In this document: piece by piece, positions 1 through 40,592 of the stretch
Layout: each line of letters opens with the position of its first letter
Numbering within the stretch: position 1 is the stretch's first letter
Notes under the pieces: model-generated
The model's input: the letters and a program-made list of their open reading frames with translations, nothing else
Database searches by the model: none
Told to the model about the DNA's origin: nothing
Translations under genes and position numbers: made by a program
Virus record (IMG/VR): IMGVR_UViG_3300007871_000061
Span: 1-40,592 of that record
From: a virus
Reading direction: 5' to 3' (one strand)
DNA length: 40,592 nt

Positions 1-78
1 CTTGTAGATGTGCGCGTGCTTGACCATATGGTAGTCGGTGAAAAGATTGTTAGCTTCGCTGAGCGCGGGCTGCTATGA
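1..78 (+). CDS. radC: RadC-like JAB protein, 3' end only (partial)
   Basis: The reading frame is open from base 1 to the TGA at 76-78. Its 25 residues match the C terminus of the complete RadC-like protein at the right end of the window except for two changes (Asp for Glu and Lys for Glu). Only the tail after the JAMM motif is present. The stop overlaps the next ATG in an ATGA junction. It is the 3' end of that gene if the molecule is circular, or of a second diverged copy. Confidence 0.85.
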   Translation, partial: LVDVRVLDHMVVGEKIVSFAERGLL

Positions 79-190
79 GCGCTCAAGCGGAACCTAAGCT
101 AATCGTGCTCAAGTATTCAGACTGGGTTGATCAGTTCCGCCCTATTCCGTGTCTGGATGAAGATCCACGCGGCGACTATTACAAGTTCGA
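1..190. repeat. Left copy of a diverged end repeat
   Basis: These 190 bases align without gaps to the last 190 bases of the window (offset 40402) with 12 mismatches, at positions 6, 9, 24, 43, 51, 73, 104, 127, 158, 164, 167 and 173. Most mismatches are synonymous in the two genes they cover (RadC 3' end and the 101-aa ORF). The repeat shows that the sequence closes on itself, or that a second related copy follows. Confidence 0.95.
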
Positions 191-380
191 GACGTTCGGG
201 CCGCAGTATGAGCAGGTCATGGCCGTGCTCGCTGTTTGCCCTGGGTGCGTCTGGACTTGGATGGATGGCGACGGCTGCGGCGACTTTATCGGCGACGGCT
301 GGCACTGGGTTAACCGGCTGGGCTATTTCTTAACTGAAGTACCAGCAGCGGACGGCTGCCAGTATGTTATTGACTATTAA
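75..380 (+). CDS. Conserved-looking hypothetical protein, 101 aa
   Basis: I do not recognise this acidic, Trp/Tyr/Gly-rich soluble protein. There is no signal peptide or membrane segment; a CPGC motif lies near residue 56 and a Gly/Asp/Trp-rich stretch follows (residues 62-80). The start overlaps the RadC stop (ATGA), so it is probably translationally coupled and belongs to the plus-strand accessory operon that includes ArdC and RadC. The 5' part recurs diverged at 40477-40592 with one amino-acid change (Val to Ala) among many silent ones. This indicates a real, selected gene. Confidence 0.8.
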   Translation: MSAQAEPKLIVLKYSDWVDQFRPIPCLDEDPRGDYYKFETFGPQYEQVMAVLAVCPGCVWTWMDGDGCGDFIGDGWHWVNRLGYFLTEVPAADGCQYVIDY

Positions 381-385
381 TAAAC

Positions 386-419
386 GGGCCCGGAAGAGGG
401 CTTAATCAAGACCGGGCCC
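386..419. other. Perfect 8-bp hairpin with leader motif in its loop
   Basis: GGGCCCGG at 386-393 pairs with CCGGGCCC at 412-419. The 18-nt loop contains AAGAGGGCTTA (394-404), the same motif that precedes many start codons here. No T-run follows, so it is a poor intrinsic terminator; a leader or regulatory RNA structure is more likely. Confidence 0.55.
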
Positions 420-473
420 TGACCCACGGCAAGGATGCTAAGGGCTGGGGCCATTATACCGGAGGTATTAAAC

Positions 474-677
474 ATGCAACAAGTAAACTTACTAATCGCG
501 CTGTACAAGGTCATTGAACACATCGACGATGATATGCAGCAAATTGATATAAACAAGCTGGACGATGAAACCGCAGACTATGTGCGCGATGTGCAAATCA
601 ACCTTAAGGCATTAAACAAGTACGCCGATGAAAACAATGGGGCCTTAAGTGACGTGGTTGTGGAAATCGACGATTAA
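474..677 (+). CDS. Small acidic hypothetical protein, 67 aa
   Basis: I chose the ATG at 474 because GGAGG (461-465) lies at good spacing; an upstream in-frame ATG at 435 lacks a site and would read through leader sequence. The protein is strongly acidic and helical, rich in Asp, Glu, Asn and Gln, without Cys or membrane segments. It has the look of a small phage early protein, possibly a DNA mimic or protein-binding factor, but no family is recognised. It sits between the 101-aa gene and a small HTH gene in the plus-strand accessory operon. Confidence 0.7.
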   Translation: MQQVNLLIALYKVIEHIDDDMQQIDINKLDDETADYVRDVQINLKALNKYADENNGALSDVVVEIDD

Positions 678-751
678 CCGGTTTTTGGGGTAGGCATAGG
701 TATTGCCTGCCCCTCAATCATTCTTTAGACGGGCTTACAGAGGGCCAAAAT

Positions 752-964
752 ATGACAAATCAAGAGAAATTGATCGAAATACGCGATAAACACGCTTTGA
801 CCCGGCAGCAGCTCGCCGACCTGGCTATGGTTGATATAAACACGGTTCACGGCTGGCTGCGGCCAAAGTCTAATGCAGCATACCGAGCTGTTAAGGAGCG
901 TGACCTTGTTTTAATCCGCTACCAGCTTTTGTTTTGCGTGCTAGATGATATAAACACGCAATAA
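752..964 (+). CDS. Small helix-turn-helix DNA-binding protein, 70 aa
   Basis: Residues 15-37 (LTRQQLADLAMVDINTVHGWL) form a clear helix-turn-helix with the usual Q-LA-L pattern and a Trp at the end of the recognition helix, as in XRE or terminase-small-type domains. The rest is a short helical tail. AGAGGGCC at 739-746 precedes the ATG by 5 bases, the shared leader motif of this phage. It is the last gene of the plus-strand operon and is followed directly by a terminator. A regulator of early genes is the likely role; the target is unknown. Confidence 0.75.
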   Translation: MTNQEKLIEIRDKHALTRQQLADLAMVDINTVHGWLRPKSNAAYRAVKERDLVLIRYQLLFCVLDDINTQ

Positions 965-990
965 AAAAGCCCCCGGTTAGGGGGGCTATT
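964..990 (-). terminator. Bidirectional intrinsic terminator between convergent operons
   Basis: AGCCCCC (968-974) pairs with GGGGGCT (981-987) around a 6-nt loop. On the minus strand the stem is followed by six T (A-run 962-967 on the plus strand), a good terminator for the early lytic operon ending at 1084. On the plus strand a weaker T-rich tract follows, so it may also end the accessory operon. Confidence 0.75.
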
Positions 991-992
991 AA

Positions 993-1017
993 TATTTCAT
1001 ACCAGAGAAAATATGAA
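993..1017. other. Inverted repeat TTTCATA/TATGAAA
   Basis: A perfect 7-bp inverted repeat (about 995-1001 and 1011-1017) lies in the gap between the convergent operons, just past the terminator. The 9-base loop is purine-rich. A secondary terminator structure or protein site is possible; I see no gene in 991-1083. Confidence 0.35.
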
Positions 1018-1083
1018 AACCAAAAACACGAGGGGCTATTCCCGCATTCTTAGACTCTAATCTAATGATTTTCTTGCATTAAG

Positions 1084-1626
1084 TCAAACGTCGTCGCGCA
1101 GTTTTCTTGAAATAATTCTGAGCGCCGCATACTCCTTATCGGAGACCAAATCATAAAGCTGGTTGTACCTGTCCTGCCACACCCTGCCCCACGTGCTCTG
1201 GTTGATACCCAGGGCACGCGCTCGATGTGAATCCCTGATCTTGTAGACCCCTGTCCCCTTGCATGACTTACACGGGCGCATAAGCCGGTTGTACTTGGTG
1301 CCGCCACACTTCGGGCAGACTGGCGGGCTGGTTATCTCATAAACCACGAGGTGCATTAAACTACGGATTTTCTCCTGCCCCTTGTCCCGCATTTTCCAGT
1401 GATTGCGCAGCGCTAAGCCCATCGCTGCCACATACAACTTGTAATAAAACGGCCCTTGTCGACTCCTATCACCGCAGATGCGCATTAACAGGGTTGTTAA
1501 CCCTATCTCGTCACACCCCGCGCAGGCAGCCAGTAGCATTTCACGCGTTAGCTCCGGCTTGCCCCCGCCCACGCCATCAAGCCGGACGGTTTTAGCATTG
1601 GTAAGTTTTAAAATTTCTGGATTCAA
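1084..1626 (-). CDS. Q: Antitermination protein Q (PF06530-type)
   Basis: The layout matches lambdoid Q antiterminators of the phage 82/DLP12 type: an N-terminal helical part, then two Cys pairs (CPKCGG at about 102-107 and CKSCKG at 117-122) forming a zinc-binding region. A C-terminal helix-turn-helix segment with QSTWGRVW, matching the family's QPTW-R motif, follows. Q proteins load onto RNA polymerase at the late promoter and let it read through terminators. It is the last gene of the early minus-strand operon, as expected. The called start is TTG at 1626, inside the upstream gene; a later ATG is possible. Confidence 0.8.
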   Translation of the reverse strand: MNPEILKLTNAKTVRLDGVGGGKPELTREMLLAACAGCDEIGLTTLLMRICGDRSRQGPFYYKLYVAAMGLALRNHWKMRDKGQEKIRSLMHLVVYEITSPPVCPKCGGTKYNRLMRPCKSCKGTGVYKIRDSHRARALGINQSTWGRVWQDRYNQLYDLVSDKEYAALRIISRKLRDDV

Positions 1627-1918
1627 AGCTTAATACCCCGTCTTCTTCTGCTTGTTCGATTGTGTATAAAGCCTGAACGTACTGGCTCACATTGTATTTT
1701 TCCTCAAACGACTGCCAGCCCTTGTCGTGTAGTTCCACGTGTAACTCGTGCTTAAGGGGAATGCAAAACAAGTCACTGCATTTCACCGTGCCACCGAAGC
1801 CATGCCCCTTAATGTGATGCGGGTCTACGCCTTCCCCCTGGTAGCCAGTTACACAGCACGGCAACGAGGCCACATAGCGACGGTAAGTCGGCGACCTAAA
1901 TACCTGTTTTTTTAACAT
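1592..1918 (-). CDS. DUF968/Ref-type HNH-like nuclease, 108 aa
   Basis: The protein carries PHHI (residues 33-36), then GGTVKCSDLFCIPL and HELHVELHDKG, ending with a short helical tail. The spaced His residues fit the HNH-fold DUF968/Ref group of phage proteins, some of which are RecA-linked nucleases. A CC pair at residues 21-22 may help bind zinc. It lies directly upstream of Q in the early operon, a common place for this family in lambdoid phages. Its exact reaction is unproven; a structural DNA-binding role is possible. Confidence 0.75.
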   Translation of the reverse strand: MLKKQVFRSPTYRRYVASLPCCVTGYQGEGVDPHHIKGHGFGGTVKCSDLFCIPLKHELHVELHDKGWQSFEEKYNVSQYVQALYTIEQAEEDGVLSFESRNFKTYQC

Positions 1919-1946
1919 TTGAAGCCATGCTTAACTTGTGTATAAT
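1919..1946 (+). promoter_or_regulatory. Sigma70-type promoter for the nested excisionase-like gene
   Basis: TTGAAG at 1919-1924 and a perfect TATAAT at 1941-1946 are separated by 16 bases. The predicted start near 1953 gives a leader of about 20 bases before the ATG at 1972. It would fire against the early minus-strand operon. Confidence 0.65.
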
Positions 1947-1971
1947 CTGTACAAAATTTACTGGAAACATC

Positions 1972-2151
1972 ATGCCGGGCGACAAGCTATTAACGACCAA
2001 AGAGGCTGCCGAATACCTCAACGTATCACCTTCCTTTCTGGAAAAAGACCGCACCAATAAGAAAGAAGTGCCATTTCTCCGGCTAGGTGGCATCATCCGT
2101 TATCGCCGTGAAGACCTTATGGCGTACCTCGATTCGCTTAAGCATCATTAA
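1972..2151 (+). CDS. MerR/excisionase-like HTH protein (HTH_17), 59 aa
   Basis: Residues 6-52 read as a winged HTH_17/AlpA-type domain: LLTTKEAAEYLNVSPSFLEK, then PFLRLGGIIRYRREDLMAYL. This is the standard layout of small excisionases and AlpA-like activators. I prefer the ATG at 1972 over 1927 because the promoter's predicted start lies between them. The gene is on the strand opposite to its operon, between the DUF968 gene and a coiled-coil-like gene, and overlaps the 3' end of the latter by 4 bases. It could be a recombination directionality factor or an activator; another HTH_17 gene lies next to the integrase. Confidence 0.8.
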   Translation: MPGDKLLTTKEAAEYLNVSPSFLEKDRTNKKEVPFLRLGGIIRYRREDLMAYLDSLKHH

Positions 2152-2486
2152 CCTGGCTGCATATTCAAGTACTTAGTCTCAGTTCTGCGGTTACTGGCTT
2201 CGGTGCGCTTAGCATCAGCCAGTGATTGCGTCGCCTTAAACTTCACTTCTGCATGTAAAAACGCGTGGCGCGCTTCGGCTACGTCGCCTATGTGCTGGGT
2301 GTAGTTCAGATTGGCCAGCCCGTCAGTCGTTCTTTCAGCGTCTGACTTGCCTGTTGACAATTTTTTACATTGCGCCAGTACTGATTTACTCATGTCATTG
2401 AGCAGTTCATACGCTGACTTTTTGTCAGCCCAGTCTTCGCCCGTTTCCAGAATGGCATGATAGATTTTGTTTGGGTCATAACTCAT
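2148..2486 (-). CDS. Hypothetical early phage protein, 112 aa
   Basis: I placed the start at the ATG at 2486, which overlaps the VRR-NUC stop by 11 bases; upstream starts would lie deep in that gene. The protein is helical and charged, with heptad-like spacing in the second half (about residues 55-105), and probably forms a coiled coil. No catalytic motif is visible. Position in the early operon between the nuclease and DUF968 genes suggests a role in DNA replication or recombination, but that is only context. Confidence 0.7.
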   Translation of the reverse strand: MSYDPNKIYHAILETGEDWADKKSAYELLNDMSKSVLAQCKKLSTGKSDAERTTDGLANLNYTQHIGDVAEARHAFLHAEVKFKATQSLADAKRTEASNRRTETKYLNMQPG

Positions 2487-2769
2487 TAGCGTATTCCCGG
2501 CGCACCAAATTAAGTGCCTGTTCGATACTGTTAACAACATCAACCTGGCCCCGCCACAAGTTATGCCAGCCTTGCTCATCCGGCGTTAACTTCTGCCTGC
2601 TGGGTGACAGCTCGCCGTTTTTAATCTCAATCAGGTAGTTAACGCCGTGAGTGCCCGCGATAATGTCAGGACACCCACGGCCTACCGTATGCAGCAATTG
2701 CACCGTGCAACCCACATCACGCAACGCTGCTACTATCACCTTCTGGTTCTGGTCTACTTTTTTCGCCAT
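2476..2769 (-). CDS. VRR-NUC domain nuclease, 97 aa
   Basis: The whole protein is one VRR-NUC (PD-(D/E)XK superfamily) domain: GCPDIIAG with Asp35, then YLIEIKNG with Glu48-x-Lys50, followed by LTPDEQGWHNLW and a VVNS segment. The usual Q of this family is seen in QKLTPDEQ. Stand-alone VRR-NUC proteins of phages cleave branched or flap DNA during recombination and replication. Start at 2769 (MAKKVDQ) is chosen because the domain begins there and earlier starts would read through the upstream zinc-finger gene. Confidence 0.85.
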   Translation of the reverse strand: MAKKVDQNQKVIVAALRDVGCTVQLLHTVGRGCPDIIAGTHGVNYLIEIKNGELSPSRQKLTPDEQGWHNLWRGQVDVVNSIEQALNLVRREYANEL

Positions 2770-2896
2770 GTTCCACGTAATCACAACCGGAGCACCACTT
2801 GTCGCCCAGTTCGTTGCCGATAATTCCACGACCACATTCAGGGCAGCGCCCTGGTATTCTATGGCCGACCGTTTTTTTTCTGTCTTCGCGCTTCAT
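2717..2896 (-). CDS. Zinc-ribbon protein, 59 aa
   Basis: CPEC (residues 18-21) and CSGC (35-38) form a four-Cys zinc ribbon, preceded by a basic N terminus and followed by an acidic, Ser-rich tail. Start at 2896 has GAGG seven bases upstream; a longer frame to 2974 overlaps the SSB-like gene without a site. The 3' end overlaps the VRR-NUC gene by about 50 bases, unusual even in this compact operon. A nucleic-acid-binding accessory role is likely; no specific family is recognised. Confidence 0.7.
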   Translation of the reverse strand: MKREDRKKTVGHRIPGRCPECGRGIIGNELGDKWCSGCDYVEHGEKSRPEPEGDSSSVA

Positions 2897-2903
2897 GTAA
2901 ACC

Positions 2904-3167
2904 TCAGAATGGTATGTCGTCATCATAGACGGGGGTTTGTGCCTGGGTTTTAGGCGGCTGCTGCGCAGTCTCACCCTGCCGGGTAAACTCAGAGAGTTGC
3001 AGCGACATAAAGTTTTTGCCGTTCTTGTCTTTCTTCACCCACGCGGCCAGCCGTTTCTCATTGCCATCAATGTTCAACTTGCCGGTGTAGTCGGGGTGGT
3101 TCTCTGTTTCCTTGCGGTCGTTCTTCCACAGCGCGCCCTTGTTGGTGTTGTCGTAAGTCAATTGCAT
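2904..3167 (-). CDS. SSB-like DUF736-type protein with acidic tip, 87 aa
   Basis: The N-terminal 60 residues follow the DUF736 pattern: GALWKNDRKE, HPDYTGKLNIDG, LAAWVKKDKNGKNFMSLQL, a compact OB-like beta fold. A Gln/Pro/Thr-rich linker leads to the C-terminal DDDIPF, the acidic tip that bacterial SSB proteins use to recruit partners. I infer a single-strand-DNA-binding protein serving phage replication. It sits in the early operon between an HTH-like gene and the zinc-ribbon/VRR-NUC pair. Confidence 0.75.
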   Translation of the reverse strand: MQLTYDNTNKGALWKNDRKETENHPDYTGKLNIDGNEKRLAAWVKKDKNGKNFMSLQLSEFTRQGETAQQPPKTQAQTPVYDDDIPF

Positions 3168-3424
3168 ATCCCCCCTGTTTTGTAGTGCTCTTGTTGCCCC
3201 TTACCTGCGAATACAAACTCGCGCCAGGGATTATTGTTGTTGAGTTTTTTTATCTCAAGTCGCGTCAGTGAACGGTACAGTGCTGGCCGCTCAATGGTCT
3301 GCTGATCTGTCCAGCCGTCGATTTTTCTGTCACGCAAAATTGCTGCCGGTATGCCAACGATAAACGCCCATTGCGTTATCGACAGCTCGCGGTACTCTCC
3401 CTTGTATTTTGCTTTTAGCCTCAT
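3158..3424 (-). CDS. Hypothetical early protein with HTH-like segment, 88 aa
   Basis: Residues 14-45 (SITQWAFIVGIP... DGWTDQQTIE) resemble the short helix-turn-helix seen in many phage proteins that read ITEWA-x-GI...GW-xEEAL. The rest is basic and contains an Asn run (NNNN). The start overlaps the upstream stop in an ATGA junction. It is probably a DNA-binding accessory protein of the early operon; no catalytic motif is present. Confidence 0.7.
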   Translation of the reverse strand: MRLKAKYKGEYRELSITQWAFIVGIPAAILRDRKIDGWTDQQTIERPALYRSLTRLEIKKLNNNNPWREFVFAGKGQQEHYKTGGICN

Positions 3425-3633
3425 ATTTTCCCCTCGTCTTCCACATGCTCTTCGTAAAACTCTTCAAAATAGGCTTTGGTTATGTACCACTGATCATTGA
3501 TATCTGTAGCGTTAACGGCAATCATGCCTCCCTCTTCTGGCTCGATGCCATCAGGGATAAACACGCCATCTAATATCTCGCCTGGTGCATAGGGCCTCAT
3601 CGGCTGTAGTGTTTTTTTTCTGTAAAGTTTCAT
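3421..3633 (-). CDS. Small conserved phage protein, 70 aa
   Basis: The pattern MKLYRKK, MRPYAPGE, EEGGMIA, DQWYITKAYFEENYE-like end is that of a small protein found in early operons of many temperate phages; its function is not known to me. It is acidic at the C terminus and has no membrane segment or Cys. A strong AGGAGG lies just upstream on the minus strand and the ATG overlaps the preceding stop (ATGA), so coupled translation is likely. Confidence 0.75.
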   Translation of the reverse strand: MKLYRKKTLQPMRPYAPGEILDGVFIPDGIEPEEGGMIAVNATDINDQWYITKAYFEEFYEEHVEDEGKI

Positions 3634-3833
3634 CTGCCCCTCCTGTTGTTTTGTTTTAAATAACTATCCATGTCTTGCATTGCGTCCGTTGCTCGGTGCG
3701 ATATTTGTCGCCACCGTGTAATGCAATACTCAATTGCCTGCCGTCTGCGTGCATCGCTGGCTTGTGGCCAGTAGCGGTCGATATGCTGGCTGGCCTGTTT
3801 GCGCATAAAACGCTCAGGCGTCACGGTCTCCAA
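3630..3833 (-). CDS. Basic hypothetical protein, 67 aa
   Basis: The protein is small, Arg/Gln-rich and helical, ending in NNRRGR; I recognise no family. It overlaps the upstream gene by 13 bases and the downstream one by an ATGA junction, consistent with a real member of the early operon. Its charge suggests nucleic-acid contact, which is inference only. Confidence 0.65.
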   Translation of the reverse strand: METVTPERFMRKQASQHIDRYWPQASDARRRQAIEYCITRWRQISHRATDAMQDMDSYLKQNNRRGR

Positions 3834-3991
3834 TACCTCTTACCGCAAACGATGTATTCCGGCTTGGCGTCAGTGGCTTTGACCAACGCGGTAATAAACC
3901 CCTTGCCCCACGGGCTCACTGCTTGCCATATCTCGGCCTTGCTCACGCGCGTATACCTCACGCCTGCGTTATTCGTAACTGTTGAAGCCAT
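3821..3991 (-). CDS. Small hypothetical protein, 56 aa
   Basis: The start at 3991 (MASTVT) overlaps the upstream gene by 23 bases; an in-frame start at 4066 would lie far inside it, so the shorter form is preferred. The protein is basic and aromatic (WQAVSPWGKGF, GKRYWRP). No known motif is visible. Ribosome-binding signal is weak, so the exact start is uncertain. Confidence 0.5.
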   Translation of the reverse strand: MASTVTNNAGVRYTRVSKAEIWQAVSPWGKGFITALVKATDAKPEYIVCGKRYWRP

Positions 3992-4184
3992 GCTGATAGA
4001 TATACTGCGAGGCTGAGCGCCCGGCATTGTCAACGTCCTGCTGGTAGTGCTTCGCGCAGCGGGCAATGTTTTTATATTTCAGATACACGGTGCATTCCTC
4101 GGCACAGCCGGAAACGCCGCACAGCTTTGGCACAGTCGGGGCCGTCGCGGTAGGCCGTAAGCCCGCGATAATGTTTTTATTCAT
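3969..4184 (-). CDS. Small Cys/His zinc-finger protein, 71 aa
   Basis: Residues 22-44 hold C-x4-C-x3-C, then RCAKHY, a plausible Cys3-Cys-His zinc site. Start at 4184 (MNKNII) is chosen because GAGGGC lies seven bases upstream on the minus strand, the phage's usual leader motif, and the ATG overlaps the replication-gene stop. It follows the replication initiator gene, a position often taken by small replication or NinX-type accessory proteins. Function unknown. Confidence 0.65.
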   Translation of the reverse strand: MNKNIIAGLRPTATAPTVPKLCGVSGCAEECTVYLKYKNIARCAKHYQQDVDNAGRSASQYIYQHGFNSYE

Positions 4185-4833
4185 GGTATTTGCCCTCAAC
4201 GATTTTGAGCATGTTCTGCTCGCTGGTAAGAAAATCTATGTCTGCAACGAAAGGCTTGGTTCTGCCGCGTGAAGGCTGGCAGCGTCCGGTAAGAAATTTT
4301 GATTGTGCGATGTGTTTGAAATACTGCTCCCACGAATCCAGGTCAGGGATGCCGTTATTCCAACGTGCTCGTATATTAGCTTTACGTGAATTACTTAAAT
4401 TTACGATTCGGGGGTTATTGGGTAGAAGTTTTTCGTAAAGATTTTTTATTTCACCATACGGCACAGTCGGGGCGGAGCCACGTATGTAGTTCTCTGTCTC
4501 TGTCTCTGTCTCTGTCTCTCCAATAGCATCTTGCTTGCACTCTGCTAGCATGTTGCTAGCATGTTGCACCAAGTCATTGTGTCTTAGGTATAACTGTATA
4601 TCTATCCGTGACTTAGCGCCGATCTGTACTTTTAGCCATTCTGGGTCGTCAGGAATCTTGTTGTCGAGCTGGGTTGCCAGCAGCCAGATGCCCAATAGAT
4701 GATATTTTTGTGCGTCGGTGTACTGACCGAACTCATAATCACGGAGCAAGTCACGGTGTAACTTCATCCACGGTGGGCACCGGTCTTTGTAGTGCTGCCA
4801 GCGCTCAAGATTAGGCACAGCCAGGTAGTTCAT
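4177..4833 (-). CDS. Phage replication initiator (O-like/replisome organizer), 218 aa
   Basis: The N-terminal 90 residues (YLAVPNLERWQHYKDRCPPWMKLHRDLL...LLGIWLLATQ) match a winged-helix domain at the front of many phage replication proteins. The C-terminal 40 residues (YFKHIAQSKFLTGR...FVADIDFLT...KIVEGKY) match the DnaA/helicase-loader-facing tail common in O- and DnaT-like proteins. Between them lies a Glu-Thr repeat (ETETETETE) made by a hexanucleotide repeat. It starts by an ATGA overlap with Cro, as in the lambda order cro-cII-O. It likely binds the origin and recruits host helicase; no phage helicase is present. Confidence 0.75.
   Translation of the reverse strand: MNYLAVPNLERWQHYKDRCPPWMKLHRDLLRDYEFGQYTDAQKYHLLGIWLLATQLDNKIPDDPEWLKVQIGAKSRIDIQLYLRHNDLVQHASNMLAECKQDAIGETETETETENYIRGSAPTVPYGEIKNLYEKLLPNNPRIVNLSNSRKANIRARWNNGIPDLDSWEQYFKHIAQSKFLTGRCQPSRGRTKPFVADIDFLTSEQNMLKIVEGKYHE
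4491..4520. repeat. Hexanucleotide microsatellite (TCTCTG)4 + TCTCTC
   Basis: Four perfect and one near-perfect copies of a 6-bp unit lie inside the replication gene, where they encode ETETETETE in the linker between the two domains. Unit changes would stay in frame. A smaller GCTAGCATGTT duplication lies just beside it (about 4545-4566). Confidence 0.9.
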
Positions 4834-5021
4834 TCGTAAAAACGTGGGGCCACTTCTTGACGCCTTACCTTGCCTTCAGTAGCGCGCTCTATGTCCACGG
4901 CTCTGTCTTCTGGCACGCCATTTTCTTGCCACTGGCTGATAGCGCTGGGGCTGATTTGGAGCATGGCTGCAAGCTGGGCCTGGGTGATATGAGAGAGAAT
5001 CTTGTCGTAGAGGGATTGCAT
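4830..5021 (-). CDS. cro: Cro-like repressor, 63 aa
   Basis: The protein is a single helix-turn-helix: ITQAQLAAMLQISPSAISQWQENG (residues 12-35), followed by VPEDRAVDIERATEGKVRRQEV. This is the pattern of YdaS/Cro-type proteins of lambdoid phages. It starts the early minus-strand operon and is divergent from the CI-like gene, with 136 bases between the two starts. It probably binds the TAAGT-N3-ACTTA operators to shut off repressor synthesis during lytic growth. Its stop overlaps the replication gene start (ATGA). Confidence 0.85.
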   Translation of the reverse strand: MQSLYDKILSHITQAQLAAMLQISPSAISQWQENGVPEDRAVDIERATEGKVRRQEVAPRFYE

Positions 5022-5025
5022 AACT

Positions 5026-5038
5026 TAAACACCACTTA
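5026..5038. promoter_or_regulatory. Degenerate operator, second site of the CI/Cro switch
   Basis: TAAAC-ACC-ACTTA matches the perfect site at 5058-5070 fully in the right half and in 3 of 5 bases in the left. The two sites are 32 bp apart, three helical turns, so cooperative binding is possible. It lies just downstream of the predicted early-promoter start. Confidence 0.5.
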
Positions 5039-5053
5039 TAATTATTTTTGGTA

Positions 5054-5082
5054 ATCGTAAGTGCTACTTAGATTTGTGGCAA
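5054..5082 (-). promoter_or_regulatory. Early lytic promoter (PR-like)
   Basis: On the minus strand TTGCCA (plus 77-82 of the 5000s) and TACGAT (plus 5054-5059) are 17 bases apart. The perfect operator 5058-5070 fills the spacer, so a bound repressor would block polymerase. It would drive cro, the replication gene and Q. Confidence 0.55.
5058..5070. promoter_or_regulatory. Perfect repressor operator TAAGT-GCT-ACTTA
   Basis: A perfect 5+5 inverted repeat with a 3-base centre lies between cro and the CI-like gene. The same site with another centre is found at 30491-30503, and its CTACTTA half-site occurs twice near 6.94-6.98 kb. This repeat across regulated loci is the main evidence that it is the phage operator. 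Confidence 0.65.
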
Positions 5083-5157
5083 CAACAAAAGCCAGGTTAT
5101 TTGTATTATTTTTTATCCGTGTAAAAAGGGTTGAATATATTTTTAGCTGGGCTTAAT

Positions 5158-5670
5158 ATGCAACGCATGACGACACTATCAAACAATATCCAACGGCTGC
5201 GTAAAGCAGCAGGTCTTACACAGGCTAAACTCGGTCAGCTCTGCGGTGGTTTATCCGGCCCGGCTGTGTCCATGTGGGAAAGCGACGATAATCCAACGCT
5301 GCCGAAGCATGAAGCCCTGATACAACTGGCCGCACTGTTCAAACTCACGGTAGACGAACTGCTCAGCGACCCCGACGCAAAGCCAGGCGGTACAGTTTTA
5401 CTTACGCTTGACAATAAAACTCTGGAAAAAGTGTTTGAAGCTATCGACGAGCTGGATGAATTAAATTACACTTTTACGAAAGCATCACTTAAAGAAAAAG
5501 CGTACACCTTCGGACTGCTTTACAGTCTGTTTATCGACATGGGAGAGCATGAACTCACGATAGACTCGCTGTCTCGAATGCTGGGTAATAGTGGGCATGA
5601 ACGAACGACAATTAAGGCTAATAACAGCGCTAAGAAACGCCGTACAGCAGACAAAACCGGTAAAAATTAG
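5158..5670 (+). CDS. CI-like repressor without protease domain, 170 aa
   Basis: An XRE helix-turn-helix fills residues 3-65 (NNIQRLRKAAGLTQAKLGQLC...PAVSMWESD...LAALFKLTVDELL). The remaining 100 residues are acidic helices and a basic tail (KKRRTADKTGKN); the LexA/S24 Ala-Gly site and Ser/Lys catalytic residues of classical CI are not visible. Start at 5158 is preferred over a TTG at 5131 because TGGGCTTAATATG resembles the phage's leader motif. It is divergent from cro, which supports the role of prophage repressor. Induction is likely by a route other than self-cleavage. Confidence 0.8.
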   Translation: MQRMTTLSNNIQRLRKAAGLTQAKLGQLCGGLSGPAVSMWESDDNPTLPKHEALIQLAALFKLTVDELLSDPDAKPGGTVLLTLDNKTLEKVFEAIDELDELNYTFTKASLKEKAYTFGLLYSLFIDMGEHELTIDSLSRMLGNSGHERTTIKANNSAKKRRTADKTGKN

Positions 5671-5713
5671 GCGGTATGCGCCAGCCGTATACCTGTTAAA
5701 AAAGCACTCCTCA

Positions 5714-5732
5714 AGCGCAACCCCTTTGCGCT
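5714..5732 (+). other. Hairpin ahead of the terminator
   Basis: AGCGCAA (5714-5720) pairs with TTGCGCT (5726-5732) around a 5-nt loop in the untranslated tail of the repressor transcript. No T-run follows; it may protect the RNA end or act with the terminator just downstream. Confidence 0.4.
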
Positions 5733-5741
5733 AATCCCCTT

Positions 5742-5765
5742 AACCCGCTTCGGCGGGTTTTTTTT
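5742..5765 (+). terminator. Intrinsic terminator after the repressor gene
   Basis: AACCCGC-TTCG-GCGGGTT forms a 7-bp stem with a stable tetraloop, followed by eight T. It separates the repressor transcript from the recombination genes downstream. Confidence 0.9.
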
Positions 5766-5786
5766 GTAAATATATTTTTTCTTCGG

Positions 5787-5815
5787 TTGCCACGAATTTA
5801 AGCCGCTCTTATACT
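5787..5815 (+). promoter_or_regulatory. Promoter for the recombination genes
   Basis: TTGCCA (5787-5792) and TATACT (5810-5815) are exactly 17 bases apart. The predicted start near 5822 is only two bases before the ATG at 5824, so the transcript may be leaderless. No operator of the TAAGT type is seen here. Confidence 0.65.
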
Positions 5816-5823
5816 GGCCTCAG

Positions 5824-6114
5824 ATGGACGACGACGAATATTTCTACTACCACGCTTACGAAGACATGAAAGACGCTCAACAGGAACAAGTCAACGTCAT
5901 GGCTGAACGGCTGCTGGTGGACTATTGGCAGGATATTGGAACCATACAAGAAGCAATAAAAGAGGGGCTATCAGAAAATGACACATACGCGTTACTGCTG
6001 GTTAAGTATCACAAAGAAAACAATCTTGAAGCGGCGGGAGACATTACGTTATCGCTCATCCATCGCTATCTGCTTAGTTGCGCAAACCAAGAGGCCGAAA
6101 ATAAACTGACATGA
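5824..6114 (+). CDS. Acidic hypothetical protein, 96 aa
   Basis: The protein is acidic and helical, beginning MDDDEYFYYHAYEDM; I recognise no family. No Shine-Dalgarno precedes the ATG and the promoter places the RNA start almost at the ATG, so leaderless translation is plausible, as for lambda cI from PRM. It overlaps the Rad52-like gene by 4 bases (ATGA) and is probably its partner or a nuclease inhibitor; that role is only inferred from position. Confidence 0.75.
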   Translation: MDDDEYFYYHAYEDMKDAQQEQVNVMAERLLVDYWQDIGTIQEAIKEGLSENDTYALLLVKYHKENNLEAAGDITLSLIHRYLLSCANQEAENKLT

Positions 6115-6902
6115 CAACAGAAACCGATAATCTATATCTATGGGGCCAGGTCGAAGGCACCGACCCGAAATATGCAAAGCCTGTTAAGTATGGCGCGCAC
6201 CACTTCACCGCGATAGACGCGTACTACCAGATCAAGACGGCCACGGAAATGTGGGGCCCGTATGGTATCGACTGGGGATTGATTGATACCGTGTATCACC
6301 CTGTACCCAATACCCCGCTGATGCACCTGTCAGCAAAGTTTAAATACCCGCATGGCAAGTTTGAGATATCGACGGCCATCATGGTTGTCAGCAGCAAGGG
6401 TATCTATGATGATGATTTTGCCAAAAAGGCTGAAACTGACCTGATCACCAAAAGCCTGTCCCGCCTGGGCTATAACGCCGACGTGTTCATGGGTAAGTTT
6501 GACGACAATAAATACGTGCAGGAGCAGGCCGACAAGTTCACCGAGACGTTTACCCCGGAACAGAAAGAGAAATTCGACGAGCTTCTGGCCAGCAACAACG
6601 CGATTGAGTACTACGTGTTTATTAATTCGCTCGACGGCCAGGTATGGGCTGATCTGTACAATTCATTCCCGAAGGGCCAGAAAGTCAAAATGAAGGCCGT
6701 AGCGACCCGTCTGGAAAAAAAGGGGCAGAATGAAATGGACGAACGCATCTGCCAGATGGTAGAGCGTATCGACGCCGCAGACTCTTCCGGGCTCTTAGAA
6801 TTGGTCGACGAGCTGAGCGTGGAGGTCACGGCAATGATGAAAGACCGTCTGACCACTGAGCAGCTATTCCAGATGAGTGAAGTATTTAAATCAGCAGCTT
6901 AA
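6111..6902 (+). CDS. Rad52/Sak-type single-strand annealing protein, 263 aa
   Basis: Residues 28-135 fit the Rad52-like annealing fold of phage recombinases: FTAIDAYYQIKTATEMWGPYGIDWG, then a beta section, then FAKKAETDLITKSLSRLGYNADVFMGKFDDNKYV. The last block (A-TDA-KKSLS-LGF-ADV-MG-DD-YV) is the most typical part. The C-terminal 120 residues are acidic helices. Such proteins anneal complementary strands in phage recombination, usually with SSB. The phage's SSB-like protein is in the early minus-strand operon. RecT/Erf alternatives fit less well. Confidence 0.7.
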   Translation: MTTETDNLYLWGQVEGTDPKYAKPVKYGAHHFTAIDAYYQIKTATEMWGPYGIDWGLIDTVYHPVPNTPLMHLSAKFKYPHGKFEISTAIMVVSSKGIYDDDFAKKAETDLITKSLSRLGYNADVFMGKFDDNKYVQEQADKFTETFTPEQKEKFDELLASNNAIEYYVFINSLDGQVWADLYNSFPKGQKVKMKAVATRLEKKGQNEMDERICQMVERIDAADSSGLLELVDELSVEVTAMMKDRLTTEQLFQMSEVFKSAA

Positions 6903-6906
6903 AGCT

Positions 6907-6985
6907 TTAGCTTGGCTTAACTTTTGTGGTATAGTCTTAAGTAGGACAACCCTAGCAAGGACGCTATTTATATCAACTACTTAAG
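6907..6985 (+). promoter_or_regulatory. Promoter with paired repressor half-sites
   Basis: TTAGCT (6907-6912), 17 bases, then an extended -10 TGG-TATAGT (6927-6935). CTTAAGTAG (6936-6944) lies at the predicted start and its exact inverse CTACTTAAG at 6977-6985, 9 bp each with 32 bases between. Both contain the TAAGT/ACTTA half of the CI/Cro operator. A repressor dimer pair or loop could shut this promoter, which serves the paralogue pair and probably xis and int. Confidence 0.6.
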
Positions 6986-6998
6986 AAGAGACTTAAAT

Positions 6999-7493
6999 AT
7001 GACTCCACAATTTGATTTTACCGTAGACATTAAGCCCCGACTGGGCATGACTGGGCTGGCTTTTCCGAGAGATGAATGCGCAATGATTAACGTCAAGTCA
7101 GCGTATGCAGGCAAAACTAGCAAAAGCGTATCAATGCAAATTCAGATTCGCGTCAATGAGCCGGTAATGAAGCAAGCCGGTATCAACATCGGCGATATGG
7201 TAATCGCCAGAATGTCAGCCTGCGGCAAAGCGATGCAAGTCGAAAAGGCATCAGCAGGCTATAAAGTTGTACCCTACGGAGACAATAGCCCCGAAACCTC
7301 ACAAGCATTAAAAGGCAAACCAAGTAAATCGACGATTAAAATGACGATTCCCCCGGAAGAACACCGACGCGTTAAGGCCGCAAAAGTAAACGGCGACATT
7401 GATGTTTACGACGTAATAGAGATACACAAGGGCGATAAGGACTCAAAAGGCTCTTTCATTATTGACACAACCTTATTGTTAAACAAAAAGTAA
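6999..7493 (+). CDS. Unrecognised protein A of a paralogous pair, 164 aa
   Basis: I do not recognise the family. Residues 48-82 (IQIRVNEPVMKQAGINIGDMV-ARMSACGKAMQVEK) align well with residues 24-58 of the next gene's product. Pattern GI-IGD-V followed by a short strand is reminiscent of AbrB/SpoVT swapped-hairpin domains, but this is weak. The second half is Lys-rich and polar. The ATG has AAGAAGAG 9 bases upstream. It is the first gene of a transcript with phage-operator half-sites at its start, leading to the excisionase and integrase, so a role in lysogeny or integration is possible. Confidence 0.75.
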   Translation: MTPQFDFTVDIKPRLGMTGLAFPRDECAMINVKSAYAGKTSKSVSMQIQIRVNEPVMKQAGINIGDMVIARMSACGKAMQVEKASAGYKVVPYGDNSPETSQALKGKPSKSTIKMTIPPEEHRRVKAAKVNGDIDVYDVIEIHKGDKDSKGSFIIDTTLLLNKK

Positions 7494-7512
7494 ACTATTT
7501 TAGGTATTTCTA

Positions 7513-8001
7513 ATGTTTAAATGGCTTAATGATAAATGCGTGGCGGTAACTGTTTCACGGGAAACTTTTACAAAGATACATATAATTATTCGGATTCAAG
7601 ACAGCGTTATGAAAGACTCCGGCCTGAGAATTGGTGACAAAGTTGCAGTTAAACTTTCCTCGTGCGGTACTGCTTTACAGCTACTACGCGAGGGCACCAT
7701 TAATAGGCCAGGCAAGGGTCGAAAAATAATGCCTCTCAAATCCGGTATGAAAGCCAACTTGAGCAAAGGTAAACATTGGGCAGGTAAGCTTACTTTTTCG
7801 CTTCTGAGCGAAGACCTACAAGGTCTCACAGTAAGCAGCGACATGCCTTATATTTGCCTGGACATGATAGACGGGGGCCACGGCAACCTGATCATAGACA
7901 TGCTCGATATTTTTAAACCATTAAATATCGGAACACCTAATGAACCTGTTAACTTTCAACGACGCGGCGAGCATCTGCCAGTGCTCTGTGAAGACACTTA
8001 A
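7513..8001 (+). CDS. Unrecognised protein B of a paralogous pair, 162 aa
   Basis: This product shares with its upstream neighbour the core R-[IV]-x-[DE]-x-VMK-x-[AS]-G-x-x-IGD-x-V-x-x-[KR]-x-S-x-CG-x-A-x-Q (residues 27-56), while the flanks differ, so the two arose by an old tandem duplication. The middle is basic (RPGKGRKIMPLKSGMKANLSKGKHW), suggesting nucleic-acid binding. Its last 62 bases overlap the excisionase-like gene. No enzymatic motif is visible and no function can be named. Confidence 0.75.
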   Translation: MFKWLNDKCVAVTVSRETFTKIHIIIRIQDSVMKDSGLRIGDKVAVKLSSCGTALQLLREGTINRPGKGRKIMPLKSGMKANLSKGKHWAGKLTFSLLSEDLQGLTVSSDMPYICLDMIDGGHGNLIIDMLDIFKPLNIGTPNEPVNFQRRGEHLPVLCEDT

Positions 8002-8230
8002 GAGAGCAGCCGCAAACAAATGCCTGCGAGTTGTCCGGCTCGGTTCCGGTGCAAGATCGGACAGAATACACCCGGACGACTTGCAGGCTTACATTGACGA
8101 CCTAAGAGGGCTAAACACATGGCAGTCAAAAAGAACGGTAAGACCTATCAAATCAGATTCAACCATAACGGGCAGCAAATTAAATTCTCTGCTGGCAAAG
8201 GGGCCACAAAAGAGCAGGCAGAAGAGTTAG
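7940..8230 (+). CDS. xis: Excisionase-like HTH_17 protein
   Basis: Residues 4-55 form an HTH_17/excisionase domain: LTFNDAASICQCSVKTLKRAAANKCLRVVRLG, then SDRIHPDDLQAYIDDL. The domain needs the start at 7940, so it truly overlaps the preceding gene by 62 bases. The frame continues 112 bases into the integrase gene, giving a basic Ser/Lys tail that may be non-conserved. Overlap of xis with int, directly upstream of it, recalls lambda. It likely steers the integrase to excision; the plus-strand HTH_17 gene at 1.97 kb is a rival candidate. Confidence 0.75.
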   Translation: MNLLTFNDAASICQCSVKTLKRAAANKCLRVVRLGSGARSDRIHPDDLQAYIDDLRGLNTWQSKRTVRPIKSDSTITGSKLNSLLAKGPQKSRQKS

Positions 8231-9117
8231 AGCTACTAAAGCGCAAAGAGCTGCGCGACATTGACAATGGATTAATTCCAGACAAGAGCATTGAAGACGC
8301 TCTGATTAAATGGCTTGAAGAATATGTTCCACACCTGGCCGGTGCATCAAAGTACTATTCTCACGCAAGGGCAATCGAGCCTTACATTGTAAACAAACCG
8401 ATGAAGGATATTTATAGAGTTGCGGGAATGATGAAGCGAGATATGCAGCACAAGGGATTAGCCAACGCGACAATTAACCGCAGGCTTTCCGTGCTAAAGC
8501 GTGTTGCTTCACTGGCATTTTCAGAATGGAGGTGGCTGAATGAGTCACCGTATAAAAAGATAGAGTCTTTAGCAGAGAATAACGCTAGAGACACTGTGTT
8601 GACTATGGCGGAAGTGGAGAAATTAGCCGACTGTGCGCCGACCGCTTTCGTTGCTGACTTGATAAAGTTTGCGGCGTGTACTGGCTTGCGGCGTGCAGAG
8701 ATATGGCGGCTTGATGATGATTCATTGAGGGGCACTGATTTGCACGTCAAGGGCAAGGGGCACCGTAATCGAACTATCCCCCTGCATTCTGAGCAAGCAG
8801 CGTTTGTGCGCAAGTGGGTGCCGATAGGGCTCACGAATGAGATGGCTATGCGCTACTTTCGGATGGCCCGACATAAGGCCGACATGGAGTATGTCAACTT
8901 TCACGACTTGCGGCATACGTTTGGTACATGGCTGGCCCAGGACAAACAGGCGACTCATGTCATTATGCGCCTGATGGGGCATACGACTGTGCAGATGGCT
9001 AACCGGTATATCAGTCTATGCACTGATGATCTGCGCGAAGCCATGCCTAAGATGCCGACAACCTCGCCCGAAAATCGTACCGGCAATGCTCGAAAGAAGT
9101 TTAAGGTGGTTAAGTAA
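8119..9117 (+). CDS. int: Tyrosine integrase, 332 aa
   Basis: The layout is an N-terminal arm-binding-type domain (1-55), core-binding helices (57-150) and a catalytic domain with all residues in place: Arg191 (TGLRRAE), Lys213, His262 and Arg265 (HDLRHT), His288 (LMGHTT) and Tyr297 (ANRY). Start at 8119 has AAGAGGGC at 8104-8111. Its 3' end is 20 bases from a tRNA-Cys-like attP core, so site-specific integration into a tRNA-Cys gene is expected. A 20-base segment of its 3' coding end is repeated beyond attP. It is the last gene of the plus-strand integration operon. Confidence 0.95.
   Translation: MAVKKNGKTYQIRFNHNGQQIKFSAGKGATKEQAEELELLKRKELRDIDNGLIPDKSIEDALIKWLEEYVPHLAGASKYYSHARAIEPYIVNKPMKDIYRVAGMMKRDMQHKGLANATINRRLSVLKRVASLAFSEWRWLNESPYKKIESLAENNARDTVLTMAEVEKLADCAPTAFVADLIKFAACTGLRRAEIWRLDDDSLRGTDLHVKGKGHRNRTIPLHSEQAAFVRKWVPIGLTNEMAMRYFRMARHKADMEYVNFHDLRHTFGTWLAQDKQATHVIMRLMGHTTVQMANRYISLCTDDLREAMPKMPTTSPENRTGNARKKFKVVK
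9063..9082 (+). repeat. 20-bp direct repeat, copy 1 (inside int 3' end)
   Basis: This 20-bp segment, CTCGCCCG...CGTACCG, is repeated exactly at 9260-9279, 197 bp downstream on the other side of attP. Here it is coding. Confidence 0.95.
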
Positions 9118-9135
9118 ATGTATGATTATAAAGGT

Positions 9136-9178
9136 GAGGCGGAAGGGAGAATCGAACTCCCGTACACGGATTTGCAAT
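9136..9178. other. attP: attP core: 3' half of tRNA-Cys(GCA), minus sense
   Basis: Read on the minus strand this is the tRNA-Cys 3' half: anticodon loop TTGCAAA (plus 9171-9177), stem TCCGT, variable loop, T-arm GGGAG-TTCGATT-CTCCC (plus 9045-offset: 9145-9161), acceptor TTCCGCC (plus 9138-9144) and discriminator T (9137). The 5' side is missing: bases past 9178 do not pair with the anticodon stem and there is no D-arm. This is the usual attP of phages that integrate into the anticodon-to-3'-end part of a tRNA gene and restore it. CCA is not fully matched, so identity ends near 9136. Confidence 0.85.
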
Positions 9179-9211
9179 GCGCCCCCGTCCGTATTATACA
9201 CAACATGTAGT

Positions 9212-9253
9212 GGACTGGAAGACCTTAAACCGCAATAACTAGACTGGACTGGA
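9212..9253. repeat. Three ACTGGA repeats beside attP
   Basis: ACTGGA occurs at 9214-9219, 9243-9248 and 9248-9253, within 45 bases of the attP core. Short repeats in this place are candidates for integrase arm-type or excisionase sites; no proof from sequence alone. Confidence 0.4.
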
Positions 9254-9258
9254 CAGTG

Positions 9259-9300
9259 ACTCGCCCGAAAATCGTACCGAAAAAAAACCGGGCGAGTTTT
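9259..9300 (+). terminator. Intrinsic terminator after integrase, containing repeat copy 2
   Basis: ACTCGCCCG (9259-9267) pairs with CGGGCGAGT (9289-9297) and T's follow. The 5' arm and loop are the second copy (9260-9279) of the 20-bp repeat from the int 3' end. The 21-nt loop is A-rich. It separates int from the convergent virion operon. Confidence 0.65.
9260..9279 (+). repeat. 20-bp direct repeat, copy 2 (beyond attP)
   Basis: Exact copy of 9063-9082, non-coding here. The pair brackets the attP core and the ACTGGA repeats. Confidence 0.95.
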
Positions 9301-9313
9301 GGGCGAGGCTGCT

Positions 9314-9640
9314 TTATTGGCACAATTCCTGATTTGAATATGTAAACAACTCACAGGCCGGTGAAGTCTCGCCACCTTCATAGATTGAATAAACACAAAC
9401 AACGTAGTCTACTTCTACCCCTGCTGGTATCTCAGCAACAAATTTAAGGTGTAACTGGCTTGATACCCCGTTATAGGGAATGATGCTTTCTGTTACCGGC
9501 CCAACATAAAGCTCAATTATCTCTACCCGTAACGATTGGATATTAGCTGCTGGCGGGATAATCAGCGTTATATTTTGTAATGCAAAAGCGTTACAAGAAA
9601 AGAGCAATAAAACGATTAATAGGCTATTCAATATACTCAT
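9314..9640 (-). CDS. Small exported protein, 108 aa
   Basis: The first 21 residues (MSILNSLLIVLLLFSCNAFA) are a clear Sec signal: hydrophobic core then Ala-x-Ala; a Cys at residue 16 could instead serve as a weak lipobox. The mature part is beta-rich with four Cys (VVCVY, SPACELF, ELCQ) and resembles a fibronectin-type fold ending in TYS. Start at 9640 is chosen for the signal peptide; a longer frame begins inside the upstream gene. As last gene of the virion operon it could be a moron acting in the envelope. Function unknown. Confidence 0.65.
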   Translation of the reverse strand: MSILNSLLIVLLLFSCNAFALQNITLIIPPAANIQSLRVEIIELYVGPVTESIIPYNGVSSQLHLKFVAEIPAGVEVDYVVCVYSIYEGGETSPACELFTYSNQELCQ

Positions 9641-9684
9641 TTCTTTTGCCTTTGTATTCTGGGGGCCAGTACAGGGGTTGATTC

Positions 9685-10851
9685 TTAAAGAAGCGTTACC
9701 CACCCAGGGTAAAAGACCTTATTACCTAATACCCATTGCTCTTTCATCCAATCCATAGCCGCTCCAACATCATCAGGTATACCGTCTTCAAATACACACA
9801 CAATAAAGCCGTACATATCGTTAGGCTCAGCGAGTACATTTGAGGGCACCCACGTACCTTGCTGCACGTCCTTGCCGCCGTCAGTTCTATCTATATAAGC
9901 GTGCCAAGAATCAACATTAAACCAAGTATACAAAGGTGTTCCGGCCCAGAAATAAGAGCCATTACCATACGGCTGCTCTCTATTGAAGGGTAAGGCATTT
10001 TCTAATGTCCATATTTCAGCGGGTGACTCATCAGCGGTGCCAGCCTGCTGTATTCCCTGATTGTATACAACAGGAGGAACTGCATCGTATGCCGCATGGC
10101 CGGTGAACATGGAGGAGCTGCCTGTTGTAAAGTTTCTGAAACTTGCAAGACCGGCTGTAGTTCCTAATCCACCTTCAGCATTAAGTATATCCTGTTGAGC
10201 AAGACGTTCAGCTACGTTAATCTCACCGCGCTTTACACCGTCAACCCAGTGGCTAATATAATCACCCTCTTTAATACCACAAACAGCATAAACCTGATCA
10301 GCATTTCGGCGCATCATCGGGTCATAAGTAGGGGTTGAAAACTGCTTGCCGCTTGCCGCAGTGAACGCGGTAAAATAAGGATGTATTTTTAACTCAGGCT
10401 GATTATTAACATCATTACTGGAAAAGTAGAAACTAATAGCGCCGCCATAATAGGGATTTGGATCTAGCACAGGTTTTGTCGGATCTATCTTTGCGCGTCC
10501 AATCGCCATTATAAGAAAATCCTTATCCAGCGGTGCATCCCATGTGAACTCAGTTTCAACAGTACCACCGCCGCGCCATAACAATAGGTTGACCGACTTA
10601 CCAGGGTCGTCGCCTTCCGCTATTGACAAATCACCAGTATTGCCGGGATTAGCGGTGTCAATTACAACAGCACCCTTTTTAATATCAGTTAGCTGGGTTA
10701 TCGAGCCGCCCGTTTCTTCACATGATACAAAATGACGCAAGCAGGGAGCTGTCAGCGAGTTTTCTTGAGACATTCCAGTGTCACCAACACCCTGACCGGA
10801 TACCATCATCCTTGATTTTCTGACCCTTTTTGACTTGGCTTTAGGCGACAT
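9685..10851 (-). CDS. Putative virion/fibre-like protein, 388 aa
   Basis: A basic N terminus (KAKSKRVRKSR) is followed by a long beta-rich region without known motif. The last 45 residues (YGFIVCVFEDGIPDDVGAAMDWMKEQW--GNKVFYPGWVTL) align with the end of the next upstream gene's product, so the two share a C-terminal module. Concanavalin/LamG-like folds in fibre proteins look like this, but I cannot assign one firmly. It overlaps its neighbour by 11 bases. A role in host contact or head decoration is inferred from position. Confidence 0.65.
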   Translation of the reverse strand: MSPKAKSKRVRKSRMMVSGQGVGDTGMSQENSLTAPCLRHFVSCEETGGSITQLTDIKKGAVVIDTANPGNTGDLSIAEGDDPGKSVNLLLWRGGGTVETEFTWDAPLDKDFLIMAIGRAKIDPTKPVLDPNPYYGGAISFYFSSNDVNNQPELKIHPYFTAFTAASGKQFSTPTYDPMMRRNADQVYAVCGIKEGDYISHWVDGVKRGEINVAERLAQQDILNAEGGLGTTAGLASFRNFTTGSSSMFTGHAAYDAVPPVVYNQGIQQAGTADESPAEIWTLENALPFNREQPYGNGSYFWAGTPLYTWFNVDSWHAYIDRTDGGKDVQQGTWVPSNVLAEPNDMYGFIVCVFEDGIPDDVGAAMDWMKEQWVLGNKVFYPGWVTLL

Positions 10852-11560
10852 TTTTCCACGCGCTCCATGTCTCTTTTCTGCCCTTGCGCCAGTTCTTACT
10901 AAAATGCGCTAGAGCGCTTAACATATCACTTGGGATGCCATCCTCAAAAGCATAGATAGCAATTCCATAAGTGGCTTGATCAGCTACCGTATTGACGGTC
11001 ATTTCTAAATTCCCAATAACCCCATCAAGCGCAAGTCTGGCCGCATTTGCGGTTGATGAGTTAACGAGTGCTGGTGCGGCACCATCCACACCTTCATATG
11101 AACTAACATCGCCCGTTACAGGATTCCATGTCCCCGCTAAAAGATAATCGCCCGTGCCGGGAGTGCCGAAGGCTGCGGCTGTTTCTGGGCCTGAATCATC
11201 ATTCACAGTAAAACCAGCCCCACCGGACATCGTATACACCCTGTCATTGTTTCCGGTTATATTACCTATAGCGAAAATACCAAACGCAGATGAGGTAAAA
11301 ACCTTGAATGAATGCACAAACAGCAGGTGCTTATTCGCCACATCAAGCAGATTATAGTTTGCGCTGTTGTCGTAGTCAGAGACGAGAAGCTTAAACGCAT
11401 GTGCATCAGCCCATGTGCCACCAGCATCTGCAATTACTAGGCCGCTCATTATGTCAGTAATTGTTGTACCCGAGCCTTCATTGCAAGGGAAAAACGCTAC
11501 GCAGTTAGCGCCAAACTGTTTTTCACCGCGCAGTAATTGTTCATTAGTTAATCTTGTCAT
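10841..11560 (-). CDS. Putative virion/fibre-like protein, 239 aa
   Basis: The start at 11560 shares one base with the upstream stop (TAATG), so translation is coupled. The body is Ala/Gly/Thr-rich and beta-like, with a pattern of NEGSGTTITDIMSG near the front that is common in LamG-type lectin domains. The end (YAFEDGIPSDMLSALAHFSKNWRKGRKETWSAW) is shared with the next protein. Probably an outer virion protein; no enzymatic motif. Confidence 0.65.
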   Translation of the reverse strand: MTRLTNEQLLRGEKQFGANCVAFFPCNEGSGTTITDIMSGLVIADAGGTWADAHAFKLLVSDYDNSANYNLLDVANKHLLFVHSFKVFTSSAFGIFAIGNITGNNDRVYTMSGGAGFTVNDDSGPETAAAFGTPGTGDYLLAGTWNPVTGDVSSYEGVDGAAPALVNSSTANAARLALDGVIGNLEMTVNTVADQATYGIAIYAFEDGIPSDMLSALAHFSKNWRKGRKETWSAWKNVA

Positions 11561-12165
11561 TATTCTGCCTCTATCCAAATTGAAAACGTGCCAGCAGCGC
11601 TTCCAAGAAAGTCGAGCCTTGATAGATAATCACCTTCTGGAAATTCTTGCCATTCCGACCATAATCCACCCATAATCGTCGCGGAGACTGGATTCGATGT
11701 TTCTTGTATGATGTATTCAACATCTACCGTAGCGCTGCTTGTGGCTGTCGTTAACCATGCCCCTGCCTGCGCCTCATTCGCCGCGTCTTCAACGACTTTT
11801 ACATAGTCACCAGCAGCGCCACCGCGTACCTTTACTCTGTACCGCGACACAGCCTCGGATGGCTCCCATGTGATAGAAAACGTGTCATTGTCGGGCCAGG
11901 TTGCTGAAATCGAGTCGATGAATCGGTTATGACGAATTTTTGTGGTTGCAGCGTCGGTAATGACAACGGGTGTCGCAGAAACTCCGCCACTATTTGCTGG
12001 CCGTATTACTGCCCATGCAAGGCCGTCAAATTCATAAACGTCTTTTGTATCTGTTTCGTAACATTGGCTGCCAGCTTCAATATTTGCCGTTGGCTTGATA
12101 TCAGTACTGAGAGCCTTATACAGTTTGTGCGTTGTCGCTTTATCATTGGTTAATCCAAATGCCAT
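11560..12165 (-). CDS. Putative tail/fibre-associated protein, 201 aa
   Basis: Residues 1-60 contain CYETDTKDVYEFDGLAW, a small motif frequent in phage tail proteins (YETDTG-x-Y-W-DG-x-W). Residues 95-140 resemble a fibronectin type III strand pattern (ATWPDNDTFSITWEPSEAVSRYRVKVRGG). GGGAG lies 9 bases before the ATG at 12165. It is the first gene after a strong terminator and may be transcribed at lower level than the genes upstream. Confidence 0.65.
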   Translation of the reverse strand: MAFGLTNDKATTHKLYKALSTDIKPTANIEAGSQCYETDTKDVYEFDGLAWAVIRPANSGGVSATPVVITDAATTKIRHNRFIDSISATWPDNDTFSITWEPSEAVSRYRVKVRGGAAGDYVKVVEDAANEAQAGAWLTTATSSATVDVEYIIQETSNPVSATIMGGLWSEWQEFPEGDYLSRLDFLGSAAGTFSIWIEAE

Positions 12166-12183
12166 TTTGTTGTCTCCCGACAA

Positions 12184-12207
12184 TAAAAAAGGCCGCATAT
12201 AGCGGCC
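12184..12207 (-). terminator. Intrinsic terminator inside the virion operon
   Basis: On the minus strand GGCCGC-TATAT-GCGGCC is followed by seven T (plus-strand A-run 12184-12190). It lies between the giant internal protein gene and the fibre-like genes, splitting the operon unless Q antitermination is active. Confidence 0.85.
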
Positions 12208-12232
12208 CTGTGTCTTAGTTGTTGTTATCTGT

Positions 12233-15200
12233 TTAATCCATTATCGTATCTACGAAAGGCTCGTAAACTTCTTCTATCATGTACTCGCGCCCTGGCTCCG
12301 TGATATTCAGTATCGGTGTTTGCTTGGCGAGACGTTTTGCTACGCCTTCCGGGTTATCCGTCATTATCGGGTGCATGAGTTTTAAAAAGTCATTCAGTGT
12401 CGGGCCCAGTAATCCAGTGAAGCGGTGTATAACATGCTCACCGTAGTTGTACCGGTAGGGACTAAACATCGAGTACATGTGTGTTGCGCTGCCCGTCATT
12501 GCAGCACGGTCGACGGCATCAGCAAGGCGCATGGCTGGCTCTGTATCCTGCTCCTGGCCAGACATGTATTCGCGCATGTATTGCACATAGTAGGCAAGCG
12601 CTACCGCAGCAACCATGCCTGCAATTGTTTGTATCCGCGCCGTTGATGTATTCTCGCGGAGTGTGTTTTTAATGGCGCGCTTCAAAAAGGTATTAGAGAA
12701 TACCGCAGTAAATGATTTGAACAGGCTAACCTGTTGCCAGTGCGGGTCGCTCATCCATAACGGCTTCGTCGCTGCATTCGGGTGCGTGATTGTCCATGTA
12801 ATCCCGCGCTGTATGCCCCACTCAATTTGATTTTTCATAGCGCCGTCGGGCATACCATTCCTGTACCAGTCGACAAGGCGTACCGGGTCAATGCCTAGCT
12901 CGGTTAGTTTGCGCTTTGCGACGCGCTCAGCTTTAGCAGATAACTTCATGCCAAGCGCATTGCGGCCAGTGCTTAAATGTTTGGCGTCCGACATAATCAT
13001 GCTTTGCATCGTGTCATGTGCGACGACGCGCTGCATGTTGGTTAAATGCTCAAGCAGGGTCGCCTTCATAAAGCGATTCGTGATACCGCGCTGATAATTA
13101 GTAAGCCGGGCGGCCTGCATAGACTCAGTGTGCGCCTGAATAATGTTACCCATGCGCTTCAAATGCGTCTCTGTAATGCTGTGTGGTATGTGGCGCTTAC
13201 CCGTTATTAACCGGTCGGCGGCGGCCATGCCTTCACGCATTGAATAGGCAGCCCCTTTTAAATAGGCTTTCGGGTTAAAACCGAACTGGATTGCCGGGGC
13301 CATCGTTTCAGGCAGCGAAGCCAGGGCGACAAGGCCAAGGTGCGTTACTGTCTCATAAGCGGCGGCAGCACTATTGAGCGTCGCGCCTGCGCTGTTTTCG
13401 ATGGGCTTGTATGTTCCCTGCAAGGCGTCAGCCAGGTTATAGATTGAATTGGCGACGGCATCGGCCTTGTGCACGCCCACTTCGCGGATAACGTCGGCGG
13501 TCATACGGTTTAGGGTTTCCTCGTTCTTGCCGAAGGTGCGAACAAATTCTGAGCGCTGAGCAGCCCGGCGAATGTACTGGGTCAGAATACCCTCAAGGTC
13601 ACTAACCAGCCATTCAGTGCTCGCGCCCTCGGGTAGGTGCATCTTGCGGGAGCGCTCGGCGTGCGGATTCTTGACCGCATGAAAGCGTTGCTGAGCCCAC
13701 TGCTCAAAATTCATACCTTTGCGGTAACGAGGCGTGTCGGCAGTGAATGATGGAATACCGTCACCCTCTACAATATTCCTAAAGGTATTCTCTGCGGTGG
13801 CCCTGTCCATTTCAAAAGTTTCCTCAAGCCATGTACGAAACTTTTCAGGGTGTAGCTGTATCCTGCGTACGTCCCATACCTGGGGGAAATAGTTTTTTAG
13901 GTGGCCCACGTCCAGACCGGCCTCAAGCATGTACGCATTCAGCGAGTCGAGCATACCGCGCAATTGACGGGTTGAGCCTGCAAGGTGTTGCGGCACACGG
14001 CCCGTGCGTAAGCCAGTAATAACGGCATCGTTTACACTCTTCGGTACGCCGCCAAATCGGCCCTTTAATGGTTCCAGCAGGTTATTCAGTTGTAACTGAA
14101 ACTCACCACGGGCTTTCATGGTGCGCTGTATCAGGTCAGGGGTGACGCGTGTCGGTGAAGCCTCGTAGGCAAAGATCAGATCGGCCAGCTCTTTCGCGGT
14201 GGCGCTGGGCCAGTCGCGGATAATCTGCACGGGCTTATAGAAGAGTGTACGGCCCACAGCATCCCCGAAACTGACGAGGCCACCAAGAGCCAGCTTAACG
14301 GCACCGGCCACCGTATCTATTGCCAGCCTGGGTACGCCTAAATCAATATAGCCGCCTTGTTTACCGGGGTACGCTCTGCGGGTTTTGTTTTGCTGCTGCT
14401 CAATTAGATGGTTGCGCAGGGATTCCTGCAAGTTTGCGCCGGTCGGCTCTTTGCCGTAACTCGCACGGAAGGTGTCGGCCCATTTGTCAGCCTGGCTCTG
14501 TACTAATCGCTTGAAGTCGGCAGCTTTAGGGTATCTTTCTTTTGTCCTTTTATTAGCTTCAGCGACCGCCTTCGCTCTAGTGCTACCACGTCCCACAGAG
14601 AGACCTGTTGCGGGCTCTGTGACTGACCACTCGCCCCCTTCGCCAGCGCGTCGTCCGACTTGCATATCGACGCCGTGGACTTTAACAGGCGCAGTGTCGG
14701 TAAAGATCGGGGTGCTTTTGGCGGCTCCTTGTCCATACAGTAATGGCCTCTTGATAAGATCGGCTAACTCTATAGCGTTAGTGTACTCACCCTCAGTTAT
14801 AAAGTCACGAATGGATGTGGTATAGGTAGCGCCGGGCTTCGCGGGTTTTTTTGGCTTGGGCACGTCAAACATTTTCGACTTAGCCGCACTCTTACGCAGT
14901 AGCTCTAACCTCTCCTTAACATTGAGCACTTTATAGAGGCCGCCGCCTGGGATGGTAATTTCAATATATCCGGCTTTTTCTACTGCCTTGTTGAACGCGT
15001 CGATAGCCTTTGATGTTTCCGGCCTTACCGCTCTGCGTAGGTCATTAATGCTTGTAAATTTCTTGCCATCAAATTTACCCAGTGACGATAGCGGCTTGGC
15101 GGTCTCAATAGCCTGCATGATACGACGGTCAAGTTCTGCGGCCATTTCTTTTGGCGTGCCCCTAAACTCGGGGGCTTTGGGCGATAATGGTTGCCGTACC

Positions 15201-16618
15201 TTACCCATCTCAGTTACCGGGGCCTTTACTGGCTCCCTGAATGCGGCCAGTGCGCTTTCGATTTCAGGCTTACCCCAAAACGGGTCTTTGGTCTTAGTAC
15301 GTCGTTGCACAAAATCATACGCACCGCCTATGCCTGCTTCATTCGGTGCCACTTCTGCGGGCGGTAGTTTGTTATTTTTAGCATACGCATCGAGCGCGGC
15401 TTGTATTTCTTTCTGTGTCGGAGCCTTGCCGCCAAATTCCAGGCGGTAATCAACGGTACTGCCCAGCGCTTCATTGACGGGCATTTGTGCGCCACCCTCG
15501 TTCCACTGCTGAAACATGCCCTTTATAGTCAGATCAGCGGCTGGCGCTTCTGGCATCGGTAATGCGGCAGGGGCAACGGGTGCGGCGGCGGCCTGTGGTG
15601 CGGCTAATTGCTGCGCGGCTGCGGGCAGTTGTGGTTGTACCTGCTCGCCCTCGTATGTTCTGCCCTGTTTGGCAAGCTGTTGCTCCGTGTACGGCGGATA
15701 GTCGCGCAACACTTCGCCCTCGTATTCCTTGGGCCGCATCTCTTGAGCAGCGTCTTTGCCTAGCTGTTTCTCCCGCTCCTTCCAGCCTTCATAAGTACGG
15801 CCCTCGCGCATAGCAGCATCGGCAGCGGGAGAGCGATAACCTTCACCGGGAATATAATCACCCGCAGTCGGCGTACCTGGCTTCACTTCTTCGCCATAGA
15901 TATCGACGGTCGGGCCCTCTTCACCGGCCCTACCCTTCATCTTCCCATAAACGCGTGCACCACCGGCACCCACGGCCAGCGGGGCCACTAACTCGCCAGC
16001 CTCTGCTGCTATCTCGCCGTGCATCTGCCAGTAAGCAGGGTCGCGGTAAAATGGCTTATCACCCATTACCTGCTTTTCAAGGCCGCCGGGCTCACCATAC
16101 CTGCGGCCTTCTTCTTGCGCCTGCTTGTGCGGCTCTACTAACAAGTCTTGCAGCGGCGCGGATATGTACTCTTCCCACAGATTGCCTACTTTATTCATAT
16201 AACGCTGGCCAACGTGCGTGCGCGGCTCGTAGGTAAAATACTCCTGCCAGTACTTAAAGGCTTCCGGGTATTTATCCCAGTCGGCCTCAGTGAATGCGTT
16301 AATAAAGCCACCGGCCATTTTAGCGGTCGGGCCGCCTGCGGTTTCCTTTATGCCTTCGGCGACATTTTCAGCGCGATTCTCTGCAACAGCCTGGCGCACG
16401 CCTTCGGCACCTGCCGGTATAGCAGCAGCGAAGCCCGTACCCATTGCGCCCGCAACTTCGGCGGCACCTACTGGCGCTTCGGATAAATAGCCAAGGCCAC
16501 TATAATATTTCTCCTTAAGGTCGTTGTATTCCTGGCGCTGCAACATATTGCGGGCCATATCGCGGCCCTGCTTTTCACGCTTTAACTGCTCGTATTCTTC
16601 GCGGTTAAATTCGGTCAC
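12233..16618 (-). CDS. Giant internal virion/ejection protein, 1461 aa
   Basis: The length, Ala/Gly-rich hydrophobic stretches (GAMGTGFAAAIPAGAEG at about 55; GELVAPLAVGAGG at about 210), Pro/Ala-rich linker (320-360, with GRTYEG repeats) and helical C-terminal 700 residues fit the large DNA-ejection proteins of podoviruses (P22 gp16 or T7 gp16 role). NYFPQVWD and the final LFKSF--VFSN segment recall large polyvalent-protein-associated modules (LPD38-like). No lysozyme or peptidase motif is visible. Start is GTG at 16618, overlapping the upstream TGA (GTGA). It follows two smaller ejection proteins, the P22 order. Confidence 0.75.
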   Translation of the reverse strand: MTEFNREEYEQLKREKQGRDMARNMLQRQEYNDLKEKYYSGLGYLSEAPVGAAEVAGAMGTGFAAAIPAGAEGVRQAVAENRAENVAEGIKETAGGPTAKMAGGFINAFTEADWDKYPEAFKYWQEYFTYEPRTHVGQRYMNKVGNLWEEYISAPLQDLLVEPHKQAQEEGRRYGEPGGLEKQVMGDKPFYRDPAYWQMHGEIAAEAGELVAPLAVGAGGARVYGKMKGRAGEEGPTVDIYGEEVKPGTPTAGDYIPGEGYRSPAADAAMREGRTYEGWKEREKQLGKDAAQEMRPKEYEGEVLRDYPPYTEQQLAKQGRTYEGEQVQPQLPAAAQQLAAPQAAAAPVAPAALPMPEAPAADLTIKGMFQQWNEGGAQMPVNEALGSTVDYRLEFGGKAPTQKEIQAALDAYAKNNKLPPAEVAPNEAGIGGAYDFVQRRTKTKDPFWGKPEIESALAAFREPVKAPVTEMGKVRQPLSPKAPEFRGTPKEMAAELDRRIMQAIETAKPLSSLGKFDGKKFTSINDLRRAVRPETSKAIDAFNKAVEKAGYIEITIPGGGLYKVLNVKERLELLRKSAAKSKMFDVPKPKKPAKPGATYTTSIRDFITEGEYTNAIELADLIKRPLLYGQGAAKSTPIFTDTAPVKVHGVDMQVGRRAGEGGEWSVTEPATGLSVGRGSTRAKAVAEANKRTKERYPKAADFKRLVQSQADKWADTFRASYGKEPTGANLQESLRNHLIEQQQNKTRRAYPGKQGGYIDLGVPRLAIDTVAGAVKLALGGLVSFGDAVGRTLFYKPVQIIRDWPSATAKELADLIFAYEASPTRVTPDLIQRTMKARGEFQLQLNNLLEPLKGRFGGVPKSVNDAVITGLRTGRVPQHLAGSTRQLRGMLDSLNAYMLEAGLDVGHLKNYFPQVWDVRRIQLHPEKFRTWLEETFEMDRATAENTFRNIVEGDGIPSFTADTPRYRKGMNFEQWAQQRFHAVKNPHAERSRKMHLPEGASTEWLVSDLEGILTQYIRRAAQRSEFVRTFGKNEETLNRMTADVIREVGVHKADAVANSIYNLADALQGTYKPIENSAGATLNSAAAAYETVTHLGLVALASLPETMAPAIQFGFNPKAYLKGAAYSMREGMAAADRLITGKRHIPHSITETHLKRMGNIIQAHTESMQAARLTNYQRGITNRFMKATLLEHLTNMQRVVAHDTMQSMIMSDAKHLSTGRNALGMKLSAKAERVAKRKLTELGIDPVRLVDWYRNGMPDGAMKNQIEWGIQRGITWTITHPNAATKPLWMSDPHWQQVSLFKSFTAVFSNTFLKRAIKNTLRENTSTARIQTIAGMVAAVALAYYVQYMREYMSGQEQDTEPAMRLADAVDRAAMTGSATHMYSMFSPYRYNYGEHVIHRFTGLLGPTLNDFLKLMHPIMTDNPEGVAKRLAKQTPILNITEPGREYMIEEVYEPFVDTIMD

Positions 16619-17514
16619 AGCTCGCCCCTGGCTTTCATTTCCATAAGCATGTTGTACTCTTCCAGCTCTGCCGGGGCTGGCTCGCCTTTCTCGTCAATAC
16701 CGATAGGCCGCGCGGCGGCGGTCGGGTCATACTCTCGGTTACTGCCCCACAACATACCCTGCTCGCTTTGCAGGTTACGCTCTATGTCGGCGGTGGCCAT
16801 GCGCTCAGAAAAAGCAGAGTCGCCCGACTGCCTGAAATATCGCTCAAACTGATGCGTCCATGCTACCTTTGCCTCATCTGTTGGGCTGTAGTTCGGTATT
16901 TTTTTGAGCGCTTTTGTGGCCTGATCGTCTTTAAACTTGTTAAGTGTAGCCGGTTTAAAATCACCCGCGCCACCACCCGCACCCGTCGATGGAGCAAAGC
17001 GCGTGCTTTCATAGGACTCAAGGCGCTGGCCATCTTGCTGTAACAGGGTCTTTTTCTTGTCGGCACCAATGTCAATTTCCAGCTTCTTAATATCGCCGCG
17101 TACCTGGCCGCGAAGCTGCCGTAGTTTTTTCTGCACGGTTTTAGCGTCGTATTCTGCACCTAAAAAGGTGTCCATTTCACCGGGCTTAGCGATACCTGTT
17201 TGCTCCATTTCCTGCTTCCATGCGGTAAAGCTGTCAGCATCAAACACCTTGCGGGAAGAGTCAGACATTAGTCTTAATTCGGCGGCTTTTTGCTGTACAT
17301 TCTCGGCCTGCATCTTACGCGCAAGTGCGGGCTGGCCACGTTTGCGTAATGCTTGGGTCATGTCTGCGCCTTCGAGGCCGTAACTGGAAAGGTCAGCCAA
17401 CACGTTACGCTGCTCTATCCTGGCCGCTTCTGTTTGCATATCTGCCTGGCGCAAAGCATTTCTCTGGCCCTGCGCAACCGCAGTACCATAATTAAAGGGT
17501 TGGAAGTTTGCCAT
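16615..17514 (-). CDS. Ejection protein, helical, 299 aa
   Basis: The protein is Gln/Ala/Lys-rich and strongly helical (AQGQRNALRQADMQTEAARIEQRNVL), with coiled-coil-like heptads to about residue 160 and a disordered Gly/Asp linker near 175. This is the profile of P22 gp20-type ejection proteins. It begins at a TAATG junction with the preceding ejection gene and ends in a GTGA junction with the giant protein. Function assigned from position and composition, not from a conserved motif. Confidence 0.65.
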   Translation of the reverse strand: MANFQPFNYGTAVAQGQRNALRQADMQTEAARIEQRNVLADLSSYGLEGADMTQALRKRGQPALARKMQAENVQQKAAELRLMSDSSRKVFDADSFTAWKQEMEQTGIAKPGEMDTFLGAEYDAKTVQKKLRQLRGQVRGDIKKLEIDIGADKKKTLLQQDGQRLESYESTRFAPSTGAGGGAGDFKPATLNKFKDDQATKALKKIPNYSPTDEAKVAWTHQFERYFRQSGDSAFSERMATADIERNLQSEQGMLWGSNREYDPTAAARPIGIDEKGEPAPAELEEYNMLMEMKARGEL

Positions 17515-18377
17515 TAGTAGAGCCCGCTATAGTCAACCATATTTGAAACGTCGTTAGACATGTTTCGATTGTTCATCGCATTTGTCCAATTATTTTGCGT
17601 TGAATACGTCAAGTAATTCTGAAGGCCGCCCTGTATGGCATTATTGTATGCAGAGTATTTATCGCCAGCAGCCTGCCCACCCATGTATTGATACCTGGCT
17701 GCATCGCTTTGTGGCGCAGTGTTCGCACCGGGGCCATAGCCCGCAATCAACGCATTACGATTAAATACATTGCCGTATTCTGTCGAGGCAAAATCCTGAC
17801 CATAATCAGTTAATCCCTTCAATGCTGAGCCGCTGAGCCGCTGATTAGATGCAGATAGCCAATTTTTAGTCGCGTCCTCACCCTCCTTGAACCTGAATGC
17901 GTAAGACGGGTCTGCTTTTACTAGGCTATCTACAGTCGTAGCACCGGGGCCGCCGCCTTCGGGCGTATTCCATGAGGGCTGCGTGTCCCTTGTGAGGGTT
18001 ACACTCAGATTTGATTTTTCTTGCAGTAGGTCGTTAATTTCTTCCGAGGTATATGCGTTAAAGATATTACCTGACGACTGGCCTTGTTTTTCTAGTTGAG
18101 CAATACGTCTGTCAATGTAACTCATACGCTCACGGGCCGCCTGTATATCTGCCGTGGCGCGCGGGTCTGGCGCGCCAGTTAGCAGCGACATATTGGCTAA
18201 CGCATTGGCACCGGCTGTACGATAAGGCGCGTTCGCATCCCATTGCAAGTTAAACTGCCGCGTCTCTTCAGCTGCTGCGCCTGCTGCGCCTTCCGCGCCT
18301 GCTTCGGCAGCCTCTTTACCCATATAGCCGCTTATTAGCGAGCCACCTATAATTGCTCCACCTATCCAGACTGGCAT
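17514..18377 (-). CDS. DNA transfer/ejection protein, 287 aa
   Basis: The N terminus is a hydrophobic Gly segment (WIGGAIIGGSLISGYMG) followed by Ala-rich helix. Residues 150-205 (DPSYAFRFKEGEDATKNWLSASNQRLSGSALKGLTDYGQDFASTEYGNVFNR) closely follow the common pattern of phage DNA-transfer proteins (DPGY-FR--QG---------GG--SG-ALKAL-RYGQ--AS-EYGN-YNR). Such proteins are packed in the head and help form the channel across the host envelope. It overlaps the sulfotransferase-like gene by 16 bases. Confidence 0.75.
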   Translation of the reverse strand: MPVWIGGAIIGGSLISGYMGKEAAEAGAEGAAGAAAEETRQFNLQWDANAPYRTAGANALANMSLLTGAPDPRATADIQAARERMSYIDRRIAQLEKQGQSSGNIFNAYTSEEINDLLQEKSNLSVTLTRDTQPSWNTPEGGGPGATTVDSLVKADPSYAFRFKEGEDATKNWLSASNQRLSGSALKGLTDYGQDFASTEYGNVFNRNALIAGYGPGANTAPQSDAARYQYMGGQAAGDKYSAYNNAIQGGLQNYLTYSTQNNWTNAMNNRNMSNDVSNMVDYSGLY

Positions 18378-18862
18378 AACACACCCCCAACTAAACTAAT
18401 AAATTCTTTTGTCATTTCCATGCGCTCTACTTGTATGTTCAAGTTCTTAAACATCTCGCCCAGCTCAGGGTCATACGGCGAGTCAACGCAGTATTCGTGT
18501 ATTTCCTGTAGCCGATCATTAATGTCTTCAAATTTCACCCGCAGGCCGTCTACCTCTGGTAAACATTCCACGGCTTGCTCAATGAGATAATTTGTTTTAT
18601 CAAGATCAAAGCCAAATTTTCCAATCAGACTTTTCTTGACGGCTTCAGGGTCGCGCTCGATGACGACGCGCTTACCATCGAAGGGCAGGAACAGCATGAA
18701 ACTATCACTGATGCCTTCATATTTTTGGTGCGCGCGTTCAACGTCTTCAGCGGTTTTACACTTGGCAAAAGGCTCGTGCGCGCATGGATGACCAGCCGCA
18801 GAGAAGTAAGCCGCGAACCAAGCCGTGCGGCTTCGCGGTAATCCGGTTATGCAGAATTTCAT
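18362..18862 (-). CDS. P-loop sulfotransferase-like protein, 166 aa
   Basis: The N terminus MKFCITGLPRSRTAWFAAYFS gives a strand, then GLPRSRT (7-13), the phosphosulfate-binding loop type of sulfotransferases and related P-loop proteins, then helix. VVIERDPEAVKKSL (about 67-80) resembles the second conserved Arg segment. The C-terminal half is acidic and helical. If active it could sulfate or bind a nucleotide; substrate unknown, and it is shorter than cellular sulfotransferases. It sits by ATGA junctions between virion genes, so it may be a virion component or a moron. Confidence 0.65.
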   Translation of the reverse strand: MKFCITGLPRSRTAWFAAYFSAAGHPCAHEPFAKCKTAEDVERAHQKYEGISDSFMLFLPFDGKRVVIERDPEAVKKSLIGKFGFDLDKTNYLIEQAVECLPEVDGLRVKFEDINDRLQEIHEYCVDSPYDPELGEMFKNLNIQVERMEMTKEFISLVGGVLCQSG

Positions 18863-19287
18863 AAGGCCCTGAAGGAAACAGCATCCATTGAAATATCACC
18901 CGCGCCACTGACAGTCAGCGTTACATTGCCATTCGCTGCAATGGTTATATAGCTAGTGCCACCAGGCCCAGGGCCGCCGCCAATATTCTGCGCGGTGAAT
19001 GTCATTTGTGCCGGAGGGCGATAACCCACCGGAAGCACAAACGCTACCGTACCCGACGCGCCTGTATCTACGCTGCCCTTAAGCCTTACAATCTGGTATG
19101 GGTCTATATAGAAAGCTGCTGTCGTTAGAGCACCGCCGACGTTATCCCATGAATTGATGAGCGGTGGCGTGCTTGTTGGGGTCAGTTCGCGCCATTCTTC
19201 AATCTCAGCAATGATGCCAACAAGGCGCGCCAGCCAGTCAACGATAGAATCGGTTGCGCGATAAGTCTGTATAAGTCTAATAGTCAC
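18859..19287 (-). CDS. Virion-associated hypothetical protein, 142 aa
   Basis: GTG start at 19287 is supported by AGGTG seven bases upstream. Residues 1-35 are helical; residues 65-142 (VRLKGSVDTGASGTVAFVLPVGYRPPAQMTF... ISMDAVSFRAL) follow the beta pattern of the tail-tip domain in many fibre proteins (GYRPPA). It lies directly after the gp10-like gene. A fibre or needle-tip role is likely but unproven. Confidence 0.65.
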   Translation of the reverse strand: MTIRLIQTYRATDSIVDWLARLVGIIAEIEEWRELTPTSTPPLINSWDNVGGALTTAAFYIDPYQIVRLKGSVDTGASGTVAFVLPVGYRPPAQMTFTAQNIGGGPGPGGTSYITIAANGNVTLTVSGAGDISMDAVSFRAL

Positions 19288-21244
19288 TTATCTGCACCTG
19301 AGCATAAGCACCCAGCCAGGCAGTAAATGCCGAATCAACCGTTTTAAACTCAAACGTGCGTTCGTATGAGTCGCCCAGTTGATGCCAGTACGCCTTAAAC
19401 TTATATTCCCCGAGTTTCCCTATTTGCGCCTCTAGCTCATCGCTCCATGTTTTGCCGCCATCGTCTGAGTAGCGCATGAGTATTTGCTGGTCTTCATAGG
19501 TTGTTACCTTGTAGTCAGTCAGCGCGCTACCGGTTGTAATAACACCACCCCAGGCAACCACACTCCCCGTCGCCGTTACGTCAGGCGTTATAGTAAGCGT
19601 AGATGCCCATGCAGGATAAATACCCATAGTCGTAACAATAGTTGCACCGGGATTCGTCAAGGTTATACGTGCCCGCCAGTAGTCCGAGTCATAATCTATA
19701 ACCTCTGATGTAACACTAAGCGCACCACCGGCAATCTCTGTCACTGATGCACCTGTTTTCGTGTTGAAAACTAGACGCACAGCAACTGCGCCGCCGCTAA
19801 TGGCAGCCACGAATGCGGGAAAACGTGTTTCGTCACTGTCTTTCTTTACAAAGAGTGAATACGTGAATGTTGTTGCCGCATTAACGAGCGCGAAGGTTTT
19901 ATCTTGTGTAGCCGCGCCACTCGAATCCGTCACCGTGTCCGCTGTACCCGTCCCATCGGGAGCACTATCATTATTAGGCACAACCGTTGCAGTACCGGAG
20001 CCCCAGGCATCTATCGTCTCCGGGGCTGAGCATAAATTGACGCCTTCGACGGGGCCGACGATTTTATTCGTTATCAATCCACCCTCAACATCCAGTATCA
20101 ATTCGTTAAACGTAATCGCCTGATAATTTTTATGAATGGGTGGTGTTGTCCGTATACAGCTTATAAAGTCGCCACCGTCTGTATAGGTGCCCAAGTCCAT
20201 ACTGTAAAACTGGCCTGTCTCACCGTCGCCGACATAATGCGTATTATTAAAGAAACCATGACCATTAGGCCGCCAGCGATTAATGGTCTTACTGTGCCGT
20301 GTATGCCATAGGCCCGTCGTCATATCGAAAACAAAGGTTTTTTGCGCACTAACGAATGTAAGCACATAAAAATGGTGCGAGCCTTCCAGGTAGGTAAAGG
20401 CGAAAGCATCATCAGTCGATTCTAGGGCGTTTATCTCATTTGATATTTCTGGTGTCGATATGACCTCTACGCGCGTTCCGGTTGTTCTTACTACCTCGTG
20501 ACCACCTTCGCGTATTCGGCCTAAATAAAAAATCGAGTTGTCGGCTTCTGCTATAGAAAAAATTGCACGTATACCCCAGCTCGATACGCCGCCCTGTGCG
20601 CGCTTAAATGGAAATACCGGGCCACCTGCGTTAAACCATGCCTCTGTTGAGTAATCGCCTAACAGGTATAAAAAGTCATCTGTTGCTTGTATCGCTTTTA
20701 ATATGTCAGGGCGGCCCTCTGCGTTGGCAAAATCTAGTGCGGGCCATACTGTCGGGTCTTCAAGTTCTGACACATAAAAATTGCCCGAGCCTTCATCGAC
20801 CACACAGAAAAAACCGTCTTTATAGGCAACAAATGACGGCGTAAGCGTGACAAAAACCGCATCGACAATGGTTGCAAATGTTGTTCCATCCCATGTATAG
20901 CCATTCACGCCGTCGACCATCATTAGGTAGGTCTGGCCTTCAATTATGGAAACGCGGCCCGACGTGGTGCCGAGGGTGCCCACTAAGGTAGCAGTGCCGC
21001 CTACGTCAACTTCGTATAGACCACTACCCGACACGAAATAAAGCTTGTCGCCAAACAGCGCACCATTTGAGCGGCAAGCACCACCACCGATAAAGGCGCT
21101 AGCAAGCCCAGGTATACGATAAAGCACGGCAGGCGCTTTACCATCCTTAGTCACTTCTGGGTACAGGTTTTGCGTTATCTGGTTATTTTCCTTAACGGAG
21201 CGCGCAACGCCATGATTACCTGCAAATGGGATAGGTATTCTCAT
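19277..21244 (-). CDS. P22 gp10-like tail protein with inserted domain, 655 aa
   Basis: Residues 1-390 and 586-655 fit the P22 gp10 packaged-DNA-stabilisation family: NLYPE, YRIPGLA, YYLLGD-like WFNAGG, and the end ILMRYSDDGGKTWSDE...GEYKFKAYWHQLGDSYERTFEF. Between DVEGG and QQILMRYSDDGG, where relatives have a short loop, there are about 190 residues (392-585) that read as a separate beta module: APDGTGTADTVTDSSG, FTYSLFVKKD, WRARITLTN. Such modules resemble carbohydrate-binding domains. Start at 21244 overlaps the upstream TGA (ATGA). gp10 plugs the portal below gp4. Confidence 0.8.
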   Translation of the reverse strand: MRIPIPFAGNHGVARSVKENNQITQNLYPEVTKDGKAPAVLYRIPGLASAFIGGGACRSNGALFGDKLYFVSGSGLYEVDVGGTATLVGTLGTTSGRVSIIEGQTYLMMVDGVNGYTWDGTTFATIVDAVFVTLTPSFVAYKDGFFCVVDEGSGNFYVSELEDPTVWPALDFANAEGRPDILKAIQATDDFLYLLGDYSTEAWFNAGGPVFPFKRAQGGVSSWGIRAIFSIAEADNSIFYLGRIREGGHEVVRTTGTRVEVISTPEISNEINALESTDDAFAFTYLEGSHHFYVLTFVSAQKTFVFDMTTGLWHTRHSKTINRWRPNGHGFFNNTHYVGDGETGQFYSMDLGTYTDGGDFISCIRTTPPIHKNYQAITFNELILDVEGGLITNKIVGPVEGVNLCSAPETIDAWGSGTATVVPNNDSAPDGTGTADTVTDSSGAATQDKTFALVNAATTFTYSLFVKKDSDETRFPAFVAAISGGAVAVRLVFNTKTGASVTEIAGGALSVTSEVIDYDSDYWRARITLTNPGATIVTTMGIYPAWASTLTITPDVTATGSVVAWGGVITTGSALTDYKVTTYEDQQILMRYSDDGGKTWSDELEAQIGKLGEYKFKAYWHQLGDSYERTFEFKTVDSAFTAWLGAYAQVQISDY

Positions 21245-21945
21245 GCAATAATCTCCATCGCAAACCATGTGCCATTAGCGCCGGTTATCACATTGATACT
21301 ACCCGTTGAGTCTTGCAGAAACGCCAGGGTGAAATAATTGCCCGCTACAACCTCTAGCACAGGTGTTGTGACTGTGATATGACTTGCTGACGCACCGAAG
21401 GGTAAGAGCGTTTTATTAGCCGCGCCGTCATACGCAGCTACATTGTTCTTTTTTATATAGACATTACGCGTGCCTGTCGTATTTATATCTGTCCATTGTA
21501 AATTGGCCGTTACGCGCACCTTTGTTACGCCTATTGGCACGACTAGCCTTTCATTCGTTACAGCAGTGTTATGTATAGACAGGTCGTCGTAATGCTCATC
21601 ATCAAATGCGATTATTTTTTCAACACCGGTTAGCGCCTGATTCGCTGCATTTGTGAAGACTAGCGCGCCGTCAGCCTTGTTTGGTAAGTTGTTTAAATTA
21701 TCCGTGTCGTAATAAGTGACCGTCTCTGCGGCGTTTTTCAGCACAACACGATAACCACCGTCTACCCATATTGTCGCGCGGCCACCAGCGTCGAGAACAA
21801 CGGGTTGCGGCAAGGCCACTGTCTGCGCGTAATCAGAATAGACGGTTTTATTTGACGATGTACCCGGCTCATAAAAATAAACATGGCCACTCGCCAGGGG
21901 GTTGCCCGAGTTATCGAGCCCTTGAAATTGCGCACCGACAAACAT
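21241..21945 (-). CDS. Fibre-like receptor-binding protein, copy 3, 234 aa
   Basis: The N-terminal 90 residues (FQGLDNSGNPLASGHVYFYEPGTSSNKTVYSD... LDAGGRATIWVDGGYRVVL) are the capsid-attachment domain seen in tailspikes and fibres. The C-terminal half (LSIHNTAVTNERLVVPIGVTKVRVTANLQW...NYFTLAFLQDSTG...WFAMEI) resembles a C1q/TNF-like jelly roll, a trimeric binding domain. It is linked to its sister by TAATG. C-terminal sequence differs most among the three copies, as expected for receptor binding. Confidence 0.75.
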   Translation of the reverse strand: MFVGAQFQGLDNSGNPLASGHVYFYEPGTSSNKTVYSDYAQTVALPQPVVLDAGGRATIWVDGGYRVVLKNAAETVTYYDTDNLNNLPNKADGALVFTNAANQALTGVEKIIAFDDEHYDDLSIHNTAVTNERLVVPIGVTKVRVTANLQWTDINTTGTRNVYIKKNNVAAYDGAANKTLLPFGASASHITVTTPVLEVVAGNYFTLAFLQDSTGSINVITGANGTWFAMEIIA

Positions 21946-22652
21946 TATTTAACAATCTCCATTGAGAAAGTGCTGCCGCTATTTACCGTTACAGCTACCC
22001 CGGAAGTTTGCAAAAATACCACTTCAAAATAGTTACCACCCGTCACTTCAATGATCGGGCCCATAGTATTAAGCCCGCCTTGCCCTAGATTGCCCTGCGC
22101 TTCTTTTGAATCTATTGTGTTGCCGCCATAGGCTGCGCCGCCTTTTGTCACCGATATTTGCCGAATACCCGTGGTATTCACGTCTAACCATTCAATGTTT
22201 GCGCTCAACCGCACCCGGCTTACACCTGCCGGGACAGTCAAGCGAGTATTATTAGTCGATTCATGGATAGCGTTAGTGTCGTAGTACTCAATACCAAAAG
22301 GAATTGCTGTAGGTGTTGAGCTTGCTACGTTAATGTCGAACAAAAAGCTTACAAGCGCACCACCGGATAACGATGACGATGAGGTAGTGTTTATATCATC
22401 CTCTGAATAGATTAGTGTACCGGCTGCGTCTTCCATCCTGACGCGATAAATACCACTTAGCCAAACAGTTGCGCGGCCATTAGCATTTAGAGTTACAGGA
22501 TTGGTATTCTTATAAACTAACTTGCTATCAGTGTAGGTGTCTTTAAATTCTGCCGACCGATTCGCGTAAAAATAGACTTTCCCGCCTACTAATGGGTCGC
22601 CGCTGTCGTCAAACGCCTGCATTTCCCCGTTTAAAAAATTCAATACAGCCAT
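21945..22652 (-). CDS. Fibre-like receptor-binding protein, copy 2, 235 aa
   Basis: Same two-domain layout as its neighbours: attachment domain (MQAFDDSGDPLVGGKVYFY...LNANGRATVWLSGIYRVRME, 1-80) and C1q-like jelly roll (about 120-235; LTVPAGVSRVRLSANIEW, YFEVVFLQTSG). It starts and ends in one-base TAATG overlaps, so the three genes are translated as a coupled set. No enzymatic depolymerase motif is visible. Confidence 0.75.
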   Translation of the reverse strand: MAVLNFLNGEMQAFDDSGDPLVGGKVYFYANRSAEFKDTYTDSKLVYKNTNPVTLNANGRATVWLSGIYRVRMEDAAGTLIYSEDDINTTSSSSLSGGALVSFLFDINVASSTPTAIPFGIEYYDTNAIHESTNNTRLTVPAGVSRVRLSANIEWLDVNTTGIRQISVTKGGAAYGGNTIDSKEAQGNLGQGGLNTMGPIIEVTGGNYFEVVFLQTSGVAVTVNSGSTFSMEIVK

Positions 22653-23359
22653 TAGCTAATTACTTCCATTGCAAGCCAGGTAAATTCAGCACCACCGGAT
22701 ATAGTCATGTCGGAGCCCTTGGTGTGTCGAAACTGTATTTCAAACCATTCGCCTTCGGTTACTTCAAGCATCGGTGTAGTGCATTGCAAATAACTCGATG
22801 CCTTGCTTAAGTCTTGGTCTTTAACATCGCCAGCATAACTTGCGCGTCCCTTTGGTATTCGCAATACACGCGAGCCCGGCCCGCCGCCCTGGCAATGTAC
22901 TTGCGCTGTTAGGCGTATACGGCTAACGCCAGTCGGTACGGTCAGGCGAGAATTGTTAGTAACTAAGTCGTGAATACCACTGGTGTCGTAAACTTCACCA
23001 TCAAGCCCGATATAGGTAAACGTGTTCGTAGTGATGGCTGTATCATTTTCAAGATTCGCAAGCGCGCCGAGTGCACCGAGCAAGCCGCTCTGTGCGTCCA
23101 GATTATCCTCTTCATATATCTGCACGCCGTTAACGTCTTCTAACACGACCTTGTACAACCCGCTTAAAAAGACTGTGCCCCTTCCGCCGGTATCAAGCAC
23201 GACGGGTGAAGCATTCGGGCTTGTTAGCGCTACATCGGTGTACGTGTCTTTCGGTGTACGCGTGCCCGCTTCATAGAAATAGACTTTGCCGTTGGCTAGT
23301 GGGTCGCCATTATCATCAATGCCCTGAAACTGGCCACCCACAAAATTAATAATCGCCAT
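22652..23359 (-). CDS. Fibre-like receptor-binding protein, copy 1, 235 aa
   Basis: First of three tandem paralogues. Attachment domain at 1-80 (FQGIDDNGDPLANGKVYFYEAGTRTPKDTYTD...LDTGGRGTVFLSGLYKVVLED), linker, then jelly roll (LTVPTGVSRIRLTAQVHC...WFEIQFRHTKG...WLAMEV). It is joined to the gp4-like adaptor gene by a TAATG overlap. Position at the tail hub fits proteins carried around the portal-tail junction. Confidence 0.75.
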   Translation of the reverse strand: MAIINFVGGQFQGIDDNGDPLANGKVYFYEAGTRTPKDTYTDVALTSPNASPVVLDTGGRGTVFLSGLYKVVLEDVNGVQIYEEDNLDAQSGLLGALGALANLENDTAITTNTFTYIGLDGEVYDTSGIHDLVTNNSRLTVPTGVSRIRLTAQVHCQGGGPGSRVLRIPKGRASYAGDVKDQDLSKASSYLQCTTPMLEVTEGEWFEIQFRHTKGSDMTISGGAEFTWLAMEVIS

Positions 23360-24087
23360 TACTGTCGCCCGTAATTATCCGACGTAATACTGTAACGACC
23401 GCCGCGACGTATACCGCGATCTACGATTAACACCTCTTCACGGTTAGCGCGCGCCAGGCGTTTAATATTTTTCTTGGATTCGACCGCCGCCGTCATAATT
23501 TCAGCGCTAACCTTCATGCCGTAATCCGGGGCCAGGTCAACACACAAATTAAACTTAATCGCTCTTAGGTGTGAGTCTGGTAAAGCAATTGTCTGGTTAA
23601 GGCTGGTAAACTGCGCTATCTCTTCCATTGTGGTGAGATGCAGCGTGAGCGTGGTCAGGGGCTGAAAGTCATAATGAATCTTACCCAGCGGATATTCAGG
23701 CTCGTAGTACAACCGTGTTGGGTAGTTTTCAACAGCCTTAAAACCTATATCACCGTAACGCCTGAAACTCATCAGCTCTAGCGCATAGTCGTTACCCTCC
23801 GGGTCGCGGTGGAAAGCATCCAGAACATAGTCAGGCCGCTTAACACCAGTACCCACATCCAAGTCGCCGCCGTCACCTATGGTGTACTCGTTTTTAGACG
23901 TGGCATAACTAAAGGTGCGCTTAGTGCGTGCGGGTATTGTCAGGTTTTCACCTATCCACGAGGCCAGCATTTGATTAACGATTTCTAACGCATCAGCGCC
24001 CTGCTCTGCGGTCATATCACGACCACGACCGACACGGCCCAAAGCTCGCAATGAGCCCTTGAGTAATTCGCGCACCGTTGTAGCCAT
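23359..24087 (-). CDS. gp4-like head-tail adaptor, 242 aa
   Basis: The protein follows the P22 gp4 (tail accessory factor) pattern: LLKGSLRALGRVGRGRDMTAEQGADALEIVNQMLASW at the front, then YTIGDGGDLDVG, RPDYVLDAFHRDPEGNDYALELMSF, and a helical end. gp4 binds the portal after packaging and carries the rest of the tail. It sits between a 64-aa gene and the fibre set, in P22-like order. It has no enzymatic motif that I can see. Confidence 0.8.
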   Translation of the reverse strand: MATTVRELLKGSLRALGRVGRGRDMTAEQGADALEIVNQMLASWIGENLTIPARTKRTFSYATSKNEYTIGDGGDLDVGTGVKRPDYVLDAFHRDPEGNDYALELMSFRRYGDIGFKAVENYPTRLYYEPEYPLGKIHYDFQPLTTLTLHLTTMEEIAQFTSLNQTIALPDSHLRAIKFNLCVDLAPDYGMKVSAEIMTAAVESKKNIKRLARANREEVLIVDRGIRRGGRYSITSDNYGRQ

Positions 24088-24281
24088 TAGTCAGCGTCCT
24101 GCTCAGCTTCTACAACCGTTTCTACAGTCGTTTTCTTGCGTGTGCGCCTTTTCTTCGGTGGCGGGGCGTCTTCTGTAACAAACACCTTACCGGGGGTATC
24201 AACAAAGCCTGCGGGTATTGCTTCGTCGTCTTGAAATACTTTCCCATCAGGAAAGTCGATTGAATACATGTAAACAGACAT
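24087..24281 (-). CDS. Small virion-operon protein, 64 aa
   Basis: The protein has an acidic-aromatic front (YMYSIDFPDGKVFQDDEAIP) and a basic-then-acidic tail (KKRRTRKK...EAEQDAD). Short proteins of this kind often precede gp4 in P22-like operons. GAGG lies upstream within the terminator's T-run side. It ends directly at the gp4 start. Function unknown. Confidence 0.65.
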   Translation of the reverse strand: MSVYMYSIDFPDGKVFQDDEAIPAGFVDTPGKVFVTEDAPPPKKRRTRKKTTVETVVEAEQDAD

Positions 24282-24292
24282 ATTTTTTCCTC

Positions 24293-24316
24293 AAAAAAAA
24301 GGGCCCCGAAGGGCCC
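24293..24316 (-). terminator. Intrinsic terminator, capsid region (third in series)
   Basis: Minus-strand GGGCCC-TTCG-GGGCCC followed by eight T (plus A-run 24293-24300). It ends the 68-aa gene transcript. Confidence 0.9.
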
Positions 24317-24337
24317 TAAGTCGTTACTGCCTTGTTG

Positions 24338-24544
24338 TTATGTGTCAACAATTCCAGCAGAGCGTAGTTTTGCAAGCAGGCTGTTATAACTTACAACAAG
24401 CGCTGCCAGCCCTGCGGCTGTCGTGTCTAGGTCGGTGGCCGCATTTGAGGTGACAGTAGTCGAACCCGCTGCATGTGCCGTATAAGACACGTCAGCATGA
24501 GTGCTAACGCTTTGCGATACGCCTAGTGTTTTAGAACCTGGCAT
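24338..24544 (-). CDS. Small virion protein candidate, 68 aa
   Basis: The protein is Ala/Ser/Thr-rich and near neutral, with an even helix at the C terminus (AALVVSYNSLLAKLRSAGI). TTAGGAGATAAAAC precedes the ATG, a very good ribosome site. It is enclosed by terminators on both sides, suggesting a separately dosed, abundant product such as a decoration or head-completion protein; this is inference. Confidence 0.6.
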   Translation of the reverse strand: MPGSKTLGVSQSVSTHADVSYTAHAAGSTTVTSNAATDLDTTAAGLAALVVSYNSLLAKLRSAGIVDT

Positions 24545-24556
24545 GTTTTATCTCCT

Positions 24557-24580
24557 AAAAAAATAGCCCCCGAAGGGGCT
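24557..24580 (-). terminator. Intrinsic terminator, capsid region (second in series)
   Basis: Minus-strand AGCCCC-TTCG-GGGGCT followed by A and seven T (plus A-run 24557-24563). It lies between the 155-aa and the 68-aa gene. Confidence 0.9.
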
Positions 24581-24585
24581 ACTGT

Positions 24586-25053
24586 TTACGCGAATGGCGT
24601 AGACAAGGTGCCTGAACTTACAACAAGTCCACGAGCAACCCAGAGTGTCGAAGTGATACATTTAACGTGAATCCATGTACCAATAAGACCACCCGTGGTC
24701 GAGCCGTTCATGCTGATAGTTACGTCAGTTGCCGCACCTACCTGCCCCTCTGAAGTACCAGACGTATCAATAATCTGATTAATAGCACCACTTAGGAAAG
24801 TGGTAGCCGCATCAGTTATGATGACATGTGCATTACTGGTTACAGAGACCGTCGCATAAAAGTTAAATTCCATGCCAACGGCGGGCGCGGGTAGCGTATA
24901 CGTTACACCGGTTGCAGCGTCCCAAAAGAATGTACCGCCAGACTCTTCGGCCTTGAGCACTCTTGTTGCGCCACCGCTTGCGGTTACTTCTGAATGGATA
25001 CCGGGAGCAACGCAGCCCACCGTATCATTTTTGCCTAACTGTGTTAGAGCCAT
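24586..25053 (-). CDS. Probable capsid-associated protein, 155 aa
   Basis: The beta-rich, Thr/Gly/Ser-rich sequence (YTLPAPAVGMEFNFYATVSV, HVIITDAATTFLSG, TTGGLIGTWIHVKCI, SSGTLSTPFA) is like proteins that follow the coat gene in many podo- and siphophages and coat the capsid. A strong AGGAG site precedes the ATG. Terminators lie on both sides, so dosage relative to coat protein may be set separately. No cysteine-based or enzymatic motif. Confidence 0.65.
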   Translation of the reverse strand: MALTQLGKNDTVGCVAPGIHSEVTASGGATRVLKAEESGGTFFWDAATGVTYTLPAPAVGMEFNFYATVSVTSNAHVIITDAATTFLSGAINQIIDTSGTSEGQVGAATDVTISMNGSTTGGLIGTWIHVKCITSTLWVARGLVVSSGTLSTPFA

Positions 25054-25064
25054 AATTATTTCTC

Positions 25065-25092
25065 CTAAAAAACAGGGGGCTAAAAAGCCCCC
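25065..25092 (-). terminator. Intrinsic terminator directly after the coat gene
   Basis: Minus-strand GGGGGCT-TTTT-AGCCCCC, then TG and six T (plus A-run 25067-25072). The stem begins 7 bases past the coat stop. Confidence 0.9.
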
Positions 25093-25098
25093 ATAAAA

Positions 25099-26292
25099 TT
25101 AACCCCAAAGTCGGCAAGCCAATTCTGGATAAACGGTCTTCCACCCATACAAAACATCAATACGACACGGGAATGCGTCGTTGTTAATGTCGTAGTCGCG
25201 GATAATGCGCATTGAGATATTTTCGTGCACCTGGCGCGAAGCAAAATCAACACCATCAGGCATCACCAAATCAGCCGTACCAAGGACAAAGGCATCTTTG
25301 TGATAGCCCATGTTCTGCGGATAGTTTGTTGAGGCACCGCCCAGAATGCTTAGCACAGCGTTATCGGCTGGTGAAGCAACAACGGTCTGGAATGCACCAC
25401 TGGTTACGATTGAAGGTGAGATAGACACAGAGCCAGTGCCACCTGCAAAAGCAGCAGTCACAACGAATTGCTGTAGCTGGCCAGTATCAGCGCGAGACTG
25501 TTTGTTAACAGCATTGAGACCGGCAATCGTGAATACATCACCAACTGCCAGTGCACTTGTGCCGGTATCGACGGCCAGCGTTGCACCGGTCTGGTTAGCG
25601 CCAGCGACCTGATAAGCATCGGCAGCACCTGCACCCGTAGTATGAGACGCTATATTCTGATCCATGTAAATTTCACTGAATCCGAGCGTATTCATACCCA
25701 TTGAGCCCTTTTTGTACTGCTCATCAATCTTAGTCGAAGACTGAAACAGACCTTTAAGGCCATCAACGAGGGCGGCATTTGCTTCGGGGTCAACACCGCA
25801 GCAACGATTGCCGTCACGTGGTGTAGAGAAGCGGTCTAACACTTTACCTGTATTCAGCAGCGAAGCGGCTGTCGCAGGCGTGGTGCCAGGCGTACCTGAA
25901 GAGTTGTAAACGTCCTTATACAACTGAAGACCATCGTAGTCGACCTGGTTGGCAATGGTAGCCATTGCGGGCGCAAGCACGCGGTCAGAAAAGTCATCAA
26001 TATCAAGGGTCAGCTCTTTCGAGGTGAACGAAATATCAACACCCTTCTGGCTATCGAGGGTCAGTGTTTCCTGAGTCTCAGTGTGATCTTGAGCGCTCAG
26101 AGTTGGGCCGCTACGAATGGTGTAACGGGCAGGTTTACGAATGCGAAGTGCATCGCCGATTTTTGCGCCTGAAACTGCAAACTCGTCGTTGTACTCGCGG
26201 TTGATTGTCCGGGCAAAGCCCAGGTTATTGACAAGAATACGCAATGCTTCACGCGTAATCATGTCAATAGTAAGGTTACTATTAGTAGGCAT
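25099..26292 (-). CDS. P22-type coat protein, 397 aa
   Basis: Size and layout fit the P22 coat family (HK97 fold): helical N terminus (ITREALRILVNNLGFARTINREY), a segment IGDALRIRKPARYTIRSG, E-loop-like region, long helix (LAPAMATIANQVDYDGLQLYKDV). An inserted beta domain at about 235-300 (TLAVDTGTSALAVGDVFTIAGLNAVNKQSR...VSISPSI) matches the P22 I-domain position. The end CRIDVLYGWKTVYPELACRLWG is typical. GGAG precedes the start. It follows the scaffold gene, as in P22. Confidence 0.85.
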   Translation of the reverse strand: MPTNSNLTIDMITREALRILVNNLGFARTINREYNDEFAVSGAKIGDALRIRKPARYTIRSGPTLSAQDHTETQETLTLDSQKGVDISFTSKELTLDIDDFSDRVLAPAMATIANQVDYDGLQLYKDVYNSSGTPGTTPATAASLLNTGKVLDRFSTPRDGNRCCGVDPEANAALVDGLKGLFQSSTKIDEQYKKGSMGMNTLGFSEIYMDQNIASHTTGAGAADAYQVAGANQTGATLAVDTGTSALAVGDVFTIAGLNAVNKQSRADTGQLQQFVVTAAFAGGTGSVSISPSIVTSGAFQTVVASPADNAVLSILGGASTNYPQNMGYHKDAFVLGTADLVMPDGVDFASRQVHENISMRIIRDYDINNDAFPCRIDVLYGWKTVYPELACRLWG

Positions 26293-26342
26293 GTAAAAAC
26301 TCCATCAATGGGAACATGTCGCCTCACGGCGAGAAGTTGTTA

Positions 26343-27101
26343 TTAGACTTTCCCGTTTTTCCACCGTGCTTGATTGCGTCGGCGCATCCATTCATCGGTT
26401 GATAGTTTTGACATATCAACGTCTGCACTGGGTGCGCTTTCCACTGGCTTAGCGGGTGGCGGGGTACTGGTTGTGCGAGACGGCGGTTTAGTTACCGTAA
26501 TCTCTAAGCGTCCAACTTCACGGGCCATTTCTCGGGGCGAAAGCAAGCTGATACGTTCCAGCTCAACCGGGTTTTTGCCTAAGTGATAAAAAATATCATC
26601 GGCGTTATCAGCCATAGCAACGGTTTCCGCGACCTGTTGTGTCAGGTTTTGGTCACTCATGGCGACGGCTTCAAAGTCTTTATATTTTTCTTTTCCACTG
26701 TCTACGATGCTTTTAAAATTCGGCCCCGCCTGTTCTTGCCGCTTTGGTGTTTCCTGCTTTTCTAATGAAAGGCGGTATTCCACTTGCGCATCAATATAGG
26801 CGTGCTCGTCGTCGTAGTCGTCGGGTTTTGGCTGTACCGGTTTCGACTGCTCGGCCAGTTGCGTACGCAATTTGCTGGCCTCTTCTTGTGCTTCTTTCTT
26901 TTCGCGTGTGAGTTGGTTAATCCGGCGCTGCACTTTTTCGTGCTTACGCCGCGCTTTTTCTTCTTCCTCCGCAGTTTCGGCGGCTGCCTCTTCTGCTTTG
27001 GCTTCGTCAGCTTCCTGCTCTAGTTCCTGTTCTTCTTGTTCAGGGGTTTCCGTTTCTTCTGGACGAGTCTCGTCCCCAGTCGGAGTAACTGCTTCTGTCA
27101 T
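26343..27101 (-). CDS. Scaffolding protein, 252 aa
   Basis: The front is extremely Glu-rich (EETETPEQEEQELEQEADEA), followed by a long basic coiled coil (KARRKHEKVQRRINQLTREKKEAQEEASKL) and a C terminus with basic residues (MRRRNQARWKNGKV), the coat-binding end in this family. Its position between portal and coat genes fixes the role: it directs capsid assembly and leaves the shell before or during packaging. AGGTGG lies upstream of the ATG. Confidence 0.85.
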   Translation of the reverse strand: MTEAVTPTGDETRPEETETPEQEEQELEQEADEAKAEEAAAETAEEEEKARRKHEKVQRRINQLTREKKEAQEEASKLRTQLAEQSKPVQPKPDDYDDEHAYIDAQVEYRLSLEKQETPKRQEQAGPNFKSIVDSGKEKYKDFEAVAMSDQNLTQQVAETVAMADNADDIFYHLGKNPVELERISLLSPREMAREVGRLEITVTKPPSRTTSTPPPAKPVESAPSADVDMSKLSTDEWMRRRNQARWKNGKV

Positions 27102-27127
27102 GTGACCACCTTTCGGAGAATATACGC

Positions 27128-27144
27128 CGTGAGCCCCACGGCTA
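27128..27144. other. Hairpin between portal and scaffold genes
   Basis: GCCGTG (27128-27133) and CACGGC (27139-27144) form a 6-bp stem with a 5-nt loop in the only gap between these genes. No T-run follows. It may stabilise the RNA or adjust portal-to-scaffold ratio. Confidence 0.4.
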
Positions 27145-27147
27145 GGG

Positions 27148-28998
27148 TTAGTGCATTTCGGAACTGTGTTCCGCTACTTCTTCCGCGACAATGGTTTCAA
27201 TCATCTCGCGCAACTGCGTTACGTCTTGCGTGGCAGTGTAAATATCGGCTTGCGCCTTAATCTTGGTTGCTTCGGCTTTGGCTATATCCGCCTCAGCCTT
27301 GGCCATGTCGGCCTGTTGTTCGGGGGTAGGCTCTGGCTTCTGGCCAGGGTTTAATACTTGCGGCGGCAGCATGGCCTTGAGTCGGTCGGCTATTTCCTGC
27401 GCACCCTTGAAATCCATGTTTTCCATAACCTTATCCATCGCAGCACTGCGTAGTTCAGGGCTGACCTGGACAAGTTGCATAAGCGCGTCCACCGCTTCAA
27501 GGCGCTGAGTTGCATAGCTTGGCCCTGCGACCGCGACCACTTCATAACTGCCTTGGCGTAGGTCATTGATCATGCCGCCCGGTACTGACTGGTTAACCGG
27601 TAACTGCATTTCCTTATCGCCGTCACGTACTTTTACTTGTCGCTCGCTGTCATACACGCGCGGTATCATGTCGAGCAGGATAACGCCGACGTGTTCAATC
27701 GCTATCGCCAGGTTGTCATGGAAGGTATAAGTCGCTGTATCGCCTTCGCGCTGTCTGGCAAGGATTGCCTTACCTGATGTTTCATTGCCACGGGCACCTA
27801 ACGACGCGTCATAGATACCGGTTGTCGCCTTCAGGTCTTCGGCGGCCATTGCCGCCTCGTTTACTGCTCCCGTAGGGATTGCCGCACTCTGTACTCTCTG
27901 AGGGATGGGCGAACCCGGTACATTGTTATACGGTAAGAACGAATGATTTTTAGTATTCGCCGTTTGCCAGATAGCCTCGTATCCCTCGACCTGTTCGGCA
28001 GTCGCCAGGTAAGGCGCACGGGGCGCAAGCGCCACGGTTTCGGCACTAGCCGTACGGTGAAAATTATAGGATTGCTGGGCGTCTTTGGCATGGCGAATAA
28101 TGCCGCGATAAATACTGCGGCCCTCAATGTTCAACTCTTTGCCAAAAACGGGCACAATCGGCACGTACTTGCTGGGTATGGTTATAGGGTCTACCAGGTC
28201 GTCTTCACCTGATATGAGTCGGCGCGTTACTTCATAGGTAATTTCGTCGCGCTCTTTGGCAATCAATTCATTTTCAATGCCAGGGGTTTTCTCCATCACC
28301 TCGCCGGTCTTCAACATAACCAGCGTGCGTTTTACTTCCTTGCGTTCAAAGTATTCTGCAATGCGCACCTTGTCGCCGTACCAGTTTTCGTAACGCTCAC
28401 CCGGCCCTTGCGGTGGCTCACTGGTTTTGTCGGGGTATTTTTCTTCAAACTCTTCCTTGTCCATCCAGATCGAAACAAACGCATAGCGCATGTCCCACTT
28501 GGTAAACTCTTTTGCAGCCGGGTCGATATAAATCGTGAATGGATTACTAACCCGACGTATCACGCACTCCTGATCGAATGAATCCGGCAGGTACTTGGTG
28601 GCAAGGCGGATATAACCGAAGCCATGACCACAGGAATTATCGAATGCGTTTTGATAGGCCAGGTCAGCTTTAGAATCAAACTCTATCTGTTCAATCAGGT
28701 TTTCAAATATCTTGGCATGTGGGCCTTGTTCGTTACGCGCGCGTATCTTGATAGATATTTTATTCTGGCGGGCGTCACCGGTTACTTGATCAATAAAACC
28801 TTCAAGCCGGTTGAACGTGAGGCACGGCCTGCGGTCTTCGTCGCGCTCGCGCTTTACCGCTTCGGGCCACTGGGTGCCATTGCGAAAGTTAATGTCTTCC
28901 AGCGCAAGGTCGCGGTTTTCAGACTCACTCGCTATACACCGGTCGAAGCGTTCACGGATTGTTAAAAATTCGTCTTTGTCTTCCATCAACCCATCCAA
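27148..28998 (-). CDS. P22-type portal protein, 616 aa
   Basis: Residues 1-480 fit the P22 portal family: FRNGTQWPEAVKRERDEDRRPCLTFNRLEGFIDQVTGDARQNKISIKIR near the front, the crown and wing region with YIDPAAKEFTKWDMRYAF, and the stretch GNETSGKAILARQREGDTATYTFHDNL. The C-terminal 60 residues are an Ala/Lys/Glu-rich helix, the P22 barrel-like tail. It forms the dodecameric packaging vertex. AGGT lies 6 bases before the ATG at 28998; an ATG at 28986 overlapping the terminase stop (TGATG) is also possible. Confidence 0.85.
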   Translation of the reverse strand: MDGLMEDKDEFLTIRERFDRCIASESENRDLALEDINFRNGTQWPEAVKRERDEDRRPCLTFNRLEGFIDQVTGDARQNKISIKIRARNEQGPHAKIFENLIEQIEFDSKADLAYQNAFDNSCGHGFGYIRLATKYLPDSFDQECVIRRVSNPFTIYIDPAAKEFTKWDMRYAFVSIWMDKEEFEEKYPDKTSEPPQGPGERYENWYGDKVRIAEYFERKEVKRTLVMLKTGEVMEKTPGIENELIAKERDEITYEVTRRLISGEDDLVDPITIPSKYVPIVPVFGKELNIEGRSIYRGIIRHAKDAQQSYNFHRTASAETVALAPRAPYLATAEQVEGYEAIWQTANTKNHSFLPYNNVPGSPIPQRVQSAAIPTGAVNEAAMAAEDLKATTGIYDASLGARGNETSGKAILARQREGDTATYTFHDNLAIAIEHVGVILLDMIPRVYDSERQVKVRDGDKEMQLPVNQSVPGGMINDLRQGSYEVVAVAGPSYATQRLEAVDALMQLVQVSPELRSAAMDKVMENMDFKGAQEIADRLKAMLPPQVLNPGQKPEPTPEQQADMAKAEADIAKAEATKIKAQADIYTATQDVTQLREMIETIVAEEVAEHSSEMH

Positions 28999-30470
28999 TT
29001 ACCTGCGCGGGGCAGTGTGTTTAGTTTTTTATGTTTGCGTGTGTGCGTGCGCGCGTGGCGCAATGACATGACGGCGTAGCGCGTGGCGGCCATCAGGTCA
29101 TCGTCACGGTCGACAATTTTGTTGTCTTTGTGGTGGTAGTTACGAAACTCTTCAAACCACTCGAAAAGGTGGCTGGCTACCTTGAGGCGGCCATCATTGA
29201 AACGATTCGCCATTTCAACAATGCCCGGCATGATCTGTATGCCGCCCTTGCCTTCGACTTGGTTATCAATCGGCGTGTTGGTGAAATGGTCGGGCAGTAA
29301 GTTAATGCCGTAATCGCGGTACTGCTTCTGGATGCTGCCGCCCATACCAAACTGCTTGTTCCCATCATGGGGCCAGGCTACCGGCACCCACACCGACGGC
29401 CTTGCAATAATGAAGGGCGCAATCTCGTTGATTTCGCGCTTGTTGACCTTTACAGCGTCGTAAAGATACGCGGTGTCCGTGTCGGGGTTTAATGCCATCC
29501 AAACGATTGCAGTGTGGTGCGTGTAGCCAAAATCAATGCCGCCGATTCGTGGCCAGTGATCAGGGATAGAAAAGTCTTGATACTCGATATCGGTCTGTGC
29601 ATACGGGAACACAAGGCCCGTGCCCAGCATCGGGATACCTTCGGCGCGCATCTTTATCTCATGCGGCATCATGGCCTGCATGGCGTCCTCAATTTTTTCT
29701 TGGGTGAGGTGGCCGCGTTTACCGCCGTTGGTGTACTGGGTCTTAAATTCGTAATGCAGGTCGCCACGGTCGACAACGAAATCATCACCGGCTACGTCCT
29801 TCCAGCCTGCCTCGTGCATACTCCATTGTTCTTGTACTGTTTTAACGACGCCCGTTGTCCCGTTTTCCGGGGTAAACGTCATAGTGATAGAGCCGCCGGT
29901 ATCCACAATCGAGCGAATCGCTTGTGACATAATGTCTTCTGGCGGTTCCTCGTCGAGCCAGTTGTAATCAGCTTTGTGCGCCATCCATGTTTCTTTGCCC
30001 ATATCGTAGGCAAGCAGCGATATTTTCGAGTACCCGCCGCTAACGTGTTTGACAAGAACGTGGTATTTGGCGTCCGGCACCCCAGGCTTACGCATCGCCC
30101 GCCCAATAAGCATTTTTGGAATCCAGCCCGTACCCCACGAGTTTTCGTCTGTCGGGTCGCCAAACAATGCCGCCTGGATAATGTCTCGCGTCTTTTCATT
30201 ATTCTTGCCGCCGCAGATAATCTTGACTGGATGATCAAAGCGTCTGCCTTGCCACCAGTCGGGATATATACCTGTCGCGTGATACCCTACTTCCGCACCC
30301 CCGGAATGAGTTTTGCCTATACGGTTAGCAGCCCGTAAGCAACGGAATTTGCCTTTGTCGTTATGAAATTCAAGTTGGTAGGGGTAAGGGTCGTAATACC
30401 TGAGCGCATTGTTTTTGACGGCTTGTTCTTTTTCTCTGAATAATTCAAGCAAACGCTCTTTGTCACCCAT
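28986..30470 (-). CDS. terL: Terminase large subunit, 494 aa
   Basis: The ATPase half has Walker A AANRIGKT (47-54) and Walker B YNWLDEEP (169-176; Asp173, Glu174). The nuclease half has GGIDFGYTHH (Asp313) and, near the end, DRDDDLMAATRYA with the last metal-binding Asp. It powers DNA entry into the head and cuts the concatemer; a headful mode fits a P22-like virion. I chose ATG at 30470 with AGG at about 8 bases over a TTG at 30476. The small subunit gene lies 7 kb away, an unusual separation. Confidence 0.9.
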   Translation of the reverse strand: MGDKERLLELFREKEQAVKNNALRYYDPYPYQLEFHNDKGKFRCLRAANRIGKTHSGGAEVGYHATGIYPDWWQGRRFDHPVKIICGGKNNEKTRDIIQAALFGDPTDENSWGTGWIPKMLIGRAMRKPGVPDAKYHVLVKHVSGGYSKISLLAYDMGKETWMAHKADYNWLDEEPPEDIMSQAIRSIVDTGGSITMTFTPENGTTGVVKTVQEQWSMHEAGWKDVAGDDFVVDRGDLHYEFKTQYTNGGKRGHLTQEKIEDAMQAMMPHEIKMRAEGIPMLGTGLVFPYAQTDIEYQDFSIPDHWPRIGGIDFGYTHHTAIVWMALNPDTDTAYLYDAVKVNKREINEIAPFIIARPSVWVPVAWPHDGNKQFGMGGSIQKQYRDYGINLLPDHFTNTPIDNQVEGKGGIQIMPGIVEMANRFNDGRLKVASHLFEWFEEFRNYHHKDNKIVDRDDDLMAATRYAVMSLRHARTHTRKHKKLNTLPRAGNWMG

Positions 30471-30503
30471 AAGCAAACCTGTTAAAATGTTAAGTGAAAC
30501 TTA
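30460..30503 (+). promoter_or_regulatory. Repressor-controlled plus-strand promoter
   Basis: TTGTCA (30460-30465) and TAAAAT (30483-30488) are 17 bases apart, a near-consensus sigma70 promoter lying over the terL start. TAAGT-GAA-ACTTA (30491-30503), the same perfect operator as at 5058-5070, covers the predicted start site. Expression of the gene at 30515 is therefore probably blocked in the prophage. Confidence 0.7.
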
Positions 30504-30514
30504 CGGAGAGAAAT

Positions 30515-30757
30515 ATGAATACAGTGCAATCGCTATGGGATACCTACAGCGAACAAGTCATGCCGAGAGGCGCGGGTAAAGTACAAATAATTGAAAGCAA
30601 ACGCGCCTTTTATGCCGGGGCTGCGTGCGTCTTAGAAATTCTTAAAGCCATCGGTGACAACGAGGAAATAGACGAAGAAGCAGGCTCGATGCTGCTTGAA
30701 ACATTGGAAACTGATGTTGATAATTTTTTTGAAGAAGTGAGAGCAGGTCACGCATAA
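30515..30757 (+). CDS. Operator-controlled hypothetical protein, 80 aa
   Basis: Start at 30515 has GGAGAG 6 bases upstream. The protein is small, acidic in its second half (DNEEIDEEAGSMLLETLETDVDNFFEEV) and helical, with a short hydrophobic helix YAGAACVLEIL. I recognise no family. It is divergent from terL, and is the only plus-strand gene in a long minus-strand block. Its own promoter overlaps a phage operator, suggesting an early lytic function, such as an anti-host or lysis-timing factor; that is inference. Confidence 0.75.
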   Translation: MNTVQSLWDTYSEQVMPRGAGKVQIIESKRAFYAGAACVLEILKAIGDNEEIDEEAGSMLLETLETDVDNFFEEVRAGHA

Positions 30758-30780
30758 AAAAGGGCTCCAAAAAGGAGCCC
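30756..30780 (-). terminator. Bidirectional terminator between convergent genes
   Basis: GGGCTCC (30762-30768) and GGAGCCC (30774-30780) enclose a 5-nt A loop. On the minus strand six T follow. It ends minus-strand transcription coming from the repeat segment and may weakly end the 80-aa gene. Confidence 0.8.
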
Positions 30781-30933
30781 CTATGCCGTGTCAATCCACG
30801 TCGTGCCTATCCGAGCCATGCCACTGCTGCCACGTCGAGCCATGCCTAGACTGCCGAAACGCGCGCCGACTTGCCTAGACACGTCTGCCATGCCTGGACA
30901 TCCTCGTCGTGACAAACCAAGCCTGGCCACCAT
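30781..30933. repeat. Degenerate short repeats between two terminators
   Basis: The segment is built of irregular copies of GCCATGCC (at least three), CACGTCG (twice) and TAGAC-TGCC/TTGCC units, on the minus strand GGCATGGC and CGACGTGG. A minus-strand frame through it gives repetitive GMAR-type peptide, an artefact of the repeats. Similar GC-rich degenerate arrays lie next to the two downstream genes in other phages, from memory. A structured RNA or protein-binding array is possible. Confidence 0.6.
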
Positions 30934-30970
30934 AAAAAACCCCCGCCCAGACTGCCAGGAATGACGGGGG
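30934..30970 (-). terminator. Intrinsic terminator after the 176-aa gene
   Basis: Minus-strand CCCCCG and CGGGGG (plus 30965-30970 and 30940-30945) form a stem around a 19-nt loop, then six T (plus A-run 30934-30939). The loop itself can form a small CTGGCAG/CTGGGC structure. Confidence 0.7.
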
Positions 30971-31005
30971 AGTATTGCCAAGTTACACCGAGGGAGCCCC
31001 GGCCA

Positions 31006-31536
31006 CTACTGCAATTTGAGGGTAATGCTGTTTGCCTCGTGGATTGTTTCCGTTAACTGCTTGAGTAAACGCGCCTGAGTGCGGTTCTCAGGCTTTGTTT
31101 TCGACAAGTTATCGAGCATACGCTGTATGCCTTCGAGCTTGCCAGCCAGGTCATGTACCACAATCGACAATTCGCTGGGGTCTTCGACCACTTCGGTTGT
31201 CTTCTTATAGTATGCACCGTTCGACGGCACTCTGACATGCACATACTCACGCTGCTGTGATTCACGGTCAGACTTGACCACGTGAACAGCTCGTATCATG
31301 TTGCGTGCCTGCTGCTTGCGCCACTCTTCGCCAGCCTTGGTGTTGTTCCACTCGAAAAACGGGTGTATCGGCGATTCCTTATCGCGCGCAGAATCCACCA
31401 CAACCTCCGCCGTGAGTTTGTGTTGGTTATCTATGTAGAGGTTATCCAGTTCCGACTGGCAGATATTTTTTATGGTGCCTTCCGACATACCACGGGGTTT
31501 TAGTAAGCCACTATCGTTAAATTTAAATTCAGCCAC
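31006..31536 (-). CDS. Conserved phage protein of unknown role, 176 aa
   Basis: The motif SPIHPFFEWNNTKAGEEWRKQQARNMIRAVHV (about 52-83) marks a phage family I have seen next to the 207-aa neighbour; its role is unknown to me. The C-terminal half is a coiled-coil-like helix (DLAGKLEGIQRMLDNLSKTKPE...LKQLTETIHEANSIT). The end-to-end arrangement with the next gene (11-base gap) suggests one complex. The HPFFEW pattern could bind DNA ends or a partner; no catalytic motif. Confidence 0.75.
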   Translation of the reverse strand: MAEFKFNDSGLLKPRGMSEGTIKNICQSELDNLYIDNQHKLTAEVVVDSARDKESPIHPFFEWNNTKAGEEWRKQQARNMIRAVHVVKSDRESQQREYVHVRVPSNGAYYKKTTEVVEDPSELSIVVHDLAGKLEGIQRMLDNLSKTKPENRTQARLLKQLTETIHEANSITLKLQ

Positions 31537-31547
31537 AATATTTTCTC

Positions 31548-32171
31548 CTAGTATAGTTCAAATGTGCCCCAGCCCATCCCGTGCGATTTCTTGGAATTGG
31601 GCCGACCTTCGCCCACGCCGACCTGTGCGCCCGCGCGTGCTAAAAGATTCGTTATGTCTTCGGCAGAAAATACGTCTGCATCATAATCAACGGATAGTTT
31701 TGCCTCCCATTTTCGCCACATCGGCCTCACGCGCATATCCACCACACCGGTTTCATTGCGTACATGGCCTGTATGTTGCTCGGGTTTACCTTTTGTTATT
31801 CTGACCAGCGGGGTGCCGTCGTCTATGTCGATACCATCGGCTCTTATAAATATGGCCAGTTTGGCATGGGTCATTTTAAAGCCGACCAGGCGGCACGCAT
31901 CAATCATCGCGGAGCGAAAAGCCGGGGCGGGTATGCCGTTCCAGCCTTCCTCTGCAAGGTGCATGGCTTCCTGATAGTCTCTGTCAAAGTCGCGCGGTTC
32001 GTGTTGCTTCTTCGAGCGGCCTGTCGAGCCCTCTCGATGCTTCGCCATGATCTGATCGCGTGCTTTCTTGGAAAATTTATTTTGAACAAACGGCGCGGTG
32101 CCCCGTATCTTGAATACCAGCTTTCCGATATTCGGCTCTTTTATCTGTATTTCTGTTGGTTTTGTTGCCAT
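31548..32171 (-). CDS. Conserved phage protein of unknown role, 207 aa
   Basis: The sequence has a strong family look: FKIRGTAPFVQNKFSKKARDQI, GSTGRSKKQHEPRDFDRDYQEAMHLAEEGWNGIPAPAFRSAMIDACRLVG, NETGVVDMRVRPMWRKWEAKLSVDYD and GIGEGRP-like VGVGEGRPNSKKSHGMGWGTFEL at the end. This last part with repeated Gly resembles RAMP/Cas-type Gly loops but I would not assign it. Start is preceded on the minus strand by AAGGGGCT. It is the first gene after a promoter at 32.2 kb. Confidence 0.75.
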   Translation of the reverse strand: MATKPTEIQIKEPNIGKLVFKIRGTAPFVQNKFSKKARDQIMAKHREGSTGRSKKQHEPRDFDRDYQEAMHLAEEGWNGIPAPAFRSAMIDACRLVGFKMTHAKLAIFIRADGIDIDDGTPLVRITKGKPEQHTGHVRNETGVVDMRVRPMWRKWEAKLSVDYDADVFSAEDITNLLARAGAQVGVGEGRPNSKKSHGMGWGTFELY

Positions 32172-32201
32172 TCATAGCCCCTTGTGTTGTTAACACTAGG
32201 G

Positions 32202-32229
32202 ATATTAGCAACTTATCCAATTTAAGCAA
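32202..32229 (-). promoter_or_regulatory. Minus-strand promoter for the 207-aa and 176-aa genes
   Basis: Minus-strand TTGCTT (plus 32224-32229), 16 bases, TAATAT (plus 32202-32207). The spacer contains TAAGT, a half-site of the phage operator, without its partner. Start would be about 25 bases before the ATG at 32171. Confidence 0.5.
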
Positions 32230-32317
32230 CCCTTAATTAATAGTCACCAGAATATAGGCATACACGCCTTTACAAAATTATTTTTATGCTTAATTTAACC
32301 TGTGCTAAAGTTATACG

Positions 32318-32476
32318 ATGAAACAGAAACTAAAAGGCGGCTGGGAATGGGACTGGACGACAAGCTGGCGTCAAGTAACAAACTTCAATCCCGGCGTCGG
32401 CAAATACATTAAGCGGCGCATGAACAAGCGGCACCGCAAAGAGGGCAAAAATGAACTTAGCGACCAAATACGTTAA
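32318..32476 (+). CDS. Small basic Trp-rich protein, 52 aa
   Basis: ATG at 32318 opens 52 codons: a front GGWEWDWTTSWRQV, then GVGKYIKRRMNKRHRKEGKNE. The basic second half and Trp cluster resemble short phage proteins of the KQRLRGGY-WD...SWR type. It is the first gene of the plus-strand operon and overlaps the next start by 26 bases, with the next gene's AAGAGGGC site (32439-32446) inside it. Likely DNA or RNA binding; function unknown. Confidence 0.65.
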   Translation: MKQKLKGGWEWDWTTSWRQVTNFNPGVGKYIKRRMNKRHRKEGKNELSDQIR

Positions 32477-32687
32477 TTTGTCGCGGGCGGCTGACACTGA
32501 CGCAGCGATGGACGCATACAGCAATTATATCGTCTTTAAAGGCGGCGACCGGGAACGGCGTCAAGCCTGCGCTCTTTTTGAGGACGGCTCAGCTTTCCTT
32601 ATGTCCGGCAGTAAAGGTGTAATTCTCGACGCGGAAGAAATTACCTCGGAATTATTTAAAGTACTTTTTAAGGAGGACTTAAATTGA
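32451..32687 (+). CDS. Hypothetical protein, 78 aa
   Basis: The ATG has AAGAGGGC five bases upstream, the phage's leader motif. The protein is mixed alpha/beta with ALFEDGSAFLMSGSKGVILDAEEI in the middle; a similar F-DGS stretch occurs in the 100-aa protein four genes on, so the two may be distant relatives. The stop overlaps the TTG start of the next gene. Function unknown. Confidence 0.7.
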   Translation: MNLATKYVNLSRAADTDAAMDAYSNYIVFKGGDRERRQACALFEDGSAFLMSGSKGVILDAEEITSELFKVLFKEDLN

Positions 32688-32839
32688 GCATCGGCGTAAT
32701 GATTATCGTCTTGAGTATCATGGGTGGCATCGGTGCCGTGTTTTACGAAAAGCCCACCTGTGAGAATCTACAGCGCACAGAATATGTCGACGAGGACGGC
32801 TGGAAACATATCGGCTATGAGTGCATAGATAAGCGATGA
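32684..32839 (+). CDS. Small membrane protein with TTG start, 51 aa
   Basis: TTG at 32684 is preceded by a perfect AGGAGG (32671-32676) at 8 bases, and the frame runs 51 codons to a TGA overlapping the next ATG. Residues 3-22 (IGVMIIVLSIMGGIGAVFY) are a membrane segment; the outside part (CENLQRTEYVDEDGWKHIGYECIDKR) has two Cys and could form a disulfide. A one-span phage membrane protein of this size could be an anti-host, antiholin or superinfection-exclusion protein; none is proven. Confidence 0.7.
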   Translation: MSIGVMIIVLSIMGGIGAVFYEKPTCENLQRTEYVDEDGWKHIGYECIDKR

Positions 32840-33066
32840 AACAAGACATACTCTGTGTGCATTGTAATTCCTACCGGATACTGCTTTGTGAGCGGTATAA
32901 CGAGAAATACAAATCGGTCAAAGGCATCGCCCTGGATGATTACAAATGTGACTCGTGCTATCCAGCCAGTGAAATCAAAAAGGGTGATGAATGCTATGCG
33001 TTTTCGCAGTGGCTACCACACGCGCCTTATTTTCCGTGGGAGGATAACTACATTGATCAGTCTTAA
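32836..33066 (+). CDS. Zinc-ribbon-like hypothetical protein, 76 aa
   Basis: CVHC (7-10) and CDSC (39-42) give a four-Cys zinc site; Cys18 and Cys53 are extra. The end is aromatic and acidic (PYFPWEDNYIDQS). It starts in an ATGA overlap and contains the ribosome site of the next gene (GGAGG at 33040-33044). No family recognised; a nucleic-acid- or protein-binding ribbon is likely. Confidence 0.7.
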   Translation: MKQDILCVHCNSYRILLCERYNEKYKSVKGIALDDYKCDSCYPASEIKKGDECYAFSQWLPHAPYFPWEDNYIDQS

Positions 33067-33211
33067 AACTATTTCCCGTATCACCATGCTTATTGCGCTG
33101 ACAGCCGGTATATATAGTATCGGCATCGGTAGTTACTGGTTGGCCGCAATTAATATTGCAATTTCACTGTACCTGCTCTGGCAACTCTGCACCTATCCGA
33201 TATTCAAATGA
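33053..33211 (+). CDS. Small membrane protein with TTG start, 52 aa
   Basis: The start is TTG at 33053, with GGGAGG at about 9 bases upstream inside the previous gene; the first ATG (33086) has no site. Residues 10-31 and 33-52 can form two membrane segments (MLIALTAGIYSIGIGSYWL and AINIAISLYLLWQLCTYPIF). A short two-span protein fits a holin-like or exclusion role, but no endolysin is seen nearby. Its stop overlaps the next ATG. Confidence 0.65.
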   Translation: MISLKTISRITMLIALTAGIYSIGIGSYWLAAINIAISLYLLWQLCTYPIFK

Positions 33212-33510
33212 GCCTTGCAACCAAGACCGCCGAAAAGATTAATAAAATGGGTGATAGTGACGGCAAAATTGACCCGAGTAAAGCGCTTAAATACCTGCTC
33301 AATGTAGCCGATAGCGGCAAAATCGTCGAGACGCTGGTGCTAGGCAAGGCGCTAAGCATGATGTTTAAAGACGGCTCTGTGTTGGCTGCTACTCTTCACG
33401 ATGACGGCAATGTTGAGCTAACGATTATCTCAGCCCGCAATATTCTGGCAGTGCTGCGTTATTACGAGCCTTATACCGAATTACTCAACAACGCGAAAAA
33501 GATGCAATGA
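33208..33510 (+). CDS. Hypothetical protein, 100 aa
   Basis: The start MSLATK is like the MNLATK start of the 78-aa protein, and both have an F-DGS stretch (MMFKDGSVLAATL here), hinting at common origin. The first half is a polar helix, the second a beta-alpha part. ATGA junctions bind it to both neighbours. No motif gives a function. Confidence 0.7.
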   Translation: MSLATKTAEKINKMGDSDGKIDPSKALKYLLNVADSGKIVETLVLGKALSMMFKDGSVLAATLHDDGNVELTIISARNILAVLRYYEPYTELLNNAKKMQ

Positions 33511-33800
33511 ACCTCGACGACACAGAAAAAACCCTCGAATACCTGCGCGAGCAAGGTTACTACGGCCTCCGCGTACTCGACGACGGGCGCATTATCGGCC
33601 TGTGGGACTTACTCTATACAACCGGCCTGTTTGTTGACCTTGATCTGCTCGGTTACTCGCACCGCTATTGCTTTGATTCGACGTGCTGGGCAAATGCCGC
33701 CATTAAAAACTGGGATGGCGAAGGCGACCCGCCTGGCCCGTGGATTGTGCGCAAGGGTGAGGGCGAGGATAAATACCGTGTGCCGGATATAGGGCAATGA
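33507..33800 (+). CDS. Hypothetical protein, 97 aa
   Basis: The protein is acidic, with GLRVLDDGRIIGLWDLLYTTGLFVDLDLLGY in the centre, then CFDSTCWANAAIKNWDGEGDPPGPWIVRKGEGED. The last part (AI-NWDGEGDPPGPWIVRK) recalls a motif of small phage proteins next to adenine-methylase-type genes, but I cannot place it. ATGA junctions on both sides. Confidence 0.7.
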   Translation: MNLDDTEKTLEYLREQGYYGLRVLDDGRIIGLWDLLYTTGLFVDLDLLGYSHRYCFDSTCWANAAIKNWDGEGDPPGPWIVRKGEGEDKYRVPDIGQ

Positions 33801-34258
33801 GCATCTACGATTACACAGAAAAACCGCACCCTGCTGGCTTCGTCGGTTATCGCGTCGCCGTCATGGTGGACGGTAAGTTTAAGCAAAAATACTTCAATAC
33901 GCGCGCACTCAATGCCGACAAAGAAAAGCTGTACAAGAAAGCCCAGGAAATAGATCAAGCCTGGCTCGAACAAAAAGAGAAAGCAGAACAAAGCCGGAAT
34001 AACAAAGCGGTTGCAATGACACACGCAATACACAGTACCGGCGTCAGAGGTATCTCTTTAAATTGGCGCTACAGCCCTGACCGCTATGGCAATAAAAGAG
34101 CCTACAAAAAGATGCGCTATAGTGTTTATGTTATGCACAAAGGCGAACGCTTTACCCGTACCTTTCCCGCAACACAAGACGGCTGGGTGGCCGCCGTCGA
34201 ATATCTCGCCAAAAGCAAAGGACTTAGCCGCTGGCGTCACCTACTGGACAGACAATGA
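33797..34258 (+). CDS. AP2-like DNA-binding protein, 153 aa
   Basis: Residues 78-146 (GVRGISLNWRYSPDRYGNKRAYKKMRYSVYVMHKGERFTRTFPATQDGWVAAVEYLAKSKGL) fit the AP2/integrase-type three-strand-plus-helix pattern: GVRGI-, aromatic strands with Arg, then helix. The first half has a related beta motif (YRVAVMVDGKFKQKYFNTRAL) and a coiled helix, so it may be a duplicated AP2-like fold. In phages such proteins are often homing-endonuclease relics or regulators. It could regulate this operon. Confidence 0.65.
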   Translation: MSIYDYTEKPHPAGFVGYRVAVMVDGKFKQKYFNTRALNADKEKLYKKAQEIDQAWLEQKEKAEQSRNNKAVAMTHAIHSTGVRGISLNWRYSPDRYGNKRAYKKMRYSVYVMHKGERFTRTFPATQDGWVAAVEYLAKSKGLSRWRHLLDRQ

Positions 34259-34665
34259 GCTATTACAACTACATCGAATCGAAAGTTATCTCGGAGCACG
34301 ACTACTGTTTTTATGCGCTGATTATGGCCGCGATGCGCAAGGCCGACTCAAACAACATCGAGTTATTAAAAACCGCCTTTCCCCAAACGTGGGATGAGCT
34401 GTATAAACGCTATCATTCGCCTGACGGCATGATTGAGGCTGATAAAACAGCGGGCTGCGTGCACTATCTGGCGCAAGGTGACACCGTTTGCAGCGTCGCG
34501 TCACGCGTGCATTACCTGGCGCAAGGCATCACCGTCTGCGGCATCATCCCGCTAACGGTCGGCTGGCAACCCGATGATAAATGGGTATCTTATGACGAGT
34601 GGGAGTCTGTCACCTGTGAGCAGTGTTTAAAACATAAACGACGAGGCCCTAAACAGAATGGATGA
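34255..34665 (+). CDS. Hypothetical protein with internal duplication, 136 aa
   Basis: HYLAQGDTVCSV and HYLAQGITVCGI (about residues 69-80 and 86-97) are tandem copies, seen in the DNA as two GCGCAAGG-containing stretches at about 34460-34490 and 34508-34540. The end has VTCEQCLKHKRRG, a C-x2-C pair, a phage motif that usually closes a zinc-binding protein. The N-terminal half is helical. Function unknown. Confidence 0.7.
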   Translation: MSYYNYIESKVISEHDYCFYALIMAAMRKADSNNIELLKTAFPQTWDELYKRYHSPDGMIEADKTAGCVHYLAQGDTVCSVASRVHYLAQGITVCGIIPLTVGWQPDDKWVSYDEWESVTCEQCLKHKRRGPKQNG

Positions 34666-34852
34666 AGCAAGCAGATACAAATCCATGTTCAAGCGATTGA
34701 GCAAGCAGCTTGAGGGCGGGCACCTGACCAGTGATTGCCAGAAGTGCAACAGCCCCGTATACGAAAATAAGGAATGTACCCGCGACTATCCAATGGCGTG
34801 CGCGTATCCCGAAGACTGCCCGATTAAAAAGTTAAATAATGAAACCCTTTAA
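34658..34852 (+). CDS. Cys-rich hypothetical protein, 64 aa
   Basis: The protein has a basic helical start and then CQKC, C, C, C at residues 27-49 plus CP (about 54), enough for one or two metal sites. It overlaps the previous gene by 8 bases. The 39 bases after it hold GGAGGTGG for the next gene. No known family. Confidence 0.65.
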   Translation: MDEASRYKSMFKRLSKQLEGGHLTSDCQKCNSPVYENKECTRDYPMACAYPEDCPIKKLNNETL

Positions 34853-34891
34853 CAACCACGTTGGACGGGGCATACCGGAGGTGGCCCCTTA

Positions 34892-35215
34892 ATGAAACCC
34901 CTTAACTGCAACGGTTGCCGCGCCTGTTGCGTCGGTGATGCTGTTTTTCTTCACCCTGAAAACGGAGATAACCCCTTATTCTATGAAACGGTTAGGTACA
35001 TGGGCAGAGACATGCTTGCACATAAGCCCAGCAAGGAATGTGTTTATCTCACTAAAACGGGATGCGGCATCTACCCCGTGCGTCCAACGATTTGCCGGGA
35101 GCTGGACTGTCGCGTACTCGTCAAAAAACTCGGTTATACAAAAGCACGTAAAATGGTCAAACGGAATCTGCTACCTAAAGGTATGCTGCAAGCGGCAATG
35201 AGGCGCATGAAATGA
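34892..35215 (+). CDS. YkgJ-type Cys-cluster protein, 107 aa
   Basis: The pattern CNGCRACCVGD (residues 6-14), KECVYLTKTGCGIYPVRPTICRELDCR (48-74) fits the YkgJ/CxxCxxCC family (PF03692), thought to bind Zn or an Fe-S cluster, including flagellin N-methylases. GGAGGTGG lies about 10 bases before the ATG. Short, domain-only forms are known in phages. It could modify a host protein, but no partner is visible; the operon context is of unknown accessory genes. Confidence 0.75.
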   Translation: MKPLNCNGCRACCVGDAVFLHPENGDNPLFYETVRYMGRDMLAHKPSKECVYLTKTGCGIYPVRPTICRELDCRVLVKKLGYTKARKMVKRNLLPKGMLQAAMRRMK

Positions 35216-35430
35216 TTAACTGCAATATCGACCGTTACGAAACTTTTATGGAGCAACGAAAAGTTGTGTATATCGGTCGCGCATCAAAAGTACGTGGGCT
35301 GTGGTATCAAACTAAAATAGTCGCACCCCGCCGCTGCCCTGCTGTTTTCTCACGCTATTACCAGCGCATACTGCAACGACGCTATCGGCGCGCTTATCCA
35401 GATGAGCCTTATATGCTATTCAAGCCTTAA
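35212..35430 (+). CDS. Very basic hypothetical protein, 72 aa
   Basis: The second half is rich in Arg and aromatics (YYQRILQRRYRRAYPDEPY). It starts in an ATGA overlap with the YkgJ-like gene, ends the plus-strand operon, and overlaps the convergent minus gene by 4 bases with no terminator between. A nucleic-acid-binding role is plausible; no family recognised. Confidence 0.65.
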   Translation: MINCNIDRYETFMEQRKVVYIGRASKVRGLWYQTKIVAPRRCPAVFSRYYQRILQRRYRRAYPDEPYMLFKP

Positions 35431-35819
35431 GGCATTTTCCCGTCGGCCTTCCTCTCTTCGTCCCGCTCGCGTGCCCACTGCCGCATCGGCATGTGTTGCT
35501 TTCTCAGATCGCGCCCTGAATCGGTCTGCGGCACCTGCTTATTAATCACTAAATTCTTTATCCGGTCTTCTTCTCTGCGGGCATCTTCAACATAGTCAAA
35601 CGTGGGCCAGTCCTTACCACTGCTCATCGCGCGTGATACCGCATTCTCCGTGCTCAGTTCCTGACCATCCCATATCGTCGGGATTAAAACCTGCTTACCG
35701 TCAATTTCGACGATTTTCCCGTAGACCGTGCTTACTTTGCCGTCCTTATGGTAAATAGCTCGACCTGAATCGAGATTCGCCTGCGAATGTTCCACATAAT
35801 CCTTGAATTTGTCTGGCAT
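35427..35819 (-). CDS. Virion-associated protein motif, 130 aa
   Basis: The stretch KDGKVSTVYGKIVEIDGKQVLIPTIWDGQELSTENAVSRAMSSGKDWPTFDYVEDARRE (about 24-82) is a motif found in internal virion and transglycosylase-bearing proteins of podoviruses, where it reads ...YPTIWEGKQLSEDEA---A--SGK-WP-F. Here it stands alone with a charged tail. It is the last gene of the TerS-side operon and is four bases from the 267-aa structural gene. No enzymatic domain is visible. Confidence 0.65.
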   Translation of the reverse strand: MPDKFKDYVEHSQANLDSGRAIYHKDGKVSTVYGKIVEIDGKQVLIPTIWDGQELSTENAVSRAMSSGKDWPTFDYVEDARREEDRIKNLVINKQVPQTDSGRDLRKQHMPMRQWARERDEERKADGKMP

Positions 35820-35822
35820 GGC

Positions 35823-36626
35823 TCACCTATATAACGCGTGGGTTAAGGCAAAGCCGGGATCGTAATCGTTATCAACCAGAACAAGGTCAAACCCGGCAGC
35901 ACAATCTATATCATTTGCTGAGGCCGACGCTTCCACCAGGATAACACCGGGGCCGTCAAATCGCTTGAACGGCCTGTGATTCCATGAACCCATGCTTGTA
36001 CCATTCGACTGTAAACCCCGAATCTCTTTTGTCACATAACCGACCAGCGAGCCTTCAGGGTCAGGCATCTGCTGAAGCTCAAAAAGAACATCAACAGCGG
36101 CACCGGAGGCTTTATGAATCGACGCATACCAGCCGGTTAAATACGCCGTCTGGGTCGACGGGAAACCATAAATAGCCATCTCCGTCTGGCCGAAATTAAG
36201 ATTAATCTGCGCCGTCACGGTTCCGTCTACATCAGCGGTCGCGGTGATTGTGCCCGCATTAATTCCAAGCGCCCCGCCCTGAATCAGTCTCATGCGGTGA
36301 ATAATCACATACTGAAATTTAGTGGCAACATTATTTAAACCATCCATGTCAATGTCTTCAAAAACTTCCTTTTCATCCCACGAGGGCAACCCATAAATGC
36401 GTATTTTCTGACAAGCGATACTGGCAATGTCATCAAGAATCGAGTTTGATACTATTTGATGTGTTCGCGCAGCCTGGGGCGGTAGCCACTGTGCTTGTGT
36501 GGGAGTTGCATCGGCCCTGTCCCAGATATGCGTCCCGGTCGACTGCACCCCATTGGGCGCATAGCCGAACTTATTGACTCCGGTATGTCCCTCAATCAAC
36601 CCTTTTGCTAACTCAAGATCGAGCAT
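35823..36626 (-). CDS. Putative virion structural protein, 267 aa
   Basis: The start GHTGVNKFGYAPNG (13-26) and W near 35 match a podovirus structural protein family (GHSAVNKFGRNPD-type) found in many marine and soil phages, usually a head-surface or tail protein. The remainder is beta-rich with YGFPSTQTAYLTGWYASI and VLVDNDYDPGFALTHALYR at the end. Its gene follows the 38-aa gene immediately (TAAATG). Role as outer structural protein inferred from the family. Confidence 0.7.
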   Translation of the reverse strand: MLDLELAKGLIEGHTGVNKFGYAPNGVQSTGTHIWDRADATPTQAQWLPPQAARTHQIVSNSILDDIASIACQKIRIYGLPSWDEKEVFEDIDMDGLNNVATKFQYVIIHRMRLIQGGALGINAGTITATADVDGTVTAQINLNFGQTEMAIYGFPSTQTAYLTGWYASIHKASGAAVDVLFELQQMPDPEGSLVGYVTKEIRGLQSNGTSMGSWNHRPFKRFDGPGVILVEASASANDIDCAAGFDLVLVDNDYDPGFALTHALYR

Positions 36627-36743
36627 TTACTTTTTGCGACCCTTCTTTTTCTTTATCGAGGCGTTACAAATTGCCCACGCTGAGCTTGTGCTCTTGCCCG
36701 TTTTCTTCACTTTGGTTACACAGCGATGTACTTTTTTTGGCAT
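36627..36743 (-). CDS. Tiny basic phage protein, 38 aa
   Basis: ATG at 36743 to TAA at 36627: starts MPKKVHRCVTKVKK, middle SAWAICNAS, end KKKKGRKK. The pattern HRCV-KV---GKS-SSAWAICNAS is a recurring tiny phage protein that accompanies the GHSAVNKFG-type structural gene. Two Cys and the basic ends suggest DNA or virion binding. Three bases separate it from the previous gene and none from the next. Confidence 0.75.
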   Translation of the reverse strand: MPKKVHRCVTKVKKTGKSTSSAWAICNASIKKKKGRKK

Positions 36744-36745
36744 GA

Positions 36746-37081
36746 TTATTTCCCAAACGCTCTGCGCAATGCGACCGTCCCTAACTTCACGGCTTTAGGC
36801 TTCGAGGGATTCGCCTTAGCAACTGTCTTGCTTCTGCTCTTGGCCGGTGGTTTCTTCGTTACCCGCTTCTTCGCCAGACCCGTCATAATCCCCGTCTCGG
36901 GCACTGGCTTCTTGCGCCTGGCCTTACTACCGACCTGCTTACCCTTTGCATCCCGTGTTGAAGTACCTGCTTCACGGCCCTTTAGAGACGCCGTGTCCGG
37001 GCGCTTCTGTGCCTGCAAGAGCTGGCCGATACTCTGGGGCTTACTGACTGATTTAGGGCGACTGCCTCTTTTCTTCTTCAT
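36746..37081 (-). CDS. Highly basic, disordered protein, 111 aa
   Basis: The composition is dominated by Lys, Arg, Ser, Pro and Ala with no hydrophobic core (KKKRGSRPKSVSKPQSIG..., RRKKPVPETG, RVTKKPPAKSRSKT). The only ordered-looking parts are IGQLLQAQK and VALRRAF. It could condense DNA in the virion or bind RNA, like histone-tail-like phage proteins. GGGGTG lies before the ATG. It is the first gene downstream of the hairpin-rich non-coding region. Confidence 0.65.
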   Translation of the reverse strand: MKKKRGSRPKSVSKPQSIGQLLQAQKRPDTASLKGREAGTSTRDAKGKQVGSKARRKKPVPETGIMTGLAKKRVTKKPPAKSRSKTVAKANPSKPKAVKLGTVALRRAFGK

Positions 37082-37466
37082 GTATTCACCCCGTGGAGGA
37101 TGTTAACTAAGCGATTGATTAGTAAGGCTTTTCTATTTATGCCTTTTTCCTCAAAACAGGCCCAAAATAGGGCTAATTTGACGAATTACGCAAAGACGTT
37201 CTCTAATTCACCCCCGAAATGGGCCAAATGCTCAAAAAATGACCAATGCGGGGGGATTAGATAGCTAATCGTTGTTACCGTGTGGGTATATTAGCTGCTG
37301 GTTATATACGGGTTTATTCGTTTGGTGAGGGGAGGACATAAGACAAGTCAACCCCAGGGGGGTGCGTTTTCACGCCCCCGTCCCCGTCTGTCAGTTGTTG
37401 TATATCAACAACTTGCGACGGTCAGCGGATATAGTATCCGCTGTCATTGCCAGTATAATCAGTCAC
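37082..37466. other. Non-coding region with serial inverted repeats
   Basis: No supported gene in 385 bases. It holds perfect inverted repeats GATTAG/CTAATC (37255-37270, 4-nt loop), AGTTGTTG/CAACAACT (37393-37413, 5-nt loop) and CAGCGGATA/TATCCGCTG (37423-37443, 3-nt loop), and a GGGGG/CCCCC-based hairpin (37358-37379, TTTT loop, one mismatch). A fifth (37457-37478) runs just past the edge. G-runs and C-runs dominate 37205-37256. It could hold a packaging site, leader RNA or origin; TerS lies next to it. Confidence 0.7.
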
Positions 37467-37478
37467 TTATGACTGATT
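37457..37478. promoter_or_regulatory. Perfect 9-bp inverted repeat abutting TATAAT
   Basis: AATCAGTCA-CTTA-TGACTGATT is a perfect palindrome with a 4-base centre. Its left arm overlaps TATAAT at 37454-37459 on the plus strand; the -35 position is weak. It may be an operator or an RNA hairpin. A 22-codon plus-strand frame (37489-37557) ending in a lipobox-like LVAGC follows, too short to accept as a gene. Confidence 0.5.
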
Positions 37479-37697
37479 TGGGCTATTTATGGGCAAGGTA
37501 GCCATTATATGCGCGCTCCTCGGGCTGACGTTCGCCCTTGTGGCGGGGTGTGTGTGAGTGAGTGCATAAAATAGCCTGGCATCGCTGAAATACTCGTCTA
37601 GCGCTGTTATCTGGGTATGCTGTGGCATGTGCAGCCTATAGCGGCCAGTGTCTACGCTGTCACTGTATCCGCTTGTGTCTGTTGCATGGCCTATCAT
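37467..37697 (-). CDS. Doubtful hypothetical protein, 76 aa
   Basis: The ATG shares one base with the TerS stop (TAATG), the coupling used throughout this phage, which is the main reason to list it. The product is Thr/Ser/His-rich with no recognisable motif (HATDTSGYSDSVDTG, ALTHTHPATRA). Its end lies in the palindrome at 37457-37478. It may be a real small gene or a chance frame in a non-coding leader. Confidence 0.35.
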   Translation of the reverse strand: MIGHATDTSGYSDSVDTGRYRLHMPQHTQITALDEYFSDARLFYALTHTHPATRANVSPRSAHIMATLPINSPNQS

Positions 37698-38188
37698 TAG
37701 TGGTAATCCTTTTCGGGTTGGTCTATGCCTTGTGCATCCTGTATACGCCGTTGAATGGCTTGTATTTCGGTGTCAATATCATCCGGTGTCTTGTGCTCTA
37801 TCTGTAACCGCTCGGGCTTCTGTTTGCCTGCATAGTCCATAAGCTTTTGCGCGCACTGGGCTCTTACGGCTTCGCTATCGGCCTTTTTACATAAGTCTAT
37901 GATTGTGGCGCGGCCTAGGGCTGCATCCTGTTTAATCAACTTGTCTAATTGCTTGTCGATTTGTTCGGCGAGGCGTTCGTGTATATGGTACGCGCGCTGT
38001 GGCGTGGGGTTGGGGTGGCCAGCTTTGCGCAAGGCTTCAATCTTGGTGCCTGCTGGATTGTCAAGATAAGCGGCAATGTAGCGTTCGTCTAGTTGTTCCG
38101 GGCTTAGTCTGCTTTGCCCTTCTGGCACGGTCTCGGGCACATAGAATGCCGGGGCCTTGCCGGGCCTTTTTATAGTCTTTGTTTTCAT
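37697..38188 (-). CDS. terS: Terminase small subunit candidate, 163 aa
   Basis: The first 75 residues hold a likely DNA-binding helical part (LDERYIAAYLDNPAGTKIEALRKAGHPNPTPQRAYHIHERLAEQID, the N--KA-ALRKAG pattern of terminase small subunits). The middle is a coiled helix (QIDKQLDKLIKQDAALGRATIIDLCKKADSEAVRAQCAQKLMDYAGKQKPERLQIE) shared by many phage TerS proteins. It would pick the pac site; the nearby hairpin region is a candidate. TerL is 7 kb downstream with plus-strand genes in between. Confidence 0.65.
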   Translation of the reverse strand: MKTKTIKRPGKAPAFYVPETVPEGQSRLSPEQLDERYIAAYLDNPAGTKIEALRKAGHPNPTPQRAYHIHERLAEQIDKQLDKLIKQDAALGRATIIDLCKKADSEAVRAQCAQKLMDYAGKQKPERLQIEHKTPDDIDTEIQAIQRRIQDAQGIDQPEKDYH

Positions 38189-38217
38189 AGGCTTAAATAC
38201 TGCTTATATATATTTAA

Positions 38218-38234
38218 TAGATACGTTGTATCTA
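38218..38234. promoter_or_regulatory. Palindromic operator TAGATAC-GTT-GTATCTA
   Basis: A perfect 7+7 inverted repeat lies between the divergent TerS and ArdC-like genes, about 30 bases from one start and 60 from the other. It differs from the TAAGT operator, so a second DNA-binding protein is implied, maybe the small HTH protein at the end of the ArdC operon. A TATAGT at 38255-38260 may be the plus-strand -10. Confidence 0.55.
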
Positions 38235-38295
38235 ATTCTATTTCGTGGTATTTTTATAGTCTCAATCAATGCAACATTTTAAGAGGGCTTATATT

Positions 38296-39138
38296 ATGAG
38301 TAATCAGGTTTATCAGATCATCACAGATCAAATCATTTCGCAGCTGGAAGCGGGCGTGGTTCCCTGGCATAAGCCGTGGAACACTTCCGGCTTGATGCCG
38401 ACTAATTTTGTAAGCAATAAAGAGTATCGCGGTATTAACCCGTTCTTGCTTGAATCTGCGGGCTTTGAGTGCCCGTACTGGTTGACCTTCAAACAGGCAA
38501 AGCTGAAAGGCGGGACAGTTCGCAAAGGTGAAAAGGGCTCTATCGTCATATTCTGGAAACTTAACGAATATGAGAACGAAGAGAATCCAGAAGGGCCCGC
38601 GCGAAAGGTGCCGATCTTGCGCTATTACAAGGTGTTTAACCTGTCACAGTGTGACGGCTTAGACTGGGATAAACCCGCCCCCGTAAACGACTTCAAACCG
38701 ATAGAAGAGGCGGAGCGCATCGCAAGCGGTTACAAGGGCCCGGAAGTCAAACACGGTAAGGGGCGCGCTTGCTATCATCCACAGCTTGATTATATCGAGA
38801 TGCCGGACGCGGAGCGCTTCGACTGCGGCGAGGAATACTATTCTACATTGTTCCACGAGATGGGCCACAGTACCGGGAACAAGAACAGGTTAAACCGCGC
38901 AAGCTTGACAGAATCGGCCTATTTTGGAAGCCATGAATATTCAAAAGAAGAGCTTGTAGCAGAGTTCACCGCGTCTTTTCTCTGCGGCGTCTCGCATATC
39001 GAACAGGCCACACTTGCTAATTCAGCGGCGTATATTGCAGGCTGGAAACGCAAGCTAAAAGACGACGCGAAACTAATCGTACAGGCCGCCGCGAACGCCC
39101 AGAAGGCCGCCGACCTGATAAGAGGTATCAAGCACTAG
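38296..39138 (+). CDS. ArdC-like antirestriction protein with metallopeptidase, 280 aa
   Basis: The N-terminal domain (1-125) is the ArdC/DUF1738 ssDNA-binding type: ITDQIISQLEAGVVPWHKPW, NKEYRGINPFLL, YWLTFKQAKLKGGTVRKGEKG, RYYKVFNLSQC. The C-terminal domain holds HEMGH (187-191), then Glu219/Glu223 (KEELVAEFTASFL), a zincin active site. ArdC of plasmid pSa protects incoming ssDNA from restriction. AAGAGGGCTT (38281-38290) precedes the ATG. It heads the plus-strand operon that enters the host or acts first after infection. Confidence 0.85.
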   Translation: MSNQVYQIITDQIISQLEAGVVPWHKPWNTSGLMPTNFVSNKEYRGINPFLLESAGFECPYWLTFKQAKLKGGTVRKGEKGSIVIFWKLNEYENEENPEGPARKVPILRYYKVFNLSQCDGLDWDKPAPVNDFKPIEEAERIASGYKGPEVKHGKGRACYHPQLDYIEMPDAERFDCGEEYYSTLFHEMGHSTGNKNRLNRASLTESAYFGSHEYSKEELVAEFTASFLCGVSHIEQATLANSAAYIAGWKRKLKDDAKLIVQAAANAQKAADLIRGIKH

Positions 39139-39154
39139 AGCGGTAAGTGATAGC

Positions 39155-39190
39155 GGCTCTACGGGGCTGCTATCGCGTGCAAGTTCGCAC
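39155..39190 (+). other. Leader hairpins before the 58-aa gene
   Basis: GATAGC/GCTATC (about 39150-39174) and CGTGC/GCACG (about 39176-39191) form two small stems between ArdC and the next ATG. They lie just before the AAGAGGGCTTT motif at 39200-39210. They could tune translation or RNA stability. Confidence 0.4.
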
Positions 39191-39213
39191 GGTACAACAA
39201 AGAGGGCTTTACT

Positions 39214-39390
39214 ATGGTTTATCTCACGAAAGAGCAACGGCGCGCAGTGTGGCGCGTCTACAATCGGCACCCGTCAAATATTAGCTATCGGCAATTCAGG
39301 CGCACGGTTCAACCTGGGCCCGATTGCGTGATGGTTCGCTGGTCAGGTATGTGGCTGGGGATTGAATACGACGGCTACACCCACAGTTAA
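39214..39390 (+). CDS. Small conserved phage protein, 58 aa
   Basis: ATG at 39214 has AAGAGGGC at 39200-39207. The product starts MVYLTKEQRRAVWRVYNRHP, then YRQFRRTVQPGPDCVMVRWSGMWLGIEYDGYTHS. The pattern LTKEQR--L-RVY-RHP...YR-FRRTVQP...GMW--IE-DGYTHS is a small family in many temperate phages, of unknown function, usually near ArdC/RadC-like genes. It is basic and Arg/Trp-rich. Confidence 0.8.
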   Translation: MVYLTKEQRRAVWRVYNRHPSNISYRQFRRTVQPGPDCVMVRWSGMWLGIEYDGYTHS

Positions 39391-39403
39391 GGAGGCGCAC
39401 GCC

Positions 39404-39613
39404 ATGATGTATGCACAATATCTCAGGCTTGAAAGCAAGGCGGGCGGCGTCGCCTGTACTAACCGCGAATTTATACGCGCCTGTTTATCAGTCGTTAAAA
39501 AATCCGCGCGCGGTTACAGGTGGAGCGAATCTCGCAAAGCATGGCTGCGCGACGGGCTCAAGCTTCTGGACGAAGCTCGCACGCTTTACGGCCTTGTTAC
39601 AAGGGGCCGCTAA
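39404..39613 (+). CDS. Small basic hypothetical protein, 69 aa
   Basis: ATG at 39404 is preceded by AAGGAGG (39389-39395) at 8 bases; an upstream TTG (39362) would overlap the previous gene. The protein is helical and basic (YLRLESKAGGVACTNREFIRACLSVVKKSARGYRWSESRKAWLRDGL). Trp pair WSESRKAWL is notable. No known motif; likely another anti-host or DNA-binding accessory protein. Confidence 0.7.
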   Translation: MMYAQYLRLESKAGGVACTNREFIRACLSVVKKSARGYRWSESRKAWLRDGLKLLDEARTLYGLVTRGR

Positions 39614-39615
39614 TC

Positions 39616-39972
39616 ATGTTTCAGTTAACACAACAAATCAGGCTTATGCGCGAGCGGTCAGCGCTTCACCGTATCAAGCTTTTAAACTGCTATGTATCCC
39701 GGCAGCTCCACAGGGATATAAACACTAAACACGACTTAAACTATCAAGAGGGCTTAACCATGAAAAACCACAGTACACAAACAATCGAGTACTACGAAAC
39801 CCACGAACGCGCCACCCGTGCATATCGGGGCGCAATCCGGGCCGCACGTCGCAACATGCGCAAGCGTGGCGTTCAAACCGTAGTTGTTAACGACTGCGGC
39901 GAGTACTGCGCAATGACTGAGAACGGCGCATTCATGCAGGGCTTTGACCGCTGTATCGTCTGGGGCGAGTAG
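39616..39972 (+). CDS. Hypothetical protein with internal start, 118 or 70 aa
   Basis: The frame is open from ATG 39616 to TAG 39972. A second ATG at 39760 in the same frame has AAGAGGGCTTA (39746-39756) four bases upstream, the phage's usual leader, so the 70-aa form (ETHERATRAYRGAIRAARRNMRKRGVQTVVVNDCGEYCAMTENGAFMQGF) is surely made. The extra N-terminal 48 residues may be a real extension or a separate peptide reading through the leader. AGGGGCC lies before 39616. The 70-aa core is basic at the front and acidic at the end; function unknown. Confidence 0.65.
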   Translation: MFQLTQQIRLMRERSALHRIKLLNCYVSRQLHRDINTKHDLNYQEGLTMKNHSTQTIEYYETHERATRAYRGAIRAARRNMRKRGVQTVVVNDCGEYCAMTENGAFMQGFDRCIVWGE

Positions 39973-40001
39973 TCACAACCGGGCATCTCTTCGGGGGTGT
40001 C

Positions 40002-40026
40002 CGCTTGTGGCAATTCCGCCACTATA
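40002..40026 (+). other. Leader hairpin before radC
   Basis: GTGGC (about 40005-40009) pairs with GCCAC (about 40016-40020) just before the AAGAGGGCC motif (40026-40034) of the RadC gene. Similar stem-plus-motif leaders occur before other genes of this operon. Confidence 0.4.
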
Positions 40027-40039
40027 AGAGGGCCTAATA

Positions 40040-40480
40040 ATGTACAGATTTAACACTGAACAAGAAGTAATAAACGCGGCGCTATCCTTCTGCGTGCTCG
40101 AAAAGGGCGCGACTTTAGGCAGTCCGCATGATACCCGCGATTTTTTGCGGCTGGAATTAAGCACGGAAGAGCAAGAGGTTTTTTGTTGCTTATTCCTCGA
40201 TAATCGCAATCGCGTGATTGAATTTCGCCGTATGTTTCACGGCACTATTGACGGCGCAAGCGTATACCCGCGCGAAGTTGTAAAAGCAGCGCTCTTGCTG
40301 AATGCTGCGGCTGTTATCCTTGCGCATAACCACCCGTCCGGCATCGCGGAACCTAGCAGCGCAGACAAGCAGATCACAAACAGGCTTAAGGATGCGCTAG
40401 CGCTTGTCGAGGTGCGCGTGCTTGATCATATGGTAGTCGGTGAAGAGATTGTAAGCTTCGCTGAGCGCGGGCTGTTATGA
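40040..40480 (+). CDS. radC: RadC-like JAB (JAMM) protein, 146 aa
   Basis: The protein is a RadC-type MPN/JAB domain alone: [56 protein letters not shown]. The zinc site is His96-x-His98, Ser106, Asp109. It lacks the N-terminal helix-hairpin-helix of chromosomal RadC, as in many mobile-element copies. Role is unclear; frequent neighbours are antirestriction genes, as here with ArdC. The stop overlaps the next ATG (ATGA). Confidence 0.9.
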
Positions 40481-40592
40481 GCGCTCAAGCGGAACCTAAG
40501 CTAATTGTGCTCAAGTATTCAGACTGGGCTGATCAGTTCCGCCCTATTCCGTGTCTGGACGAAGACCCGCGCGGAGACTATTACAAGTTCGA
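40403..40592. repeat. Right copy of the diverged end repeat
   Basis: Aligns without gaps to bases 1-190 with 12 mismatches (about 94% identity). See the left copy. Confidence 0.95.
40477..40592 (+). CDS. 101-aa hypothetical protein, 5' part only (partial)
   Basis: The frame starts at the ATGA overlap with radC and runs off the end after 38 codons. It is the counterpart of the complete gene at 75-380, with one amino-acid change (Ala for Val) and several silent changes. In a circular molecule the two are one gene. Confidence 0.85.

Follow-up and report, generated by a model that had tools for sequence, protein, structure and literature searches.

A diverged tandem pair with a predicted GD-box core adjoins the putative xis and int genes of a phage

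What are the two adjacent genes that lie between a recombination gene and the integration genes of this phage, and are they regulators of integration or something else? The DNA analysed (the window, 40,592 bases) is a whole virus record, that of a temperate, P22-like marine podophage, with portal, major head protein and scaffold matching head-and-packaging PHROGs, and Vibrio and Shewanella phage portals ~40% identical to its own; megablast of bases 1-25000 found no close phage relative in GenBank. Elsewhere in the window, we noted a PHROG 7245 anti-restriction family protein (38269-39138; E=2e-74), three successive genes in the structural region (21945-24087) whose products, of 235, 235 and 242 aa, are possibly tandem paralogues, and a 1461-aa virion protein (12233-16618) that matches virion structural PHROGs and, weakly, endolysin ones and is probably an internal protein ejected from the particle.

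Both genes are open frames on the plus strand, ORF1 (P0001; 6999-7493) of 164 aa and ORF2 (P0002; 7513-8001) of 162 aa, as an earlier note on this DNA had reported. A BLASTP alignment of the two spans 141 aa at 26% identity (43.5 bits, E=1e-10), and their Smith-Waterman score is 104, where shuffled sequences average 28.7 (sd 4.6; z=16). Within the window, tblastn with ORF1 recovered ORF2, aligned over 40 residues at 40% identity, and did not reveal a third copy. The claim that the two have a core in common and otherwise differ was exact: the likeness lies wholly inside ~40 residues (~45-84 of ORF1, in which residues ~46-84, at 7134-7250, read MQIQIRVNEPVMKQAGINIGDMVIARMSACGKAMQVEKA; ~20-59 of ORF2, in which residues ~22-58, at 7576-7686, read IHIIIRIQDSVMKDSGLRIGDKVAVKLSSCGTALQLL), with the common pattern IR[VIL]xxxVMKxxG[IL]xIGDxV...SxCGxAxQ. 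Of 2000 shuffles, 1064 aligned as well as the C-terminal parts, whose likeness is at shuffle level, and 67 did as well as the N-terminal parts, whose likeness is marginal. ORF1 and ORF2 are a real pair, strongly diverged around a single common core, and exemplify paralogue divergence within a single phage operon.

Cdc48/VAT N-domains and AbrB-type antitoxins are textbook GD-box proteins, and a degenerate DNA pattern of the core run against 84,980 genomes found mostly Cdc48/VAT ATPase N-domains and an AbrB-type antitoxin, with no orphan relative of ORF1 or ORF2. Since these proteins had been retrieved by the core pattern itself, independent tests were made using a profile of ORF1, ORF2 and a phage GD-box protein from contig L025 (see below). 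In hhalign, this three-protein profile matched a MazE/AbrB set (PF04014 members from 36 random gammaproteobacterial genomes) with P=70% (score 28.8 over 43 columns; best of 60 column shuffles 14.3), and a Cdc48-N set with P=79% (score 35.0; best of 60 column shuffles 20.2), the latter test being less independent because its PF02359 members came from genomes reached via the core pattern. When 24 window proteins were compared as single sequences, ORF1 and ORF2 took ranks 1 and 2 against both profiles, and both have the GD-box beta-alpha-beta element in PF04014 register. Among all PDB sequences, the best match of the three-protein profile (E=0.026) was msDPBB_sym2, a double-psi barrel that is designed and symmetric; double-psi barrels made up three of the five matches at E<=10, aligned at the GD-box motif (msDPBB_sym2, a VCP-like ATPase and FwdD). 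PF08922 (DUF1905) also matched ORF2 weakly at the core segment (E=0.064). Judged from these comparisons, the core is a GD box, which forms the beta-alpha-beta element in cradle-loop barrels such as AbrB/MazE swapped hairpins and Cdc48-N-type double-psi barrels. These barrels, of which the GD box is the hallmark, combine two beta-alpha-beta copies, supplied by the partners of a dimer in AbrB and by one chain in MraZ and DPBBs (PMC4739770; PMC11258233). In the C-terminal halves of ORF1 and ORF2 a second copy scored at noise level, with a strand-helix-strand pattern possible by eye, and the single detectable GD box fits, but does not prove, a one-copy, dimeric, AbrB-like arrangement.

Beyond the core, the description of the pair as unrecognised holds for the full proteins, which no family model fits, but not for the core, which is recognisable as a cradle-loop-barrel (AbrB/DPBB) GD box. 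Neither ORF had a significant model in Pfam, NCBIfam, PADLOC or PHROG; PF04014 gave no match even at E<=10, its curated cut-off not being passed, PADLOC returned zero families and no defence or anti-defence model, and no Xis family, HTH or winged-helix Xis fold was matched (Pfam, PHROG). We found no significant full-length relative of the two among PDB sequences, no recognisable relative of either in GenBank phages or of ORF1 in plasmids (tblastn), and no close relative in viral contigs by exact peptide patterns; degenerate core patterns, run on the viral contigs, turned up a single genuine GD-box phage protein, present in two contigs, the other hits being unrelated. PHROG 31780, a candidate relative of ORF1 (E=0.11), was dropped, with no genome match and the same weak match only in the window. 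Profile searches, of the kind that the earlier note had suggested, covered ~1,000 proteobacterial genomes (369 gammaproteobacterial, 289 alphaproteobacterial and 343 from a single order) and gave only a formylmethanofuran dehydrogenase-type DPBB and noise. By these searches, the pair is an orphan among the family libraries, PDB, GenBank phages, plasmids and bacterial genomes covered. Structure prediction, likewise suggested, did not show the barrel: AlphaFold2 with a three-row alignment gave mean pLDDT of 33.2 (ORF1) and 32.6 (ORF2) and no confident fold, with a low-confidence strand-helix-strand-strand core in both models, and at pLDDT 33 Foldseek matches carry no weight. On the reading that we prefer, ORF1 and ORF2 would be cradle-loop barrels of the AbrB/MazE swapped-hairpin type, or of a closely related one, and each would have a C-terminal extension of its own.

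Downstream, ORF2 overlaps by 62 nt a gene for a putative Xis of 96 aa (7940-8230, plus strand; Pfam HTH_17 at E=1e-4, below the gathering score, and PHROG excisionase at E=0.017), which in turn overlaps by 112 nt the gene of a tyrosine integrase (8119-9117, plus strand; PF00589, E=1.3e-18), in agreement with the claim that the tandem copies adjoin xis and int. Directly 3' of int, on the minus strand, lies the 3' half of a tRNA-Cys gene (9128-9182), 76-80% identical to gammaproteobacterial tRNA-Cys genes over 53-55 bases and up to 86% over shorter stretches. It is a probable attP core, a tRNA 3' half downstream of int being a normal attP location. A link of the pair to xis and int is likely. 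Contig L003, whose integrase is 32% identical, was considered as a neighbourhood relative and rejected, the GD-box pair being absent upstream of its integrase.

Upstream, the layout of genes and signals on the plus strand speaks against the earlier placement of the pair at the head of a repressor-linked integration transcript. The Cro/C1-type repressor gene (5131-5670; HTH_3, E=5e-8) is followed by a strong terminator-like hairpin with a T8 run (5742-5759), 3' of which a promoter-like site (5787-5815) serves a 96-aa gene and the gene for a single-strand-annealing/'exonuclease' family recombination protein (6111-6902; phrog_7838, E=1e-31). Given the terminator after the repressor gene and the separate promoter-like sites, such a transcript is unlikely. 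In front of ORF1 we read by eye an extended -10-like box (6927-6935, TGGTATAGT) that a strict scan did not call and whose -35 is poor (TTAGCT, 6907-6912). There is also a perfect 10-bp inverted repeat, a candidate operator, whose left arm (TCTTAAGTAG, 6935-6944) and right arm (CTACTTAAGA, 6977-6986) have centres 42 bp apart, about four helical turns, the right arm ending just before the ribosome-binding region. When the 96-bp gap was shuffled 2000 times, 15 of the versions had a perfect repeat of this length (chance probability near 0.01); as RNA, the repeat folds into a hairpin (z = -2.0), and further copies of the repeat or of CTTAAG elsewhere in the window were not above chance. The notion of a regulated slot thus survives in part, in the ORF2-xis-int overlaps and in the promoter-like box and inverted repeat 5' of ORF1, but not as a slot on the repressor transcript.

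Starting from the tandem copies, their GD-box core, the lack of full-length relatives and the overlaps of ORF2, xis and int, we infer a model in which ORF1 and ORF2 would be DNA-binding GD-box barrel proteins that regulate their own transcript and so tune an ORF1-ORF2-xis-int operon apart from the C1-type repressor. Each would dimerise through a swapped-hairpin barrel, possibly also with the other; the dimer would bind the CTTAAG-centred inverted repeat between the -10-like box and the ORF1 start, and when bound would repress or tune the operon, so that the output of Int and Xis would not depend on the C1-type repressor, whose own transcript would end at the 5742-5759 hairpin. The binding and tuning of their own transcript is proposed by analogy with C68 of pSSVx, a viral AbrB-like protein with two binding sites at its own promoter region (PMC5569661). 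We put this model forward tentatively, as a reading that we hold at somewhat under even chances. Some barrels with no DNA-binding activity (Cdc48-N and the DPBBs of molybdopterin enzymes) have GD boxes too; the AbrB core would cover only ~45 of ~163 residues; no Pfam, NCBIfam, PADLOC or PHROG model was significant; the low pLDDT leaves the barrel as predicted only; and the inverted repeat, at the chance level given above, does not recur in the window more often than expected by chance. The heteromeric factor envisaged in the earlier note is plausible, since GD-box proteins of the swapped-hairpin kind must dimerise. A stronger version, in which the duplicated and diverged pair forms an obligate hetero-oligomer acting as a second lysogeny switch, with xis-int control separate from the C1-type repressor, is in our view improbable. 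Were the autoregulator model confirmed, AbrB-like barrels would join the regulators of temperate phage excision and integration, among which HTH proteins dominate; as it stands, the model turns an unrecognised pair into a testable prediction, namely an ancient fold of DNA-binding type set in tandem before phage integration genes.

The sole phage protein that we found with a core of the ORF1/ORF2 type (IRLGVDVMKKCGLLLGDKV) is a 137-aa protein in contigs L004 and L025 (4575-4985 in L025). Its gene stands alone between genes for a MuF-like head protein and a prohead protease (names read from translations), with a promoter-like site 5' and a terminator-like hairpin 3' of it. It resembles ORF1 and ORF2 in core, in similar size and in being phage-encoded, but differs from them as a lone gene in a head operon. 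A profile of the two ORFs scored it at 14.2 bits, as against 15.9 for AbrB and 16.5 for Cdc48, and since it does no better than these we consider it only a fellow GD-box protein, its family membership with ORF1 and ORF2 being unproven. The case shows that phage GD-box proteins need not be tied to integration and, being away from int, it counts against the autoregulator model.

It bears equally on the main rival, that ORF1 and ORF2 are moron-type accessory genes, expressed from their own promoter in the prophage and of use to lysogen or phage in counter-defence, in superinfection exclusion or in some other form of host takeover, with the site before xis and int as a tolerant cargo slot. The L025 gene, of similar product size and with flanking signals of its own, would fit such a role, as would the promoter-like box and intergenic gap before ORF1, an orphan status of the kind typical of cargo genes, and a G+C content (0.448 in ORF1, 0.438 in ORF2) slightly below that of the window (0.498). 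However, the L025 protein scores no closer to the pair than AbrB or Cdc48, PADLOC matched no defence or anti-defence model, and the overlap of ORF2 with xis points to an integrated operon more than to a loose insertion. We regard a moron role as somewhat unlikely, and two further roles as less likely than this one. In the first, ORF1 and ORF2 would be recombination accessory proteins, for instance DNA-binding or loading factors, that work with the single-strand-annealing protein. ORF1 does lie directly 3' of the recombinase gene on the same strand, and in Xanthomonas phage Kintu genes for a recombinase, an ssDNA-binding protein and an endonuclease come after the related gene; but ORF1 is separated from the recombinase gene by the 96-bp gap with its promoter-like features, the core is a GD box and not an OB fold (the OB-fold matches of ORF1 came from the unusable model), and a profile scan of the loci in Vibrio phage 1.151.O and Kintu revealed no GD-box protein 3' of the recombinase gene, so that we doubt this role strongly. 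MazE-family antitoxins carry a GD-box domain followed by a toxin-binding C-terminal tail and the three-protein profile matches PF04014 members, but antitoxin-like or decayed toxin-antitoxin genes, with the toxin lost or unrecognised, seem very improbable here, as the GD box is present in both genes and neither is therefore obviously a toxin, the neighbours (SSAP, Xis-like, Int) matched no toxin model, whether MazF/PemK or another, and C-terminal parts of 80-100 aa are long for MazE tails.

How, then, would ORF1 and ORF2, taken as autoregulated GD-box proteins, compare with known systems? C68, from the Sulfolobus plasmid-virus pSSVx, is a viral swapped-hairpin regulator, as they are proposed to be, but is archaeal, encoded by a single gene and 68 aa long by its name. 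With Cdc48/VAT N-domain-type DPBBs (PF02359) and msDPBB_sym2 they have their strongest motif match, IR[VIL]xxxVMxxxG[IL]x[IL]GDxV; DPBBs, however, have two beta-alpha-beta elements per chain, whereas in ORF1 and ORF2 the second was undetected in the C-terminal halves and there is no ATPase. With AbrB/SpoVT/MazE (PF04014) they have in common a strand, a helix, a GxxxGDxV turn and two strands in the same order, the hhalign match spanning 43 columns of a ~45-column domain, but unlike those proteins they leave the PF04014 model silent, have no clear SKGQ signature, carry 80-100 additional C-terminal residues without a match and occur as two tandem diverged copies. Altogether, the GD-box/AbrB-type fold to which they are assigned is a known one; no like pair was found in the collections searched, and what appears to be new is a tandem, diverged pair of such proteins placed before xis and int.
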